The notes beneath the pieces are model-generated. The model was given only the letters and a program-made list of their open reading frames with translations. It searched no databases and was not told where the DNA came from. A stretch of DNA of 47,434 nucleotides from positions 1 to 47,434 of the forward strand of contig JAKPFN010000094.1 of NCBI GenBank assembly GCA_029551395.1. Direction: 5' to 3'. Position numbers and translations under genes: made by a program. Each line of letters starts with the position of its first letter. Positions within the stretch are counted from its first letter, which is position 1. Origin of the DNA: Armatimonadota bacterium (lineage in GTDB: Bacteria > Armatimonadota > UBA5829 > DTLH01). Positions 1 through 47,434 of this stretch are shown here, one piece after another.

Positions 1-2
1 AT

Positions 3-965
3 CATCGTGCTGTATATGCCACAATCGATCTTCATCCCGTAGACCTTACGCCGCCTGTAGTGGTAATAACCTCTCCTGAACCAGGGGCTGAACTCAGTTC
101 AACAACCCATGTATCTGCAAATGTATCAGATGCATCAGGAATCATGCAGGTCCAGTTTTTTATAGACGATGTGCCAATCCAGACTGATACCACTGCACCG
201 TATGAATTCGATTGGAATCCCATGAGTTGGTCGGTAGGATACCATGTTATAACAGCAATAGCCACAGATGCTTCGAGTAACCGGTTAAAAGCGAAATCAT
301 CACCAGTAGTGGTATGGGTAGGACCGGATGGTTCCAGCCCTACCATTGCTGATGCTAAATCCCGCTTAAATGGAGAACTAGTCTCGGTAACAGGCCCGGT
401 AGTGACAGGTTCTTTTGGCAGCTACTTCTATATCGAGGAACCAGACCGATCATCTGGTATAAAAGTATCTATTATGAGCGGTTCAGCTCCGGCTGTTGGT
501 TCGGTTGTTGGTGTTGCTGGCAGTATAAACCTTCTCAACGGCGAAAGAGAAATCAGTGCAACAAGCATAAAATCTTATGGTACAGCGCCTGTGCCGAAGC
601 CAGTAGGTCTATCGAACATTTTATTAGGCGGTGGTTCTCTCAATGCAGCTACACCAGGCATTTACGGGGGCATTGGACTCAATAACATTGGTTTGCTGGT
701 CACTTGCTGGGGTAAAGTGACACAAGTAGTGCAGTCATCAGGAGCGTATTCGTACGTTTATATCGATGATGGCTCTGGCATAAGAGATGGTGCAGGCAGC
801 TACAAGGGGATAAGAGTCGATGTCCGTGGGCTAACTGGTTGGACTCCTCCTGCTGCGGGAAAATATATCAGAGTGACTGGAATTTCAAGTACCGCTGTGA
901 TAAATGGTCAGGTTCAGCGCCGGATCAAAGTCCGCAGTGCATCTGATATTCGTACAATCAATTGA
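3..965 (+). CDS. Secreted Ig-like / OB-fold protein, 5' truncated by window edge
   Basis: The reading frame is open from base 3, so the true start lies upstream; 320 residues are visible. Residues about 15-110 look like a bacterial Ig-like module (PPVVVITSPEPGAEL opening, then alternating hydrophobic strands and a VITAIATDASSN motif). Two OB-fold-like repeats follow, each with the pattern G-x-V-x-x-V-T-G and an aromatic YFYIEE or YVYIDD strand. Such modules occur in large exported or cell-surface proteins, often behind a catalytic or adhesive N-terminal domain that is not visible here. No catalytic motif is seen. An 11-bp interrupted hairpin follows the stop. Function is unknown beyond a probable extracellular role. 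Confidence 0.75.
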   Translation, partial: HRAVYATIDLHPVDLTPPVVVITSPEPGAELSSTTHVSANVSDASGIMQVQFFIDDVPIQTDTTAPYEFDWNPMSWSVGYHVITAIATDASSNRLKAKSSPVVVWVGPDGSSPTIADAKSRLNGELVSVTGPVVTGSFGSYFYIEEPDRSSGIKVSIMSGSAPAVGSVVGVAGSINLLNGEREISATSIKSYGTAPVPKPVGLSNILLGGGSLNAATPGIYGGIGLNNIGLLVTCWGKVTQVVQSSGAYSYVYIDDGSGIRDGAGSYKGIRVDVRGLTGWTPPAAGKYIRVTGISSTAVINGQVQRRIKVRSASDIRTIN

Positions 966-977
966 TTTGGTACAAAA

Positions 978-1024
978 AGCAGTAAGACTGGTATCTGGTA
1001 ATTTTATTTTTTGAGTCTTCTGCT
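978..1024 (+). terminator. Possible hairpin terminator after the Ig/OB protein
   Basis: AGCAG-t-AAGACT (978-989) pairs with AGTCTTCTGCT (1014-1024), giving 11 base pairs with one bulged base, 12 bases after the stop codon. The loop is T-rich but no U-tract follows the stem, so intrinsic termination is uncertain. Confidence 0.35.
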
Positions 1025-1085
1025 CTGTTGAACTAAGAATCGATACGCAATTATGGCAGCTTTTGGATGTTTGTAAACATTTATC

Positions 1086-1115
1086 TTGACAGTGGATTGC
1101 AACCGGACATACAAT
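1086..1115 (+). promoter_or_regulatory. Sigma70-type promoter of the pseudopilin-like gene
   Basis: A perfect -35 TTGACA (1086-1091) is separated by 18 bases from TACAAT (1110-1115). Its position shows that the in-frame TTG at 1086 is part of the promoter and not the start codon of the downstream gene. Confidence 0.65.
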
Positions 1116-1163
1116 GATTCACGCAGTTGGAGGTATCAGAATCGTGCTTTCAGGGGGAATAAA

Positions 1164-1910
1164 ATGGAGTTCTTCAGACCTAAACGCGATGGTCGAGGCT
1201 TCACATTAATCGAACTCCTCGTTGTCATCGCCATTATCGCTATTCTGGCTGCCATTCTGTTTCCAGTCCTCACAAAGGCCAGAAAACGTGCCAGAATGGC
1301 GTCATGTGCCTCTAACCTCAAGCAGCTTGCAATGGCTGTGTTCCAATACTCGGATGACTACTACGGTTGTCTGCCGCGTGTGTGGGTTGTGAACGATGCA
1401 GGAAGTGAAACCAGGTTATCAAGTGACGAAAAAGCAGTCACAAACAATATCTACCGCCAGTATAACCTTACATATCAGGCTCTCAGGCCTTATGTTAAAT
1501 CAGACAAGCTCTTTGATTGCAAGGAAACCTGTGACATTGAGGTTAGCTGGGTACGTGATGGCGCGAAGCCATACGAGATAGACTACTGGTTCAATGAATG
1601 CATGAACTACTGGTTCGAAGGAAATAGCCCGTCAGGTCTGAAAGCCAGAGTGCAGATAAAGCGATTGTCGCAGTGCACTTACCCCAAGCAGTTTTACATT
1701 GTCCGCGACAGGCACAGCACACACCACTTTGCAACTAACGATGAAGGTCAGAGCACCTGGGTTATGTTGATGGTCATGGCAGACGGACACTTGCCAAATA
1801 AGGTGCTTATTTATTCTGACAGAGACCGCAACAATATATTCAAGCCTTACCATTGGGATTTTCCGAATTGCCATCCAGGTGTGGATCCCTCGGCTCAGTC
1901 TGATTACTAA
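1164..1910 (+). CDS. Prepilin-like protein with class III N-terminal leader
   Basis: The 248-residue product starts with a short basic leader, then G12 | FTLIELLVV, the canonical prepilin peptidase site with Glu at +5, and a hydrophobic helix to about residue 35. The next block ([20 protein letters not shown]) is the signature of the abundant pseudopilin-like secreted proteins of Armatimonadota and Planctomycetes. The C-terminal part is aromatic-rich and has no recognised catalytic motif. The ATG at 1164 is chosen because CAGGGGG lies 7 bases upstream and because longer in-frame starts fall inside the promoter. The protein probably sits in the inner membrane or at the surface through a type II or IV machinery. 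Its substrate and role are unknown. Confidence 0.85.
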
Positions 1911-1950
1911 CTGAAAAACTGAAACAGACCATTTGCGCGAGTTGTCCTAA

Positions 1951-1984
1951 GGGTGATAGAGTATGTTATGATACTCTATCACCC
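1951..1984. promoter_or_regulatory. 14-bp perfect palindrome overlapping a possible promoter
   Basis: GGGTGATAGAGTAT (1951-1964), a 6-base loop, and its exact complement (1971-1984) form a perfect inverted repeat. TTGTCC (1942-1947) and TATGAT (1967-1972), 19 bases apart, make a weak promoter whose -10 lies inside the repeat. It could be an operator for the nucleotidase gene at 2033 or a terminator hairpin for the upstream gene. No U-tract follows on the + strand. Confidence 0.5.
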
Positions 1985-2032
1985 ATACGCGTATTATTTA
2001 TGAAGCGTTAGAAAGGACCTTTTAAGTATCGC

Positions 2033-3580
2033 ATGGTGCGTCACACACTGCTTATTCTGTTCTTTTTTGCTTTGACTCTGCATTTCGCTGCCGCAGCAGA
2101 CTATGTTTTGATTACTTTGCTCCATACCAACGACCTTCATGGCGCAATCATGCCGGAAAACGCTCCAGGATTGGCAAAAGCGGCTGCTTTGGTCCGTGGA
2201 ATACGAACGGACATGCCCAACGTAATCCTTTTGGACGCCGGAGACATGTTTCATGGCACGTTAGAAGATTATCTAACGTTAGGGCAGGCGACCATAAGCG
2301 CCATGAACGCCGCAGGCTACAATGCTGCTGCCATTGGCAACCATGAGTTCGATTATGGTATTGACGTTACCAGAAGTGTTGTCAAATCAGCCTCTTTCCC
2401 GATGATTTCTGCTAATCTGAGAAACAAGACCACAGGTCAGAGTTGGGATAAAGTCACTCCGTATGTAATAATTAATGCCGGCGGTGTAAGAATCGGTATA
2501 CTTGGGCTTGCTTCATTGGAAACCATAAGCCTCCATTGGCCATCTGAGATTGAAGATGTCAGCGTTCTTGATCCGATATCAACGGCTAAACTTCTAATCC
2601 CAGAGTTAAGACAACAGGTAGATGTGGTTGTGGTCCTTTCTCATCTTGGATACAAGTTGGATAAGGAACTGGCGGCAGCCATACCCGGTATAGATTTTAT
2701 TGTCGGAGGGCATTCCCATACTACGCTTGATAAATGGGAATGGGTTGGAGATACACTCATCACGCAGGCCGGTGCCTTTGCTCGTTACCTTGGTAGAATC
2801 GATTTCATCGTTGCCATAGATGAAAGCGGCAGCAAAATAGCATCAGTTAACGGTAAAGATGGTAAGACTTGGAATGATCAGATCAATAAACCATTGGGAA
2901 AAACCTATCCAACATCTCCCTTGATACCTGTCGATGTTCAAACGCTGGATGATGAAGCTGTTGTTTCTGCCTACCTCCCATACCGCGAGTATGCGAATGC
3001 AGTGCTTGATGAAGTGATAGGTAAGGCTGTTGAGCCGGTTCCTAACTCTACGGTTGCTTCCAGCGAATCTCCCGCAGCAAATCTCGTAGCTGATGCCATT
3101 AAGATGGTAACAGAAGCAGATATTGCGCTTATAGATGTCCGTTCTGTAGACTCCGGCCTGTTACCTGGGCCAATCAGGCGAAGAGATGCCTACGATTTGA
3201 TGGGTGGTTATACCAGGCAGCGGTTGGTGACTGTCCAGGTTAAAGGAAGCGAGTTAATCAGTGGTTTAGCCGAACGATTGCTGAAAGACAACAAACTCAG
3301 GCTCCAAATATCTGGTGCAGAGATCACTTTTAATCAGATAAATGGCAGCAAAGCCAATATTGCCGCATTGACTATTGGAGGATATCCGATAGACGTTAAT
3401 AAAGAGTATACTGTGGCTGGGCAGGCATACGTGATTCAAGGTCTAATGGAAATCCATCCGAATCTAAAGGTTATTTCGGATGATTTTTCCACTACACGAG
3501 AAGCTATTTCCCAGTATATAGAATCTATCAAAACAGTTCGCTCTCCAGAAACAGGAAGAATCAAACCAATCGATCGGTAA
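2033..3580 (+). CDS. Secreted 5'-nucleotidase / metallophosphoesterase (UshA-like)
   Basis: A 515-residue two-domain enzyme that hydrolyses nucleotide phosphomonoesters outside the cytoplasm. An N-terminal signal peptide (residues 1-22, ending AAA) is followed by the calcineurin-like metallophosphatase motifs in order: HTNDLHG (31-37), DAGDMFHG, IGNHEFDYG, LSHLGY and GGHSHT, which carry the dimetal ligands. The second half matches the 5'-nucleotidase C-terminal substrate-binding domain (SPAANLVADA, then GGYTRQRLVTV near the recognition loop). Length fits the UshA/CpdB group. AAAGGA lies 15 bases before the ATG, a somewhat long spacing. It is the first gene of a rightward run ending in a sugar ABC importer, so nucleotide or nucleoside scavenging is plausible. 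The exact substrate cannot be told. Confidence 0.9.
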   Translation: MVRHTLLILFFFALTLHFAAAADYVLITLLHTNDLHGAIMPENAPGLAKAAALVRGIRTDMPNVILLDAGDMFHGTLEDYLTLGQATISAMNAAGYNAAAIGNHEFDYGIDVTRSVVKSASFPMISANLRNKTTGQSWDKVTPYVIINAGGVRIGILGLASLETISLHWPSEIEDVSVLDPISTAKLLIPELRQQVDVVVVLSHLGYKLDKELAAAIPGIDFIVGGHSHTTLDKWEWVGDTLITQAGAFARYLGRIDFIVAIDESGSKIASVNGKDGKTWNDQINKPLGKTYPTSPLIPVDVQTLDDEAVVSAYLPYREYANAVLDEVIGKAVEPVPNSTVASSESPAANLVADAIKMVTEADIALIDVRSVDSGLLPGPIRRRDAYDLMGGYTRQRLVTVQVKGSELISGLAERLLKDNKLRLQISGAEITFNQINGSKANIAALTIGGYPIDVNKEYTVAGQAYVIQGLMEIHPNLKVISDDFSTTREAISQYIESIKTVRSPETGRIKPIDR

Positions 3581-3622
3581 GCAGAATACCTTTTACTCAA
3601 AAGATGCCAGGTGGAAGCTTCT

Positions 3623-4960
3623 ATGAACGGCTGTACAGGCCAGAAGGCGATATTTAACTTCAGAAATGTTGTTCTATTCATCGTAATAATTGCTGTAGTT
3701 TTGATTGCTCCCGGCTGTGGGCGCGAATCAGCCAGCAAAAAGAACAAAGGTAAGGTTACGTTGACTCTTGCCTGCTGGGAAGGTCCTGAAGGACTCCAGG
3801 CGCTCAAAGTTTTGCTGGATCAGTATAAAGAAGAGCATCCAAATGTGGATATCGAGATACAGCAGGTCCCTGGGAGTCAGTATTATCAGCGGCTGAAGAT
3901 CCAGTTTGCCGGCGGTGTTGCTCCTGACATTATGCAGCTTGCCTACGATCAGCTTCCTTCGTTTGCCAGCAAGGGAACCATTGAGCCTCTTGACCGATTG
4001 ATAGAGCGTGACAAATTCCCGATAAATGACATGTTCCCACAAGTGCTGCCTGCTCTGAAGTATAAAGGCCAGTTCTACGGGCTACCTCGCGGCTGGACTA
4101 CTTTCGTGCTTTACTATAACAAAGATATGTTCCGTGAAGCCGGTGTGCCGTTCCCTCGAGAAGGTTGGACGTGGGATGACTTTCTTTATGCCTGCAGGAA
4201 GATCAGCAAAGACACTGATGGAGACGGGAAAATCGACCGTTTTGGCTGCGATGGCGGCGTTCAGTACGATGCAATAGCGCCTTGGGTCTGGCAAAACGGA
4301 GGCAGAGTGTTTACTCCAGACATGAGCCGCTGCCTGCTTAACAGCCCGGAAGCAATTGAAGCATTGCAATTCCTTCAAGACTGCCAGAAGAAGTATAAGG
4401 TTTTTCCATCCCCAATGCAGGCTCAGGACCTCGGAGGAGGAGGGGAGATGTTCAGAAGCGGCAGACAAGCGATGTTCATCCAGGGACGATGGGCTTGTCT
4501 TTCATTCCGCGATGCCGCCTATCCTGATGGCCGTAAGATTAACTGGGATGTTGCCCCGCTTCCTGGAAAAAAAGAAGAAGCCACCGTTCTGTTCGCTAAC
4601 TGCTATGTGCTTCGCAAGGATGGCCCGAATCTCGAGGAGGCATGGAAGCTGATGCAGTTTTTAACAGGCTACACAGGGCAGGCGCATCAGGCCAGGACTG
4701 GTCGAGATATGCCGTCACTTGTGTCTGTTGCTCAATCTCCTGATTTTATGGATCCGAATAATCCTCCTGAACATGATGAAGTGTTTTTGCAGGTTGCAGA
4801 ACATGCGCGTCCGCTTGAACTTGATGAAAATGCAGGCGCGTGGGGTGATATGCTGAACGGATACCTGATTAAGATCATGAGCGGTCAGATGACGGCAAAA
4901 GATGCTATGAATGAGGCAGTTCCTCAGATCAACAAGCTGCTTGCTAGAGGTAAAGAATGA
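3623..4960 (+). CDS. Sugar ABC transporter substrate-binding lipoprotein
   Basis: A family 1 extracellular solute-binding protein (UgpB/MalE type) that delivers a carbohydrate to the two permeases encoded next. Residues 14-31 are a hydrophobic export signal ending in APG-C32, a lipoprotein-like cleavage site. The mature part has the family features: LDQYKEEHPNVDIE, then QFAGGVAPDIMQL, the GLPRGWTTFVLYYNKDMF hinge and the FIQGRWAC region. Length (445 aa) is typical. The ATG at 3623 is chosen over the GTG at 3611 because AGGTGG lies 8 bases upstream of it. The stop overlaps the next start by 4 bases. No ATPase gene is nearby, so a shared MsmK-type ATPase elsewhere is likely. The sugar bound is unknown. 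Confidence 0.92.
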   Translation: MNGCTGQKAIFNFRNVVLFIVIIAVVLIAPGCGRESASKKNKGKVTLTLACWEGPEGLQALKVLLDQYKEEHPNVDIEIQQVPGSQYYQRLKIQFAGGVAPDIMQLAYDQLPSFASKGTIEPLDRLIERDKFPINDMFPQVLPALKYKGQFYGLPRGWTTFVLYYNKDMFREAGVPFPREGWTWDDFLYACRKISKDTDGDGKIDRFGCDGGVQYDAIAPWVWQNGGRVFTPDMSRCLLNSPEAIEALQFLQDCQKKYKVFPSPMQAQDLGGGGEMFRSGRQAMFIQGRWACLSFRDAAYPDGRKINWDVAPLPGKKEEATVLFANCYVLRKDGPNLEEAWKLMQFLTGYTGQAHQARTGRDMPSLVSVAQSPDFMDPNNPPEHDEVFLQVAEHARPLELDENAGAWGDMLNGYLIKIMSGQMTAKDAMNEAVPQINKLLARGKE

Positions 4961-5865
4961 AAAAGGTCAAGAAAAAGAGGCGGCTTTTAGGTCGAGATAC
5001 CCTCGCTGCTATAGGATTTTTATCTCCAAGCCTGGTAGGATTGGCTATTTTCGTCGTCGGGCCGATCATAGGTGCAGCAACGATAAGCTTGTTCGATTGG
5101 GAGATACTGACACCGCCTAAATTCGTTGGTTTCGCTAACTATGTGGCTATTTGGGATGAGTTAGCCAACGGTAAGGTACTGCGCCAGGTCTTCGCAAACA
5201 CGCTTTATTTCACAGCCGGCACGGTGCCGCTTGCAATGGCTGTATCGCTTGGTATCGCGCTTCTTCTGAACAGAAAGCTCTTCGGTGTTGCCGCGTTCAG
5301 AGTAATCTACTTCCTGCCGACTGTTACGAGCATCGTTGCCCTTTCCATAATCTGGAGATTGATGTATAACCCTGACTACGGCCTTATTAACCGTGCACTG
5401 GAGATGATCCACCTGCCAGGCCCAGGTTGGTTGGCTGATCCTCATTGGGCAATGCCTGCTATCATCATTATGAGCGTGTGGACTGGCATCGGGTATAACT
5501 CGATACTCTATCTTGCAGGTATGCAGGGGATTGCTTCCAGTTATTACGATGCTGCACAGGTTGATGGAGCCAATGCCTGGCAGCAGTTCAGGCATGTGAC
5601 TTGGCCGCTTCTTTCTCCGACGACACTTTTCATCTTCACAATGTCCATTATCTCTGGTTTCCAGGTGTTTACTCAGATTTTTATGATGACTAGCGGGAAG
5701 CCTACACCTGAAACTCAGGTTTATGTTTACCACATTTACTCGCAGGCATTCACCAGCTTTAGGATGGGATATGCGTCTGCTCTGGCGTGTGTTTTGTTCG
5801 TGATTATTCTTTCTATTACGCTCATCCAGCTTTCAATTACTAAGCGATGGGTGCATTACGGGTAG
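4957..5865 (+). CDS. Sugar ABC transporter permease, MalF/UgpA type
   Basis: An integral membrane permease of 302 residues with about six membrane helices after a basic N-terminus. The cytoplasmic coupling (EAA) loop is visible as AAQVDGANAWQQFRHVTWPL at about residues 200-220; it docks onto the ATPase. The start overlaps the stop of the binding-protein gene in an ATGA junction, indicating translational coupling, and GAGGT precedes it. It pairs with the following permease to form the channel. Family assignment is secure; the transported sugar is not known. Confidence 0.93.
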   Translation: MKKVKKKRRLLGRDTLAAIGFLSPSLVGLAIFVVGPIIGAATISLFDWEILTPPKFVGFANYVAIWDELANGKVLRQVFANTLYFTAGTVPLAMAVSLGIALLLNRKLFGVAAFRVIYFLPTVTSIVALSIIWRLMYNPDYGLINRALEMIHLPGPGWLADPHWAMPAIIIMSVWTGIGYNSILYLAGMQGIASSYYDAAQVDGANAWQQFRHVTWPLLSPTTLFIFTMSIISGFQVFTQIFMMTSGKPTPETQVYVYHIYSQAFTSFRMGYASALACVLFVIILSITLIQLSITKRWVHYG

Positions 5866-5869
5866 TGCG

Positions 5870-6700
5870 ATGAAAAAACGGCGGCTCTTTGGAGACATCT
5901 TTGCATATATCATACTCTGTGCGGTTGGCATTTCTATGCTGGTTCCGTTTTGTTGGATGATTATTACATCGCTTCGGGATAAGACTGAGTTCTTTAGAGA
6001 GATCACCGGGCTTCTTCCAACCGGACCGCATTGGAGCAACTACATTGACGCATGGACTACCATGCCTTTCGGCCGTTACTTTTTCAACAGTTTCTTTGTT
6101 GCTGTCGTCGTGACATTTGGGCAGATGATTACCTGTTCTTTTGCTGCGTATGCGTTTGCCAGATTGAAATTCAGAGGCAGGGAGCCGCTTTTCAAAGGTT
6201 ATCTGAGCACTATGATGATCCCGCAGCAGGTTACACTTATCCCGCTTTTCCTGCTGATGGTCAAGTTCCGCTGGCTGGACTCATATTACGCGCTGATCGT
6301 GCCGTTCCTGGTGAGCGCTTACGGCTGTTTCCTGCTCAAGCAGTTCTTCCTGACGATTCCCGAAGATCTTGAAGATGCAGCCAGAATCGACGGCGCGAGC
6401 CACTGGAGCATTTTCTGGAGAATCATATTGCCGCTTTCCAAACCCGCATTGGCTGCATTCGGCGTGTTCACCTTCCTCGCAAGTTGGAACAGTTTCATCT
6501 GGCCGTTGATTGTTATCAGCCGTCCGACGATGAAGACACTCCCCATCGGCTTGCAGGCGCTTCAGGGGTTCTATGGCGACGGCAACTGGGCTGTTCTGAT
6601 GGCTGGTTCAGTCATTGCTGCATTGCCGATGATTGTCATCTTCCTGTTCGCTCAACGATATTTCATAGAGGGAATCACCCTGACGGGGATTAAGGGATAA
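5870..6700 (+). CDS. Sugar ABC transporter permease, MalG/UgpE type
   Basis: The second channel subunit, 276 residues, begins 4 bases after the first permease. It has a basic start, a first helix at about residues 13-30, and the EAA loop AARIDGASHWSIFWRIILPL in the second half, followed by the usual short C-terminal helix and FAQRYFIEGITLTGIKG tail characteristic of this family. Together with the lipoprotein and the first permease it makes a carbohydrate importer of the CUT1 class that lacks a linked ATPase gene. Confidence 0.93.
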   Translation: MKKRRLFGDIFAYIILCAVGISMLVPFCWMIITSLRDKTEFFREITGLLPTGPHWSNYIDAWTTMPFGRYFFNSFFVAVVVTFGQMITCSFAAYAFARLKFRGREPLFKGYLSTMMIPQQVTLIPLFLLMVKFRWLDSYYALIVPFLVSAYGCFLLKQFFLTIPEDLEDAARIDGASHWSIFWRIILPLSKPALAAFGVFTFLASWNSFIWPLIVISRPTMKTLPIGLQALQGFYGDGNWAVLMAGSVIAALPMIVIFLFAQRYFIEGITLTGIKG

Positions 6701-6733
6701 ATACCTAATCCGACTATTCAGGAGGCATATACT

Positions 6734-7492
6734 TTGCTGGCTAAATACGAGCAGGTTTGTTATGAACTACTGCGCCCGGAGCAGGTGAAGGAACTTCGGG
6801 AGAAATGTCCGATCGTTTATATCGTCGCTGGCTCTCTTGAGTGGCATAGTTGGCAAAATCCGCTCGGGACTGATTCACTCAAAGCCCATGCCATCTGTTG
6901 TGAAGCCGCTCTGAAATACGGTGGAGTCGTGTTGCCGCCGTTTTACCAGGGGTTGACAGGTGTAGATAACTGGGGGCCGGATGGTTGGCGCGGTTATACC
7001 CAGGCTTTCAACGAGCATGCTATGTTTGAAGCTGCCATGCGAGGGATCGTTAAAGCAATGATCTATGGCCAATGGAAGGTCATCGTTGGCATTACCGGAC
7101 ATGATGTTCCAGATCAGATGGAACTGATGCAGAAAGCTATCGAGGAAGAAACACGGGGAACGGGTGCAGTGGGATTTGCAGCAATGGAAGGCACATTCCA
7201 CGATCCTGACGAAGAAATTCCGTATGCAATAGACCATGCCGCTGCCTGGGAAACCTCCTGCATGATGTATGCTTATCCTGAGAAGGTGGATATGGACGCA
7301 CTGAAGCGGCATATCGTTTCAAATGAGGATTGGCTGGAGATCTTTGCCCCCGATGGTTCAAGGAATCCCGAAGGTATTATGGGAGCAAACCCGCTGAAGT
7401 TCGCCACACCGGAGATGGGTCGCAAGATCATCGAAAGGATGGCTGATCAGATAGGATCAAGAGCTAGAAAGTTGCTGGAAGAAAACAGTTGA
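6734..7492 (+). CDS. Creatininase-family amidohydrolase
   Basis: A 252-residue member of the creatinine amidohydrolase / formamide hydrolase family, which uses a dimetal centre to cleave cyclic or linear amides. The family signature appears as GSLEWHSWQNPLGTD, with the Glu, His and Asp metal ligands, and a later GITGHDVPDQ carries another likely His ligand. The start is TTG, 8 bases after a perfect AGGAGG. It lies 33 bases after the importer permease and is probably in the same transcript, which hints that its substrate is related to what the importer brings in. The first ligand block reads EWHSW rather than the more usual EQHGP, so the substrate may differ from creatinine. Confidence 0.82.
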   Translation: MLAKYEQVCYELLRPEQVKELREKCPIVYIVAGSLEWHSWQNPLGTDSLKAHAICCEAALKYGGVVLPPFYQGLTGVDNWGPDGWRGYTQAFNEHAMFEAAMRGIVKAMIYGQWKVIVGITGHDVPDQMELMQKAIEEETRGTGAVGFAAMEGTFHDPDEEIPYAIDHAAAWETSCMMYAYPEKVDMDALKRHIVSNEDWLEIFAPDGSRNPEGIMGANPLKFATPEMGRKIIERMADQIGSRARKLLEENS

Positions 7493-7519
7493 TTGTTCTT
7501 ACCATTTCAATGGCGTAAG

Positions 7520-7560
7520 CTGTGCAGGATAGTCTAACTTTTCAGGCCAATCCTGCACAG
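7520..7560. terminator. Bidirectional hairpin between convergent genes
   Basis: CTGTGCAGGAT (7520-7530) and ATCCTGCACAG (7550-7560) form an 11-bp perfect stem with a 19-base loop. It fills the gap between the convergent creatininase-family and idi genes. No strong U-tract is present on either side. Confidence 0.55.
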
Positions 7561-8097
7561 TTAAGAGCGTTTCTCTCGATAAGCGGCGATTACTCTGTCC
7601 AGCACCTCGCGCAGCCAGTATGAGTATTTATCAGGGTTCTGCTTCAGATCTCTTTGAAGATCGTCCACATGAACCCACTCCCAGTCCTGAACTTCTGTTG
7701 GGTTCGGCTGTGGTGTAACATCACCGCAAAACCCTATGAATACATGATCATACTCGTGTTCTGTAAGTTCGCTGCTTACCGGCGAGTGGTAGACGAAAGA
7801 CAGGATATGCTCCAAAGGGCAATCGAAGCCCATTTCTTCCATCAGCCTTCGGTGGGCTGCTTCCTCCGTTGATTCTCCAGGGCGAGGATGGCTGCAGCAA
7901 GTGTTAGACCACAGCCCTCCGGAGTGATATTTGTCATCAGCCCTTTTTTGGAGAAGGAGATTGTCCTGGTTGTTGAAAATAAAAACTGAGAAAGCCCTGT
8001 GCAGCTTTCCTTCTCGATGAGCTGCGACTTTCTCAGCAACACCAATTTCCCTATCGTCCTGATCGACGAGCACTACCTGGTCTTGGTCATCATTCAT
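7561..8097 (-). CDS. idi: Isopentenyl-diphosphate delta-isomerase, type 1
   Basis: A 178-residue Nudix-fold enzyme that interconverts isopentenyl and dimethylallyl diphosphate, the C5 precursors of isoprenoids. Diagnostic parts are LHRAFSVFIFN, the active-site segment TCCSHPRPGE with the catalytic Cys, the Nudix-like helix EEAAHRRLMEEMGF, and YDHVFIG. Length is normal for bacterial type 1 enzymes. ATG at 8097 is preferred; a TTG one codon upstream is also in frame. It follows the ThuA-like gene with the stop and start almost adjoining, so the two are probably co-transcribed. The window also encodes IspE, so the organism probably makes these precursors by the MEP pathway, where Idi balances the two products. 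Confidence 0.93.
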   Translation of the reverse strand: MNDDQDQVVLVDQDDREIGVAEKVAAHREGKLHRAFSVFIFNNQDNLLLQKRADDKYHSGGLWSNTCCSHPRPGESTEEAAHRRLMEEMGFDCPLEHILSFVYHSPVSSELTEHEYDHVFIGFCGDVTPQPNPTEVQDWEWVHVDDLQRDLKQNPDKYSYWLREVLDRVIAAYREKRS

Positions 8098-8100
8098 CAA

Positions 8101-8751
8101 TTAAAGCTTACCTGCAGCCCACAGCATGCCGCGCGTGGTAATTGTCAGCGCTTCAGGAACACGCACATCTGCTGCTACATGGCCTAGTGAACTGTAAAAC
8201 ACACGCCCATGCCCGTACATTTTCTTCCAAACAACCGGCATTACGTGTCCGTCAATCCAGAATGCGTGCTCTCCAGTGAATGTGGTTGTCGCTAGAACCT
8301 CATTATTCGGATCGACGTGCATATAATACTGCTCTGAATGCATCTTGAAGTCCGAAATACCTGCAGTAATTGGGTCTTCGTCGTCGATTATGTTCACCAC
8401 ATAATCGATCACGCCGCCCGGATGAGCCACCCACTGGCCTCCTACCATAAACTGGAACTCAGTCTCATTGCGGAATGCATCGCCGATGCCTCCATGCACT
8501 CCGGCTATTCCGGTACCGTTCTTAACAGCCGCCAGCAGCGGGTTAAGCTGCTCAGGAGCTATCGTTCCCATAGTCCAAATAGGCACGATAAGGTCCAGAG
8601 CCTCGAGTTTGGCCTGGTCTCGGAAAGAATCGAGAGTGTCAGATATCTCGACATCAAAACCATTTTCCTGGAGTGCTCCTCCCAGGATTTCAGCGACCTG
8701 TTGGGGTTCATGGCCGTCCCAGCCTCCCCATACTATAAGTGCAGAACTCAT
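8101..8751 (-). CDS. ThuA-like glutamine-amidotransferase-fold protein
   Basis: A 216-residue protein of the ThuA / trehalose-utilisation fold. Visible features are [13 protein letters not shown] at the start, a [15 protein letters not shown] nucleophile-elbow-like segment lacking the amidotransferase Cys, [20 protein letters not shown], and the [12 protein letters not shown] block near the end, all typical of the family. Members are found in sugar-catabolism clusters and are usually cytoplasmic; the enzymatic activity is poorly defined. AGAGG lies 7 bases before the ATG. The preceding tldD-like gene ends 96 bases upstream on the same strand. Confidence 0.85.
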
Positions 8752-8847
8752 ACAAAAACCTCTGGATTAGTAAAAAGTGTTAAGAGGAAAGTAAATGTTA
8801 ATCTTATCTACTTCCTTTATACAGATGGCAGTATTTGATTGGTTCCA

Positions 8848-10293
8848 TTACTCGATCAAACCTACCTGAACATTCTTAAACCTTGATGGAGCCACACCAT
8901 GCCCAACATGAGCCATCTGCATAGGTTCCCCTTTGCCGCAGTTCGGTGTGCCCCACATCTGCCATTCTTTCTGGCCTGCTATGGCATCGCATCCACCCCA
9001 GAATAGAGGAGTAATACCGGTGTAAGTGGGATTCTTGAACATCCTGCCAAGGCTGCCGTCTTTTATCTCCCAGGCTATCTCTGTGCCGAATTGGAAGTTG
9101 AGCCTCTTATCGTCTATACTCCAGCTTTTGACGGTAGCCATATAGATACCGTCCTTGGTATCTTTGATGATCTCATCGAAGGTCCAATCTCCAGGCAGAA
9201 GGTTGACGTTGGTCATTCGGATGATTGGGATTCTACCCCATCCGTCCGCTCTCATAGCTCCGCCGGATTTATCCCAACCCATCTGCGCTGCTGTTTCTCT
9301 TGACGAGAGATACCCTGAGAAGATTCCATTCTTCACTATGTCTATGCATTGAGCAGGCACACCTTCATCATCAAAGAAGAAGCTGCCGAGTCCGCCCGGT
9401 GCAGTAGCATCTGCTACTATGTTTACGATATCAGACCCATATCTGAAGCTGCCGAGCTTGTCAGTGGTCAGAAAACTTGTTCCAGCAAAGGAAGACTCTG
9501 TTCCGAAGACTCTGTCCAGTTCTATCGGATGTCCGCAGGACTCATGCACTTGCAGCCTGAGCATATCGCCATCGAGCACCAGGTCTTTGACGCCGGAAGG
9601 GCACAAAGGGGCTTTGAGCAGTTCCGCAGCCTCTTTAGCCGTATCTTCAGCATGTGCTGGAAAGTCCCAATGCTCCACAAATTCGTATCCGGCTGTTGCG
9701 TATTCGCCTCCTTTTGATGATGGATACGATCTCCGCTGCATTTCACCGGATTCAATGGCTGTGGCGCTTATCCCAGCACCGCTTTCGGTTTTAACCTGTT
9801 CAATGTAGCTGCCTTCCGTGCTTGCGAAGGTCTTATCCGTCTTCCAGAAGCGCATAACGCTCTCAGAGAGCTTCACTTCAGGCTGCTGGCGCATAATCTT
9901 ATCTGCATCCAGAAGCAGGTTGATCTTGTCTTCCAGTGGAACGTCGAATGGATCTATCTTCCATTCCGATTCAAAATGTCCTTCAGCAGGCTCGACAGGA
10001 GTAAGTTTGACATCTTCTTTTTTCAATCGGGAACTGGCTCGTGCTATGGAGACAGCTTCCCGGACTACCTTATCAGCTTCCTCATCGGTTACGGTGAAAC
10101 TCGATGCAAATCCCCACGAGCCGTTTACTATCACCCTGACACCGAATCCATAGTTAGTGGAAGAAGCTAAAGCGTCTACTTTGCCGTTTTTGACATTTAT
10201 GGACTCGTTGTCACTGCGGACAATCCGCACATCAGCGTAGCTTGCACCTAGATCGCGTGCTTTCTGCAGAACCTTTTCTGTGAATTCTTTCAA
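8848..10293 (-). CDS. TldD-type zinc metallopeptidase, solitary copy
   Basis: A 481-residue TldD-family peptidase; TldD acts with PmbA/TldE as a cytoplasmic heterodimeric protease on small unfolded peptides. The zinc motif HESCGH is clear, and a conserved Cys in NCGKGEP near the C-terminus matches the third zinc ligand of the family. The start is TTG, 9 bases after GGAGG. By eye it is about four-fifths identical to the second tldD at 14216, including long near-identical DNA blocks, so it is a fairly recent duplicate. Unlike the other copy it has no adjacent pmbA, being followed by the ThuA-like gene. It has its own promoter (10331-10359). Confidence 0.92.
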   Translation of the reverse strand: MKEFTEKVLQKARDLGASYADVRIVRSDNESINVKNGKVDALASSTNYGFGVRVIVNGSWGFASSFTVTDEEADKVVREAVSIARASSRLKKEDVKLTPVEPAEGHFESEWKIDPFDVPLEDKINLLLDADKIMRQQPEVKLSESVMRFWKTDKTFASTEGSYIEQVKTESGAGISATAIESGEMQRRSYPSSKGGEYATAGYEFVEHWDFPAHAEDTAKEAAELLKAPLCPSGVKDLVLDGDMLRLQVHESCGHPIELDRVFGTESSFAGTSFLTTDKLGSFRYGSDIVNIVADATAPGGLGSFFFDDEGVPAQCIDIVKNGIFSGYLSSRETAAQMGWDKSGGAMRADGWGRIPIIRMTNVNLLPGDWTFDEIIKDTKDGIYMATVKSWSIDDKRLNFQFGTEIAWEIKDGSLGRMFKNPTYTGITPLFWGGCDAIAGQKEWQMWGTPNCGKGEPMQMAHVGHGVAPSRFKNVQVGLIE

Positions 10294-10618
10294 CCCGATG
10301 TTCCTCCAGCAGCTTCAGTGATTCCAGCAAACTATAACAGCTAGACCTCCAACAGTCAATACAAGGATTGCGTAAGTATACTTAACAGATTTGTCTTCTA
10401 TATGAGGTATTTCCTGTTGATTCACCAGAGTAATATTGCACAGTTTCTTAAAATAATCCCAAATCCTGCTGAAGTTTTGTATTCATTACATTACAGTGGC
10501 CAACCAATCGCAGGAACCAATTGTTCTTATGCCTAAGTGTTAATTAAGCTGCTAATTCGGTCCGGAGATGGCCTACGGAAACCGGAATTATCAATCTAAC
10601 CTGCCAAGGAGACAAGTT
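10294..10618. other. Intergenic region between divergent tldD and prolyl oligopeptidase genes
   Basis: This 325-base gap holds the minus-strand tldD promoter and its leader. The right half is AT-rich and should carry the promoter of the peptidase gene, but no convincing -35/-10 pair is seen there. No small gene or repeat is recognised. Confidence 0.5.
10331..10359 (-). promoter_or_regulatory. Promoter of the solitary tldD copy
   Basis: On the minus strand TTGACT (10354-10359) is followed after 17 bases by TATAGT (10331-10336). The same two hexamers with the same spacing precede the second tldD gene at 15746-15774. Confidence 0.65.
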
Positions 10619-12781
10619 ATGAGCCAAAGACGCTGGATAAACGGGCGTTCTAACCTGAGAACTTTGTTTGCATTACAGTGGAGGATCATAGCAATGTTGT
10701 TTGCTTTCCAATTGATACCAGTCCAATCCCAGTCGATAGAACCGCCGCCGCCATCGTATAAAGATAATATTCGGGAGACCATCCATGGTGTGGAAATCGT
10801 CGATCCATATCGCTGGCTGGAGAATCAGGAAAGCCGTGCAACAAGAGTCTGGCTGGACGCGCAAATCCGCTATATGGACTCACTGATCGATGACCTGGAG
10901 TGCCGCAAGGATATTCGTAAACGGCTGGAAAAGCTGAACCGGATAGATAGAATCGGAATGCCAACTGAGCGCGGTGGACTATATTTCATTTCTAAACGCC
11001 GTGCCAAAGACGACCTGTCGATCCTTTATGTCCGAAAAGGGCTTCATGGCAAAGATGAAGTGCTCATAGACCCTCATAAACTGAGTGAAGACCTCACTAC
11101 GACTGTCAGCACGATGGATATCTCTGATGACGGCAAGCTGATGGCATACGGTATCCGCAGGGGTGGGGAAGACGAGGTTGAAGTCCGCATAATGGACGTA
11201 GAAACTAGAAAAGACCTTCCTGATCGGCTGCCGAAAGCGTTCATCACAGGCTTTTCATTCAAAAAAGATAAGAGCGGGTTCTATTACGGTATCAGAGATC
11301 TAAATATCGGCTGCAGGGTCTACTACCACGCCATGGGCACTGATCCATCAGAAGACAAGCTAATCTTCGGAGAAGGACAAGGCCCGGAAGTGTCAGTCGG
11401 CGGCTGGATTTCTGAGGATGGACGATATTTGATTCTTGGAGTCTGGCACGGTTGGACAAAAAGCGAGATTTACATCCAGAATATAGAGACCGGAGGGCCT
11501 ATTATTCCAATCGTCAACGATATCGATGCTCAGTTCGATGTAACCGCTGTGGGCGATAAACTTATAATGAAAACAGACTGGAATGCCCCGAATGAGCGCA
11601 TACTAGTTGTTGATCTGAAGAATCCTTCGCGCGAAAACTGGCGGGAGATAGTTCCCGAAGGCCCCGATGCCATGACAGGCTACTCGCTTGTTGGCGGTAA
11701 GATGTTCGTCCATTACCTGCACAACGTAAGTTCGCAGATAAAGATATTCGACCTGGATGGTAAGCAGCTTGGCGAGTTGGAACTGCCTGGAATCGGCTCC
11801 GCAGGTCTTCCTTCAGGCAGATGGGAAAGCAGTGAATCGTTCTTCGGTTTCAATTCCTTCACGACGCCATACACCATCTATCGCTATGATGTAGCTACAG
11901 GCGAAAAAGAAGTCTGGTCTCAGTTGAAAATCCCTGTGAAAACAGACAAGTTTGAAGTGAAACAGGTCTGGTACGAGAGCAAAGACGGGACGAAAATCCC
12001 GATGTTCATCATCCACAAGAAGGGATTGAAGCTCGACGGCAAGCGCCCTACAATGCTGGGTGGCTATGGCGGATTCAACGTTAGTTGCACTCCAGGGTTC
12101 GATTCAAGAGCAGTGATGTGGGCAGAAGAAGGCGGCGTTTGGGCTATAGCGAACCTGCGAGGCGGCGGCGAGTTTGGCGAGGCCTGGCATCGTGCAGGTA
12201 TGCTTGATAAAAAACAAAATGTGTTCGATGACTTCATCGCTGCAGCGGAATGGCTCATAGATAACGGCTATACAAACCCGGACAAGCTTGCCATCCACGG
12301 CGGGAGCAATGGCGGCCTGCTTGTCGGCGCAGTAATGACGCAGCGGCCTGATTTGTATCGTGTAGTTGTCTGCGGTGTTCCGCTGCTTGATATGCTGCGT
12401 TACCATAAGTTCCTCTTAGGCCCGATTTGGGTTGGAGAATACGGTTCTGCGGATGATCCTGAGCAGTTCGAGTATCTCAGGAAGTATTCGCCTTACCATA
12501 ATGTGAAAGAAGGCACTGCATATCCGGCTGTTATCTTCGTAACGGGCGATTCGGACACCAGAGTAGCCCCGCTTCATGCCAGAAAGATGGCTGCACTGCT
12601 CCAGAATGCAACCAGTGCAAAGGACAGGCCGATTGTGCTGCTTTACGATACAAAATCCGGCCATTCCGGCGGAAAACCGATGACTAAATACCTCGACGAT
12701 CTTGCCAAAGAAACAGCATTTGTCTACTGGCAGCTTGGAATGGACAAAAAGCAGGACAACGGGGGCAATGGCTCGCGGTAA
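10619..12781 (+). CDS. Prolyl oligopeptidase (S9A family), probably exported
   Basis: A 720-residue serine peptidase that cleaves after proline in short peptides. An N-terminal hydrophobic stretch at about residues 18-38 ending near QSQS suggests export. The seven-bladed propeller follows from DPYRWLENQESRATRVW, and the C-terminal alpha/beta hydrolase carries the triad: Ser in GGSNGG, Asp in GDSDTRVAPLHA and His in SGHSGGK. Length is normal. The ATG at 10619 is chosen because AAGGAGA lies 6 bases upstream; the longer frame from 10568 has no such site. It lies between the two tldD genes in a peptidase-rich segment, suggesting use of peptides as nutrients. A strong bidirectional terminator follows. 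Confidence 0.93.
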   Translation: MSQRRWINGRSNLRTLFALQWRIIAMLFAFQLIPVQSQSIEPPPPSYKDNIRETIHGVEIVDPYRWLENQESRATRVWLDAQIRYMDSLIDDLECRKDIRKRLEKLNRIDRIGMPTERGGLYFISKRRAKDDLSILYVRKGLHGKDEVLIDPHKLSEDLTTTVSTMDISDDGKLMAYGIRRGGEDEVEVRIMDVETRKDLPDRLPKAFITGFSFKKDKSGFYYGIRDLNIGCRVYYHAMGTDPSEDKLIFGEGQGPEVSVGGWISEDGRYLILGVWHGWTKSEIYIQNIETGGPIIPIVNDIDAQFDVTAVGDKLIMKTDWNAPNERILVVDLKNPSRENWREIVPEGPDAMTGYSLVGGKMFVHYLHNVSSQIKIFDLDGKQLGELELPGIGSAGLPSGRWESSESFFGFNSFTTPYTIYRYDVATGEKEVWSQLKIPVKTDKFEVKQVWYESKDGTKIPMFIIHKKGLKLDGKRPTMLGGYGGFNVSCTPGFDSRAVMWAEEGGVWAIANLRGGGEFGEAWHRAGMLDKKQNVFDDFIAAAEWLIDNGYTNPDKLAIHGGSNGGLLVGAVMTQRPDLYRVVVCGVPLLDMLRYHKFLLGPIWVGEYGSADDPEQFEYLRKYSPYHNVKEGTAYPAVIFVTGDSDTRVAPLHARKMAALLQNATSAKDRPIVLLYDTKSGHSGGKPMTKYLDDLAKETAFVYWQLGMDKKQDNGGNGSR

Positions 12782-12802
12782 TTCTGAGTTAGCAAGGTAA
12801 AC

Positions 12803-12840
12803 AAAAAACAAGGGACGGTTTTTATGCCGTCCCTTTTATT
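12803..12840. terminator. Bidirectional intrinsic terminator
   Basis: AAGGGACGG (12810-12818) pairs with CCGTCCCTT (12827-12835) around an 8-base loop. It is followed by TTTTATT on the + strand and by a T-rich run on the minus strand, so it can serve both the prolyl oligopeptidase and the convergent pmbA gene. Confidence 0.85.
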
Positions 12841-12862
12841 AGCAGCTTTTGACCGATACTGC

Positions 12863-14212
12863 TTAGAACTCGGTAGCTCCGGTGAATCTGAAGTTTTTGA
12901 TCTTCAGAGCCGGAACTGTGGCTGCTCCGCACAACATCAGATCCTTACCGATCATCTCTACGTTCGAAAATGCATCAAGGATGCTTTCGGTAAAGCGAAG
13001 GTTCCTGATCGGTTTCGTGATTTTACCATCCTCAATAAGGAATGTCCCATCACGAGTCAGTCCTGTAAAGATCGTCAGCAATGGATGGACGATGTTGGTG
13101 TAGTTGAACCTTGTTACGAAGATCCCTCTATCTGTGCTGGCAATCATCTCTTCGACAGTCGCATTGCCGGGAGCAAGGAACATGTTCGTAGCATAAGGCC
13201 CCTGTGTTCCAGTTCCGCCCATTGCATGCCCTGTTGACTCTTTGCCTTCCTTGTAAGCTGTATAAGAGTCATAGACAACTGCATTGGCAACACCGTTTTT
13301 AATCAGCTCGACTTTCTGCTTCGGGAAACCTTCTCCATCGAACGGTCTGACGTTTGTCCGGGGATCAAGCCCGTCGTCCCAGATGGTGATGTTATCTCCA
13401 CAGATCTTCTGGCCGAACTTTCCGGACATGAAGCTGCGCCCTTCCTGAACAGCCAATGCACTGAAGCCCATCCATGAGAGAAAACTTACCATATCTTCTA
13501 CACAGTAGGGAGTCAGCACCACATCATACTCTCCCGGCTCAAAAGGTTCAGGGTTTCTGCTTCTATCGGCTGTTTTGGCAGCTTCATCGGCAGCTTTATC
13601 TATATCGAGTTTTGTTATGTCACTACTTATCCGCTGGGCATATCCAAAACCAGTGTCTGCAGTTATGACTGTGGTAAAGGTGCTGCTGGTATCAGCATCG
13701 TAAGCATTGATTCCAAGCGAATTAGCAATGATATGCTCGCTGTATCCTGTTGAAAGTGAGCCTGCAGCATGTGCATTGACCTTGTCGGCTGCCTTGACTA
13801 TCTTTTCGACGGCTGCTGCTCTGTCATCGGCAGAAAACTCAGCGGTTGAGTCGAAGAATGTAGGAACAGGCTTCTGGATAGGTTTTGGTTTTGGCAAAGA
13901 GACGAAATCCGGGTTTTCCTGCTGATGCCGCGCAAACTCGATAGCCTTTTCTACCGTGGCTTTTATTGCTTCGTCGGATATCGAGTTGCCTACAGCAAAT
14001 CCGATCTTTTTACCGATTATTGCTCTGACAGCAACCGTAGCATCTCTTTCAGCTACATTCTGATGGATAATCGATCCAGCGAACCTGGTCAGACTGTTCT
14101 GTCCGATGCCTATGGTTACCTGTGTCTGGTCTGCGCTTGAGAAACTCAGCGCTTTCTGTGCCAACTCCTGCAGCCTCTCCTGGCCCAAGAGTTTTCCATT
14201 TCCGTTAGTCAT
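12863..14212 (-). CDS. pmbA: PmbA/TldE-type metallopeptidase partner subunit
   Basis: A 449-residue TldD/PmbA-family protein without the HExxxH zinc motif, as expected for the PmbA/TldE subunit that partners TldD. Family segments include the N-terminal substrate-tunnel domain (RFAGSIIHQNVAERD), a central SLGINAYDADTSSTF block, and the conserved C-terminal GNATVEEMIASTDRGIFVTRF and GLTRDGTFLIEDGKI. It starts 3 bases after the second tldD stop, so the two form a translationally linked pair, consistent with a 1:1 heterodimer. In enterobacteria this complex matures peptide antibiotics and degrades CcdA-type antitoxins; whether that applies here is unknown. Confidence 0.9.
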   Translation of the reverse strand: MTNGNGKLLGQERLQELAQKALSFSSADQTQVTIGIGQNSLTRFAGSIIHQNVAERDATVAVRAIIGKKIGFAVGNSISDEAIKATVEKAIEFARHQQENPDFVSLPKPKPIQKPVPTFFDSTAEFSADDRAAAVEKIVKAADKVNAHAAGSLSTGYSEHIIANSLGINAYDADTSSTFTTVITADTGFGYAQRISSDITKLDIDKAADEAAKTADRSRNPEPFEPGEYDVVLTPYCVEDMVSFLSWMGFSALAVQEGRSFMSGKFGQKICGDNITIWDDGLDPRTNVRPFDGEGFPKQKVELIKNGVANAVVYDSYTAYKEGKESTGHAMGGTGTQGPYATNMFLAPGNATVEEMIASTDRGIFVTRFNYTNIVHPLLTIFTGLTRDGTFLIEDGKITKPIRNLRFTESILDAFSNVEMIGKDLMLCGAATVPALKIKNFRFTGATEF

Positions 14213-14215
14213 CTT

Positions 14216-15682
14216 TTATTCCTCCGACTCGCTGGACTGGGATTCCATAACCCCTATCCTGACATTCCTGAACCTGGATGGAGCCACACCATGCCCCACA
14301 CGAGCTGTCTGCATCGGCTCACCTTTACCGCAGCTTGGCACTCCCCAGAGATGCCATTCGTCTTTGCCGGCTATGGCATCGCAGCCTCTCCAGAACTCAT
14401 AGGTTATGCCGGTGTAGGTAGGATTCTTGAGCATTCTGCCGAGGCTGCCGTCTTTTATCTCCCAGGCTACTTCCGTGCCGAATTGGAAATTGAGTCTTTT
14501 ATCATCAATGCTCCAAGACTGCACTCCAGCAGCATAAATGCCGTCCTTAGTGTCTTTGATGATCTCATCGAAGGTCCAATCTCCAGGCAGAAGGTTGATG
14601 TTTGTCATGCGGATGATGGGGATTCTGCTCCATCCGTCTGCTCTCATAGCTCCGCCTGAGCTTTCCCAACCCATCTGCGCTGCTGTTTCTCTTGACGAGA
14701 GATACCCAGAGAAGATTCCGTTCTTCACAATGTCCACGCACTGAGCAGGCACTCCTTCATCATCAAAGGAGAAGCTGCCAAGTCCGCCCGGTGCAGTTGC
14801 ATCGGCCACTATATTGACTTTATCCGAACCATACCTGAATGTATTCAGCTTGTCAGTAGTCAGAAAGCTTGTTCCAGCGAAGGAAGACTCTGTCCCGAAT
14901 ACTCTATCCAGTTCTATCGGATGCCCGCAAGACTCATGCACTTGCAGCGCAAGCATGCTGCCTTCCAGAATAAGATCCCTGGTGTCAGAAGGACACTGAG
15001 GAGCTTTCAAGAGTTCTGCTGCTTCTTTGGCGATAGACTCAGCGTGGTCCACTAGGTTCCAACCTTCAACAAACTCGTAACCGCGGGAGGCATAGTCTCC
15101 ACCGAACGCCGGATAGGAACGCCGCTGCATCTCTCCAGCTTCGATAGCCGTAGCTTCAATTCCTGCACCGCTCTCGATTTTGACCTGTTCAATGTAGCTG
15201 CCTTCCGTGCTTGCGAAGGTCTCATCAGTCTTCCAAAAGTTCATTTGTCCTTCGGAAATCTTGATCTCTGGCTGCTGGCGCATAATCTTATCTGCATCCA
15301 GAAGCAGGTTGATCTTGTCTTCCAGTGGAACATCGAATGGATTTATCTTCCATTCCGATTCAAAATGTCCTTCAGCAGGCTCAACAGGAGCGAGTTTCAC
15401 ATCTTCTCTTTTAAGCCGTGAGCTTGCCCTGGCAATTGAGACAGCTTGCTGAACAACTTTCTCAGCTTCTTCATCCGTCACAGTGAAGCTCGATGCAAAG
15501 CCCCAGGAGCCGTTTACAATCACTCTTACACCGAATCCGTAGTCAGAAGCGGCAGCCAATGCATCCACTTTGCCGTTTTTAATGTTTATAGACTCATTGG
15601 CTCCTTTTATTATTCGAACATCGGCGTAACTTGCCCCAAGGTCTTTGGCTTTTTGCAGTATCTTTTCAGTAAATTCTTTCAA
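14216..15682 (-). CDS. tldD: TldD-type zinc metallopeptidase paired with PmbA
   Basis: A 488-residue zinc peptidase with the HESCGH motif and a conserved Cys in SCGKGEP. It is the catalytic subunit of the heterodimer with the PmbA protein encoded immediately downstream. It starts with TTG behind a G-rich ribosome site and has an acidic C-terminal extension (SSESEE) absent from the other copy. The N-terminal 120 residues and the region around the zinc motif are almost the same as in the copy at 8848. The promoter hexamers are also the same in both copies. Two copies may bind the single PmbA, or the solitary one may act alone or with a PmbA encoded elsewhere. Confidence 0.93.
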   Translation of the reverse strand: MKEFTEKILQKAKDLGASYADVRIIKGANESINIKNGKVDALAAASDYGFGVRVIVNGSWGFASSFTVTDEEAEKVVQQAVSIARASSRLKREDVKLAPVEPAEGHFESEWKINPFDVPLEDKINLLLDADKIMRQQPEIKISEGQMNFWKTDETFASTEGSYIEQVKIESGAGIEATAIEAGEMQRRSYPAFGGDYASRGYEFVEGWNLVDHAESIAKEAAELLKAPQCPSDTRDLILEGSMLALQVHESCGHPIELDRVFGTESSFAGTSFLTTDKLNTFRYGSDKVNIVADATAPGGLGSFSFDDEGVPAQCVDIVKNGIFSGYLSSRETAAQMGWESSGGAMRADGWSRIPIIRMTNINLLPGDWTFDEIIKDTKDGIYAAGVQSWSIDDKRLNFQFGTEVAWEIKDGSLGRMLKNPTYTGITYEFWRGCDAIAGKDEWHLWGVPSCGKGEPMQTARVGHGVAPSRFRNVRIGVMESQSSESEE

Positions 15683-15745
15683 CCCTGTGCATCCCCCCTA
15701 GCTCAAGCAGTCGCTTGTTAGTACCCAACCATTCAACCGAATGAA

Positions 15746-15774
15746 ACTATAGCAGGCAAGCGAATATGAGTCAA
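15746..15774 (-). promoter_or_regulatory. Promoter of the tldD-pmbA operon
   Basis: On the minus strand TTGACT (15769-15774) and TATAGT (15746-15751) are spaced by 17 bases, the same arrangement as before the solitary tldD gene. Confidence 0.65.
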
Positions 15775-16076
15775 GGAGCAGGATTACCCGCCTGATTATA
15801 TCTTAAAGTTCTTCTCAGCTATTTAAGTGCAGGTAAATAGATGGTGCACTGGCTTGGTGATTATCACATAGTCCTCCTTCTATCACAGCACATGTAGCCA
15901 ATTGAGTTTTCTCCAGTAGGAACGGATAGTCATAATTAATGACACAATATCACACATAGCCCTGGATAATGAATAATATTGTCTTGACAGGTGATAACTG
16001 TTGGGCTATCTTGAAATGTATGGCTGTAAGCCATTTAGGGATGGAAAGGGGGAAAGGTGACCTGCGCAGCAAAAAA
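15775..16076. other. Intergenic segment left of the insertion sequence
   Basis: There is no convincing gene in this stretch. A + strand promoter-like pair, TTGACA (15983-15988), 17 bases, TATCTT (16006-16011), is followed by a 6-bp hairpin (ATGGCT-gta-AGCCAT, about 16020-16034), a G-rich ribosome-site-like run (AAAGGGGG) and a GTG at 16057. From there a frame runs only into the insertion sequence. This looks like the 5' end of a gene cut off by the element, but the remaining codons are too few to identify it. Confidence 0.4.
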
Positions 16077-16091
16077 TGTACACATTGTTCA

Positions 16092-17000
16092 TCATGCTGC
16101 GGCTCGTAATTTGTAGTTTCTTTCAAACTCCTCTGGGCTCATATAGCCAAGAGTTGAATGAAGTCTTTCTCTATTATAAAACACTTCTACATAATCAAAT
16201 ATATCCCTCCTTGCTTCGGCAATTGTTTTGTATTTTTTATTATAAATCAGTTCGGTCTTAAGTGAGCCGAAGAAACTCTCAGCAACAGCGTTATCCCAGC
16301 AATCGCCCTTGCGGCTCATTGATTGCCGTATGCCCAGTTTTTTGAGCTTATTTGTAAAATCATCACTTGCATACTGGCTACCACGATCTGAGTGGACGAT
16401 CAACCCCTGGCTGGGATAACTATTAGCAAACGCCATATCAAAAGCATCAAAGACAAGGCTTCGAGTTATGCGAGTGTCCATTGACCAGCCAACCACTTTG
16501 CGATGGAATAAATCGATAAATACAGCCAAATAAAACCAACCCTGCATCGTCCAGATATACGTTATATCAGAAACCCAGGCCTTATTCGGCTTATCAACAA
16601 CAAACTCCCGAGCAAGCAGATTCGGCGCGATCGGCTGATTGTGTTTTGAATCAGTTGTCGGCTTATACTTGCGCTTGCACTTTCTGAATATGCCAAACTT
16701 ACGCATAATCCGGCGAACCTCGCCTAAGCTGCAAATTATCCCTTTCTTTCTCAACTGAGCAAAGACTCGACGGTAACCATAAGCCCCACGGCCTTTTGCG
16801 TATGCAGCAAGAATCTGCTTCAAGAGCTGTTTCTCTCGCTTGCTCACAGCCTTGTGGTCACGCTTCTTCCAAGAATAAAAGCCGTGACGAGATACTTTTA
16901 GAACCCTGCAAAAAACACTTACCGGGAACTGCTTCTCATTCTCCAGGATATAAGCGTACCTTACCGCAGTTCCTTCGCAAAGTACGTCGCTGCTTTTTTT
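16092..17000 (-). CDS. IS3-family transposase OrfB (DDE integrase domain)
   Basis: This is the catalytic part of the transposase, read in the -1 frame from the slippery A7 run (16994-17000) to a stop at 16092; the frame is open throughout its 302 codons. The DDE residues lie in [18 protein letters not shown] and [16 protein letters not shown]. The N-terminal part contains the usual [20 protein letters not shown] and [12 protein letters not shown] helices. It is expected to be made mainly as an OrfAB fusion of roughly 385 residues by ribosomal slippage, and it performs copy-out paste-in transposition. No independent ribosome site for OrfB was identified. Confidence 0.92.
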
Positions 17001-17248
17001 AGTATTTCGATCTCCATTTCCATACGCCTGTTCTCACGGCGTAGTCTTATCAATTCGGACCGCTCATCTTCGATCTTGGCCGGATCGACAATTCCTTTAG
17101 CTTTCTTGTGATTCTTTATCCAGCCGGCAAGAGTGTTGGGATTCACACCCAGGCTCCTTGCAACTCCTGCTTTCGTCGCACCATGCTGCATCGCCATCTC
17201 AACAGCCTGAGACTTAAACTCATCAGAATATACACGCTGCTCTTTCAC
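16961..17248 (-). CDS. IS3-family transposase OrfA (HTH and leucine zipper)
   Basis: A 95-residue DNA-binding protein that recognises the element ends. It begins [18 protein letters not shown], has a helix-turn-helix ([20 protein letters not shown]) and a C-terminal heptad region ([20 protein letters not shown]) for dimerisation. A GTG at 17248 is chosen because GGAGG lies 8 bases upstream; ATG codons further upstream run into the terminal inverted repeat. The orf ends just after the A7 slippery run, CTA-AAA-AAA-GCA in the zero frame, and shifting back one base joins it to OrfB. Confidence 0.9.
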
Positions 17249-17282
17249 TCTAATATCCTCCAATCGCCAACACATTTTAGCA

Positions 17283-18107
17283 TCATGCAACGTGTACATT
17301 AAACCTGCGCATTACATGCTGAGCATCCAGAACACAAATATCTGAGACTCCAAAGATTATGAATCCCTTATCTTTGTCTTGAACAGAAGTCCATTCCCAT
17401 TGACCACTTTCCAAGCGAGTCCCACGAAAAAGTCCTCCATCACGATCTGTAGCCGCAAGTGCATGAGTAGTATCAAGCATCCTTATCAATGAGAACGCAG
17501 GAGGTGGAGTATTCGATGGGTCGCGAGTCCAATCATTCTGAGTGCTGGCGCGAAACTCAGAGAAATTAGTTGCCTTGGACCGTTCAAGATAATCCGGTGT
17601 ATCAACATAGCTCTCATAATATGGGTTCGCGACTGCACTGTAGTTAGCGTTTAGGTCAACGCCCCACATCGCCACAGGCTCAAGCCCCCACGGAGTCGAG
17701 TTAAATAGTAATGTGAGAGCAGAGTCCACAGACGCGTACCTCTCCCCTTGCACGATTCTCATTGGAACGCCGTAACATAATACTACTGCTTTGATCGGAT
17801 CAGCCGCAGCATTGTTTGGGTCAACTCCAAAACGCGATTGCAGGAAATTCTTGAGAGGTACCTGAATGTTGTTGACGAAATCGCTTGGCCAAATTGTTTC
17901 GTTAGGCGTTACTGTTACTTCCAATATATTGCTTAATGGTATTGCTCTCTGGTTGCAGTAGTATTCCCCGACCGCCCGTGAAACAGCAGCGACTGAGGGG
18001 TGATTGTTCACCACAACCACTACATCATTCGGAGTAAGTCCTGCTTGTGCAGACAGAGAGGAGACGACGAGCAGCAATACCGGCAACAGCCAGCATCTGC
18101 ACCTCAT
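17283..18107 (-). pseudogene. TIGR03790-like secreted protein, 3' end cut off by the IS
   Basis: The N-terminus has a signal peptide (residues 1-22, ending SAQA) and then a sequence like the TIGR03790 family: NNHPSVAAVSRAVGEYYCNQ, R-x-IP-x-x-NIL, and a later AVVLCYGVPMRI. The last 60 residues resemble a propeller or BNR repeat (ATDRDGGLFRGT, GQWEWTSVQ). Reading then crosses into the IS end, where the final residues are supplied by the element and a chance stop at 17283 ends the frame. The remainder is not recognisable on the other side of the IS. The ATG at 18107 overlaps the stop of the PEP-CTERM gene (ATGA) and has GGAG upstream. The function of the family is unknown; it occurs in genomes with complex envelopes. 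Confidence 0.7.
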
Positions 18108-18814
18108 TTTACTCTCCTTCTTCGTCTTATAACAAAGCACGAACCTGCTATTACGCTAGATAGAAGAGTACTTAAAGATGAGGGTTCGGGTACTACTACT
18201 CCAAATCCTAATTTGACTCCCGAATACTGAGCAGAGTTGTCACTCATCTTGAGTCTTTGAGCGTTGCCGAAATCAATGAAACCTGCAGGTAATGTTGAGC
18301 TTCCAGTGGCTCCTGCAGGGAAAATCCATGTTGCGCCGCTAGCGAATGTTCCAGTAGGATCATTTATAACCCACACGCCGAGGGTCAGCGGCCAGCCTGC
18401 AATAGTAGAAGGAGGAGTTAGCTCCGCTGTTGACCACCAACTTAGACGTAATGTATCCGATGAATAACTCGGACTAGCCCACAAGAGAAGTGTCCAACTC
18501 TTAATTACTCCTGCACTAAATGGAGCTTTCTTGTCTGTGGAGTAGTATGGCGGATAATCCGACCACGCTGGTTGATAAGATACGACCTGTGTGGAATAAC
18601 CAGGAGTATATTTCTTATCTGTGGGATCCTGTCCATCAAGTGAGCCTGTCGCGGTTCCCGCGTACAAAGTACCGCTGGCATTTCCATAGTTCGTGTCTGA
18701 CGACCTGAACAACACTGCCCAATCAGTCTCACTAGCCACCGCTGCTGCTGCCAGGCCAAGAAGCGATATTCCTATCGCAATTAAACAACTATATCTTTTG
18801 AAACTTGTTCTCAT
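18104..18814 (-). CDS. PEP-CTERM sorting-domain protein
   Basis: A 236-residue exported protein. It has an N-terminal signal peptide (about residues 1-28, ending AVAS), a beta-rich middle without a known catalytic motif, and a C-terminal PEP-CTERM tripartite signal: VPEPSS, a hydrophobic helix, then RRRRRVK. Such proteins are processed by an exosortase and delivered to the outer envelope or extracellular polysaccharide; no exosortase gene lies in this window. The ATG at 18814 is supported by GGAGG about 9 bases upstream. The stop overlaps the start of the TIGR03790-like gene, so the two form an operon. Confidence 0.88.
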   Translation of the reverse strand: MRTSFKRYSCLIAIGISLLGLAAAAVASETDWAVLFRSSDTNYGNASGTLYAGTATGSLDGQDPTDKKYTPGYSTQVVSYQPAWSDYPPYYSTDKKAPFSAGVIKSWTLLLWASPSYSSDTLRLSWWSTAELTPPSTIAGWPLTLGVWVINDPTGTFASGATWIFPAGATGSSTLPAGFIDFGNAQRLKMSDNSAQYSGVKLGFGVVVPEPSSLSTLLSSVIAGSCFVIRRRRRVK

Positions 18815-18862
18815 TGCCTTTTCCTCCAATCCTCATGCTGAACATAAAGTTTACCTGCATAG

Positions 18863-18891
18863 ATCATACCATCTTATCACAATAGCAAGAA
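18863..18891 (-). promoter_or_regulatory. Possible extended -10 promoter of the PEP-CTERM operon
   Basis: On the minus strand TTCTTG (18886-18891), 17 bases, and TATGAT (18863-18868) preceded by TGG, giving an extended -10. The -35 is poor. Confidence 0.45.
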
Positions 18892-18977
18892 TTTTCGCTT
18901 ACCAAGTGAGTATTTGGCTAGCCGACCCTGATTGTGCTGCAACTTCTGAAACGACATCGATTGGTGATCTAAGCACG

Positions 18978-19426
18978 ATGACAGCTTCGCCAACAGCATC
19001 TGTTATGGAAGAAGATGAAGAATACGATGAATACGATGACTGTTATGGTTCTGATGAAGAATACGATAATGGCGATGAATCCCTGAACAATCTAAAGCAG
19101 CTTGGAACAGCTTTGTTGCTGTATGCAGATGACTGGGGTGGCAAGCTGCCAAAGATGGATGACATAGAGTCAGTTGAAGAAGCACTCACTCCTTATATAC
19201 ATAATACTGAATTTATTAATCCTCATACAGGAGAGTTTTACAAGCCGAATTCTATTTTGACTTTGCATAAGATCGCCTACATTCAGAATCCTGCTGAAAT
19301 GGTAACGTTCTATGAGCTGACTCCCGTGAAGACAACACCAGAGGCGTAGTTTACTTGGATGGACATGTAGAACTGGTCAGTGAAGAAGACTGGCCGCTTG
19401 TTAAAAAGAGGTCAAAGATCAAGTAA
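18978..19426 (+). pseudogene. Frameshifted pilin-like (SNLKQL / LDGHVE) gene remnant
   Basis: The frame from the ATG at 18978 contains LNNLKQLGTALLLYADDW, the block that follows the N-terminal helix in Armatimonadota/Planctomycete pseudopilin-like proteins, and then stops at 19347. The conserved ending (RGVVYLDGHVELVSEEDWPL) continues in the -1 frame to a TAA at 19424, so a single-base indel lies around 19315-19330. The prepilin leader and helix are missing; in their place is an acidic, repetitive stretch (EEDEEYDEYDD and a second copy) encoded by GATGAAGAATACGAT-type repeats. No good ribosome site is present. A sequencing error could explain the frameshift but not the missing leader. Confidence 0.6.
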
Positions 19427-19458
19427 TAGCAGTCCATCAGGGTAGGGAGCGGTACAAC

Positions 19459-19481
19459 AAAAAAGCCCCCATATCGGGGGC
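19459..19481 (-). terminator. Intrinsic terminator of the tRNA operon
   Basis: On the minus strand a GCCCCC/GGGGGC stem (19465-19470 with 19476-19481) and a 5-base loop are followed by six T's (19464-19459), 18 bases after the encoded CCA of tRNA-Thr. Confidence 0.88.
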
Positions 19482-19498
19482 AAAACATGCTCAGTTCC

Positions 19499-19574
19499 TG
19501 GAGCCGATGAGGAGACTCGAACTCCTGACCCGCGCATTACGAATGCGCTGCTCTACCAACTGAGCTACATCGGC
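19499..19574 (-). tRNA. tRNA-Thr (anticodon CGT)
   Basis: A cloverleaf with a GCCGATG/CATCGGC acceptor stem, the D-arm TAGCTCAGTTGGTAGAGC, an anticodon stem GCGCA/TGCGC with loop TTCGTAA, and a T-arm with GTTCGAGTC. The 3' CCA is encoded (19499-19501). It is the last gene of the four-tRNA operon. Confidence 0.96.
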
Positions 19575-19582
19575 AAAATTAA

Positions 19583-19658
<76 letters not shown>

Positions 19659-19674
19659 ACATTAAGAGTTTGTA

Positions 19675-19751
19675 TGGCGGGGATGACGGGACTTGAACCC
19701 GCGGCCTCCTACGTGACAGGCAGGCGCTCTAACCAACTGAGCTACACCCCC
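19675..19751 (-). tRNA. tRNA-Asp (anticodon GTC)
   Basis: Acceptor GGGGGTG/CATCCCC with discriminator G and an encoded CCA, anticodon loop CTGTCAC between CCTGC and GTAGG, and a D-loop with GTTGGTTAGAGC. It is second in the operon. The spacer to tRNA-Val holds a small 6-bp hairpin (19760-19775, AAGGTC/GACCTT), a possible processing site. Confidence 0.96.
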
Positions 19752-19774
19752 AGGGTGAAAAGGTCGTTCGACCT

Positions 19775-19850
19775 TGGTGGGCGAAGAGGGACTTGAACCC
19801 CCGACATCTTCCTTGTAAGGGAAGCGCTCTCCCAACTGAGCTATTCGCCC
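19775..19850 (-). tRNA. tRNA-Val (anticodon TAC)
   Basis: Acceptor GGGCGAA/TTCGCCC with discriminator A and an encoded CCA, anticodon stem CTTCC/GGAAG with loop CTTACAA, and a T-arm GGGGGTTCAAGTCCC. It is the first gene of the Val-Asp-Phe-Thr operon, starting 12 bases after the -10 element. Confidence 0.96.
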
Positions 19851-19862
19851 GCGACGGAGTTT

Positions 19863-19891
19863 ATACTACCAGATTCACCGCTTCCCGTCAA
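19863..19891 (-). promoter_or_regulatory. tRNA operon promoter
   Basis: On the minus strand TTGACG (19886-19891), a 17-base spacer, and TAGTAT (19863-19868), immediately upstream of tRNA-Val. Confidence 0.75.
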
Positions 19892-19902
19892 TCTTCCAGA
19901 AT

Positions 19903-19969
19903 AAAAAAACAGGTGCATCAAGCACCCGTCTCAGACTCCCATGCCCAGGTTGTCATAACGGAAATCAAC
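19903..19969 (-). ncRNA. Candidate short RNA (about 67 nt) upstream of the tRNA operon
   Basis: This stretch lies between a strong minus-strand promoter (19976-20005) and a clear intrinsic terminator: a 7-bp stem CGGGTGC/GCACCTG (19910-19928, one G-U pair) followed by seven T's (19909-19903). The 5' part can fold as GTTGT..ACAAC. A 12-codon ATG frame (ending inside the terminator) is present but has no ribosome site. The tRNA operon downstream has its own promoter, so this unit appears self-contained. It matches no RNA family known to me. Confidence 0.5.
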
Positions 19970-19975
19970 AACAAA

Positions 19976-20005
19976 AGTATACCATACCCTGCGACTGCAT
20001 GTCAA
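19976..20005 (-). promoter_or_regulatory. Strong promoter of the candidate short RNA
   Basis: On the minus strand a perfect TTGACA (20000-20005), an 18-base spacer, and TATACT (19976-19981) with an upstream TGG giving an extended -10. Confidence 0.75.
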
Positions 20006-20032
20006 CAAATTTCGCAGTTAAAATCTGTTGTC

Positions 20033-20062
20033 TTGCTTGTGAAAACCGGGAACCTCTACACT
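20033..20062 (+). promoter_or_regulatory. Weak + strand promoter candidate
   Basis: TTGCTT (20033-20038), 18 bases, TACACT (20057-20062). It would drive a roughly 124-base transcript ending at the terminator at 20155-20192, with no gene in between. Confidence 0.3.
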
Positions 20063-20154
20063 ACTTATTGCGTAATCCTGGTAGAGTTAAACGCTTGCGA
20101 CTCTTTTCTCCTTTCTGAAGCGGCCGCGAGTCATTGATAAGCGGCCAAGTATGT

Positions 20155-20192
20155 AGCCCGTCGGTCCCCCCACTTTCCGGCGGGCTTTTTTT
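20155..20192 (+). terminator. Strong + strand intrinsic terminator without an upstream gene
   Basis: AGCCCGTCGG (20155-20164) pairs with CCGGCGGGCT (20177-20186), 10 bp with one G-U pair, followed by a T-run to 20192. The hairpin also lies just past the stop of the convergent ASCH gene but has no U-tract in that direction. A smaller GGCCGC/GCGGCC stem lies just upstream (20122-20146). Confidence 0.75.
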
Positions 20193-20195
20193 CAT

Positions 20196-20588
20196 CTACA
20201 CTATCCAGCGTTGGAACAGGTCTTCCATCTCAGCCTTTGGCTCTTCTCGTACAGGAGAAAATGAGATGATCGTTACCGTGTCCAAAGGCGTTACTACCCT
20301 GTCGTACACTCGGGAGAGCAGGGTCATGACTTCCTCGGGCAACCTGAACTCTGGATTTTCTTTCTCGACTTCTCTAGCAGTCAGCTCTCCTATCTGTTTG
20401 ACTATCACCTCATCGATGACAGCAGTGAAAAGCCTCTGCCTGGGGCCAAATCTTCGTCCAACTGTTACCCATACCAACTGTCCAGGCTGATATTTGTTCG
20501 TTTTGTCTCCCAGACGGATGGTGGCTGTTTTTCGGCCCTTTTTTAGCATATCCGCGTATAATTCTGAGTAGAAATTGAGTGCGAACAT
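20196..20588 (-). CDS. ASCH-domain (PUA-like) protein
   Basis: A 130-residue protein of the ASCH superfamily, a PUA-related RNA-binding-like beta-barrel. Matching features are the LKKGRKTATIRLGDK segment near the N-terminus (the family G-x-K-x-x-T-x-R motif), QPGQLVWVTVG, and the alternating strand pattern TAVIDEVIVKQIGELT. ASCH proteins have been linked to RNA metabolism and coactivation, and some are RNA nucleases or amidohydrolases; the activity here is not known. The ATG at 20588 follows AGGAGTG by 5 bases. A perfect consensus promoter lies upstream, so high basal expression is expected. Confidence 0.8.
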   Translation of the reverse strand: MFALNFYSELYADMLKKGRKTATIRLGDKTNKYQPGQLVWVTVGRRFGPRQRLFTAVIDEVIVKQIGELTAREVEKENPEFRLPEEVMTLLSRVYDRVVTPLDTVTIISFSPVREEPKAEMEDLFQRWIV

Positions 20589-20629
20589 AACGTCACTCCT
20601 AACGTCCTGGCTTACCAAACTGATGCAGC

Positions 20630-20658
20630 ATTATAAACCGCTCTTGATGCAGTGTCAA
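20630..20658 (-). promoter_or_regulatory. Perfect consensus sigma70 promoter of the ASCH gene
   Basis: On the minus strand TTGACA (20653-20658), 17 bases, TATAAT (20630-20635): both hexamers and the spacing are consensus. Confidence 0.85.
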
Positions 20659-20795
20659 CTATTAAACTTCTTCAATGTGATATAAACCAAGCCTGCGCTT
20701 GGTTCTTGGATTATTCCATATTATATATGAATACTAATTATTAGGACTATTTGCTTGATAATATTAAATCCGCAAAGAGAAATAAAAAACTCAAC

Positions 20796-20971
20796 AAAAA
20801 AAGCTGTGCAGTATGTTTAGGCCGCTTGCCACAAGGGTATATAGATGCTGCCTACGGGACGGTGCCGACCTGGCAAGACAGCCGTCCTCTATTGCCCCAA
20901 GCAGGTGGCATCCTGACCGTGCCACCTGCTATACATTTGTACAATCCGCAGTTCTGCCTTGCGCTCCTCAA
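20796..20971 (-). ncRNA. Candidate structured RNA of about 176 nt
   Basis: No coding pattern is seen. On the minus strand a TATAAT (20978-20983) is followed by a region with two strong hairpins: an 11-bp perfect stem AGCAGGTGGCA/TGCCACCTGCT (20920-20930 with 20900-20910, 9-base loop) and a 7-bp stem AGGACGG/CCGTCCC (20882-20888 with 20856-20862) containing an inner TGCC/GGCA hairpin. Flanking bases can close a multi-branch structure (CGCAAGG with CCTTGTG). The segment ends in seven T's (20802-20796). Size and isolated position resemble housekeeping RNAs such as 6S, but I cannot match a conserved core. The -35 is poor, and no compact hairpin directly abuts the U-tract. Confidence 0.45.
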
Positions 20972-20983
20972 TACCTGATTATA

Positions 20984-21139
20984 GCCATTTTCTCTGCATT
21001 TCAGTTCAAAAACCAGTAAATTGCGGACTGCACGGTTTAGGTAGGGCTAAATTCGGTAAAACTATAATTGTCGGGTCAGGGATGAGACCGCAGGCTTTCG
21101 GTAACATCTCAATTCTTCCCACAGAGAGGAGCGTGCGTA
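20984..21139. other. Leader region before the BON gene
   Basis: The region contains a + strand TATAAT (21063-21068) without a good -35 and a small foldable segment at about 21083-21110 (GAGACCG with CGG and TCTC) that would lie in the 5' leader. No riboswitch family was recognised. Confidence 0.35.
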
Positions 21140-21376
21140 GTGAACCTGAGAGAACACGCTATTGCAGTTTCAATTAGAAGCAAATTGGCTGAAGACACGC
21201 GCACTAGCGGACAAACGATAGATGTCTTCGTGGCCGACGGCGACATCCTCCTGATCGGCACTGTAGATTCGGAAATGCAGCGAATGACTGCAGAGGAGTT
21301 GGTCAGGGGCCTCCCTGGAGTAAGCCGAGTAGTTGATAACATCCGGGTAAGGCACTCGCCGTGCTACTCTGTTTAA
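21140..21376 (+). CDS. BON-domain protein
   Basis: A 78-residue protein consisting of a single BON domain, a small alpha/beta fold found in OsmY and in envelope and channel proteins, thought to bind phospholipids or other ligands. The family pattern is clear: an N-terminal helix (IAVSIRSKLAEDTR), IDVFVADGDILLIGTVDS, a second helix (MQRMTAEELVRGLPGV) and SRVVDNIRV. No signal peptide is seen, so it is probably cytoplasmic, unlike OsmY. The start is GTG behind GAGAGGAG, 9 bases away. A terminator shared with the convergent M48 gene follows. Confidence 0.85.
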   Translation: MNLREHAIAVSIRSKLAEDTRTSGQTIDVFVADGDILLIGTVDSEMQRMTAEELVRGLPGVSRVVDNIRVRHSPCYSV

Positions 21377-21397
21377 ATAACCAGCACTCATAACACA

Positions 21398-21430
21398 ACC
21401 GGGTTGGTACTGAGCCAACCCGGTGTTTTA
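21398..21430. terminator. Terminator between BON and M48 genes
   Basis: ACCGGGTTGG (21398-21407) and CCAACCCGGT (21415-21424) form a 10-bp perfect stem with a 7-base loop, followed by GTTTTA on the + strand. It lies between convergent genes. Confidence 0.8.
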
Positions 21431-21444
21431 TCGCTTATCTTTTG

Positions 21445-22677
21445 TTATTTTTCGATTCGTGCCGTTCCGCTGCCTGCGCCAATTGGACGGTTGCTGTTTG
21501 TTAGAGCAGCCTGATACAGCTCGGAATTATTCCAACCTGTCTTGACCCAGTCGCTCCAAACAGCAAATCTGACTGCATCTGCTGCACGAGTCAGTATAAC
21601 GGAAACAGGCAGCCCACATGCAGCAGTATCGTTATCATTTACTGAAAACAATACCGTTTTTCCGCATCTAAGCTCAGCGGTTTCAAGGTCAATAGCCACT
21701 TGTTTCGGATTAATACCTTCATCAAGCAGCTTATTCAGGGTTGCGCATATTTGCTCAGCCCTCTCTTGTGACGACAAGCCTTCACACTCTGCCAGAGTGC
21801 ATAACGTTCGGTCTGCCAGCACGACCGAGTGCATCTGTTGTCCATTTATTTCCGTTTTTTCTACCCTGGCTTTTGCCAGATGAGCTATCTCCCGTATATC
21901 AACCGGAATACCGAGTGCCGCGCATTTCTCTGCAATGCATAAAGCCCGTTCATCAGTTGGCGGATGTGTCTGGAAGATACCGAGGTTCCTTACTTCTCCT
22001 CGTTGTTCTTCCTGACTATCAAGCCTTCTCAGGAACTGTAGTATGCCCTTTGGATTAAAACCAGCCTTATACATATATACTACAGCGGTATTGTCAGCAT
22101 CGAGTTCTGCTTCTCTTGAATAACCTGTAATCCTTGCAGTGCGAATGGACTGTGCTCCGTAGATGATGTTAATCAAATCCCGGCCATCCATCTTACCAAG
22201 CCCACCTGCAAGTGCCACAAGTGCGATGACTGCATCCATCTTGGATTGTTTTTTCGATAGAGCCATCACATGGTGATGAGAAGCATGAGCAATTTCATGC
22301 GCAAGCACTCCGGCTAGTTCATCATCTGTTTCAACGAAATCGATTAACCCGCTATAAATGTATATTATCCCTCCTGGCAGTGAGAATGCGTTGATATCCT
22401 CGTTATCAACAACCTTGAACTGGTAATCAAAACCAGCCAGGTCAGATGAACCATAACCAGCAGGCACTTCCAGAGTCCGGGCAACTTCGGCAAGTCTCTG
22501 GCCGATATCATTAACCTGTTCAAGGAGTGCCTCATCAGTGATTAGCTTCGCTTTTTCTTCGAACCGTTCAGCGAGTTTCCTACCTAACTCTACCTCATCT
22601 GAATCTTTGGACAGAGCTGGTAAGACCGCGGCTGTCAGCAGCACTATTACTGCAACGAGCAGTCTGAGTCGGAACAT
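21445..22677 (-). CDS. M48-family zinc metalloprotease, exported (BepA/LoiP-like)
   Basis: A 410-residue protease with a signal peptide (residues 1-23, ending PALSK). The M48 domain includes NAFSLPGGIIYIYSGL, the zinc motif HEIAH, and the third ligand in YSREAELDADNTAVVYM; THPPTDERA closes the domain. The C-terminal 150 residues lack recognised repeats. Periplasmic M48 enzymes of this type help outer-membrane protein quality control, which fits a diderm envelope. GGAGG precedes the ATG. The gene is divergent from the DUF885 gene. Confidence 0.9.
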   Translation of the reverse strand: MFRLRLLVAVIVLLTAAVLPALSKDSDEVELGRKLAERFEEKAKLITDEALLEQVNDIGQRLAEVARTLEVPAGYGSSDLAGFDYQFKVVDNEDINAFSLPGGIIYIYSGLIDFVETDDELAGVLAHEIAHASHHHVMALSKKQSKMDAVIALVALAGGLGKMDGRDLINIIYGAQSIRTARITGYSREAELDADNTAVVYMYKAGFNPKGILQFLRRLDSQEEQRGEVRNLGIFQTHPPTDERALCIAEKCAALGIPVDIREIAHLAKARVEKTEINGQQMHSVVLADRTLCTLAECEGLSSQERAEQICATLNKLLDEGINPKQVAIDLETAELRCGKTVLFSVNDNDTAACGLPVSVILTRAADAVRFAVWSDWVKTGWNNSELYQAALTNSNRPIGAGSGTARIEK

Positions 22678-22776
22678 TACATACCTCCATGCGCTGTGAC
22701 ATCCGCTTCGCTTGCTCGTATACGCTGTACCCTTAGTCGTAAAGGGTCAAACAAGGAAACAAAACCTTCTCCAATC

Positions 22777-22805
22777 TTGACCGCTTGCTTGCTAAGTGCT
22801 ATGTT
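22777..22805 (+). promoter_or_regulatory. Promoter of the DUF885 gene
   Basis: TTGACC (22777-22782), 17 bases, TATGTT (22800-22805), about 50 bases before the chosen ATG. Confidence 0.6.
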
Positions 22806-22855
22806 ACTATGACTTTACTTTTGTGGAAGTGATAGCAGCGCTTGGAGGATGCCAA

Positions 22856-24481
22856 ATGAATGAAGCAGATACGCAGTTCTATAAGGATTTTGATGATTAT
22901 CTGGAATGGTCGATAAGCCGTTCTCCTGTTACCGCTACGGTGATGGGCATCCATGAGTATGATGACAGGCTTGGAGACCTTTCATTGGCTAGTCAAGATG
23001 AAGAATATCGTTTTAACCAGCAATATGCTGAGAAGTTTGCCAGGGCAGAAGGCTCAGAGGATAAGAATGTCGCCGTAGATGCTTCTATGGTATCTGCAAT
23101 GGTTCGAGCTTCTATCCAAAGCTACGAGCAAATCCAGGCCAGGTTCAGAATGGCGGATATGTACATAGACGAAGCAGTATTCGGGCCATACGTGCTTCTG
23201 TCCAAGGATTTTGCCCCATTACCTGAAAGGCTCTCCAATCTAGCCAAAAGGCTAGCTGATGTTCCAGGTGTGCTGGAGCAGGGAATGAAGAACCTGGAAA
23301 GGCCGCCTAAGATTTGGACGCAAATCGCAATGCAGCACGCAGCAGGCGGTGTATCGTTTTACGAAAATGCGGTTCCGGCTGTTGCTGCTGGCGTTCCAGA
23401 ACTGGCAAGTCAGGTGCAGGATGCCAGCCGTAAGGCTGCTGATGCAATGAAAGACTTCCTGCGTTATCTTGAGGAAGACCTGCTGCCTCGCTCAGATGGA
23501 GAATATGCCATTGGGGAGCAACTATGGAACGAAATAGTCCAAAAACATCATATGCTGGATGCTGATGCAGATGAAATCGAGGAAACCGGCAGGCGGCTGA
23601 TAACAGAAACTAACGAAGAAATGACCATGCTTGCGGATAAGCATTGGCCTGGGAAGACAGTCCCCGAGGTTTTAGCTGAACTGCGAAGCAATCACCCGCA
23701 GCCAGGTGAGCTTCTGGATGTCTACAGGAAGTTTATGAGGGATTCGCGCCAGTTCATCATCGACCACGACCTGGTAACCATCCCCAAAGGCGAGAACCTT
23801 GAGATTCAGGAAACTCCAGAGTTCCAGCGTCCGACTCTCCCGTTTGCTGCTTACTTAATGCCCGGGCCGTTCGAAAAAGAGCAGCAAGGGGTATTCTGGG
23901 TTACACCAGTCGACCTGAATCTTCCTGATGAAGAACGTGAAACGAGGCTGCGAGGCCATCCGTATGGCAAAATAGCAGTCACCGCTGTACATGAAGGCTA
24001 TCCGGGCCATCACTTGCAGCTTGTAAGAGGAAATGCAGCTTCAACAATGCCTCGTAAGATAGCGGCATCTACGCTGTTCGTCGAAGGATGGGCATTTTAC
24101 TGCGAGGAGATGATGGAGCAGCAAGGGTTCCTGACTGATCCGGCAAGCAAGTTCCTCCGGCTTTCTGACCAACTCTGGCGAGCCTGCAGGATAGTCATAG
24201 ATGTTGGACTCCATACCAGAGGAATGTCAGTGGATGAAGGAATCGATATGCTGGTCAACGTTGCTGGCCTTGAAAGACCGGATGCTACTGCCGAGGTTCA
24301 TCGTTACACGATGTCTCCAACACAGCCTATGTGCTATCTGATTGGGAAACTGGAACTTATGAAGATAGCTGATGAGTATAAGAGGAGAAAAGGCTCTGAC
24401 TTTAAGCTGAAAACGTTCCACGATGAATTGCTGTCACTTGGGTCGCTGACACCGAAGTTGATCAGAAAAATGTTGTTTTGA
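22856..24481 (+). CDS. DUF885-family putative metallo-carboxypeptidase
   Basis: A 541-residue DUF885 protein. The largely helical fold resembles M3/M32-type peptidases, and the zinc-like motif HEGYPGHH is present in the second half (TAVHEGYPGHHLQL), with EGWAFYCEEMM as a likely further ligand helix. The N-terminal SPVTATVMGIHEYDDRLGDLS block is the usual family opening. No signal peptide is evident in the version starting at 22856. That ATG is preferred over an earlier in-frame start because GGAGG lies just upstream of it. Peptidase activity on small peptides is inferred from the motif. Confidence 0.85.
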   Translation: MNEADTQFYKDFDDYLEWSISRSPVTATVMGIHEYDDRLGDLSLASQDEEYRFNQQYAEKFARAEGSEDKNVAVDASMVSAMVRASIQSYEQIQARFRMADMYIDEAVFGPYVLLSKDFAPLPERLSNLAKRLADVPGVLEQGMKNLERPPKIWTQIAMQHAAGGVSFYENAVPAVAAGVPELASQVQDASRKAADAMKDFLRYLEEDLLPRSDGEYAIGEQLWNEIVQKHHMLDADADEIEETGRRLITETNEEMTMLADKHWPGKTVPEVLAELRSNHPQPGELLDVYRKFMRDSRQFIIDHDLVTIPKGENLEIQETPEFQRPTLPFAAYLMPGPFEKEQQGVFWVTPVDLNLPDEERETRLRGHPYGKIAVTAVHEGYPGHHLQLVRGNAASTMPRKIAASTLFVEGWAFYCEEMMEQQGFLTDPASKFLRLSDQLWRACRIVIDVGLHTRGMSVDEGIDMLVNVAGLERPDATAEVHRYTMSPTQPMCYLIGKLELMKIADEYKRRKGSDFKLKTFHDELLSLGSLTPKLIRKMLF

Positions 24482-24484
24482 GAA

Positions 24485-24516
24485 GGCAGTAGCTTATAAG
24501 TAGTCTACTGCTGTTT
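24485..24516 (+). terminator. Hairpin after the DUF885 gene
   Basis: GCAGTAG (24486-24492) and CTACTGC (24505-24511), extendable by one G-U pair, form a stem 4 bases after the stop codon, followed by TGTTT. It abuts the next promoter. Confidence 0.6.
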
Positions 24517-24543
24517 GACACCAGGCCGCCGTAGGGCTAGAAT
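24515..24543 (+). promoter_or_regulatory. Promoter of the O-antigen-ligase/ispE operon
   Basis: A perfect TTGACA (24515-24520), 17 bases, TAGAAT (24538-24543). The predicted leader is only about 12 bases, starting at the ribosome site. Confidence 0.8.
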
Positions 24544-24561
24544 TTGAGCGAAGGGAATTAA

Positions 24562-26604
24562 ATGAAGAAGAAACAGGAACAGGAACGCACATTTTCGCTC
24601 GAAGCTCCTGCGGCAGCGCTTGTCATTGTAGTCCTCGTCATTGCACCATTTGTAGCGGGAAAAGAGCATCTGACTACCGTTGCAGCAGTGTCGATTCTAG
24701 CCATTGCAGCCGCAGGTCTTTTGATTTGGAGCAAGCAGTTTACCAGGCCGGTTGCATTCTGGCCGTTTGCAGCATTTATCGCTCTCTTGGCAGCATCAAC
24801 TGCCATTACAGCCAGTATGCACGCAACGCTTGAGCAGACTTTTTATTTCGCCGCTTGTGCTGCCGCAGCGCTGGTTGCGTCATCAGCTTTCAAAGGCCGG
24901 AATAAATGGTTTTCCTCAGCACTGCTTGGCTTTGCTGCAGTGGGATTGATCCTCGGAGCGATGGGAGTGGCTGAGTATGTCCAGAACTACAAGTCATCAG
25001 GCGTTCACGGTTGGCGAGTGTTTGCTTCGTTCATTACTCCGGGATATTTTGGCGGATTTTTAGTTCTGGCGCTTCCTGTCACCCTGGCTGCTTTTCTTGC
25101 AAGTCGGTCCTTTGCGGCTGTTATGATTTCTGCACTCGCGCTTGGCTTCGAGATGGCTTCACTCTTCCTGACAGGCACCCGGTTTGCTCTTATCTCAGTC
25201 ATCGGCGCGTTTATCGTCTTTGCGATTCTTCTTATCTGGACCCGTAAAATCAGCAAAATGCAGTTGGGACGGCTTGGCATTGCTGTTCTTATCCTTGTAG
25301 TTGCTGGTATACTTGCATCTGCCCCTATGTGGATGCGTGTTCAGGGAAGTGGCGCTGCCCAGCAATCTTATTCAGGTGGATTCAGGGTGGCAACGTGGAA
25401 AGGAACCATCAATGTAATCCGCGCGAATCCTCTATTGGGAACCGGTGCTGGAACATTCGATTTGGTCTTTCCGAAGTATATGGTCGCTGGATACACGCGA
25501 AATGCCCACAATGGTTATCTTGAGATAGCCGCTGATGCAGGTATTCCAGCGCTTGTTGCCGCTTCAATGGCATTTTTGATGCTCCTTATTACCGGGCTGA
25601 AGAGAATCCGCAGTGAAGACGACATTGATGACCCCGTTCTACTGCCAAACGGTATTTCCTTGCTTGCAATGGGCGCTGCTGCGGCTTTATTTGGCTCTCT
25701 TGCCAGGAATTTACTCGATTCAGACCTTCAAAACGCCGGTATTGGCTTCCCATTCTGGATTCTTGCTGGGCTGTTGGCATCAAGAGCAGCAAAAGACAGG
25801 ATGATAAGCCTGAGTACAGGAGTAAAGGTGGTGTTTTCATCCGTTTTTGCTGCAATAATCGTTGTCCTGATGCTCTTTGCTATTGGTCAGGCCAGGTCTG
25901 ATGCAGCCGTAGCAGCGATTGAGGAAGGCGATCTTTCATCAGGTGTTGCGCTGCTTTATTCCGCTATATCGGTAGACCCTTTGAGAGCCGACCATAAACT
26001 TCTGCTTGGCCGTATCCTTGCTCAGACTGCAGGTGGAGATGATGACCTGTGGGGAGAAGGAATAGGCTACATCAAAGAGGCTGCTGAGCTTGAGCCTACA
26101 CGCGCGAGAAATATGTTAGCTCTTGGAAGGGCTTATCTACTTCGTGGGGATAACAAGGAAGCGCTAAATGCCTTTAATAAGACGCTTGAACTCGACCCAC
26201 ATGCCACACCTGCCATGATTGCAGCCGCGAGAATCCTTGAGCAGGATAAAAAAACGAAACCGGAAGCTGAGCGGATGTATAAGCGGATGCTCGACCACGA
26301 AAACACTCCATTCGAGCTGTTGCGTGGAGTGCCGGAGTTGGTTAATCCTGACTATGTATGGGCGCATGATTACATTGCAAAGAAGTATATAGCTGAAGGA
26401 AATACCGAAGCGGCGAAGAAGCATTTTCAAGCAATAATAGATAGGTTGGAACTTAGAGAATCGTACCAACTGCAGCGGCTTGCTGCCGAAGCTGCCGGAA
26501 TGGTTGACCAGGAGCAGGAAGATACCTTAAAAGCCCTCAAAGAAAGAGCGAAGGCAGAACTCGAAAAGCTCGATTCTGCTCAGTCAGAGGCAAGTGCCAG
26601 ATGA
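24562..26604 (+). CDS. O-antigen ligase-like polymerase with C-terminal TPR repeats
   Basis: A 680-residue membrane protein. Residues about 15-440 contain roughly a dozen hydrophobic helices and the Wzy/WaaL-type segment (GGFRVATWKGTINVI, NPLLGTGAGTFDLVFP, NAHNGYLEIAADAGIPAL), which contributes to the periplasmic catalytic region that joins or transfers polysaccharide units. From about residue 445, tetratricopeptide repeats follow (LGRAYLLRGDNKEALNAFNK). The ligase-plus-TPR fusion is common in bacteria with exopolysaccharide. The stop overlaps the ispE start by 4 bases, an unusual functional neighbour. Whether it is a ligase or a polymerase cannot be told. Confidence 0.85.
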   Translation: MKKKQEQERTFSLEAPAAALVIVVLVIAPFVAGKEHLTTVAAVSILAIAAAGLLIWSKQFTRPVAFWPFAAFIALLAASTAITASMHATLEQTFYFAACAAAALVASSAFKGRNKWFSSALLGFAAVGLILGAMGVAEYVQNYKSSGVHGWRVFASFITPGYFGGFLVLALPVTLAAFLASRSFAAVMISALALGFEMASLFLTGTRFALISVIGAFIVFAILLIWTRKISKMQLGRLGIAVLILVVAGILASAPMWMRVQGSGAAQQSYSGGFRVATWKGTINVIRANPLLGTGAGTFDLVFPKYMVAGYTRNAHNGYLEIAADAGIPALVAASMAFLMLLITGLKRIRSEDDIDDPVLLPNGISLLAMGAAAALFGSLARNLLDSDLQNAGIGFPFWILAGLLASRAAKDRMISLSTGVKVVFSSVFAAIIVVLMLFAIGQARSDAAVAAIEEGDLSSGVALLYSAISVDPLRADHKLLLGRILAQTAGGDDDLWGEGIGYIKEAAELEPTRARNMLALGRAYLLRGDNKEALNAFNKTLELDPHATPAMIAAARILEQDKKTKPEAERMYKRMLDHENTPFELLRGVPELVNPDYVWAHDYIAKKYIAEGNTEAAKKHFQAIIDRLELRESYQLQRLAAEAAGMVDQEQEDTLKALKERAKAELEKLDSAQSEASAR

Positions 26605-27488
26605 CTAAGAATAGAATCTCCGTCACCTGTAGGGCAAAGGTAAACCTGACGCTCGACGTGCTGGATCGCCGGCCGGATGGATATCACAACCTTGCAAGCG
26701 TAATGCAATCCATAGACCTGGCTGACATCCTGCGTATTGAACTGGTAAATCATCCTGGCATAGAGATAACTTCTAATCAGTCTGATATTCCTACAGGGCC
26801 AGATAACACTGTACACAAAGCCTGTTCGCTCCTTCTGAATGCTGTTGGTTCTGATAACGGAGTCCAAATCACGCTCGAAAAACATATTCCGCATCAGGCA
26901 GGATTAGGCGGCGGATCAAGCGATGCTGCTGGTATGCTGGTCGGGTTGAATTATCTTCTAGGCAATCCATTACCCAAGGATGAGTTATACAAACTTGCCG
27001 CTCAAATCGGCTCAGATGTCCCATATTTTCTCATCGGCGGCACAGCGCTCGTCAAAGGCCGTGGTGATGTAGTTGAAAAGCTGCTTGATGTCCCACAGTT
27101 GCAACTTGTCATCGTTAAGCCTGATGTTGGCATTCCTACAGCCTGGGCATACAGCCGTTTAGCTGAATTGTCTAGGAAACGGACTGCATCTACAAGCGCA
27201 ATGGTCGAAGCTATTCATACTAAAGATCGGAAAAGTGTAGTTGACCACTTATTTAACGACTTCGAATTAGTTGCAGTTGAGGAATTTCCTGCGATTAAGA
27301 CGGCTAAGCAGGATTTGGCAGATCTTGGAGCCGAGGCAACGCTTCTTTGCGGTAGCGGGTCAGCGGTTTTTGGTGTGTTTTCCAGTTCAACGGTAACGTA
27401 TCGAGCGGCAGAACAACTCGCAGGCCGTTATCCATTTGTCGTTCCGACAATCACTACCACAAGTGCAATTATGTTTTCAGGAGTATAA
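26601..27488 (+). CDS. ispE: 4-diphosphocytidyl-2-C-methyl-D-erythritol kinase
   Basis: A 295-residue GHMP kinase that phosphorylates CDP-methylerythritol in the MEP isoprenoid pathway. Motif 1 is AKVNLTLDVLDRRPDGYH, with the catalytic Lys region, and the ATP-binding loop is HQAGLGGGSSDAAGM. SDVPYFLIGGTALVKGRG and the C-terminal LLCGSGSAVFGVF complete the signature. The start overlaps the upstream stop in an ATGA junction. Length is normal for IspE. Together with idi at 7561 it places isoprenoid supply genes in this window. Confidence 0.95.
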   Translation: MTKNRISVTCRAKVNLTLDVLDRRPDGYHNLASVMQSIDLADILRIELVNHPGIEITSNQSDIPTGPDNTVHKACSLLLNAVGSDNGVQITLEKHIPHQAGLGGGSSDAAGMLVGLNYLLGNPLPKDELYKLAAQIGSDVPYFLIGGTALVKGRGDVVEKLLDVPQLQLVIVKPDVGIPTAWAYSRLAELSRKRTASTSAMVEAIHTKDRKSVVDHLFNDFELVAVEEFPAIKTAKQDLADLGAEATLLCGSGSAVFGVFSSSTVTYRAAEQLAGRYPFVVPTITTTSAIMFSGV

Positions 27489-27492
27489 GTAA

Positions 27493-28245
27493 ATGCAGGT
27501 TGACGCAGTAATCTTAGCTGGAGCGCCGGCTGACCCTGATATGGTGCAGCCTGGGCAGGTCATCAGTAGGGCAATGATCCAGATAGGGCAGAAAACCATG
27601 TTGCAGTGGATTGTCGATGCCCTGAAATCATCAAAGACCATCGGCCGCATAGTCGCAGTTGGAGATGTAAGTGCGGATGGTCTGGATGAAGTTGTTAAAC
27701 CTGGTATAGGATTCATTGAAAATATTATGCTCGGGGTCAGGGCTTGTGGTGATGTAGATCAGGTGCTTGTGCTGACCTCAGATATTCCATTATTGACGCC
27801 TGAGGCTGTTGATGACTTTGTGACCGCATCGCTCGAAACCGGGGCTGATATGTGCTACCCGATCATCCCCAAGCAGGTTTGCCTTGAGAAGTATCCAACA
27901 ATGAAACGCACTTGCCTGAAGACTGCACAAGGAGAGTTTACCGGCGGAAACATGGTGCTTGCAAGCCCCGAGTTCCTAAAGAGAAATGAAACCCAAATAG
28001 CCGGAGCCTACGCAGCTCGTAAAAAGCCTCTCAAACTTGCCTCTATGATCGGATTCGGAACAGTCATTAGGATGCTCATCGGCCAGGTGCTTTTCCCATC
28101 AGCTTTTTCGGTGCCTTTGCTTGAGAAAACCCTTTCAGGAATACTGGGAGGATCTGTTTCTGCAGTTGTATCTCAATACCCCGAGATAGGAGAAGACGTA
28201 GACAAAATCTCAGACCTGGAAGCAGTCCGGAAAATCCTGGTGTAA
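27493..28245 (+). CDS. MobA-like nucleotidyltransferase with atypical N-terminal loop
   Basis: A 250-residue GT-A-fold protein resembling NTP transferases such as MobA. It begins VDAVILAGAPADPDMVQP, where the usual glycine-rich G-x-G-x-R-M loop is replaced. It keeps a central LTSDIPLLTPEAVDDFV segment with the metal-binding Asp and a late TGGNMVLASPEFL strand. It starts 4 bases after ispE and is surely in the same transcript. Substrate and nucleotide are unknown. An IspD role is possible from the neighbourhood but is not supported by motif. The C-terminal 60 residues contain a hydrophobic helix pair of unclear role. Confidence 0.72.
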   Translation: MQVDAVILAGAPADPDMVQPGQVISRAMIQIGQKTMLQWIVDALKSSKTIGRIVAVGDVSADGLDEVVKPGIGFIENIMLGVRACGDVDQVLVLTSDIPLLTPEAVDDFVTASLETGADMCYPIIPKQVCLEKYPTMKRTCLKTAQGEFTGGNMVLASPEFLKRNETQIAGAYAARKKPLKLASMIGFGTVIRMLIGQVLFPSAFSVPLLEKTLSGILGGSVSAVVSQYPEIGEDVDKISDLEAVRKILV

Positions 28246-28383
28246 AAGCTCTCATAATCGCGAAAGCGCGAAAAGAGCGAAAACACGAAAGGGAGAGAGA
28301 CGAGGAAAGCTAGAAATTAGAGAAGGTAAGAAATAGATTATGTAGACTTGATTGCCCGAGATATATCTCGTTTGATCTACTAC

Positions 28384-28471
28384 GTCATGCTGAACTTAAT
28401 CAAGTCATGCTGAACTTGTTTCAGCATCTCTTCATAAGTAACAAAGACCTTGAGTCAAGCTCAGGATGACG
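28384..28471. repeat. REP-like inverted/direct repeat (GTCATGCTGAACTTG type)
   Basis: GTCATGCTGAACTT occurs twice in direct order, at 28384-28397 and 28404-28417. The second copy also forms an 8-bp hairpin (ATGCTGAA/TTCAGCAT, 28407-28427). CAAGCTCAGGATGAC (28456-28470) is the near-complement (13 of 15) of the first arm, so the unit 28404-28470 can fold as one long hairpin. Elements with this consensus are dispersed in several bacterial phyla. Confidence 0.7.
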
Positions 28472-28538
28472 GCATTTGATTGTCCGGAATACCCTTCTCA
28501 GCCGATCAACCACTTTACACTTTACTCTTTTCACTCGC

Positions 28539-28568
28539 TTTACAGCCTGCCTCCTTCCGGGTTATACT
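28539..28568 (+). promoter_or_regulatory. Promoter of the first Gfo/Idh/MocA gene
   Basis: TTTACA (28539-28544), 18 bases, TATACT (28563-28568), about 30 bases before the start codon. Confidence 0.65.
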
Positions 28569-28599
28569 TTTTCGATACTCTCATTTTTAGGAGTTGATT

Positions 28600-29586
28600 A
28601 TGCAACGAGTAGCCTTGGTTGGAGCCGGAGGTATGGGGGCAACCCACGCCGCAAGCTACGGCAAGATTCAAAACGCAAAACTCGTCGCAGTAATGGATAT
28701 CCGTCCCGATGCTGCGGCTGACTTGGCAGCTCATTATAATGCTAAGTCGTTTTCTGACGCGCAAAAGATGTTCGATGAAGTCGAATTCGATATCATAGAC
28801 ATCTGCACTCCAACACCATGGCACATTGATTACGTCAAAATAGGTGCAGCAGCAGGTAAGCACGTCTGCTGTGAGAAGCCTTTCGGCAGGACGCTGGAAC
28901 AGTGCCGCGAAGCAATAGAAGCTTGCGAAAAGGCTGGAGTCACTCTGTTTATCGCGCACGTTCTCAGGTGGTTCCCGGAGTTCAAGAAGGCAAAGGAGCT
29001 GATTGACTTCGGTGCAATAGGCTCTCCAGCAGTGGTGCGGACTACCAGAGGCGGCGGTTTCCCGCATGGTTGGAACAACTGGTTTGCCAACTTTGAGTGG
29101 AGTGGGGGAGCAGTGCTTGACCTGGTCATCCACGATTTCGATTGGCTGCTTTGGACTTTCGGTCCGGCTGAGCGCGTATTTGCAAAAGGTCTATACAACA
29201 GTGGTATACCTGAAAAAGACTATGCGCTGATAACAATTCGGTTCAGAAGCGGAGTGATTGCCCACGTAGAGGCAACATTCGCCACTCCCGGAGGGTTTAA
29301 GGTATCTCTGGAAGTCGCCGGAGACAAGGGAGTGATCAACTTCGACAATACAGATGCTGCCCCGCTCGTTATCGGCAAATGGCAGACCGAATCATCCGGG
29401 CCAGGCGTTCCTGTTCCTTCTAGTCCCATGTCTGTAAGTCCTTATTATCTGGAGCTTCAGCACTTTGTCGATTGTATAGAAGAAGGCCGCAAACCTGCTG
29501 TTACCCCGCAGGAGGCTATGGATGCTGTTGCCTTGGCCCTTGCCGCTATCGAATCCATCAAGACCGGGGCGCCGGTCAGGCTGTAG
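28600..29586 (+). CDS. Gfo/Idh/MocA-family oxidoreductase
   Basis: A 328-residue NAD(P)-dependent sugar or inositol dehydrogenase-type enzyme. The Rossmann start is VALVGAGGMGATHAASY, and the conserved catalytic block CEKPFGRTLEQC contains the EKP motif whose Lys acts in hydride transfer. GGAVLDLVIHDFDWLLWTFG provides the usual C-terminal DxxxHDxD-like active-site helix. The ATG at 28600 is preferred over the TTG two codons upstream because AGGAG lies at 28589-28593. It is followed 12 bases after its stop by a second family member, so the two are co-transcribed. The substrate is unknown. Confidence 0.92.
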   Translation: MQRVALVGAGGMGATHAASYGKIQNAKLVAVMDIRPDAAADLAAHYNAKSFSDAQKMFDEVEFDIIDICTPTPWHIDYVKIGAAAGKHVCCEKPFGRTLEQCREAIEACEKAGVTLFIAHVLRWFPEFKKAKELIDFGAIGSPAVVRTTRGGGFPHGWNNWFANFEWSGGAVLDLVIHDFDWLLWTFGPAERVFAKGLYNSGIPEKDYALITIRFRSGVIAHVEATFATPGGFKVSLEVAGDKGVINFDNTDAAPLVIGKWQTESSGPGVPVPSSPMSVSPYYLELQHFVDCIEEGRKPAVTPQEAMDAVALALAAIESIKTGAPVRL

Positions 29587-29598
29587 GAGGGGATATAA

Positions 29599-30621
29599 AT
29601 GTCACAAGAGATCAAACCCGTTAGAATCGGTATGATGAGCTTTGCCCACATGCATGCTACCAGCTATGCCGCCAGCTTGACCCGTATCCCGGATGCAGAG
29701 CTTGTAGGTATTGCAGACGATAACCCTGAGCGCGGCAAAGATATGGCAAAGCGCTTCAAGACCCAGTTTTTCGGCAGTTACGAGGAACTCCTTCAGCAGG
29801 ATATTCACGCTGTAATTGTCTGTTCTGAGAATATCAAACACAAAGACCTGGTCATAAAGGCTGCTGATGCCGGTAAGCACATTCTCTGCGAGAAACCGCT
29901 TGCGACAAACATCGAAGACGGCAAAGAGATGATCAACCATTGTAAGAAACACGGTATCCGATTGCAGACAGCGTTTCCATTCAGGTTCAGCCCTGCTATG
30001 ATCCAGGCACATCAGGCTGTTATGTCCGGTCAGATCGGCAAGATTCTCGCAATAAAAGGCGCAAACCGCAGCAAGTGTCCCGGCGGATGGTTCACCGATC
30101 TTGAGCAATCGGGTGGCGGAGCGGTTATGGATCTTACCGTGAATGTAGCTGATTTAATCAGGTGGATCACTGGCGCAGAAATCGATAGTGTATATGCAGA
30201 GATCAGCAATAGGATCAACCATAAAGATTTTGACGACGCTGCCACACTGACGCTGACGATGAATAACGGTGTTTTCGCAACCATAGACCCAGGCTGGTCA
30301 AAACCGGAGAGCTACCCATTCTGGGGAGATGTAACATTGACCATTGTCGGCACTGACGGCGCTATCTGGGTCGACTTGTTCAAGCAGAAAATGAACCTTT
30401 ATTCAGACCAGAGTTCAAGTGGGTCCTGGGAGTACTGGGGAGATGATATCGATATGCTGATGGTCAAGGCTTTTGTCAACTCAGTGGCCTTCGGACTGCC
30501 TGTCGAACCTTCTGGCGAAGACGGACTTGCCGCCTTAACGACAGTCGTCGCAGCGTATGAGTCTGCTAACAGGAGAATTCCCATAAAAACTGTTGATATC
30601 GGTTGCAATCCGGCAGTATAA
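29599..30621 (+). CDS. Gfo/Idh/MocA-family oxidoreductase, second copy
   Basis: A 340-residue paralogous dehydrogenase. The N-terminus has no perfect GxGxxG; it reads RIGMMSFAHMHATSYAASL, a variant seen in some family members, followed by ADAGKHILCEKPLATNIEDG with the catalytic EKP. GGGAVMDLTVNVADLIRWITG replaces the usual HxxD helix, with Asn in place of the His. AGGAGG is well placed before the ATG. It is distantly related to the preceding gene rather than a recent duplicate. The pair probably act on related sugars or on successive steps. Confidence 0.9.
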   Translation: MSQEIKPVRIGMMSFAHMHATSYAASLTRIPDAELVGIADDNPERGKDMAKRFKTQFFGSYEELLQQDIHAVIVCSENIKHKDLVIKAADAGKHILCEKPLATNIEDGKEMINHCKKHGIRLQTAFPFRFSPAMIQAHQAVMSGQIGKILAIKGANRSKCPGGWFTDLEQSGGGAVMDLTVNVADLIRWITGAEIDSVYAEISNRINHKDFDDAATLTLTMNNGVFATIDPGWSKPESYPFWGDVTLTIVGTDGAIWVDLFKQKMNLYSDQSSSGSWEYWGDDIDMLMVKAFVNSVAFGLPVEPSGEDGLAALTTVVAAYESANRRIPIKTVDIGCNPAV

Positions 30622-30625
30622 AGTT

Positions 30626-30654
30626 TTGACGAGTTTTTCTGTGGGTGATATCAT
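30626..30654 (+). promoter_or_regulatory. Promoter of the fumarase/SDH operon
   Basis: TTGACG (30626-30631), 17 bases, TATCAT (30649-30654), placing the transcript start near 30661, just before the leader hairpin. Confidence 0.75.
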
Positions 30655-30669
30655 ACACCCGAATCACTG

Positions 30670-30695
30670 ATTCCCGGACCAACAGGTCCGGGAAT
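30670..30695 (+). promoter_or_regulatory. Leader hairpin of the fumarase operon
   Basis: ATTCCCGGACC (30670-30680), an AACA tetraloop, and GGTCCGGGAAT (30685-30695) give an 11-bp perfect stem about 10 bases from the predicted 5' end and just upstream of the AGAGGA ribosome site. There is no U-tract; it is more likely an mRNA-stabilising or regulatory structure than a terminator. Confidence 0.55.
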
Positions 30696-30710
30696 CCCAG
30701 AGGAAGCAAA

Positions 30711-31553
30711 GTGAGAGACATTCACGTATCTTCTATCACTGAGGCGGTTGCTCAAGCCTGTATGTCCGCCAATTATGTTCTGCCACAGGACGTAGTTCAT
30801 GCGCTTGAGAATGGTCTGGCAAAAGAGGAATCAGCTATCGGTAAAGATATCTTCTGCCAGCTCATCGAAAATGCAAAAATCGCACGGGAAGAATCAGTCC
30901 CTATCTGCCAGGATACTGGATTCACTGTGATTTTTGCTAAAATCGGGCAGGATGCCCACATCGTAGGCGGAAATCTCGTTGATGCCATTAACGAAGGTGT
31001 TCGCAAAGGCTACAAGGAAGGTTATCTTCGAAAATCTATCGTCGCTCATCCGTTGGAACGGGTCAACACCGGCGACAACACCCCTGCTGTTATCCATTCT
31101 GAAATTGTCCCAGGTGATGAACTGCGCCTCATAATCGCTCCAAAAGGCGGCGGAAGCGAGAACATGAGCGGTGTGAAGATGCTCAAGCCTTCAGATGGAG
31201 TCGAAGGTGTTAAAAAATTCGTTGTCGAGCTGGTCAAAACAGCCGGATCGAATCCATGTCCTCCAATCATCGTCGGCGTAGGTATTGGTGGTACGATGGA
31301 AATGGCTGCAATTATGGCAAAGAAAGCCGTTCTCCGAGAGATTGGCAGACCTAGTGACAAGCCTTATGATGCAGCATTGGAGGAAGAACTGCTCCGGCTG
31401 GTGAATGATACAGGTGTGGGACCTGCAGGATTAGGTGGACGCATCACTGCACTTGCAGTAAATGTTGAGAGTTATCCGGCGCATATTGCAAGCCTGCCGG
31501 TAGCCGTCAATATCCAGTGCCATGCAGCAAGACACAAAGAGATAGTGCTTTAG
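30711..31553 (+). CDS. Class I fumarate hydratase, alpha subunit
   Basis: A 280-residue N-terminal subunit of the two-subunit iron-sulfur fumarase (TtdA-like), which interconverts fumarate and malate. The three Cys ligands of the 4Fe-4S cluster are visible in VPICQDTGF (C66), NPCPPIIVGVGIGG and NIQCHAARHKE. GTG at 30711 is chosen because the protein then begins VRDIHVSSITEAV, as in homologues, with AGAGGA upstream; a longer frame from 30645 would run through the promoter and leader hairpin. The beta subunit follows 10 bases later. The close family tartrate dehydratase cannot be wholly excluded, but linkage to sdh favours fumarase. Confidence 0.93.
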   Translation: MRDIHVSSITEAVAQACMSANYVLPQDVVHALENGLAKEESAIGKDIFCQLIENAKIAREESVPICQDTGFTVIFAKIGQDAHIVGGNLVDAINEGVRKGYKEGYLRKSIVAHPLERVNTGDNTPAVIHSEIVPGDELRLIIAPKGGGSENMSGVKMLKPSDGVEGVKKFVVELVKTAGSNPCPPIIVGVGIGGTMEMAAIMAKKAVLREIGRPSDKPYDAALEEELLRLVNDTGVGPAGLGGRITALAVNVESYPAHIASLPVAVNIQCHAARHKEIVL

Positions 31554-31563
31554 GAACACTGAC

Positions 31564-32130
31564 ATGAGTGAACCAATAAGACTGACAACACCATTTTCTG
31601 AACAAGACGTTAGGAAGCTGAAGGCTGGAGATACAGTCCTGCTTTCCGGTGTAATATATACAGGTCGTGATGCTGCGCATAAGCGTCTGTATGAACTGCT
31701 GCAGGCAGGTAAAGAGCTTCCAGTTGATCTCAAAGGGCAGGTAATCTATTATGTCGGTCCTACACCGGCCAAACCAGGTCAGGTGATCGGCTCAGCCGGA
31801 CCGACTACAAGCGGGCGTATGGATGCTTACGCCCCAACGCTCATCGCTTATGGACTTCGGGGTATGATAGGAAAGGGGCTTCGCAATCAGGCTGTGATTG
31901 ATGCCATGAAGGAGCACGGTGCCGTCTACCTTGGAGCTACAGGCGGTGCAGCCGCACTCCTTGCTAAGAGGATCACAGCTTGTGAGGTCGTTGCATACGA
32001 AGATTTGGGAACTGAGGCCATTAGAAGGCTTGTGGTTGTAGATTTCCCGTTGATCGTTGTTAACGACTCGCATGGCGGAGACTTCTATCGCGAAGGAGTG
32101 AAGTTGTATGAGCGAGTATCGCCCGGATAA
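31564..32130 (+). CDS. Class I fumarate hydratase, beta subunit
   Basis: A 188-residue C-terminal subunit (TtdB-like) completing the iron-sulfur fumarase. Diagnostic segments are LTTPFSEQDVRKLKAGD, LLSGVIYTGRDAAHKRL, GPTTSGRMD and MIGKGLRNQAVIDAMKEHGAVYLG, which form the swivelling catalytic domain; AVRRLVV-like IRRLVVVDFPLIVVNDSHGGDFY closes it. The small membrane-protein gene starts inside its last codons, overlapping by 23 bases, so expression is coupled. Confidence 0.93.
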   Translation: MSEPIRLTTPFSEQDVRKLKAGDTVLLSGVIYTGRDAAHKRLYELLQAGKELPVDLKGQVIYYVGPTPAKPGQVIGSAGPTTSGRMDAYAPTLIAYGLRGMIGKGLRNQAVIDAMKEHGAVYLGATGGAAALLAKRITACEVVAYEDLGTEAIRRLVVVDFPLIVVNDSHGGDFYREGVKLYERVSPG

Positions 32131-32416
32131 AGACTCAGATGACGTTTTGGCCGAAGGAGGAGGATCGGGCGGTGGAAGCGAGACAGTCCGAGAAGAACGA
32201 AGGCGCGTTTCCCCGTTTCGCGGCCCTGTTTTCGTATTCGTCCTGATTTTGGCCGTAATTATCCTGTTGATACCGTTACTTAGGGTTGCAGGGCTGATTT
32301 CAGTTGGCGCTCCGCTGCCGTTAGTATGGGTGCTTGTAATAGCTGTCGCAATTGCGATTGCTGCATTCACGCTGTATTTTCTGTTTACAAGGAGTATCGG
32401 TCCTACAGGAGCTTAA
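32108..32416 (+). CDS. Small two-helix membrane protein in the TCA operon
   Basis: A 102-residue protein with a charged, Gly/Ser-rich cytoplasmic N-terminus (about 40 residues, containing GGGSGGGSE) and two hydrophobic helices (about 43-62 and 70-92). No known domain. It overlaps the fumarase beta gene by 23 bases and has GGAG upstream of its ATG, so it is a real gene of the operon. Its place between fumarase and SDH suggests a membrane-linked role with the complex, but that is inference only. Confidence 0.7.
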   Translation: MSEYRPDKDSDDVLAEGGGSGGGSETVREERRRVSPFRGPVFVFVLILAVIILLIPLLRVAGLISVGAPLPLVWVLVIAVAIAIAAFTLYFLFTRSIGPTGA

Positions 32417-32518
32417 TTAACGTAGACGGGCAATGTTGCCTGATACTGCGTTTAAAAATGGGCTTTAGCCCGTGTGGGGAGTCGGTTGGCAACGATGCCG
32501 CAGGCTCGGTGGGGTAAT

Positions 32519-32731
32519 ATGCCAGACGAGATTAATTGGATAGACAGGCTGCACTTCCCGCTGCTTATTGCAGGGTTTGTTGCTGGTCTCGTCCTGTTTC
32601 TGCTCGACTGGGCTATCTTCATCTTCGCTTTTTTCAAGGATTGGCCTGTTCTTGGCGTCATTTGGATGTCGCTGATCTGTCTTCTCGCAATAAATTCTAT
32701 CTCCGTATTACTGCATTTACGCAGGGATTGA
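32519..32731 (+). CDS. Small two-helix membrane protein preceding sdhC
   Basis: A 70-residue protein with two hydrophobic helices (about residues 13-35 and 43-63) separated by a short loop, and a basic C-terminus (HLRRD). The ATG at 32519 is chosen because GGTGGGG lies about 6 bases upstream. It ends 13 bases before sdhC and is co-directional. No family is recognised. A small assembly or accessory subunit of SDH is possible but unproven. Confidence 0.65.
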   Translation: MPDEINWIDRLHFPLLIAGFVAGLVLFLLDWAIFIFAFFKDWPVLGVIWMSLICLLAINSISVLLHLRRD

Positions 32732-32744
32732 AAGGAGTTGCCTT

Positions 32745-33092
32745 ATGTATCGTGGCAGGGAAGGGATGTGGTCCTGGGTCCTGCACCGTGTGGCAGGTGT
32801 TGGGATTTTCATCTTTCTGGTGGCCCACATTGTAGACACATCCTTTGTTGGGTGGAGTGCTGATCTTTATAACCACACTGTAGCACTCTACAGAAGCAGC
32901 ATCGGCCGCATCGGTGAGATTATCCTTATCGGAGCGGTGCTGCTCCACGCATTTAATGGCTTACGGATCATCACTATCGACTTTGTCCCCAAAGCAACAC
33001 GGATCCAGAGACAGCTTTTCTATGTGGTGGTAATCGTATTTCTTGCAGTGTTCATACCGGGCGCATACTACCTTGCCCGCGCTATGTTTTAG
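32745..33092 (+). CDS. sdhC: Succinate dehydrogenase cytochrome b subunit
   Basis: A 115-residue membrane anchor with three helices. The opening MWSWVLHRVAGVGIFIFLVAH has the conserved S-x-x-x-HR quinone-site pattern and candidate haem-ligand His residues; HAFNGLRI in the third quarter carries the second ligand region. It anchors the catalytic dimer and passes electrons to quinone. It is the first of the sdhCDAB set, with GAAAGGAG before the start. Confidence 0.92.
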   Translation: MYRGREGMWSWVLHRVAGVGIFIFLVAHIVDTSFVGWSADLYNHTVALYRSSIGRIGEIILIGAVLLHAFNGLRIITIDFVPKATRIQRQLFYVVVIVFLAVFIPGAYYLARAMF

Positions 33093-33104
33093 GAGGACCA
33101 ACTG

Positions 33105-33470
33105 ATGCAGAGGAAATCTAGTAAACCAAGAGATAATTTCGAACTCCGCAGTTGGTACTTCATGCGAGTTTCTGGCGCGTTAATAGTGGTCCTTGCCATT
33201 ATCCATCTGATTTATGTGCATTATGTGCATGGTGTAGATGAGATAAGCGCCGGTTTCATTGCAGAAAGATGGTTGAACCCAACATGGCGGATATTCGATT
33301 TTGTCCTGCTTACGCTTGCGCTGCTGCATGGCGGCAATGGGATGCGTATACTGGTTGATGACTACATTCGCCCTAAAGGTTGGCGCACGTTTGCGCTTAC
33401 ATCGCTTTACATAGTAGTCTTCCTGCTTTTTGCAGTGGGTGGACTTGTAATGCTCACATACCAGGGCTGA
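33105..33470 (+). CDS. sdhD: Succinate dehydrogenase membrane anchor subunit
   Basis: A 121-residue second anchor with three helices. WYFMRVSGALIVVLAIIHL and LLHGGNGMRILVDDY match SdhD-type proteins, the latter being the conserved H-G-x-N-G-x-R segment with a haem-ligand His. It lies 12 bases after sdhC, with AGGAGG upstream. Sequence similarity between the two anchors suggests the usual paralogous pair. Confidence 0.9.
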   Translation: MQRKSSKPRDNFELRSWYFMRVSGALIVVLAIIHLIYVHYVHGVDEISAGFIAERWLNPTWRIFDFVLLTLALLHGGNGMRILVDDYIRPKGWRTFALTSLYIVVFLLFAVGGLVMLTYQG

Positions 33471-33491
33471 TGAGACTCCGAGGGAGATGAT

Positions 33492-35216
33492 ATGTATCAT
33501 AGACACGATGCGGTAATAGTTGGAGCAGGTGGCGCCGGGCTCCGAGCGGCTATTGAACTGTGTGGAAAGGCTGATGTCGCTGTTGTCAGTAAACTGTATC
33601 CGACCAGATCTCACACAGGTACGGCGCAGGGAGGCATTGGAGCTGCCCTTGGCAACAGAGAAGAGGATAGCGCAGAATGGCATGCCTTTGATACTGTCAA
33701 AGGAAGTGACTACCTTGGCGACCAGGACGCAATTGAGCTTATGTGCCAGGAGGCCATTGGGGCTGTTTACGACCTGGAGCACATGGGGCTGCCATTTTCA
33801 CGCACTGAAAAAGGTCTAATCGATCAACGCAGGTTTGGTGGTCATACTCGCAACTTCGGAGAAGCTCCTGTAATGCGGAGTTGCTATGCAGCCGATAGAA
33901 CAGGTCACATGATCCTCCAGACGCTCTACCAGCAGTGCATAAAGCATAATGTGCATTTCTATGATGAATTCCATGTGCTGGACTTGATTATAAACGATGG
34001 CGTCTGCTGTGGTGTGATTGCATACGAACTGGCTACCGGAGAACTGCATACTTTCCACGCCAAAACAGTATTGTTTGCCACCGGCGGCTGCGGGAAGATG
34101 TATAAGGTAACGTCCAACGCCCATGCTCTGACAGGAGATGGCATGGCTATACCTTACAGGCGTGGACTGCCGCTTGAGGACATGGAGTTTTTCCAGTTCC
34201 ATCCAACAGGCATCTATAAAATGGGCATTCTTATCACAGAAGGCGCTCGTGGTGAAGGCGGAATCCTCCTGAATGGCAAAGGAGAGCGCTTCATGGAGCG
34301 TTATGCGCCGACAATAAAGGATCTTGCCCCTCGAGATGTCATTTCCAGATCTATTTACCTTGAAGTCCGCGAAGGCAGAGGCGTCGAAGGTAAGGATTAT
34401 GTCCTTTTAGACCTTACTCACCTTGGCAGTGAGGTAATTGAGACTAAGCTGCCGGACATTACGGACTTTGTACGCACATATCTTGGTATAGACCCGGTCA
34501 AGACCCCGATACCTGTTCAGCCTACAGCTCACTATGCAATGGGTGGAGTCCCGACCGATGTTAATGGCCGCGTACTTGCGGATGAAAAAGGCAATGTGAT
34601 GCCGGGATTCTACGCCGCAGGAGAATGTGCGTGTGTATCGGTACATGGCGCTAACAGGCTGGGGACAAACTCACTGGTGGATATCCAGGTCTTTGGCAAG
34701 CTGTCTGGTAAGGATATGGCCCGGTTCTGTGCTGAGACTGATTATACCCCGCTTCCTGAGGATCCCGAAGGTAAGGTCAGAGAAGAAATCGAGCGGCTGA
34801 AGTTGAACACAGGCAATGAATCTGCTGCAAAGATTCGTACTGAGCTTCAAGCGGAAATGATGGACAATGCTTCCGTCTTCAGAACTGCGGATTCGCTTGG
34901 AACAATACGCCGAAAACTGGAAGAACTACAAGAGCGTTACAAGAGTGTCCGTGTGGATGACAAGAGCACAATCTATAACACTGAACTAATGGAAGCCTAT
35001 GAATTAGGGTTCCTGCTTGATTTGGCAGATTGTCTGGTAGTATCGGCAGAAGCCAGGACTGAAAGCCGAGGCGCGCATTGCCGGGAGGATTATCCCAAAC
35101 GAGATGATGTTAACTGGTTGAAGCATACATTTGCCTATCAGACTGATTCAGGCATCAAATTGGCTTACAAGCCGGTTACCATCACCAAATTCGAGCCGAA
35201 AGAGAGAAAGTATTAA
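33492..35216 (+). CDS. sdhA: Succinate dehydrogenase flavoprotein subunit
   Basis: A 574-residue FAD-linked catalytic subunit oxidising succinate to fumarate. The dinucleotide-binding start is DAVIVGAGGAGLRAAIEL, the SHTGTAQGG motif contains the His that binds FAD covalently, and FHPTGIYKMGILITEGARGE plus RDVISRSIYLEVREG carry the substrate-binding and proton-relay residues. The C-terminal domain is complete (RTESRGAHCREDYPKRDD). GAGGGAGA precedes the ATG. The sdhB gene follows after a 65-base gap containing a hairpin. Confidence 0.96.
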   Translation: MYHRHDAVIVGAGGAGLRAAIELCGKADVAVVSKLYPTRSHTGTAQGGIGAALGNREEDSAEWHAFDTVKGSDYLGDQDAIELMCQEAIGAVYDLEHMGLPFSRTEKGLIDQRRFGGHTRNFGEAPVMRSCYAADRTGHMILQTLYQQCIKHNVHFYDEFHVLDLIINDGVCCGVIAYELATGELHTFHAKTVLFATGGCGKMYKVTSNAHALTGDGMAIPYRRGLPLEDMEFFQFHPTGIYKMGILITEGARGEGGILLNGKGERFMERYAPTIKDLAPRDVISRSIYLEVREGRGVEGKDYVLLDLTHLGSEVIETKLPDITDFVRTYLGIDPVKTPIPVQPTAHYAMGGVPTDVNGRVLADEKGNVMPGFYAAGECACVSVHGANRLGTNSLVDIQVFGKLSGKDMARFCAETDYTPLPEDPEGKVREEIERLKLNTGNESAAKIRTELQAEMMDNASVFRTADSLGTIRRKLEELQERYKSVRVDDKSTIYNTELMEAYELGFLLDLADCLVVSAEARTESRGAHCREDYPKRDDVNWLKHTFAYQTDSGIKLAYKPVTITKFEPKERKY

Positions 35217-35224
35217 CGGGCCGC

Positions 35225-35243
35225 TGTCGGTTGATAACCGATA
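35225..35243 (+). promoter_or_regulatory. Hairpin between sdhA and sdhB
   Basis: TGTCGGTT (35225-35232), loop GAT, AACCGATA (35236-35243): 8 bp with one G-U pair inside the operon. It may set the relative levels of the two messages. Confidence 0.4.
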
Positions 35244-35281
35244 GAAGTGTCCCTATTGTTACTCATATAAAAGGTGCAGCT

Positions 35282-35980
35282 ATGCAAGTAACCCTTAGAA
35301 TAATGAGATTCGATCCTGAAAAGGATAAAAAGCCCGTAATGAAGAGTTATAAAGCAGAAGTGGAACCAACTGACCGCGTGCTTGATGCTCTGAATTACGT
35401 CAAGTGGTATGAAGATGGCACGTTAGCATATCGCAGGTCTTGCGCGCATGGAATTTGCGGCTCAGATGCCGTGATTATCAATGGCGTTAATCGTTTGGCC
35501 TGCAAAACGCTCATTCAGGATGTAGGAAAAACCATCACCATCGAGCCGCTGGCTGGTTTTAAGGTGCTGAAGGACCTGATTGTGGACTTCGAGCCGTTCT
35601 TCGAACAGTATCGTTCGGTCCTGCCATATCTGATCAACAACGATCCAAAACCTATTAAAGAGCGGCTCCAAAGTCCTGAAGACAGAGAGAAGTTCGACGA
35701 CACTACAAAGTGTATTCTCTGCGCTTCATGCACAACGTCGTGTCCAATCTACTGGGCTAATCCGGACTATGTCGGCCCTTCAGCTATAGTAAACGCCCAT
35801 CGGTTCATCTTCGACAGCCGTGATCAGGCCGCTGCAGAACGTTTGGATATTCTCAATACCAGGTCAGGCGTCTGGCGATGCAGAACGATCTTCAATTGTA
35901 CAGAAGCCTGCCCGAGAGAGATAGAAGTGACCCGAGCAATCGAGGATGTTAAACGGGCAATACTCTACGGTGAGTCTTAG
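35282..35980 (+). CDS. sdhB: Succinate dehydrogenase iron-sulfur subunit
   Basis: A 232-residue subunit with three iron-sulfur clusters that carries electrons from FAD to quinone. The 2Fe-2S region reads CAHGICGSD with a later LAC, so one usual Cys ligand is Asp, a known variant. The other clusters are bound by CILCASCTTSCP and CRTIFNCTEACP. ATG at 35282 is chosen because AAAGGTG lies 5 bases upstream and the N-terminus then fits the family. It closes the fumarase-SDH operon and is followed by a strong hairpin. Confidence 0.95.
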   Translation: MQVTLRIMRFDPEKDKKPVMKSYKAEVEPTDRVLDALNYVKWYEDGTLAYRRSCAHGICGSDAVIINGVNRLACKTLIQDVGKTITIEPLAGFKVLKDLIVDFEPFFEQYRSVLPYLINNDPKPIKERLQSPEDREKFDDTTKCILCASCTTSCPIYWANPDYVGPSAIVNAHRFIFDSRDQAAAERLDILNTRSGVWRCRTIFNCTEACPREIEVTRAIEDVKRAILYGES

Positions 35981-36000
35981 TTTAACATTCTGGTAAGTAT

Positions 36001-36051
36001 AATATCGAGTGTTTGAGGCGGCTGTGGAGTTCACTTCAAACACTCGATATT
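36001..36051. terminator. 16-bp perfect hairpin ending the TCA operon
   Basis: AATATCGAGTGTTTGA (36001-36016) and its exact complement (36036-36051) flank a 19-base loop, 20 bases after the sdhB stop. The following bases are T-rich (TTCATTCTTATTT) but not a clean U-tract. Confidence 0.7.
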
Positions 36052-36138
36052 CATTCTTATTTGGGATGAACACTCATTCTGTTAGTTTGAGACCTCCGAT
36101 TGTGGAATTCATACTTGGCAGGAGGTAGGCATCTACTA

Positions 36139-36897
36139 TTGCTTATCGTTCGTAATCTGACAAAATACTATAGAACCGTCCAGGCTCTGGATAATGTTAG
36201 TTTTTCGGTAGCTGATGGAGAAATAGTCGGTCTTCTGGGGCCTAACGGCGCTGGTAAAACAACCACACTACGTGCTATAACTGGCATCATCAAATTGACT
36301 GAGGGCGAAGTAGAAATAGATGGGTTTAGCCTTGCTAAAGATGAGCAAGAGGTCAAACGCAGGTTGGCTTATGTCCCGGAAGTTCCAAATCCTTTCGAAA
36401 TGCTCACTGTAATAGAGCATATACGCTTCATCGCTATGGCTTACAATACGATGAGCGGTTTTGATGAGCGTTCTGAAAGACTGCTGCATAGGTTTGATCT
36501 ATATGAACGCAGAAACGACCTCGTGCTTACTTTGTCCAAGGGCATGAAGCAGAAGCTAGCAATCATCTGTGCGTTCATTCATGATGCCAGAACCATCCTA
36601 TTTGATGAACCTCTGATCGGTATTGATCCCAAAGGTGCTCGTGAACTGAAAGATATGATCATCGAAGCCAAAGAAAACGGCTGCTCAGTGCTTATAAGCA
36701 CCCACATGCTGGATACTGCGGAGCGGTTATGCGACCGTATTATCATTCTAAGAAGTGGTCAGAAAATAGCGGAAGGTACATTGGCAGAATTGCAGGAGCG
36801 AGCGCGTTTAACACAGGATGCAACGCTTGAAGATATGTTCCTGACTCTAACGGCGGAGGGTTCAGCCAGTGAAAGTACTGGTCTACCTGGCTTATAG
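36139..36897 (+). CDS. ABC exporter ATP-binding protein
   Basis: A 252-residue ABC ATPase (ABC-2/CcmA-like). Walker A is GPNGAGKTT, the Q-loop region precedes PEVPNPFEMLT, the signature is LSKGMKQKL, Walker B is TILFDEPLIGID and the H-loop is STHML. The TTG at 36139 is the best start after AGGAGGT (36120-36126), with a 12-base gap; no ATG is near. The permease gene starts 29 bases before its stop, so the two form one transporter. Substrate unknown. The short C-terminal tail resembles exporters rather than importers. Confidence 0.88.
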   Translation: MLIVRNLTKYYRTVQALDNVSFSVADGEIVGLLGPNGAGKTTTLRAITGIIKLTEGEVEIDGFSLAKDEQEVKRRLAYVPEVPNPFEMLTVIEHIRFIAMAYNTMSGFDERSERLLHRFDLYERRNDLVLTLSKGMKQKLAIICAFIHDARTILFDEPLIGIDPKGARELKDMIIEAKENGCSVLISTHMLDTAERLCDRIIILRSGQKIAEGTLAELQERARLTQDATLEDMFLTLTAEGSASESTGLPGL

Positions 36898-38521
36898 GCA
36901 ATCAATCAATACTATTAAATACATTACCAGATCACCAAAGCGTTTGATTCCGGCAATTCTTTTTGCTGGTATAATTCTCAACGCGGTTATTACACACTTA
37001 TTCCTTTTGCCAAATGAACGATTATCAAAAACGCCTGAAGAAGTAATTTCTATACCACCGGATATTATGTGGACTGCAGCCTTTTTAATCCTGTCTCTTC
37101 TGGTGGTTTGGGCGATACGCTCAGCTTTTGCTGAAGGTCTTTTGGTTTTTTCTGCATCGTATGTGGACTTCCTTTTCCCAAGTTGCGTACCGCGCCGTAG
37201 TATTCTTCTAATGAAGCTTCTGGGTGATTACGCGAAGGTATTTTTTATCATTGGCGTGGCTACCTACTTGATGATACCGATGATGATTCGGCCGCTTGTT
37301 TTTATACCAAACAATATGCTTTGGTATATATGGATTCCAGTCTCATTGTTGCTTATCACAGCAACAAATGTCAGCCATACATTGAATCTGATAGCATCAA
37401 CCGGTATCCAACGGTTCGCAGTCGCAAACCAAGTTGTAAAAACTGTTATCCTACTTGTTTTGGCAACTATTCTGACTTTTGCCGGATATTACTACCTGCG
37501 TACTGGCGATTTGGGTGCCAGTTTAATTTCTGCAATGCAATCTGCACCAGTAAAAATCATCCTCATACCGATAACCTGGACAACTGATTTGATGATGGCT
37601 GCTGTTAACAATGAATTTGCGCCTTGGATGAAATTACAGTTGTTCTGGTTGCTCTTGCTTTCTGTAGGTACAACCGTAATCCTGTTCCTTCGCCGTGAAA
37701 ATTTCTACGAGCCATCTCTTTTGAAAAGCGAACGTATGGCTAGAGTCAAAGCGGCAAAAGCAGCAGGCGATATCGGTGCGATACGCATCGAGATGATGAG
37801 AGGCAAGACCAAACAGTCTGCAAGCAGGTCTCCTCTACCGCCGTTTGGCAGAGGCGCGACTGCTATTTTATGGAAGATGCTCGTTATTAAGCTTCGGGTA
37901 GGCGGATGGCGTATTATATTGCCATTTGTGCTCATTGCAGCCGCGTCTGTTGCAGCAGAAAAGTTTATTAAGATTCCTGAAATCTTATGGTATGCGCCAT
38001 TTGTCATTCCTTATTTTGTTTGGGTTTATCTGAACTCAACACCTCAACTTATGCGTGGAGAATTGATGCAAATAGAGATCATCAAGTGCATACCTGACAA
38101 AGGCTTACGCATTGTGTTGATGATCGTGTTGAACCAGTGGATAAATATTGCATTTCTGGTTATCGGTACGGCTGTTTGTATGGCGATTCTTATGCCCAGT
38201 ATAAACTATAGGCTGCTTTGGATTCTATCTCTGGCATGTATTACTTGCAGCCTGCCGAGTATCGCTGTTGGGAGTATCTTTGGCATATTATATCCCGGTA
38301 CTAAAGATAAATCCGACAGACTGATGGCAACATATCTGACTCTTCCAGCAATTTGGATTCCAATAATCCCTACGCTGATAATTACAGGATTGGCTACTGT
38401 AATTGGTATTAGCATTTTTTGGACTGCATTCTGGCTTGTTATTACCAATATTGCTTTGACATGGACTGCACTGGTGATTGCTGGAATAGTGTTCCGAAAT
38501 ACTGATCCTCAGGAAGGTTGA
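36869..38521 (+). CDS. ABC exporter membrane subunit
   Basis: A 550-residue membrane protein with about a dozen hydrophobic helices in two halves joined by a basic loop (about residues 275-325, rich in Lys and Arg, SERMARVKAAKAAG). It resembles the putative ABC-exporter permease group found beside such ATPases in Gram-positive and related bacteria. The start is GTG with GGAGG upstream, and it overlaps the ATPase gene. No periplasmic adaptor is adjacent. Substrate and direction are inferred only from the family. Confidence 0.75.
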   Translation: MKVLVYLAYRQSINTIKYITRSPKRLIPAILFAGIILNAVITHLFLLPNERLSKTPEEVISIPPDIMWTAAFLILSLLVVWAIRSAFAEGLLVFSASYVDFLFPSCVPRRSILLMKLLGDYAKVFFIIGVATYLMIPMMIRPLVFIPNNMLWYIWIPVSLLLITATNVSHTLNLIASTGIQRFAVANQVVKTVILLVLATILTFAGYYYLRTGDLGASLISAMQSAPVKIILIPITWTTDLMMAAVNNEFAPWMKLQLFWLLLLSVGTTVILFLRRENFYEPSLLKSERMARVKAAKAAGDIGAIRIEMMRGKTKQSASRSPLPPFGRGATAILWKMLVIKLRVGGWRIILPFVLIAAASVAAEKFIKIPEILWYAPFVIPYFVWVYLNSTPQLMRGELMQIEIIKCIPDKGLRIVLMIVLNQWINIAFLVIGTAVCMAILMPSINYRLLWILSLACITCSLPSIAVGSIFGILYPGTKDKSDRLMATYLTLPAIWIPIIPTLIITGLATVIGISIFWTAFWLVITNIALTWTALVIAGIVFRNTDPQEG

Positions 38522-38611
38522 CCCTACTTTTGTAATTTACGATTGATCCTGACTGCTGAACTGGAACTCTCCTGCCGACAATCAAGTAATGGTTTGACAG
38601 GAGGGTATAGA

Positions 38612-39220
38612 TTGATCAGGATTCTTGTTGTAATTGCTTTAATAACAATACTAAGCGTCACTGCCTTTGGACAGAACGAGAACAGCGCCTGGACATCCGG
38701 CCTGACATCGGTTTTTGTTCATGTGTCAGGCAATACGTTTAGCTGGACAGTCACCAACAACACAGGTCAACTTGACGCTAATCCGCTTTGGGATGTCATA
38801 ATCTGGTCTGTGCAGCCAATTGGTATCCCGGATCCCATACGGACAGAAGCACCGGCAGGTTGGCATTGGAAGTCTAAGGGCCACAGCAATTTCGAAATCA
38901 AACAAGCAAACCAGAAGTATAAATCAAACCCTGCGATTGCTCCAGGCGAGTCTATGTTATTCATTATGGAGTTCGATCCTGACAACATTCCTGATCCCCA
39001 ATCTATCAGCTTCATCACGCATGTAGGTGCAGTTAAACCTACTCCAGTTGAATCTGGTGGTGTAAAAACCTGGACACCGATGGTTGTGGATGGTCAGCCA
39101 AGCTGGTTTGATAAATCGACAGTAGAACATTCGGAAACTCCTGAGCCATCGGCAATTCTTCCGGTATTGCTCCTTTGCTCAGCCTTTGCTAGCTTGATAA
39201 AGCTGAAAACCAGGGACTGA
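38612..39220 (+). CDS. PEP-CTERM sorting-domain protein, second
   Basis: A 202-residue exported protein. A signal peptide (residues 1-19, ending TAFG) starts from the TTG at 38612, which is supported by AGGAGGGT. The middle is beta-rich with aromatic strands (FSWTVTNNTGQLDANPLWDVIIWS, quoted here only as segment 45-68 in part), and the C-terminus reads PEPSAILPVLLLCSAFASL followed by KLKTRD, a PEP-CTERM signal with a Lys/Arg-rich end. It would be sorted by the same unseen exosortase as the protein at 18104. It is separate from the ABC exporter, but the two could be coupled in function. Confidence 0.85.
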   Translation: MIRILVVIALITILSVTAFGQNENSAWTSGLTSVFVHVSGNTFSWTVTNNTGQLDANPLWDVIIWSVQPIGIPDPIRTEAPAGWHWKSKGHSNFEIKQANQKYKSNPAIAPGESMLFIMEFDPDNIPDPQSISFITHVGAVKPTPVESGGVKTWTPMVVDGQPSWFDKSTVEHSETPEPSAILPVLLLCSAFASLIKLKTRD

Positions 39221-39254
39221 CAGGCAATTCAAGCTTAAATCTAACATCTCATCC

Positions 39255-39294
39255 TCGACATTTTTAGCATCCGGGAATATAATATTCCGGATGC
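39255..39294 (+). promoter_or_regulatory. Ribokinase promoter overlapped by a 28-bp palindrome
   Basis: TCGACA (39255-39260), 17 bases, TATAAT (39278-39283). GCATCCGG (39267-39274) and CCGGATGC (39287-39294) flank a nearly symmetric AATAT-A-ATATT core, so the -10 lies at the centre of an inverted repeat with a single bulged base. A repressor bound here would block the promoter. Confidence 0.7.
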
Positions 39295-39345
39295 ACGCGC
39301 ATTCAATTATACCGATTGCATATGATAACCGGAGTTAAAGCTGTT

Positions 39346-40278
39346 ATGAGTCCCAAGATAGTTGTAGTTGGTTCAATCAATATGGATCTGGTCGTCAGGT
39401 CACCTCGAACACCCAAGCCAGGTGAAAACCTCTTTGGAAGCGATTTTCAATTGGTTCCTGGCGGTAAAGGTGCTAATCAGGCTGTAACTGCAGCTAAACT
39501 TGGTGCTGAGTCAATAATGATAGCCAGAGTCGGAAACGATGTATTCGGCGATACTCTGCTCAGCGGCTTGCGCGAGTGTGGTGTTGTAACCGATTGCATT
39601 GCCAAGTCTGATGGTGTTTCCACAGGTGTAGCGCTGATTGTCGTCAATGATGAAGGGGAGAACTGCATAATCGTAGTGAGCGGTGCAAACGGAGCCCTTT
39701 CTCCGGCAGATGTTGATACGTTCGACAATGTCATCGGAAGCGCCGATGCTGTTCTTCTCCAGTTCGAGATACCTATGGAAACAGTGGCGCATACCATTGA
39801 GGTTGCTAACCGACATAACGTGCCAGTTGTTCTCGATGCAGGACCTGCCCGAGAGTGTTCTCCTGAACTGATCTCCAAGGTGACTATCATCTCTCCAAAC
39901 GAATCCGAGACAAAAGCGCTGACGGGTATTGAAGTAGTCGATTTAGACGCTGCCAAATGCGCAGCAAGATGGCTTTTAGACACAGGCGCGAAAATCGCCG
40001 TTTTGAAGTTAGGTTCTAAGGGCGCTCTTCTGGCATACGGAGACACCATAAAGCACATAGAGGGAATCAAAGTGCCTGTAGTTGACACCACCGCTGCCGG
40101 AGATGTTTTCAGTGCGGCGCTTACATTAGCTTTTGCCCGTGGAGAATCCTTGGAAGACGCAGTTACCTATGCCAACTATGCAGGTGCTTTGGCTGTCACA
40201 AGGTTCGGCGCGCAGACATCGACTCCGACAGCAGACGAGCTTGATAAATTCATCCAAAGCATCAAAAACCAACGTTAA
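39346..40278 (+). CDS. rbsK: Ribokinase (PfkB family)
   Basis: A 310-residue sugar kinase that phosphorylates ribose to ribose 5-phosphate. Family motifs are VVVGSINMDLVVRSPR, PGGKGANQAVTAAKLG with the substrate-binding Gly-Gly pair, and the C-terminal DTTAAGDVFSAALTLA, which carries the catalytic Asp and anion hole. ATG at 39346 gives the usual N-terminus; GGAG lies 11 bases upstream. It stands alone without ribose transport genes. Its palindromic promoter suggests control by a sugar-responsive regulator. Confidence 0.92.
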   Translation: MSPKIVVVGSINMDLVVRSPRTPKPGENLFGSDFQLVPGGKGANQAVTAAKLGAESIMIARVGNDVFGDTLLSGLRECGVVTDCIAKSDGVSTGVALIVVNDEGENCIIVVSGANGALSPADVDTFDNVIGSADAVLLQFEIPMETVAHTIEVANRHNVPVVLDAGPARECSPELISKVTIISPNESETKALTGIEVVDLDAAKCAARWLLDTGAKIAVLKLGSKGALLAYGDTIKHIEGIKVPVVDTTAAGDVFSAALTLAFARGESLEDAVTYANYAGALAVTRFGAQTSTPTADELDKFIQSIKNQR

Positions 40279-40352
40279 GTATGTATTGTAAAATATAAAC
40301 GAGCTTGTTCTTTCCTCGTTACTAATCACTCATCACTCGAAACTCGTTTCTA

Positions 40353-40381
40353 TTGCATGTCCTGTTGTGTCGTGATATACT
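40353..40381 (+). promoter_or_regulatory. Promoter of the DUF488/RecQ operon
   Basis: TTGCAT (40353-40358), 17 bases, TATACT (40376-40381) preceded by TGA, an extended -10. It gives the four-gene operon its own start. Confidence 0.75.
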
Positions 40382-40418
40382 GCTGTTGCGTCAAAAATTG
40401 CAGCAGGCAGGCACACAA

Positions 40419-40892
40419 TTGGCAATCATTTACACAATCGGTCACAGCAACACTGCGGTAGCTGAGCTTATAAGCCTTTTGAAGGCGCATGGTATCGTGC
40501 TGGTTGTCGACGTCCGTAGCGACCCCTACAGTAAGTATGCTTCCCAGTTCAACAAGCGTGAGATAGAGGCCGAATTGCGCCGGTCAGGCTTTGAATATCT
40601 TTATCTGGGAGACAAGCTGGGCGGTAAACCGAAAAGTCCTGGCTTTTATACTCCAAGTGGTGCTCCTGATTACGAAAAGATGGCCCAGTCTGATGTATTC
40701 CGTGCAACGCTGGACGATGTAGTACGGATGGCAGCAGAAAAACCTTTGGCTCTTATGTGTTCTGAGGCTGACCCAAAAGCATGCCACCGTGACCGGCTGT
40801 TGGCATGGGTGCTGCGCGGCCAGGGGCATGACGTCCGGCATATCCTTCACGATGGTTCCATTCTAATAGAAGAACAGGGGACTTTGCTATGA
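40419..40892 (+). CDS. DUF488-family protein, first copy
   Basis: A 157-residue protein of DUF488, whose fold is related to rhodanese/phosphatase domains. The family motifs are all present: YTIGHSNTAV, VVDVRSDPYSKYASQFN, YLYLGDKLGG, and the C-terminal LMCSEADPKACHRDRLLAWV with the conserved Cys, Glu and CHR. The TTG at 40419 gives the normal start; a purine-rich site precedes it. Its stop overlaps the next gene by 4 bases. The family is predicted to act on nucleotides or nucleic acid ends. No reaction is established for this gene. Confidence 0.88.
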   Translation: MAIIYTIGHSNTAVAELISLLKAHGIVLVVDVRSDPYSKYASQFNKREIEAELRRSGFEYLYLGDKLGGKPKSPGFYTPSGAPDYEKMAQSDVFRATLDDVVRMAAEKPLALMCSEADPKACHRDRLLAWVLRGQGHDVRHILHDGSILIEEQGTLL

Positions 40893-41326
40893 CTATTTTT
40901 ACCATCGGTTCGAGTGGAAAAGGGTTGAGGAAGTTTGCAGAACTGCTGCTAGATGCCAATGTGGACTGCGTTATCGACATCCGGCTGCATAATACATCTC
41001 AGTTAGCAGGTTACGCTAAACAGGATGACTTGGAATTCGTCCTTGAGCTACTGAAAATCGCCTATGAACATCATATTGAGCTTGCTCCTGATTTAGAACT
41101 GTTCGAAGCGTATCGAAAGAGCAAAAATTGGGATAATTACGCCGCCGGATATAACGAACTGATAATCAAAAGAGATATGCTCTCGGTTGGAAAAGGGATT
41201 CTATCGCGTTACAAGCGTCCATGCCTGCTTTGCTCGGAAGACGCCCCTTCCAGGTGCCACCGTATTTTGTTGGCTGAGTACTTAGCTAAAAACATCCCTG
41301 GCTTGGAGGTAAAGCATCTCAGATGA
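40889..41326 (+). CDS. DUF488-family protein, second and divergent copy
   Basis: A 145-residue DUF488 protein of a different subfamily from its neighbour. Motifs are FTIGSSGKGL, VIDIRLHNTSQLAGYAKQDD (Asp-Ile-Arg in place of Asp-Val-Arg), LAPDLELFEAYRKSKNWDNY and LLCSEDAPSRCHRILLAEYL. It starts in an ATGA junction with the first copy and ends in a 4-base overlap with the dual-OB-like gene. Two different DUF488 subunits side by side suggest a heteromeric enzyme or two successive steps. Confidence 0.88.
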   Translation: MTIFTIGSSGKGLRKFAELLLDANVDCVIDIRLHNTSQLAGYAKQDDLEFVLELLKIAYEHHIELAPDLELFEAYRKSKNWDNYAAGYNELIIKRDMLSVGKGILSRYKRPCLLCSEDAPSRCHRILLAEYLAKNIPGLEVKHLR

Positions 41327-42006
41327 AAGACGATGTCGTCCTGCTGGCTGTAACCAAGATGCTCTCGGGGTTCTGCATTGGCGGGATATCGCTTTCGACC
41401 GGGAAATGGGTTCGCCCGGTTAAAGAACATGGAACGATTCTGCTTGGGGACATTCGCTACCAGGACGGCACTGTTATGAGACCGTTTGATGTAGTCAGGT
41501 TCGAGCTTACCAGCCACAGGCCAAAACCTCCTCATATTGAGGATTGGGTATGTGACTTTATAAAAGCCCGTCCTGAGCTTGTAGGCAGGCTGGAAGATGA
41601 AAAACGCTGGAGATTCTTGAAACGCTTCGCAGTCTCGGGCGGTGAAAGGGCAATTCTCTCCGGCAATCTATCTTTAATCCTTTGTTCTCCCACTCCAACT
41701 GCTGCCAGCTTTTTCCTTGACAATTATTCAGGTAAATACGATGCTCGTGTTTATGTGCGCGGGATCGAGAGCAAAAGAGGGATTCCTGTAACAGACCTCA
41801 AGTGGAGAGCGCTAGGACGAATGCTCCTGACAACAGAGAATCCATTAAAGCTGTCTGCTGCAAAACTGCGGGCTGTTGTGGGAATTCGGCAAATCTACCT
41901 TGCACTTGGACTGAGCAGGCTTCACGAAGGCCGTCATTGGCCGCTCGTAGTAGGAGTGCATACCTTTCCTGATTATGAATCGGAGATAGACTACTCGCAG
42001 CCTTAA
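41323..42006 (+). CDS. Dual-OB-fold-like protein
   Basis: A 227-residue protein. It begins VVLLAVTKMLSGFCIGGISLSTGKWVRPV, matching the start of proteins annotated as dual-OB-domain (C-I-x-G-I-x-x-x-T-G-x-W-I-R-P), then RPFDVVRFELTSHRPKPPHIEDW. The C-terminal half (DLKWRALGRMLL) may form the second domain. OB folds bind nucleic acid or small ligands. Its start overlaps the preceding stop, and the helicase follows 14 bases later, so a role in nucleic-acid recognition for the operon is likely. I assign the family from memory of the pattern, with moderate certainty. Confidence 0.65.
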   Translation: MKDDVVLLAVTKMLSGFCIGGISLSTGKWVRPVKEHGTILLGDIRYQDGTVMRPFDVVRFELTSHRPKPPHIEDWVCDFIKARPELVGRLEDEKRWRFLKRFAVSGGERAILSGNLSLILCSPTPTAASFFLDNYSGKYDARVYVRGIESKRGIPVTDLKWRALGRMLLTTENPLKLSAAKLRAVVGIRQIYLALGLSRLHEGRHWPLVVGVHTFPDYESEIDYSQP

Positions 42007-42020
42007 CTAAACAAGATTAA

Positions 42021-44693
42021 GTGGAAAACATCGACTGCAGCTTGAATATAACCGCTGAAAGATTGATGCGTCTGCCTCCGCGCCTTAGGACGCGGCTTCT
42101 GGATTTCCTGATCCGTTGGCTGAGGTATGAGGAAGCCCTTCCTATTGCCCGTCAGCTTGCAGCAAACCAACCTGAAGGGCTTCTTTATCGTGCTAATTTA
42201 GCCAGAATCCTTTCTGTTTTGGGACATTTTGATGAGGCAGAAACCATTGTTGCAGAGCTTGAAAACCAGTATCCTCAACGGCCAAGCACCATTGCTGCGT
42301 TTGGCGACCTTGAGATGGCGCGCGGAGACCTGCCTAAAGCGCTTAAATACTACCTTGAGATGCTCAAGCTGAATGAATCGAGTACCAGAGCATGGCGTCG
42401 TCTTGCGATGCTCTATCTGGCAGCGAACCAACTGGACAAAGCCTATACAAGCTGCAAAAAAGTGCTGAGTTTAGCAAAGACACAAAAAGACAGCAGTGAA
42501 GATAAGGCATGGACACATCCTGATGTCCTCCGCGTACTTTTACAAATATACAAAGCCCGTGGAGATGACGCGCTGGCTGCTGATATTCAAGCTAAACTGG
42601 CATTACAGGAGAAGGAAGAAGAAGACAATCTCCGAAGCGTTCTGGAGCAGGCCAAACCGGTTTTGTCCAAGTCCAGGCCAAAGCCGCATCCGACTTATTC
42701 AGAGCCGCCGGTCAATATTGAACCTGTTGAACCTCTACCGCCAACTCCGCCGCTTCATCCAAATGTGCTGAAGTGCCTGTATGAAGTTTTCGGGCATAAT
42801 GAATTTCGTTCCGGACAGGAAGATACCGTTTCCAGACTGCTTGCTGGTCAAGATTTGCTTGTGGTTATGCCTACAGGCGCAGGCAAATCGCTATGTTACC
42901 AGCTTCCAGCAGCGCTTGGCAGGCGAGTTGTAGTCATATCTCCACTTATTGCTCTGATGAAAGACCAGGTCGATGGGCTTCCGAAACAGCTTGCAGCCAC
43001 GGCAACGCTTATAAACAGCACTATCGAAAGCGACGAACTTGAACGCCGGTTATCAGGCATCGCTCACGGCCGATACAACCTGATTTACGCTGCTCCCGAG
43101 CGGCTTCGTCAGCCGCCGTTCCTTCATGTGCTTCGTAAGGCTGGTGTTGACCTGTTTGTTGTAGATGAAGTTCACTGTGTGAGCATCTGGGGCCATGATT
43201 TTCGGCCGGATTACCTGTTTATCGCTCCCGCGTTGGAACTTCTTGGCAATCCTCCATTCTGCGGGATGACTGCAACTGCCGGCCCTGCTATGCGTAAGGA
43301 AATTGAAAAACAGATAGGCCGCAAACTTCTTACAGTCAGCATCGGCACCTACCGGCCAAACCTTATGCTTGAGGTCAAGCAGGTTTCTAAAAACCTTGAA
43401 AAGCTCCGCACGCTGGCCCGAATTTGTCAGAACGAAACAGGCTCAGGAATCATTTATGCAAGCACCAGGGCAAAAACGGAGCAAATTGCGTCATACCTGC
43501 GGTCGGCTGGTATTGATGCCGGTTATTATCACGCAGGGATGGAACCGGAAGCCCGGGAAGCTGCACAGGAAGCGTTTATGTCAGGCCGATGCCGCGTAAT
43601 TGTAGCAACAGTTGCCTTTGGAATGGGTGTGGACAAGCGCGATGTCCGGTTTGTGGCACACTTCAGCCTTCCTAAATCACTGGAGAACTACTATCAGGAA
43701 GCGGGCAGGGCAGGCAGAGACGGACTTCCATCCAAATGTATCCTCTTTTACTCACCGGGAGATAGAGCGCGGCTTACGAACTGGACATCGGCAGACCAGA
43801 TGAGCATGGATCACCTGAAGCTGGTCTATGAAGCAATCAAAGCCAGCATCCCGACAGGAGCAGGGTTGGTACACGATGATGATTTGCAGCGTAATTCAGG
43901 ATTGGATGAGACGACGGTTCGTGTAGCGATAAGCTTACTGGAACGTGCTGGTCTCATTAAACGCAGGTTGGATGTCCCCATAAATGTGACTATCACCGTC
44001 CGTCCTGCTTCCGGCTTCGATGAAGAATTTGACCAATTCATTAGCTCCGCGCGGCTCCGCGAAGGACAAAAGATATCGCTTGAGGCCAGGGAGATAGCTG
44101 AAAGAACTGGACTCAATCTTTTTAACCTCGAATGGAAGTTGCTCGACTGGCGCGACAGAGGCTGGATCAACTACCGCAGCTCGGGAAGAACGATGTACAT
44201 CGAACGCTGTCAGGCTTCCAAAGGCTCAAAAAAGGTGCTGCAGGACTTGCTTGCTTCCTACAGTTCTGCAGCCGTCAGTAAGATAAATATCCTTGCAGCA
44301 TACGCTAAGACAAATCGATGCAGGCATGATTTTATTGCCAGGCATTTTGGAGAACAGCCGGTAAAAGGTTGCAAGTCTTGTAACAACTGCGTTAAACTGT
44401 ATGCAGAAAGCCACTTGACGGATGACCACATGTTAATCCTCAAAGGTGTTATCAGTCTCCCTGTTCGTTTGGACAGGATAATGCTGATAAAATCGCTGGC
44501 AGGACTGGGACGATGCCCAATCCAGCCGCATGAGTGGCCGCAGCTTGGGGCATTCAAAGGACGAAATCTGGATCTGATTGGCGGGCTTATAGACGACCTA
44601 ATCGAGTGGAAATACTTGGAACAGGATGGTAACTCGCTGCGCCCATTGCTCGTCATAACATCTGTAGGGAGGAAACTGGTCTCCTCTGTTTAA
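42021..44693 (+). CDS. RecQ-family DNA helicase with N-terminal TPR-like region
   Basis: An 890-residue protein. Residues about 30-200 form TPR-like helical repeats (RANLARILSVLGHFDEAE, LEMARGDLPKALKYYLEMLK), then a proline-rich linker. The RecQ motor starts near residue 253: GQEDTVSRLLAGQDLL, Walker A PTGAGKSLCYQLPA, DEVHCVSIWGHDFRPDY in place of the usual DEAHC, TATAG, and the C-terminal domain with YYQEAGRAGRDG. A zinc-binding set follows (CRHDFIARHF, then CKSCNNC), and a winged-helix-like region ends the chain. It unwinds DNA 3' to 5' by family. The start is GTG with a weak ribosome site. The TPR fusion is uncommon in RecQ proteins and suggests protein partners. Confidence 0.9.
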   Translation: MENIDCSLNITAERLMRLPPRLRTRLLDFLIRWLRYEEALPIARQLAANQPEGLLYRANLARILSVLGHFDEAETIVAELENQYPQRPSTIAAFGDLEMARGDLPKALKYYLEMLKLNESSTRAWRRLAMLYLAANQLDKAYTSCKKVLSLAKTQKDSSEDKAWTHPDVLRVLLQIYKARGDDALAADIQAKLALQEKEEEDNLRSVLEQAKPVLSKSRPKPHPTYSEPPVNIEPVEPLPPTPPLHPNVLKCLYEVFGHNEFRSGQEDTVSRLLAGQDLLVVMPTGAGKSLCYQLPAALGRRVVVISPLIALMKDQVDGLPKQLAATATLINSTIESDELERRLSGIAHGRYNLIYAAPERLRQPPFLHVLRKAGVDLFVVDEVHCVSIWGHDFRPDYLFIAPALELLGNPPFCGMTATAGPAMRKEIEKQIGRKLLTVSIGTYRPNLMLEVKQVSKNLEKLRTLARICQNETGSGIIYASTRAKTEQIASYLRSAGIDAGYYHAGMEPEAREAAQEAFMSGRCRVIVATVAFGMGVDKRDVRFVAHFSLPKSLENYYQEAGRAGRDGLPSKCILFYSPGDRARLTNWTSADQMSMDHLKLVYEAIKASIPTGAGLVHDDDLQRNSGLDETTVRVAISLLERAGLIKRRLDVPINVTITVRPASGFDEEFDQFISSARLREGQKISLEAREIAERTGLNLFNLEWKLLDWRDRGWINYRSSGRTMYIERCQASKGSKKVLQDLLASYSSAAVSKINILAAYAKTNRCRHDFIARHFGEQPVKGCKSCNNCVKLYAESHLTDDHMLILKGVISLPVRLDRIMLIKSLAGLGRCPIQPHEWPQLGAFKGRNLDLIGGLIDDLIEWKYLEQDGNSLRPLLVITSVGRKLVSSV

Positions 44694-44821
44694 GTGAGAA
44701 TTGTGAGAGTTATTTACTGGCAGCAGGATAAGTCACACCTGTACCAGCTTTGTTTATCGTACATGGCCACGGAAACCAAATAATTCCACACTTTATGCAC
44801 CTGGTAAAATTAGTCTTATGT

Positions 44822-44852
44822 ACCGTCAGACAAATTGACGATTCCTGACGGT
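44822..44852 (+). promoter_or_regulatory. Leader hairpin before the TolC-type gene
   Basis: ACCGTCAG (44822-44829) and CTGACGGT (44845-44852) form an 8-bp stem with a 15-base loop immediately upstream of the GGGAG ribosome site. It could influence translation of the efflux genes. Confidence 0.45.
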
Positions 44853-44868
44853 CGGGAGATCGAATACT

Positions 44869-46284
44869 GTGAAGAGAAAGATTCATCTGCCATTTTTTAC
44901 TGTATGTGGGATAGCGATTCTAGCTATGCTTCTGTTTGCTTCAGCCTGTGTGGCAGAAGACGAATCACCGGACAAGCTATCGGTCGCTGCTGCAATAACC
45001 AGGGCTTTAAACATAAATACAAGTGTAAAACGAGCAGAAGCTTCATATCTGACATCGCTGTCCAACCTGAGAATTGCTGGATTCACAACGTCCTACGGAC
45101 TGGGGACGCGAACATCCATTAACCACAATCAGAACGATGCAGGGCTGTCAGGCACAGCTTATGGCAACCTGATCTACGAAGGTATATCAGGTACAGAAGC
45201 TTCTTTGGAGTTTTCTCCGTTTGGCTTGGGGAACGACCGTGGTGCTCTCAGCCTGACTTTCCGCAAACCGCTTAAAGCAGGTAAGGGACTCCTGTCTACC
45301 AAAGCTGATCAACTTGCCGGTGCCAGAAGTAATGCAACCGTACAGGAAAAAGAACTTTTCCTTACTAGGCAATCAACAGTCCTTAATGTTATCGAAGCCT
45401 ATTATCGCGCAGTCCTGGCTAGAGAAGAGGTAAAGGTACAGGAACGTGCTGTTGAGATAACGGAAGAAGCTGCGGAAGGCGCTCGATTGCGTGCCGAAGC
45501 CGGACTGGTCAGAGGTATTGATGTGTCCAGAGCAGAGATACGTGTTGCCAGGACTCGAGATCAGCTCAATCTCCAACGGCAGACTGCACGCGCTGCAAAA
45601 GACCGTCTGATGACTGCCATAGGCGCAGGTATTGGAGAAGATCCTGAGCTGACTGACGAAATCCCTGAACCTTTGACCAATTTGCCGGACCTTGCAAAAG
45701 CTGTACAGATTGCTCTGGAAAACCGCGCGGAATTTGTTGTATACGATGAACAGATGGCAGATCAACAGCGCAGGCTCGCTATGGCTGAAGACCGGCTTCG
45801 CCCAAGACTGGATCTGGTTGCCGGTTACAACTCATTCAGCAAAGATCCCGGAGTCATCTCTGCTTCACTCCTGGAATTTGGAGATTTTCGTGCCGGGGTT
45901 GAATACCGGTTTCCTATAGACAAGCGTGTTGATGCAGAAAGACGGGATATAGCCAACAGAGACCTTGATGTGCTTAGAAGGCTTCGCACTTATCAGATGG
46001 AACAAGTAACCGAGCAGGTGCGAAGAGCCTATCGTAATGTAGAAACCGCCAAGACTACACTCGATATTCTGAGTGAGAATGTTAAGGTGGCTGAAGACAA
46101 TCTTCGGCTTGCTTTGCGTATGGTGGAAGAGGGCATAGATGATAACAGAGTCGTACTCGATGCCCAGGAATCGTTAACTCAAGTCGAAGTAGGACTGCTT
46201 TCGGCAAAAGTAGACCTCTATCTAGCTGGTATCAATTTACTTTATGCAATGGGGCAGGATTTAACAGTATTGGGGTTGGAATGA
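44869..46284 (+). CDS. TolC-family outer membrane efflux protein
   Basis: A 471-residue outer-membrane channel protein. A signal peptide (residues 1-28, ending SACVA) precedes two repeats of the OEP fold: SVAAAITRALNINTSVKRAEAS, then coiled helices (VKVQERAVEITEEAAEGARL), and the second repeat VRRAYRNVETAKTTLDILSENV. A Cys near the signal-peptide end (SAC) could be a lipid site. It forms trimeric channels for export of drugs or other compounds. The adaptor gene starts within its stop (ATGA). GGGAG lies 11 bases before the GTG start. Confidence 0.9.
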   Translation: MKRKIHLPFFTVCGIAILAMLLFASACVAEDESPDKLSVAAAITRALNINTSVKRAEASYLTSLSNLRIAGFTTSYGLGTRTSINHNQNDAGLSGTAYGNLIYEGISGTEASLEFSPFGLGNDRGALSLTFRKPLKAGKGLLSTKADQLAGARSNATVQEKELFLTRQSTVLNVIEAYYRAVLAREEVKVQERAVEITEEAAEGARLRAEAGLVRGIDVSRAEIRVARTRDQLNLQRQTARAAKDRLMTAIGAGIGEDPELTDEIPEPLTNLPDLAKAVQIALENRAEFVVYDEQMADQQRRLAMAEDRLRPRLDLVAGYNSFSKDPGVISASLLEFGDFRAGVEYRFPIDKRVDAERRDIANRDLDVLRRLRTYQMEQVTEQVRRAYRNVETAKTTLDILSENVKVAEDNLRLALRMVEEGIDDNRVVLDAQESLTQVEVGLLSAKVDLYLAGINLLYAMGQDLTVLGLE

Positions 46285-47434
46285 GAAAGAAAATACAAAT
46301 CTGGGGAACACGAACTCTCGCTGTAGTTGCGCTTGTATTCGCAGTGCAGTATTGGGGTATGCCGCTTTATAAGCAATATTTTACTCCGAAACAAAAAGTG
46401 TCATATATCCCAACTACCAAAGTTCGGGAAGGCAAATTTGTAATAAGCTTTCACGAGATTGGAACTCTAGAAGCTGAGAAATCTGTCTCAGTATCCACGC
46501 CTACTGGTGGAAGGATTATCCGTCTTATTCAGGATGGAATTGTTGTTAAGCCAGGTGATGAATTAGTAATTCTGGATACATCAGACCTTACTCGAGAAGT
46601 GCGAAACGCGCAGCTTACTTATCAAAACGCTTTAGCTGATGTAGCTCGTGCTGAAGCTGAACTTGAAATACTTAAAAAGGCAAATGAGACAGAAGTAAAG
46701 CAGGCAGAAGCCCAGTTAGAGTTTGATAAAGCAGAGGCCGCACAGGCGCAGGAGCAGCTCAGGAAAAAAGAAAGACTTGCTGCAGACAAGCTTGTTCCCG
46801 GAGATCAGGTAGAACAAGCGCAACTCCAACTCCGTGCCAAAGAACTTGCAGTAACAAAAGGCGAGATGGCTTTAGTCCTCAAAAAGAGGGAAGTAGAGTC
46901 AAAGGAACAGCAGAAACTGGCTGATATTGCCAAGGTAAAATTCGCTGCAGATATTGCCAAGTCTGCGCTCGATGAAGTTATGAACCGTGTAAATCAAGCT
47001 ACTATTAATGCGCCTGCTGGCGGACTTGTTGTAATTGAAAAAACATGGTCAAGTGAAGGCCAGCGAAAACTTCAAGAAGGTGATACTACTCGGCCCAGAC
47101 AGACAATCTGCACATTGCCTGAACTGTCTAGGATGCTGGTCAAGGTTCAAGTCGGTGAGTCAGACGCTCCGAAGATTAAAATTGGGGTCCCGGTAGTGAT
47201 CCGCCTTGAGGCTGTTCCGAACAAAGTCTATCATGGTAGTATTACCGATATTTCCCGCCTTGCCACAGAATCCAGTGCCTGGGAGATGAACTCAACACCA
47301 GGCCGGAAAAACTTTGAAGTGACGATCACAGTCAAAGAGACAGACCCTAAGACTCTCAACCCCGGAATGACAGCAGATGTTGAGTTCATATGCGATGCAG
47401 TTGAAAAGGCGGTTTTCGTGCCAATTGAATGTAT
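46281..47434 (+). CDS. Periplasmic efflux adaptor (HlyD/MFP family), 3' end outside the window
   Basis: The frame is open from the ATG at 46281 to the end of the window (384 codons visible). An N-terminal membrane anchor (about residues 10-30) is followed by a first beta-barrel/lipoyl half-motif (GTLEAEKSVSVSTPTGGRI, VVKPGDELVILD), a long alpha-helical hairpin rich in Ala, Glu, Lys and Gln (residues about 105-235), the second lipoyl half (INAPAGGLVVIEKTW) and the beta-barrel start (VGVPVVIRLEAVP-like). It links an inner-membrane pump, probably encoded downstream, to the TolC-type channel. Overlap with the preceding stop shows translational coupling. Confidence 0.9.
   Translation, partial: MRKKIQIWGTRTLAVVALVFAVQYWGMPLYKQYFTPKQKVSYIPTTKVREGKFVISFHEIGTLEAEKSVSVSTPTGGRIIRLIQDGIVVKPGDELVILDTSDLTREVRNAQLTYQNALADVARAEAELEILKKANETEVKQAEAQLEFDKAEAAQAQEQLRKKERLAADKLVPGDQVEQAQLQLRAKELAVTKGEMALVLKKREVESKEQQKLADIAKVKFAADIAKSALDEVMNRVNQATINAPAGGLVVIEKTWSSEGQRKLQEGDTTRPRQTICTLPELSRMLVKVQVGESDAPKIKIGVPVVIRLEAVPNKVYHGSITDISRLATESSAWEMNSTPGRKNFEVTITVKETDPKTLNPGMTADVEFICDAVEKAVFVPIEC

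What the first reader, a model, noticed from the sequence alone, without database searches (positions are those of the whole stretch)
40353..44693. Four-gene operon: DUF488 + DUF488 + dual-OB-like + TPR-RecQ helicase
Seen: one extended -10 promoter (40353-40381); 4-base overlaps joining the first three genes; a 14-base gap to a RecQ helicase that carries an N-terminal TPR region and has DEVH in place of the usual DEAH. The two DUF488 proteins belong to different subfamilies, and both keep the terminal Cys-x-Glu and CHR residues. Known, from memory: DUF488 is related to rhodanese/phosphatase folds, and comparative-genomics work has proposed nucleic-acid or nucleotide processing for the RapZ-C/DUF488/DUF4326 group, including conflict systems. 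Inference: the cluster is a DNA-end or base processing unit, possibly antiviral or for repair, with the OB-like protein binding nucleic acid and the TPR region recruiting partners.
Basis: partly seen in the sequence, partly recalled or inferred. Interest (0 to 1): 0.75.

Follow-up and report, generated by a model that had tools for sequence, protein, structure and literature searches.

The report
RecQ-linked paired DUF488 gene module
Four neighbouring bacterial genes combine a widespread, untested three-gene module already catalogued as a candidate anti-phage system with a dedicated DNA-unwinding enzyme, which makes it likely that the module acts on DNA.

Summary
The four genes and their junctions are real. 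DUF488a, DUF488b and DuOB match all three components (B, C, A) of the PADLOC candidate defence system PDC-M45. The triad recurs across many bacterial phyla, an archaeon and prophage contigs. In one genome it lies inside a BREX operon and in another inside an Hma operon.

The RecQ gene matches none of the PDC-M45 models. A RecQ-family helicase (TPR region, insert before the zinc-binding domain, degenerate RQC) follows the triad in only one DuOB clade: the window, two order-mates, another family of the same phylum, two Chloroflexota genomes and one unassigned bacterium. In four other triad-bearing order-mates the RecQ is on a different contig. Within the sampled phylum, all nine genomes with a clade-I DuOB also have this RecQ subfamily (21 of 291 genomes overall). 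The RecQ also exists without the triad.

Most likely the triad is a DNA-targeting module: the DUF488 pair is the enzyme, DuOB the nucleic-acid binder and RecQ the supplier of single strands. Whether it serves defence or repair is undecided; the window flanks are core genes without other defence genes. The mechanism is inferred, not shown. The promoter is no better than chance.

The parts
40373..40381 (+). Possible extended -10 element TGATATACT with TTGCAT at 40353-40358; not better than chance
   Evidence: Sequence; 28 such patterns in the window against 22 expected; not reported by the consensus scan
40419..40892 (+). DUF488a (PDC-M45B-like), probable TTG start at 40419 (ORF opens at 40353); keeps GHS, D-x-RS-x-PYS, C-x-E and CHR
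   Evidence: PF04343 77.9 bits; PDC-M45B 3.3e-45; alignments
40889..41326 (+). DUF488b (PDC-M45C-like, DUF488-N3a 'active'); keeps SQLAG-x-x-K, LLC-x-E and CHR
   Evidence: PF04343 71.7 and PF22751 38.3 bits; PDC-M45C 2.3e-39; invariant columns in 73 sequences; model pLDDT 93
41323..42006 (+). DuOB, dual OB-fold protein of a divergent clade (clade I), presumed nucleic-acid binder
   Evidence: PF22557 72.2 bits; PDC-M45A 9e-12; model pLDDT 95.7; best although weak structural matches are tandem OB-fold DNA binders, RADX and HIN domains; tree
42021..44693 (+). RecQ-family helicase: N-terminal TPR (residues 1 to about 200), DEAD/Helicase_C core with DEVH, about 180-residue insert, RecQ zinc-binding domain, degenerate RQC-like C-terminus, no HRDC
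   Evidence: Pfam; TIGR00614 374.6 bits above cut-off, TIGR01389 below its cut-off; subfamily alignment and tree

Best explanation
The locus is a RecQ-coupled variant of the DUF488-DUF488-DuOB module that PADLOC lists as the candidate defence system PDC-M45. Proposed mechanism: DuOB binds DNA (single-stranded or distorted); the two DUF488 paralogues, both with an intact Cys-x-Glu / Cys-His-Arg site, form one enzyme that modifies or removes something at DNA ends or on altered nucleotides; RecQ, an ATP-driven helicase, opens the duplex and feeds single strands, with its TPR region as a docking arm. Shown here: the genes, the conserved residues, the conserved triad, recurrent gene adjacency to and co-occurrence with one RecQ subfamily. 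Inferred: complex formation, DNA as substrate, the chemistry. The biological purpose is more likely defence against foreign DNA (about 55%) than repair (about 35%).
For: DUF488b, DUF488a and DuOB hit the three PDC-M45 components. Most phylum loci with a DuOB carry both DUF488 genes directly beside it, and the triad recurs in many phyla. It sits between PglX and BrxHI in L059 and between HmaB and HmaC in L111, and occurs in IMG/VR viral contigs. A natural DuOB-DUF488a fusion exists. RecQ follows DuOB in the window, G228, G229, L053, L056 and G347, and 1.1 kb away in G205. The flanks differ between the window and G228/G229 although the block stays together. Co-occurrence of clade-I DuOB with the RecQ subfamily: 9 of 9 genomes against 12 of 282 without it (Fisher 8e-12; within the order 7/10 against 0/9, p 0.0024; outside it 2/11 against 0/261, p 0.0015). 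Solitary DUF488b relatives lie next to uvrA or uvrB.
Against: RecQ occurs without the triad (G227, G204, G241, G242; most of the 29 Chloroflexota genomes, only 2 of which had a strong DuOB hit). Most triads lack a RecQ neighbour. Genomes are related, so the Fisher values are optimistic. The window flanks are core genes with no defence gene nearby. Structural matches for DUF488b and DuOB are all above E 0.001. No solved structure matches the DUF488 profiles by sequence. No biochemical evidence of any kind.
Confidence: 0.5

Rival explanations
1. Genome maintenance: the module repairs host DNA (for example adducts, crosslinks or blocked ends) together with RecQ and is not an anti-phage system in this lineage.
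For: Window flanks are core genes. In the order the triad and RecQ trees both group by family, which fits vertical inheritance. In two order-mates the triad lies near genes that read as ruvA/ruvB or ruvC (identified by eye). Orphan DUF488b genes sit next to uvrA/uvrB, and the uvrA version lies with S-formylglutathione hydrolase and alcohol dehydrogenase genes on an IncHI2A plasmid.
Against: Patchy presence even within the order (7 of 19 genomes); triad embedded in BREX and Hma operons and in viral contigs elsewhere.
Confidence: 0.33
2. The RecQ gene is an unrelated neighbour: the triad is an independent module that happens to be inserted before a chromosomal recQ.
For: The RecQ subfamily exists in many genomes without the triad; four triad-bearing order-mates have it on another contig; same-family G227 has the RecQ in another context without a triad.
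Against: Adjacency recurs in the same order and orientation in divergent genomes, confined to one DuOB clade, with 4-base overlaps in L026 and L203, and co-occurrence persists where linkage is lost.
Confidence: 0.15
3. The triad is a toxin- or effector-like module that acts on nucleotides, NAD derivatives or RNA ends rather than DNA.
For: The DUF488/RapZ-C/DUF4326 group has been proposed to act on sugars, nucleotides and nucleic-acid termini (Burroughs and Aravind 2023, from memory; paper not held). One plasmid relative sits beside a DUF4326 gene.
Against: Partners seen here are DNA proteins: RecQ, BrxHI/PglX, HmaB/HmaC, UvrA/UvrB.
Confidence: 0.12

Closest known systems
PADLOC candidate system PDC-M45 (components A, B, C)
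   Same: DuOB, DUF488a and DUF488b of the window hit M45A, M45B and M45C and are contiguous
   Different: DuOB match is partial (residues 4-79); RecQ matches none of the M45 models and is an addition of this clade; the candidate system has, as far as I know, no published test
DUF488-N3 conflict proteins of the RapZ-C/DUF488/DUF4326 clade (Burroughs and Aravind 2023, from memory)
   Same: DUF488-N3a 'active' domain and DuOB partner, Pfam models that passed the cut-off here
   Different: Whether that paper lists the RecQ-linked version could not be checked; DUF488a does not pass the N3a cut-off
RecQ family helicases (TIGR00614)
   Same: Helicase core, zinc-binding domain; RQC in relatives
   Different: TPR N-terminus, about 180-residue insert before the zinc-binding domain, no HRDC, below the RecQ equivalog cut-off; the genome has a separate, more canonical RecQ on contig C85
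BREX and Hma defence systems
   Same: The DUF488-DuOB triad can be embedded inside them (L059, L111)
   Different: The window has no methyltransferase, PglZ or other BREX/Hma gene near the triad

Membership tests
PDC-M45 (PADLOC candidate defence system) | All three component models A, B, C matched by contiguous genes | tested here: met
   M45B 3e-45, M45C 2e-39, M45A 9e-12 with partial coverage
PDC-M45 (PADLOC candidate defence system) | Anti-phage activity | not testable with these tools
   Needs phage assays; literature searches in the held library found no test
DUF488 (PF04343) | Both proteins above the Pfam cut-off and keep C-x-E / CHR | tested here: met
   77.9 and 71.7 bits against 22.2
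DUF488-N3a active subclade (PF22751) | DUF488b above cut-off | tested here: met
   38.3 against 27 bits
DUF488-N3a active subclade (PF22751) | DUF488a above cut-off | tested here: not met
   17.5 against 27 bits
Rhodanese-phosphatase superfamily fold | Structural match to a solved member | tested here: inconclusive
   No match at E <= 0.001; weak matches include tetrapyrrole-methylase-like enzymes and PTP phosphatases
DuOB (PF22557) | Score over cut-off | tested here: met
   72.2 against 27 bits; the matched stretch covers only profile positions 3-79 of 210
DuOB (PF22557) | Tandem OB fold of DNA-binding type | tested here: inconclusive
   AF2 model pLDDT 95.7; top weak matches RADX and HIN domains, E 0.006 and above
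RecQ family (TIGR00614) | Subfamily score | tested here: met
   374.6 against 219.8 bits
RecQ equivalog (TIGR01389) | Equivalog score | tested here: not met
   449.9 against 640.2 bits
DpdF (Dpd system helicase) | NCBIfam equivalog score | tested here: not met
   187.7 against 550 bits; the PADLOC DpdF hits are taken as generic RecQ matches
Defence island location | Other defence genes nearby in the window | tested here: not met
   Of 33 other window proteins one matched a PADLOC model at 1e-20 (mad3); the rest none

The most novel reading that the evidence does not exclude
Two active DUF488 paralogues, DuOB and a TPR-RecQ form one machine that unwinds DNA and performs a not yet described cysteine-dependent reaction on DNA ends or lesions, used for defence in mobile versions and for repair in chromosomal and UvrA/UvrB-linked versions.
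Probability: 0.2. Interest if true: 0.8.

Novelty: new variant of a known kind. Interest (0 to 1): 0.5.

Why it matters
DUF488 is a common domain without a known biochemical activity. Tying two active DUF488 subfamilies to an OB-fold protein and to one RecQ subfamily, in cis or in trans, narrows the likely substrate to DNA and gives a testable protein set. The independent links of the same DUF488 subfamily to UvrA/UvrB and of the triad to BREX and Hma operons point the same way.

Tried and rejected
DpdF identity of the helicase: rejected, NCBIfam score far below cut-off. Defence island in the window: rejected. One promoter as evidence for the operon: rejected as chance-level. Conserved flanks / empty-site test: the OEP-HlyD pair downstream is present in all relatives searched (HlyD not seen where the G235 contig ends), without the ribokinase or the triad upstream, so no simple insertion site could be defined. 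Joint fold of the natural DuOB-DUF488a fusion: given up because the mixed alignment put DuOB onto DUF488. Sequence search for a solved DUF488 structure: none. The PDB hits of the DuOB alignment to DapB come from a DuOB-DapB fusion in some relatives, not from the window protein. The key 2023 rhodanese-phosphatase paper is not in the library. HerA-like gene before the triad in L073: too weak and single to use.
Full report
Observation. The window holds four co-directional genes at 40353-44693. DUF488a/DUF488b and DUF488b/DuOB overlap by ATGA, and 14 bases separate DuOB and RecQ. Pfam confirms DUF488 twice, DuOB, and a helicase with TPR, DEAD, Helicase_C and RecQ_Zn_bind. Both DUF488 proteins keep C-x-E and CHR, invariant in the alignments. 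DEVH is real, but the five other RecQs in the alignment have DEAH. The promoter is not better than chance. The start of DUF488a is more likely TTG 40419 than 40353.

What it is. The first three genes match the three components of PADLOC PDC-M45, so the core was already catalogued as a candidate defence system. In 291 genomes of the window's phylum, 23 have a DuOB, and nearly all of these loci carry both DUF488 genes next to it; exceptions are G031, with a lone DuOB, and G205, whose contig starts at DuOB. The phylum is Armatimonadota by inference: two order-mate contigs (G240:C204, 6,244 bases; G235:C111, 32,008 bases) have the lengths of records titled Armatimonadetes. A scan of GTDB genomes with the DUF488b profile gave 580 relatives, a lower bound. 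Of the 80 best, 44 loci also hold a DuOB hit, from many phyla and an archaeon. IMG/VR holds 28 contigs with DUF488b, nearly all with DuOB; plasmid records also hold the protein; INPHARED phages none.

Defence context of the core. In L059 the order is PglXI, DUF488, DUF488b, DuOB, BrxHI; in L111 it is HmaB, DuOB, DUF488a, DUF488b, HmaC. Other neighbours include Gabija-, OLD- and AriA-like genes, a few cases each among 133 neighbours, without a background control. The window itself is different: flanks are transport, succinate dehydrogenase, peptidase and sugar-kinase type genes, and of 33 proteins only one hit a PADLOC model.

The RecQ partner. The helicase is RecQ-family but below the RecQ equivalog cut-off and far below DpdF. 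Relatives share a helicase core, an insert of about 180 residues before the zinc-binding domain and an RQC domain; one has HRDC. It follows DuOB directly in the window, G228, G229, L053 (unassigned bacterium), L056 (Ktedonobacterales) and G347 (Chloroflexota), and lies 1.1 kb downstream in G205. All of these that were placed in the DuOB tree fall in one clade of 11 rows (SH-aLRT 85). The flanks of the block differ between the window, G228 and G229. G235, G240, G243 and G244 have triad and RecQ on different contigs; G031 has a lone DuOB and a RecQ on another contig.

Co-occurrence. Reading for RecQs that reach the C-terminal extension gives 21 of 291 genomes; reading for strong DuOB hits gives 9, all among the 21. 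Fisher tests give 8e-12 overall, 0.0024 within the order and 0.0015 outside. Genomes are related, so these are upper estimates of significance. The converse fails: G227, in the window's own family, has a 60%-identical TPR-RecQ and no triad, and in Chloroflexota 29 of 400 sampled genomes have the RecQ subfamily but only 4 a strong DuOB hit, 2 of them with both. So RecQ has a life of its own and the triad of this clade seems to depend on it rather than the reverse (inference).

TPR. In two sister pairs of the RecQ tree (G240/G242, G244/G241) the member without a triad also lacks the TPR region. G228 and G229 keep the triad without TPR and G227 keeps TPR without the triad, so this is only suggestive.

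Structure. The DUF488b model (pLDDT 93) has weak matches to tetrapyrrole-methylase-like enzymes and PTP phosphatases, which fits the published superfamily as I remember it but is not significant. The DuOB model (pLDDT 95.7) finds RADX and HIN domains, tandem OB folds on DNA, as best but weak matches.

Mechanism. I favour a DNA-directed enzyme module: DuOB binds, the DUF488 pair reacts, RecQ opens the duplex. Supported steps are the gene association and residue conservation; complex, substrate and chemistry are inferred. Defence is favoured from the BREX/Hma embedding and viral contigs; repair remains strong because of the core-genome setting here and because orphan DUF488b genes lie beside uvrB or uvrA in Proteobacteria, the uvrA form on an IncHI2A plasmid next to S-formylglutathione hydrolase.

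Verdict. A new variant (RecQ-coupled) of an already catalogued candidate system.

Noticed in passing
L089, L090, L094, L104, L106, L107, L115 (uvrB within 166-376 bases); L113, L119 (uvrB 2 kb); L099, L103 (uvrA, 192 bases): Solitary relatives of DUF488b lie next to uvrB or uvrA in Proteobacteria, several with identical spacing across families, as expected of a recently spread element.
   Followed up: partly
L161 (plasmid MZ382871.1, IncHI2A), 1796-9909: uvrA-DUF488 pair on a conjugative plasmid together with fghA and an alcohol dehydrogenase gene, resembling an aldehyde-resistance island.
   Followed up: no
L039 2614-4188; also long DuOB ORFs in L024, L041, L042: DuOB fused to a complete dihydrodipicolinate reductase (DapB) in one genus; confirmed by Pfam for L039, inferred from length and alignment for the others.
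   Followed up: partly
L125 8731-9999: Natural fusion of DuOB and DUF488a in Candidatus Thiomargarita nelsonii.
   Followed up: partly
L059 6954-13954 and L111 5640-13803: Triad embedded in a BREX operon (PglXI ... BrxHI) and in an Hma operon (HmaB ... HmaC).
   Followed up: partly
L026 7580-9565: In G228 an unrelated 661-residue protein with a signal-peptide-like start, without Pfam match, sits between DUF488a and DUF488b.
   Followed up: no
L163 6001-7046 (plasmid NZ_KX863568.1): DUF488 gene directly followed by a DUF4326 gene on a Citrobacter plasmid.
   Followed up: no
window 16092-17299, - strand: Two adjacent ORFs that read like an insertion-sequence transposase pair (IS3-type by eye).
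   Followed up: no
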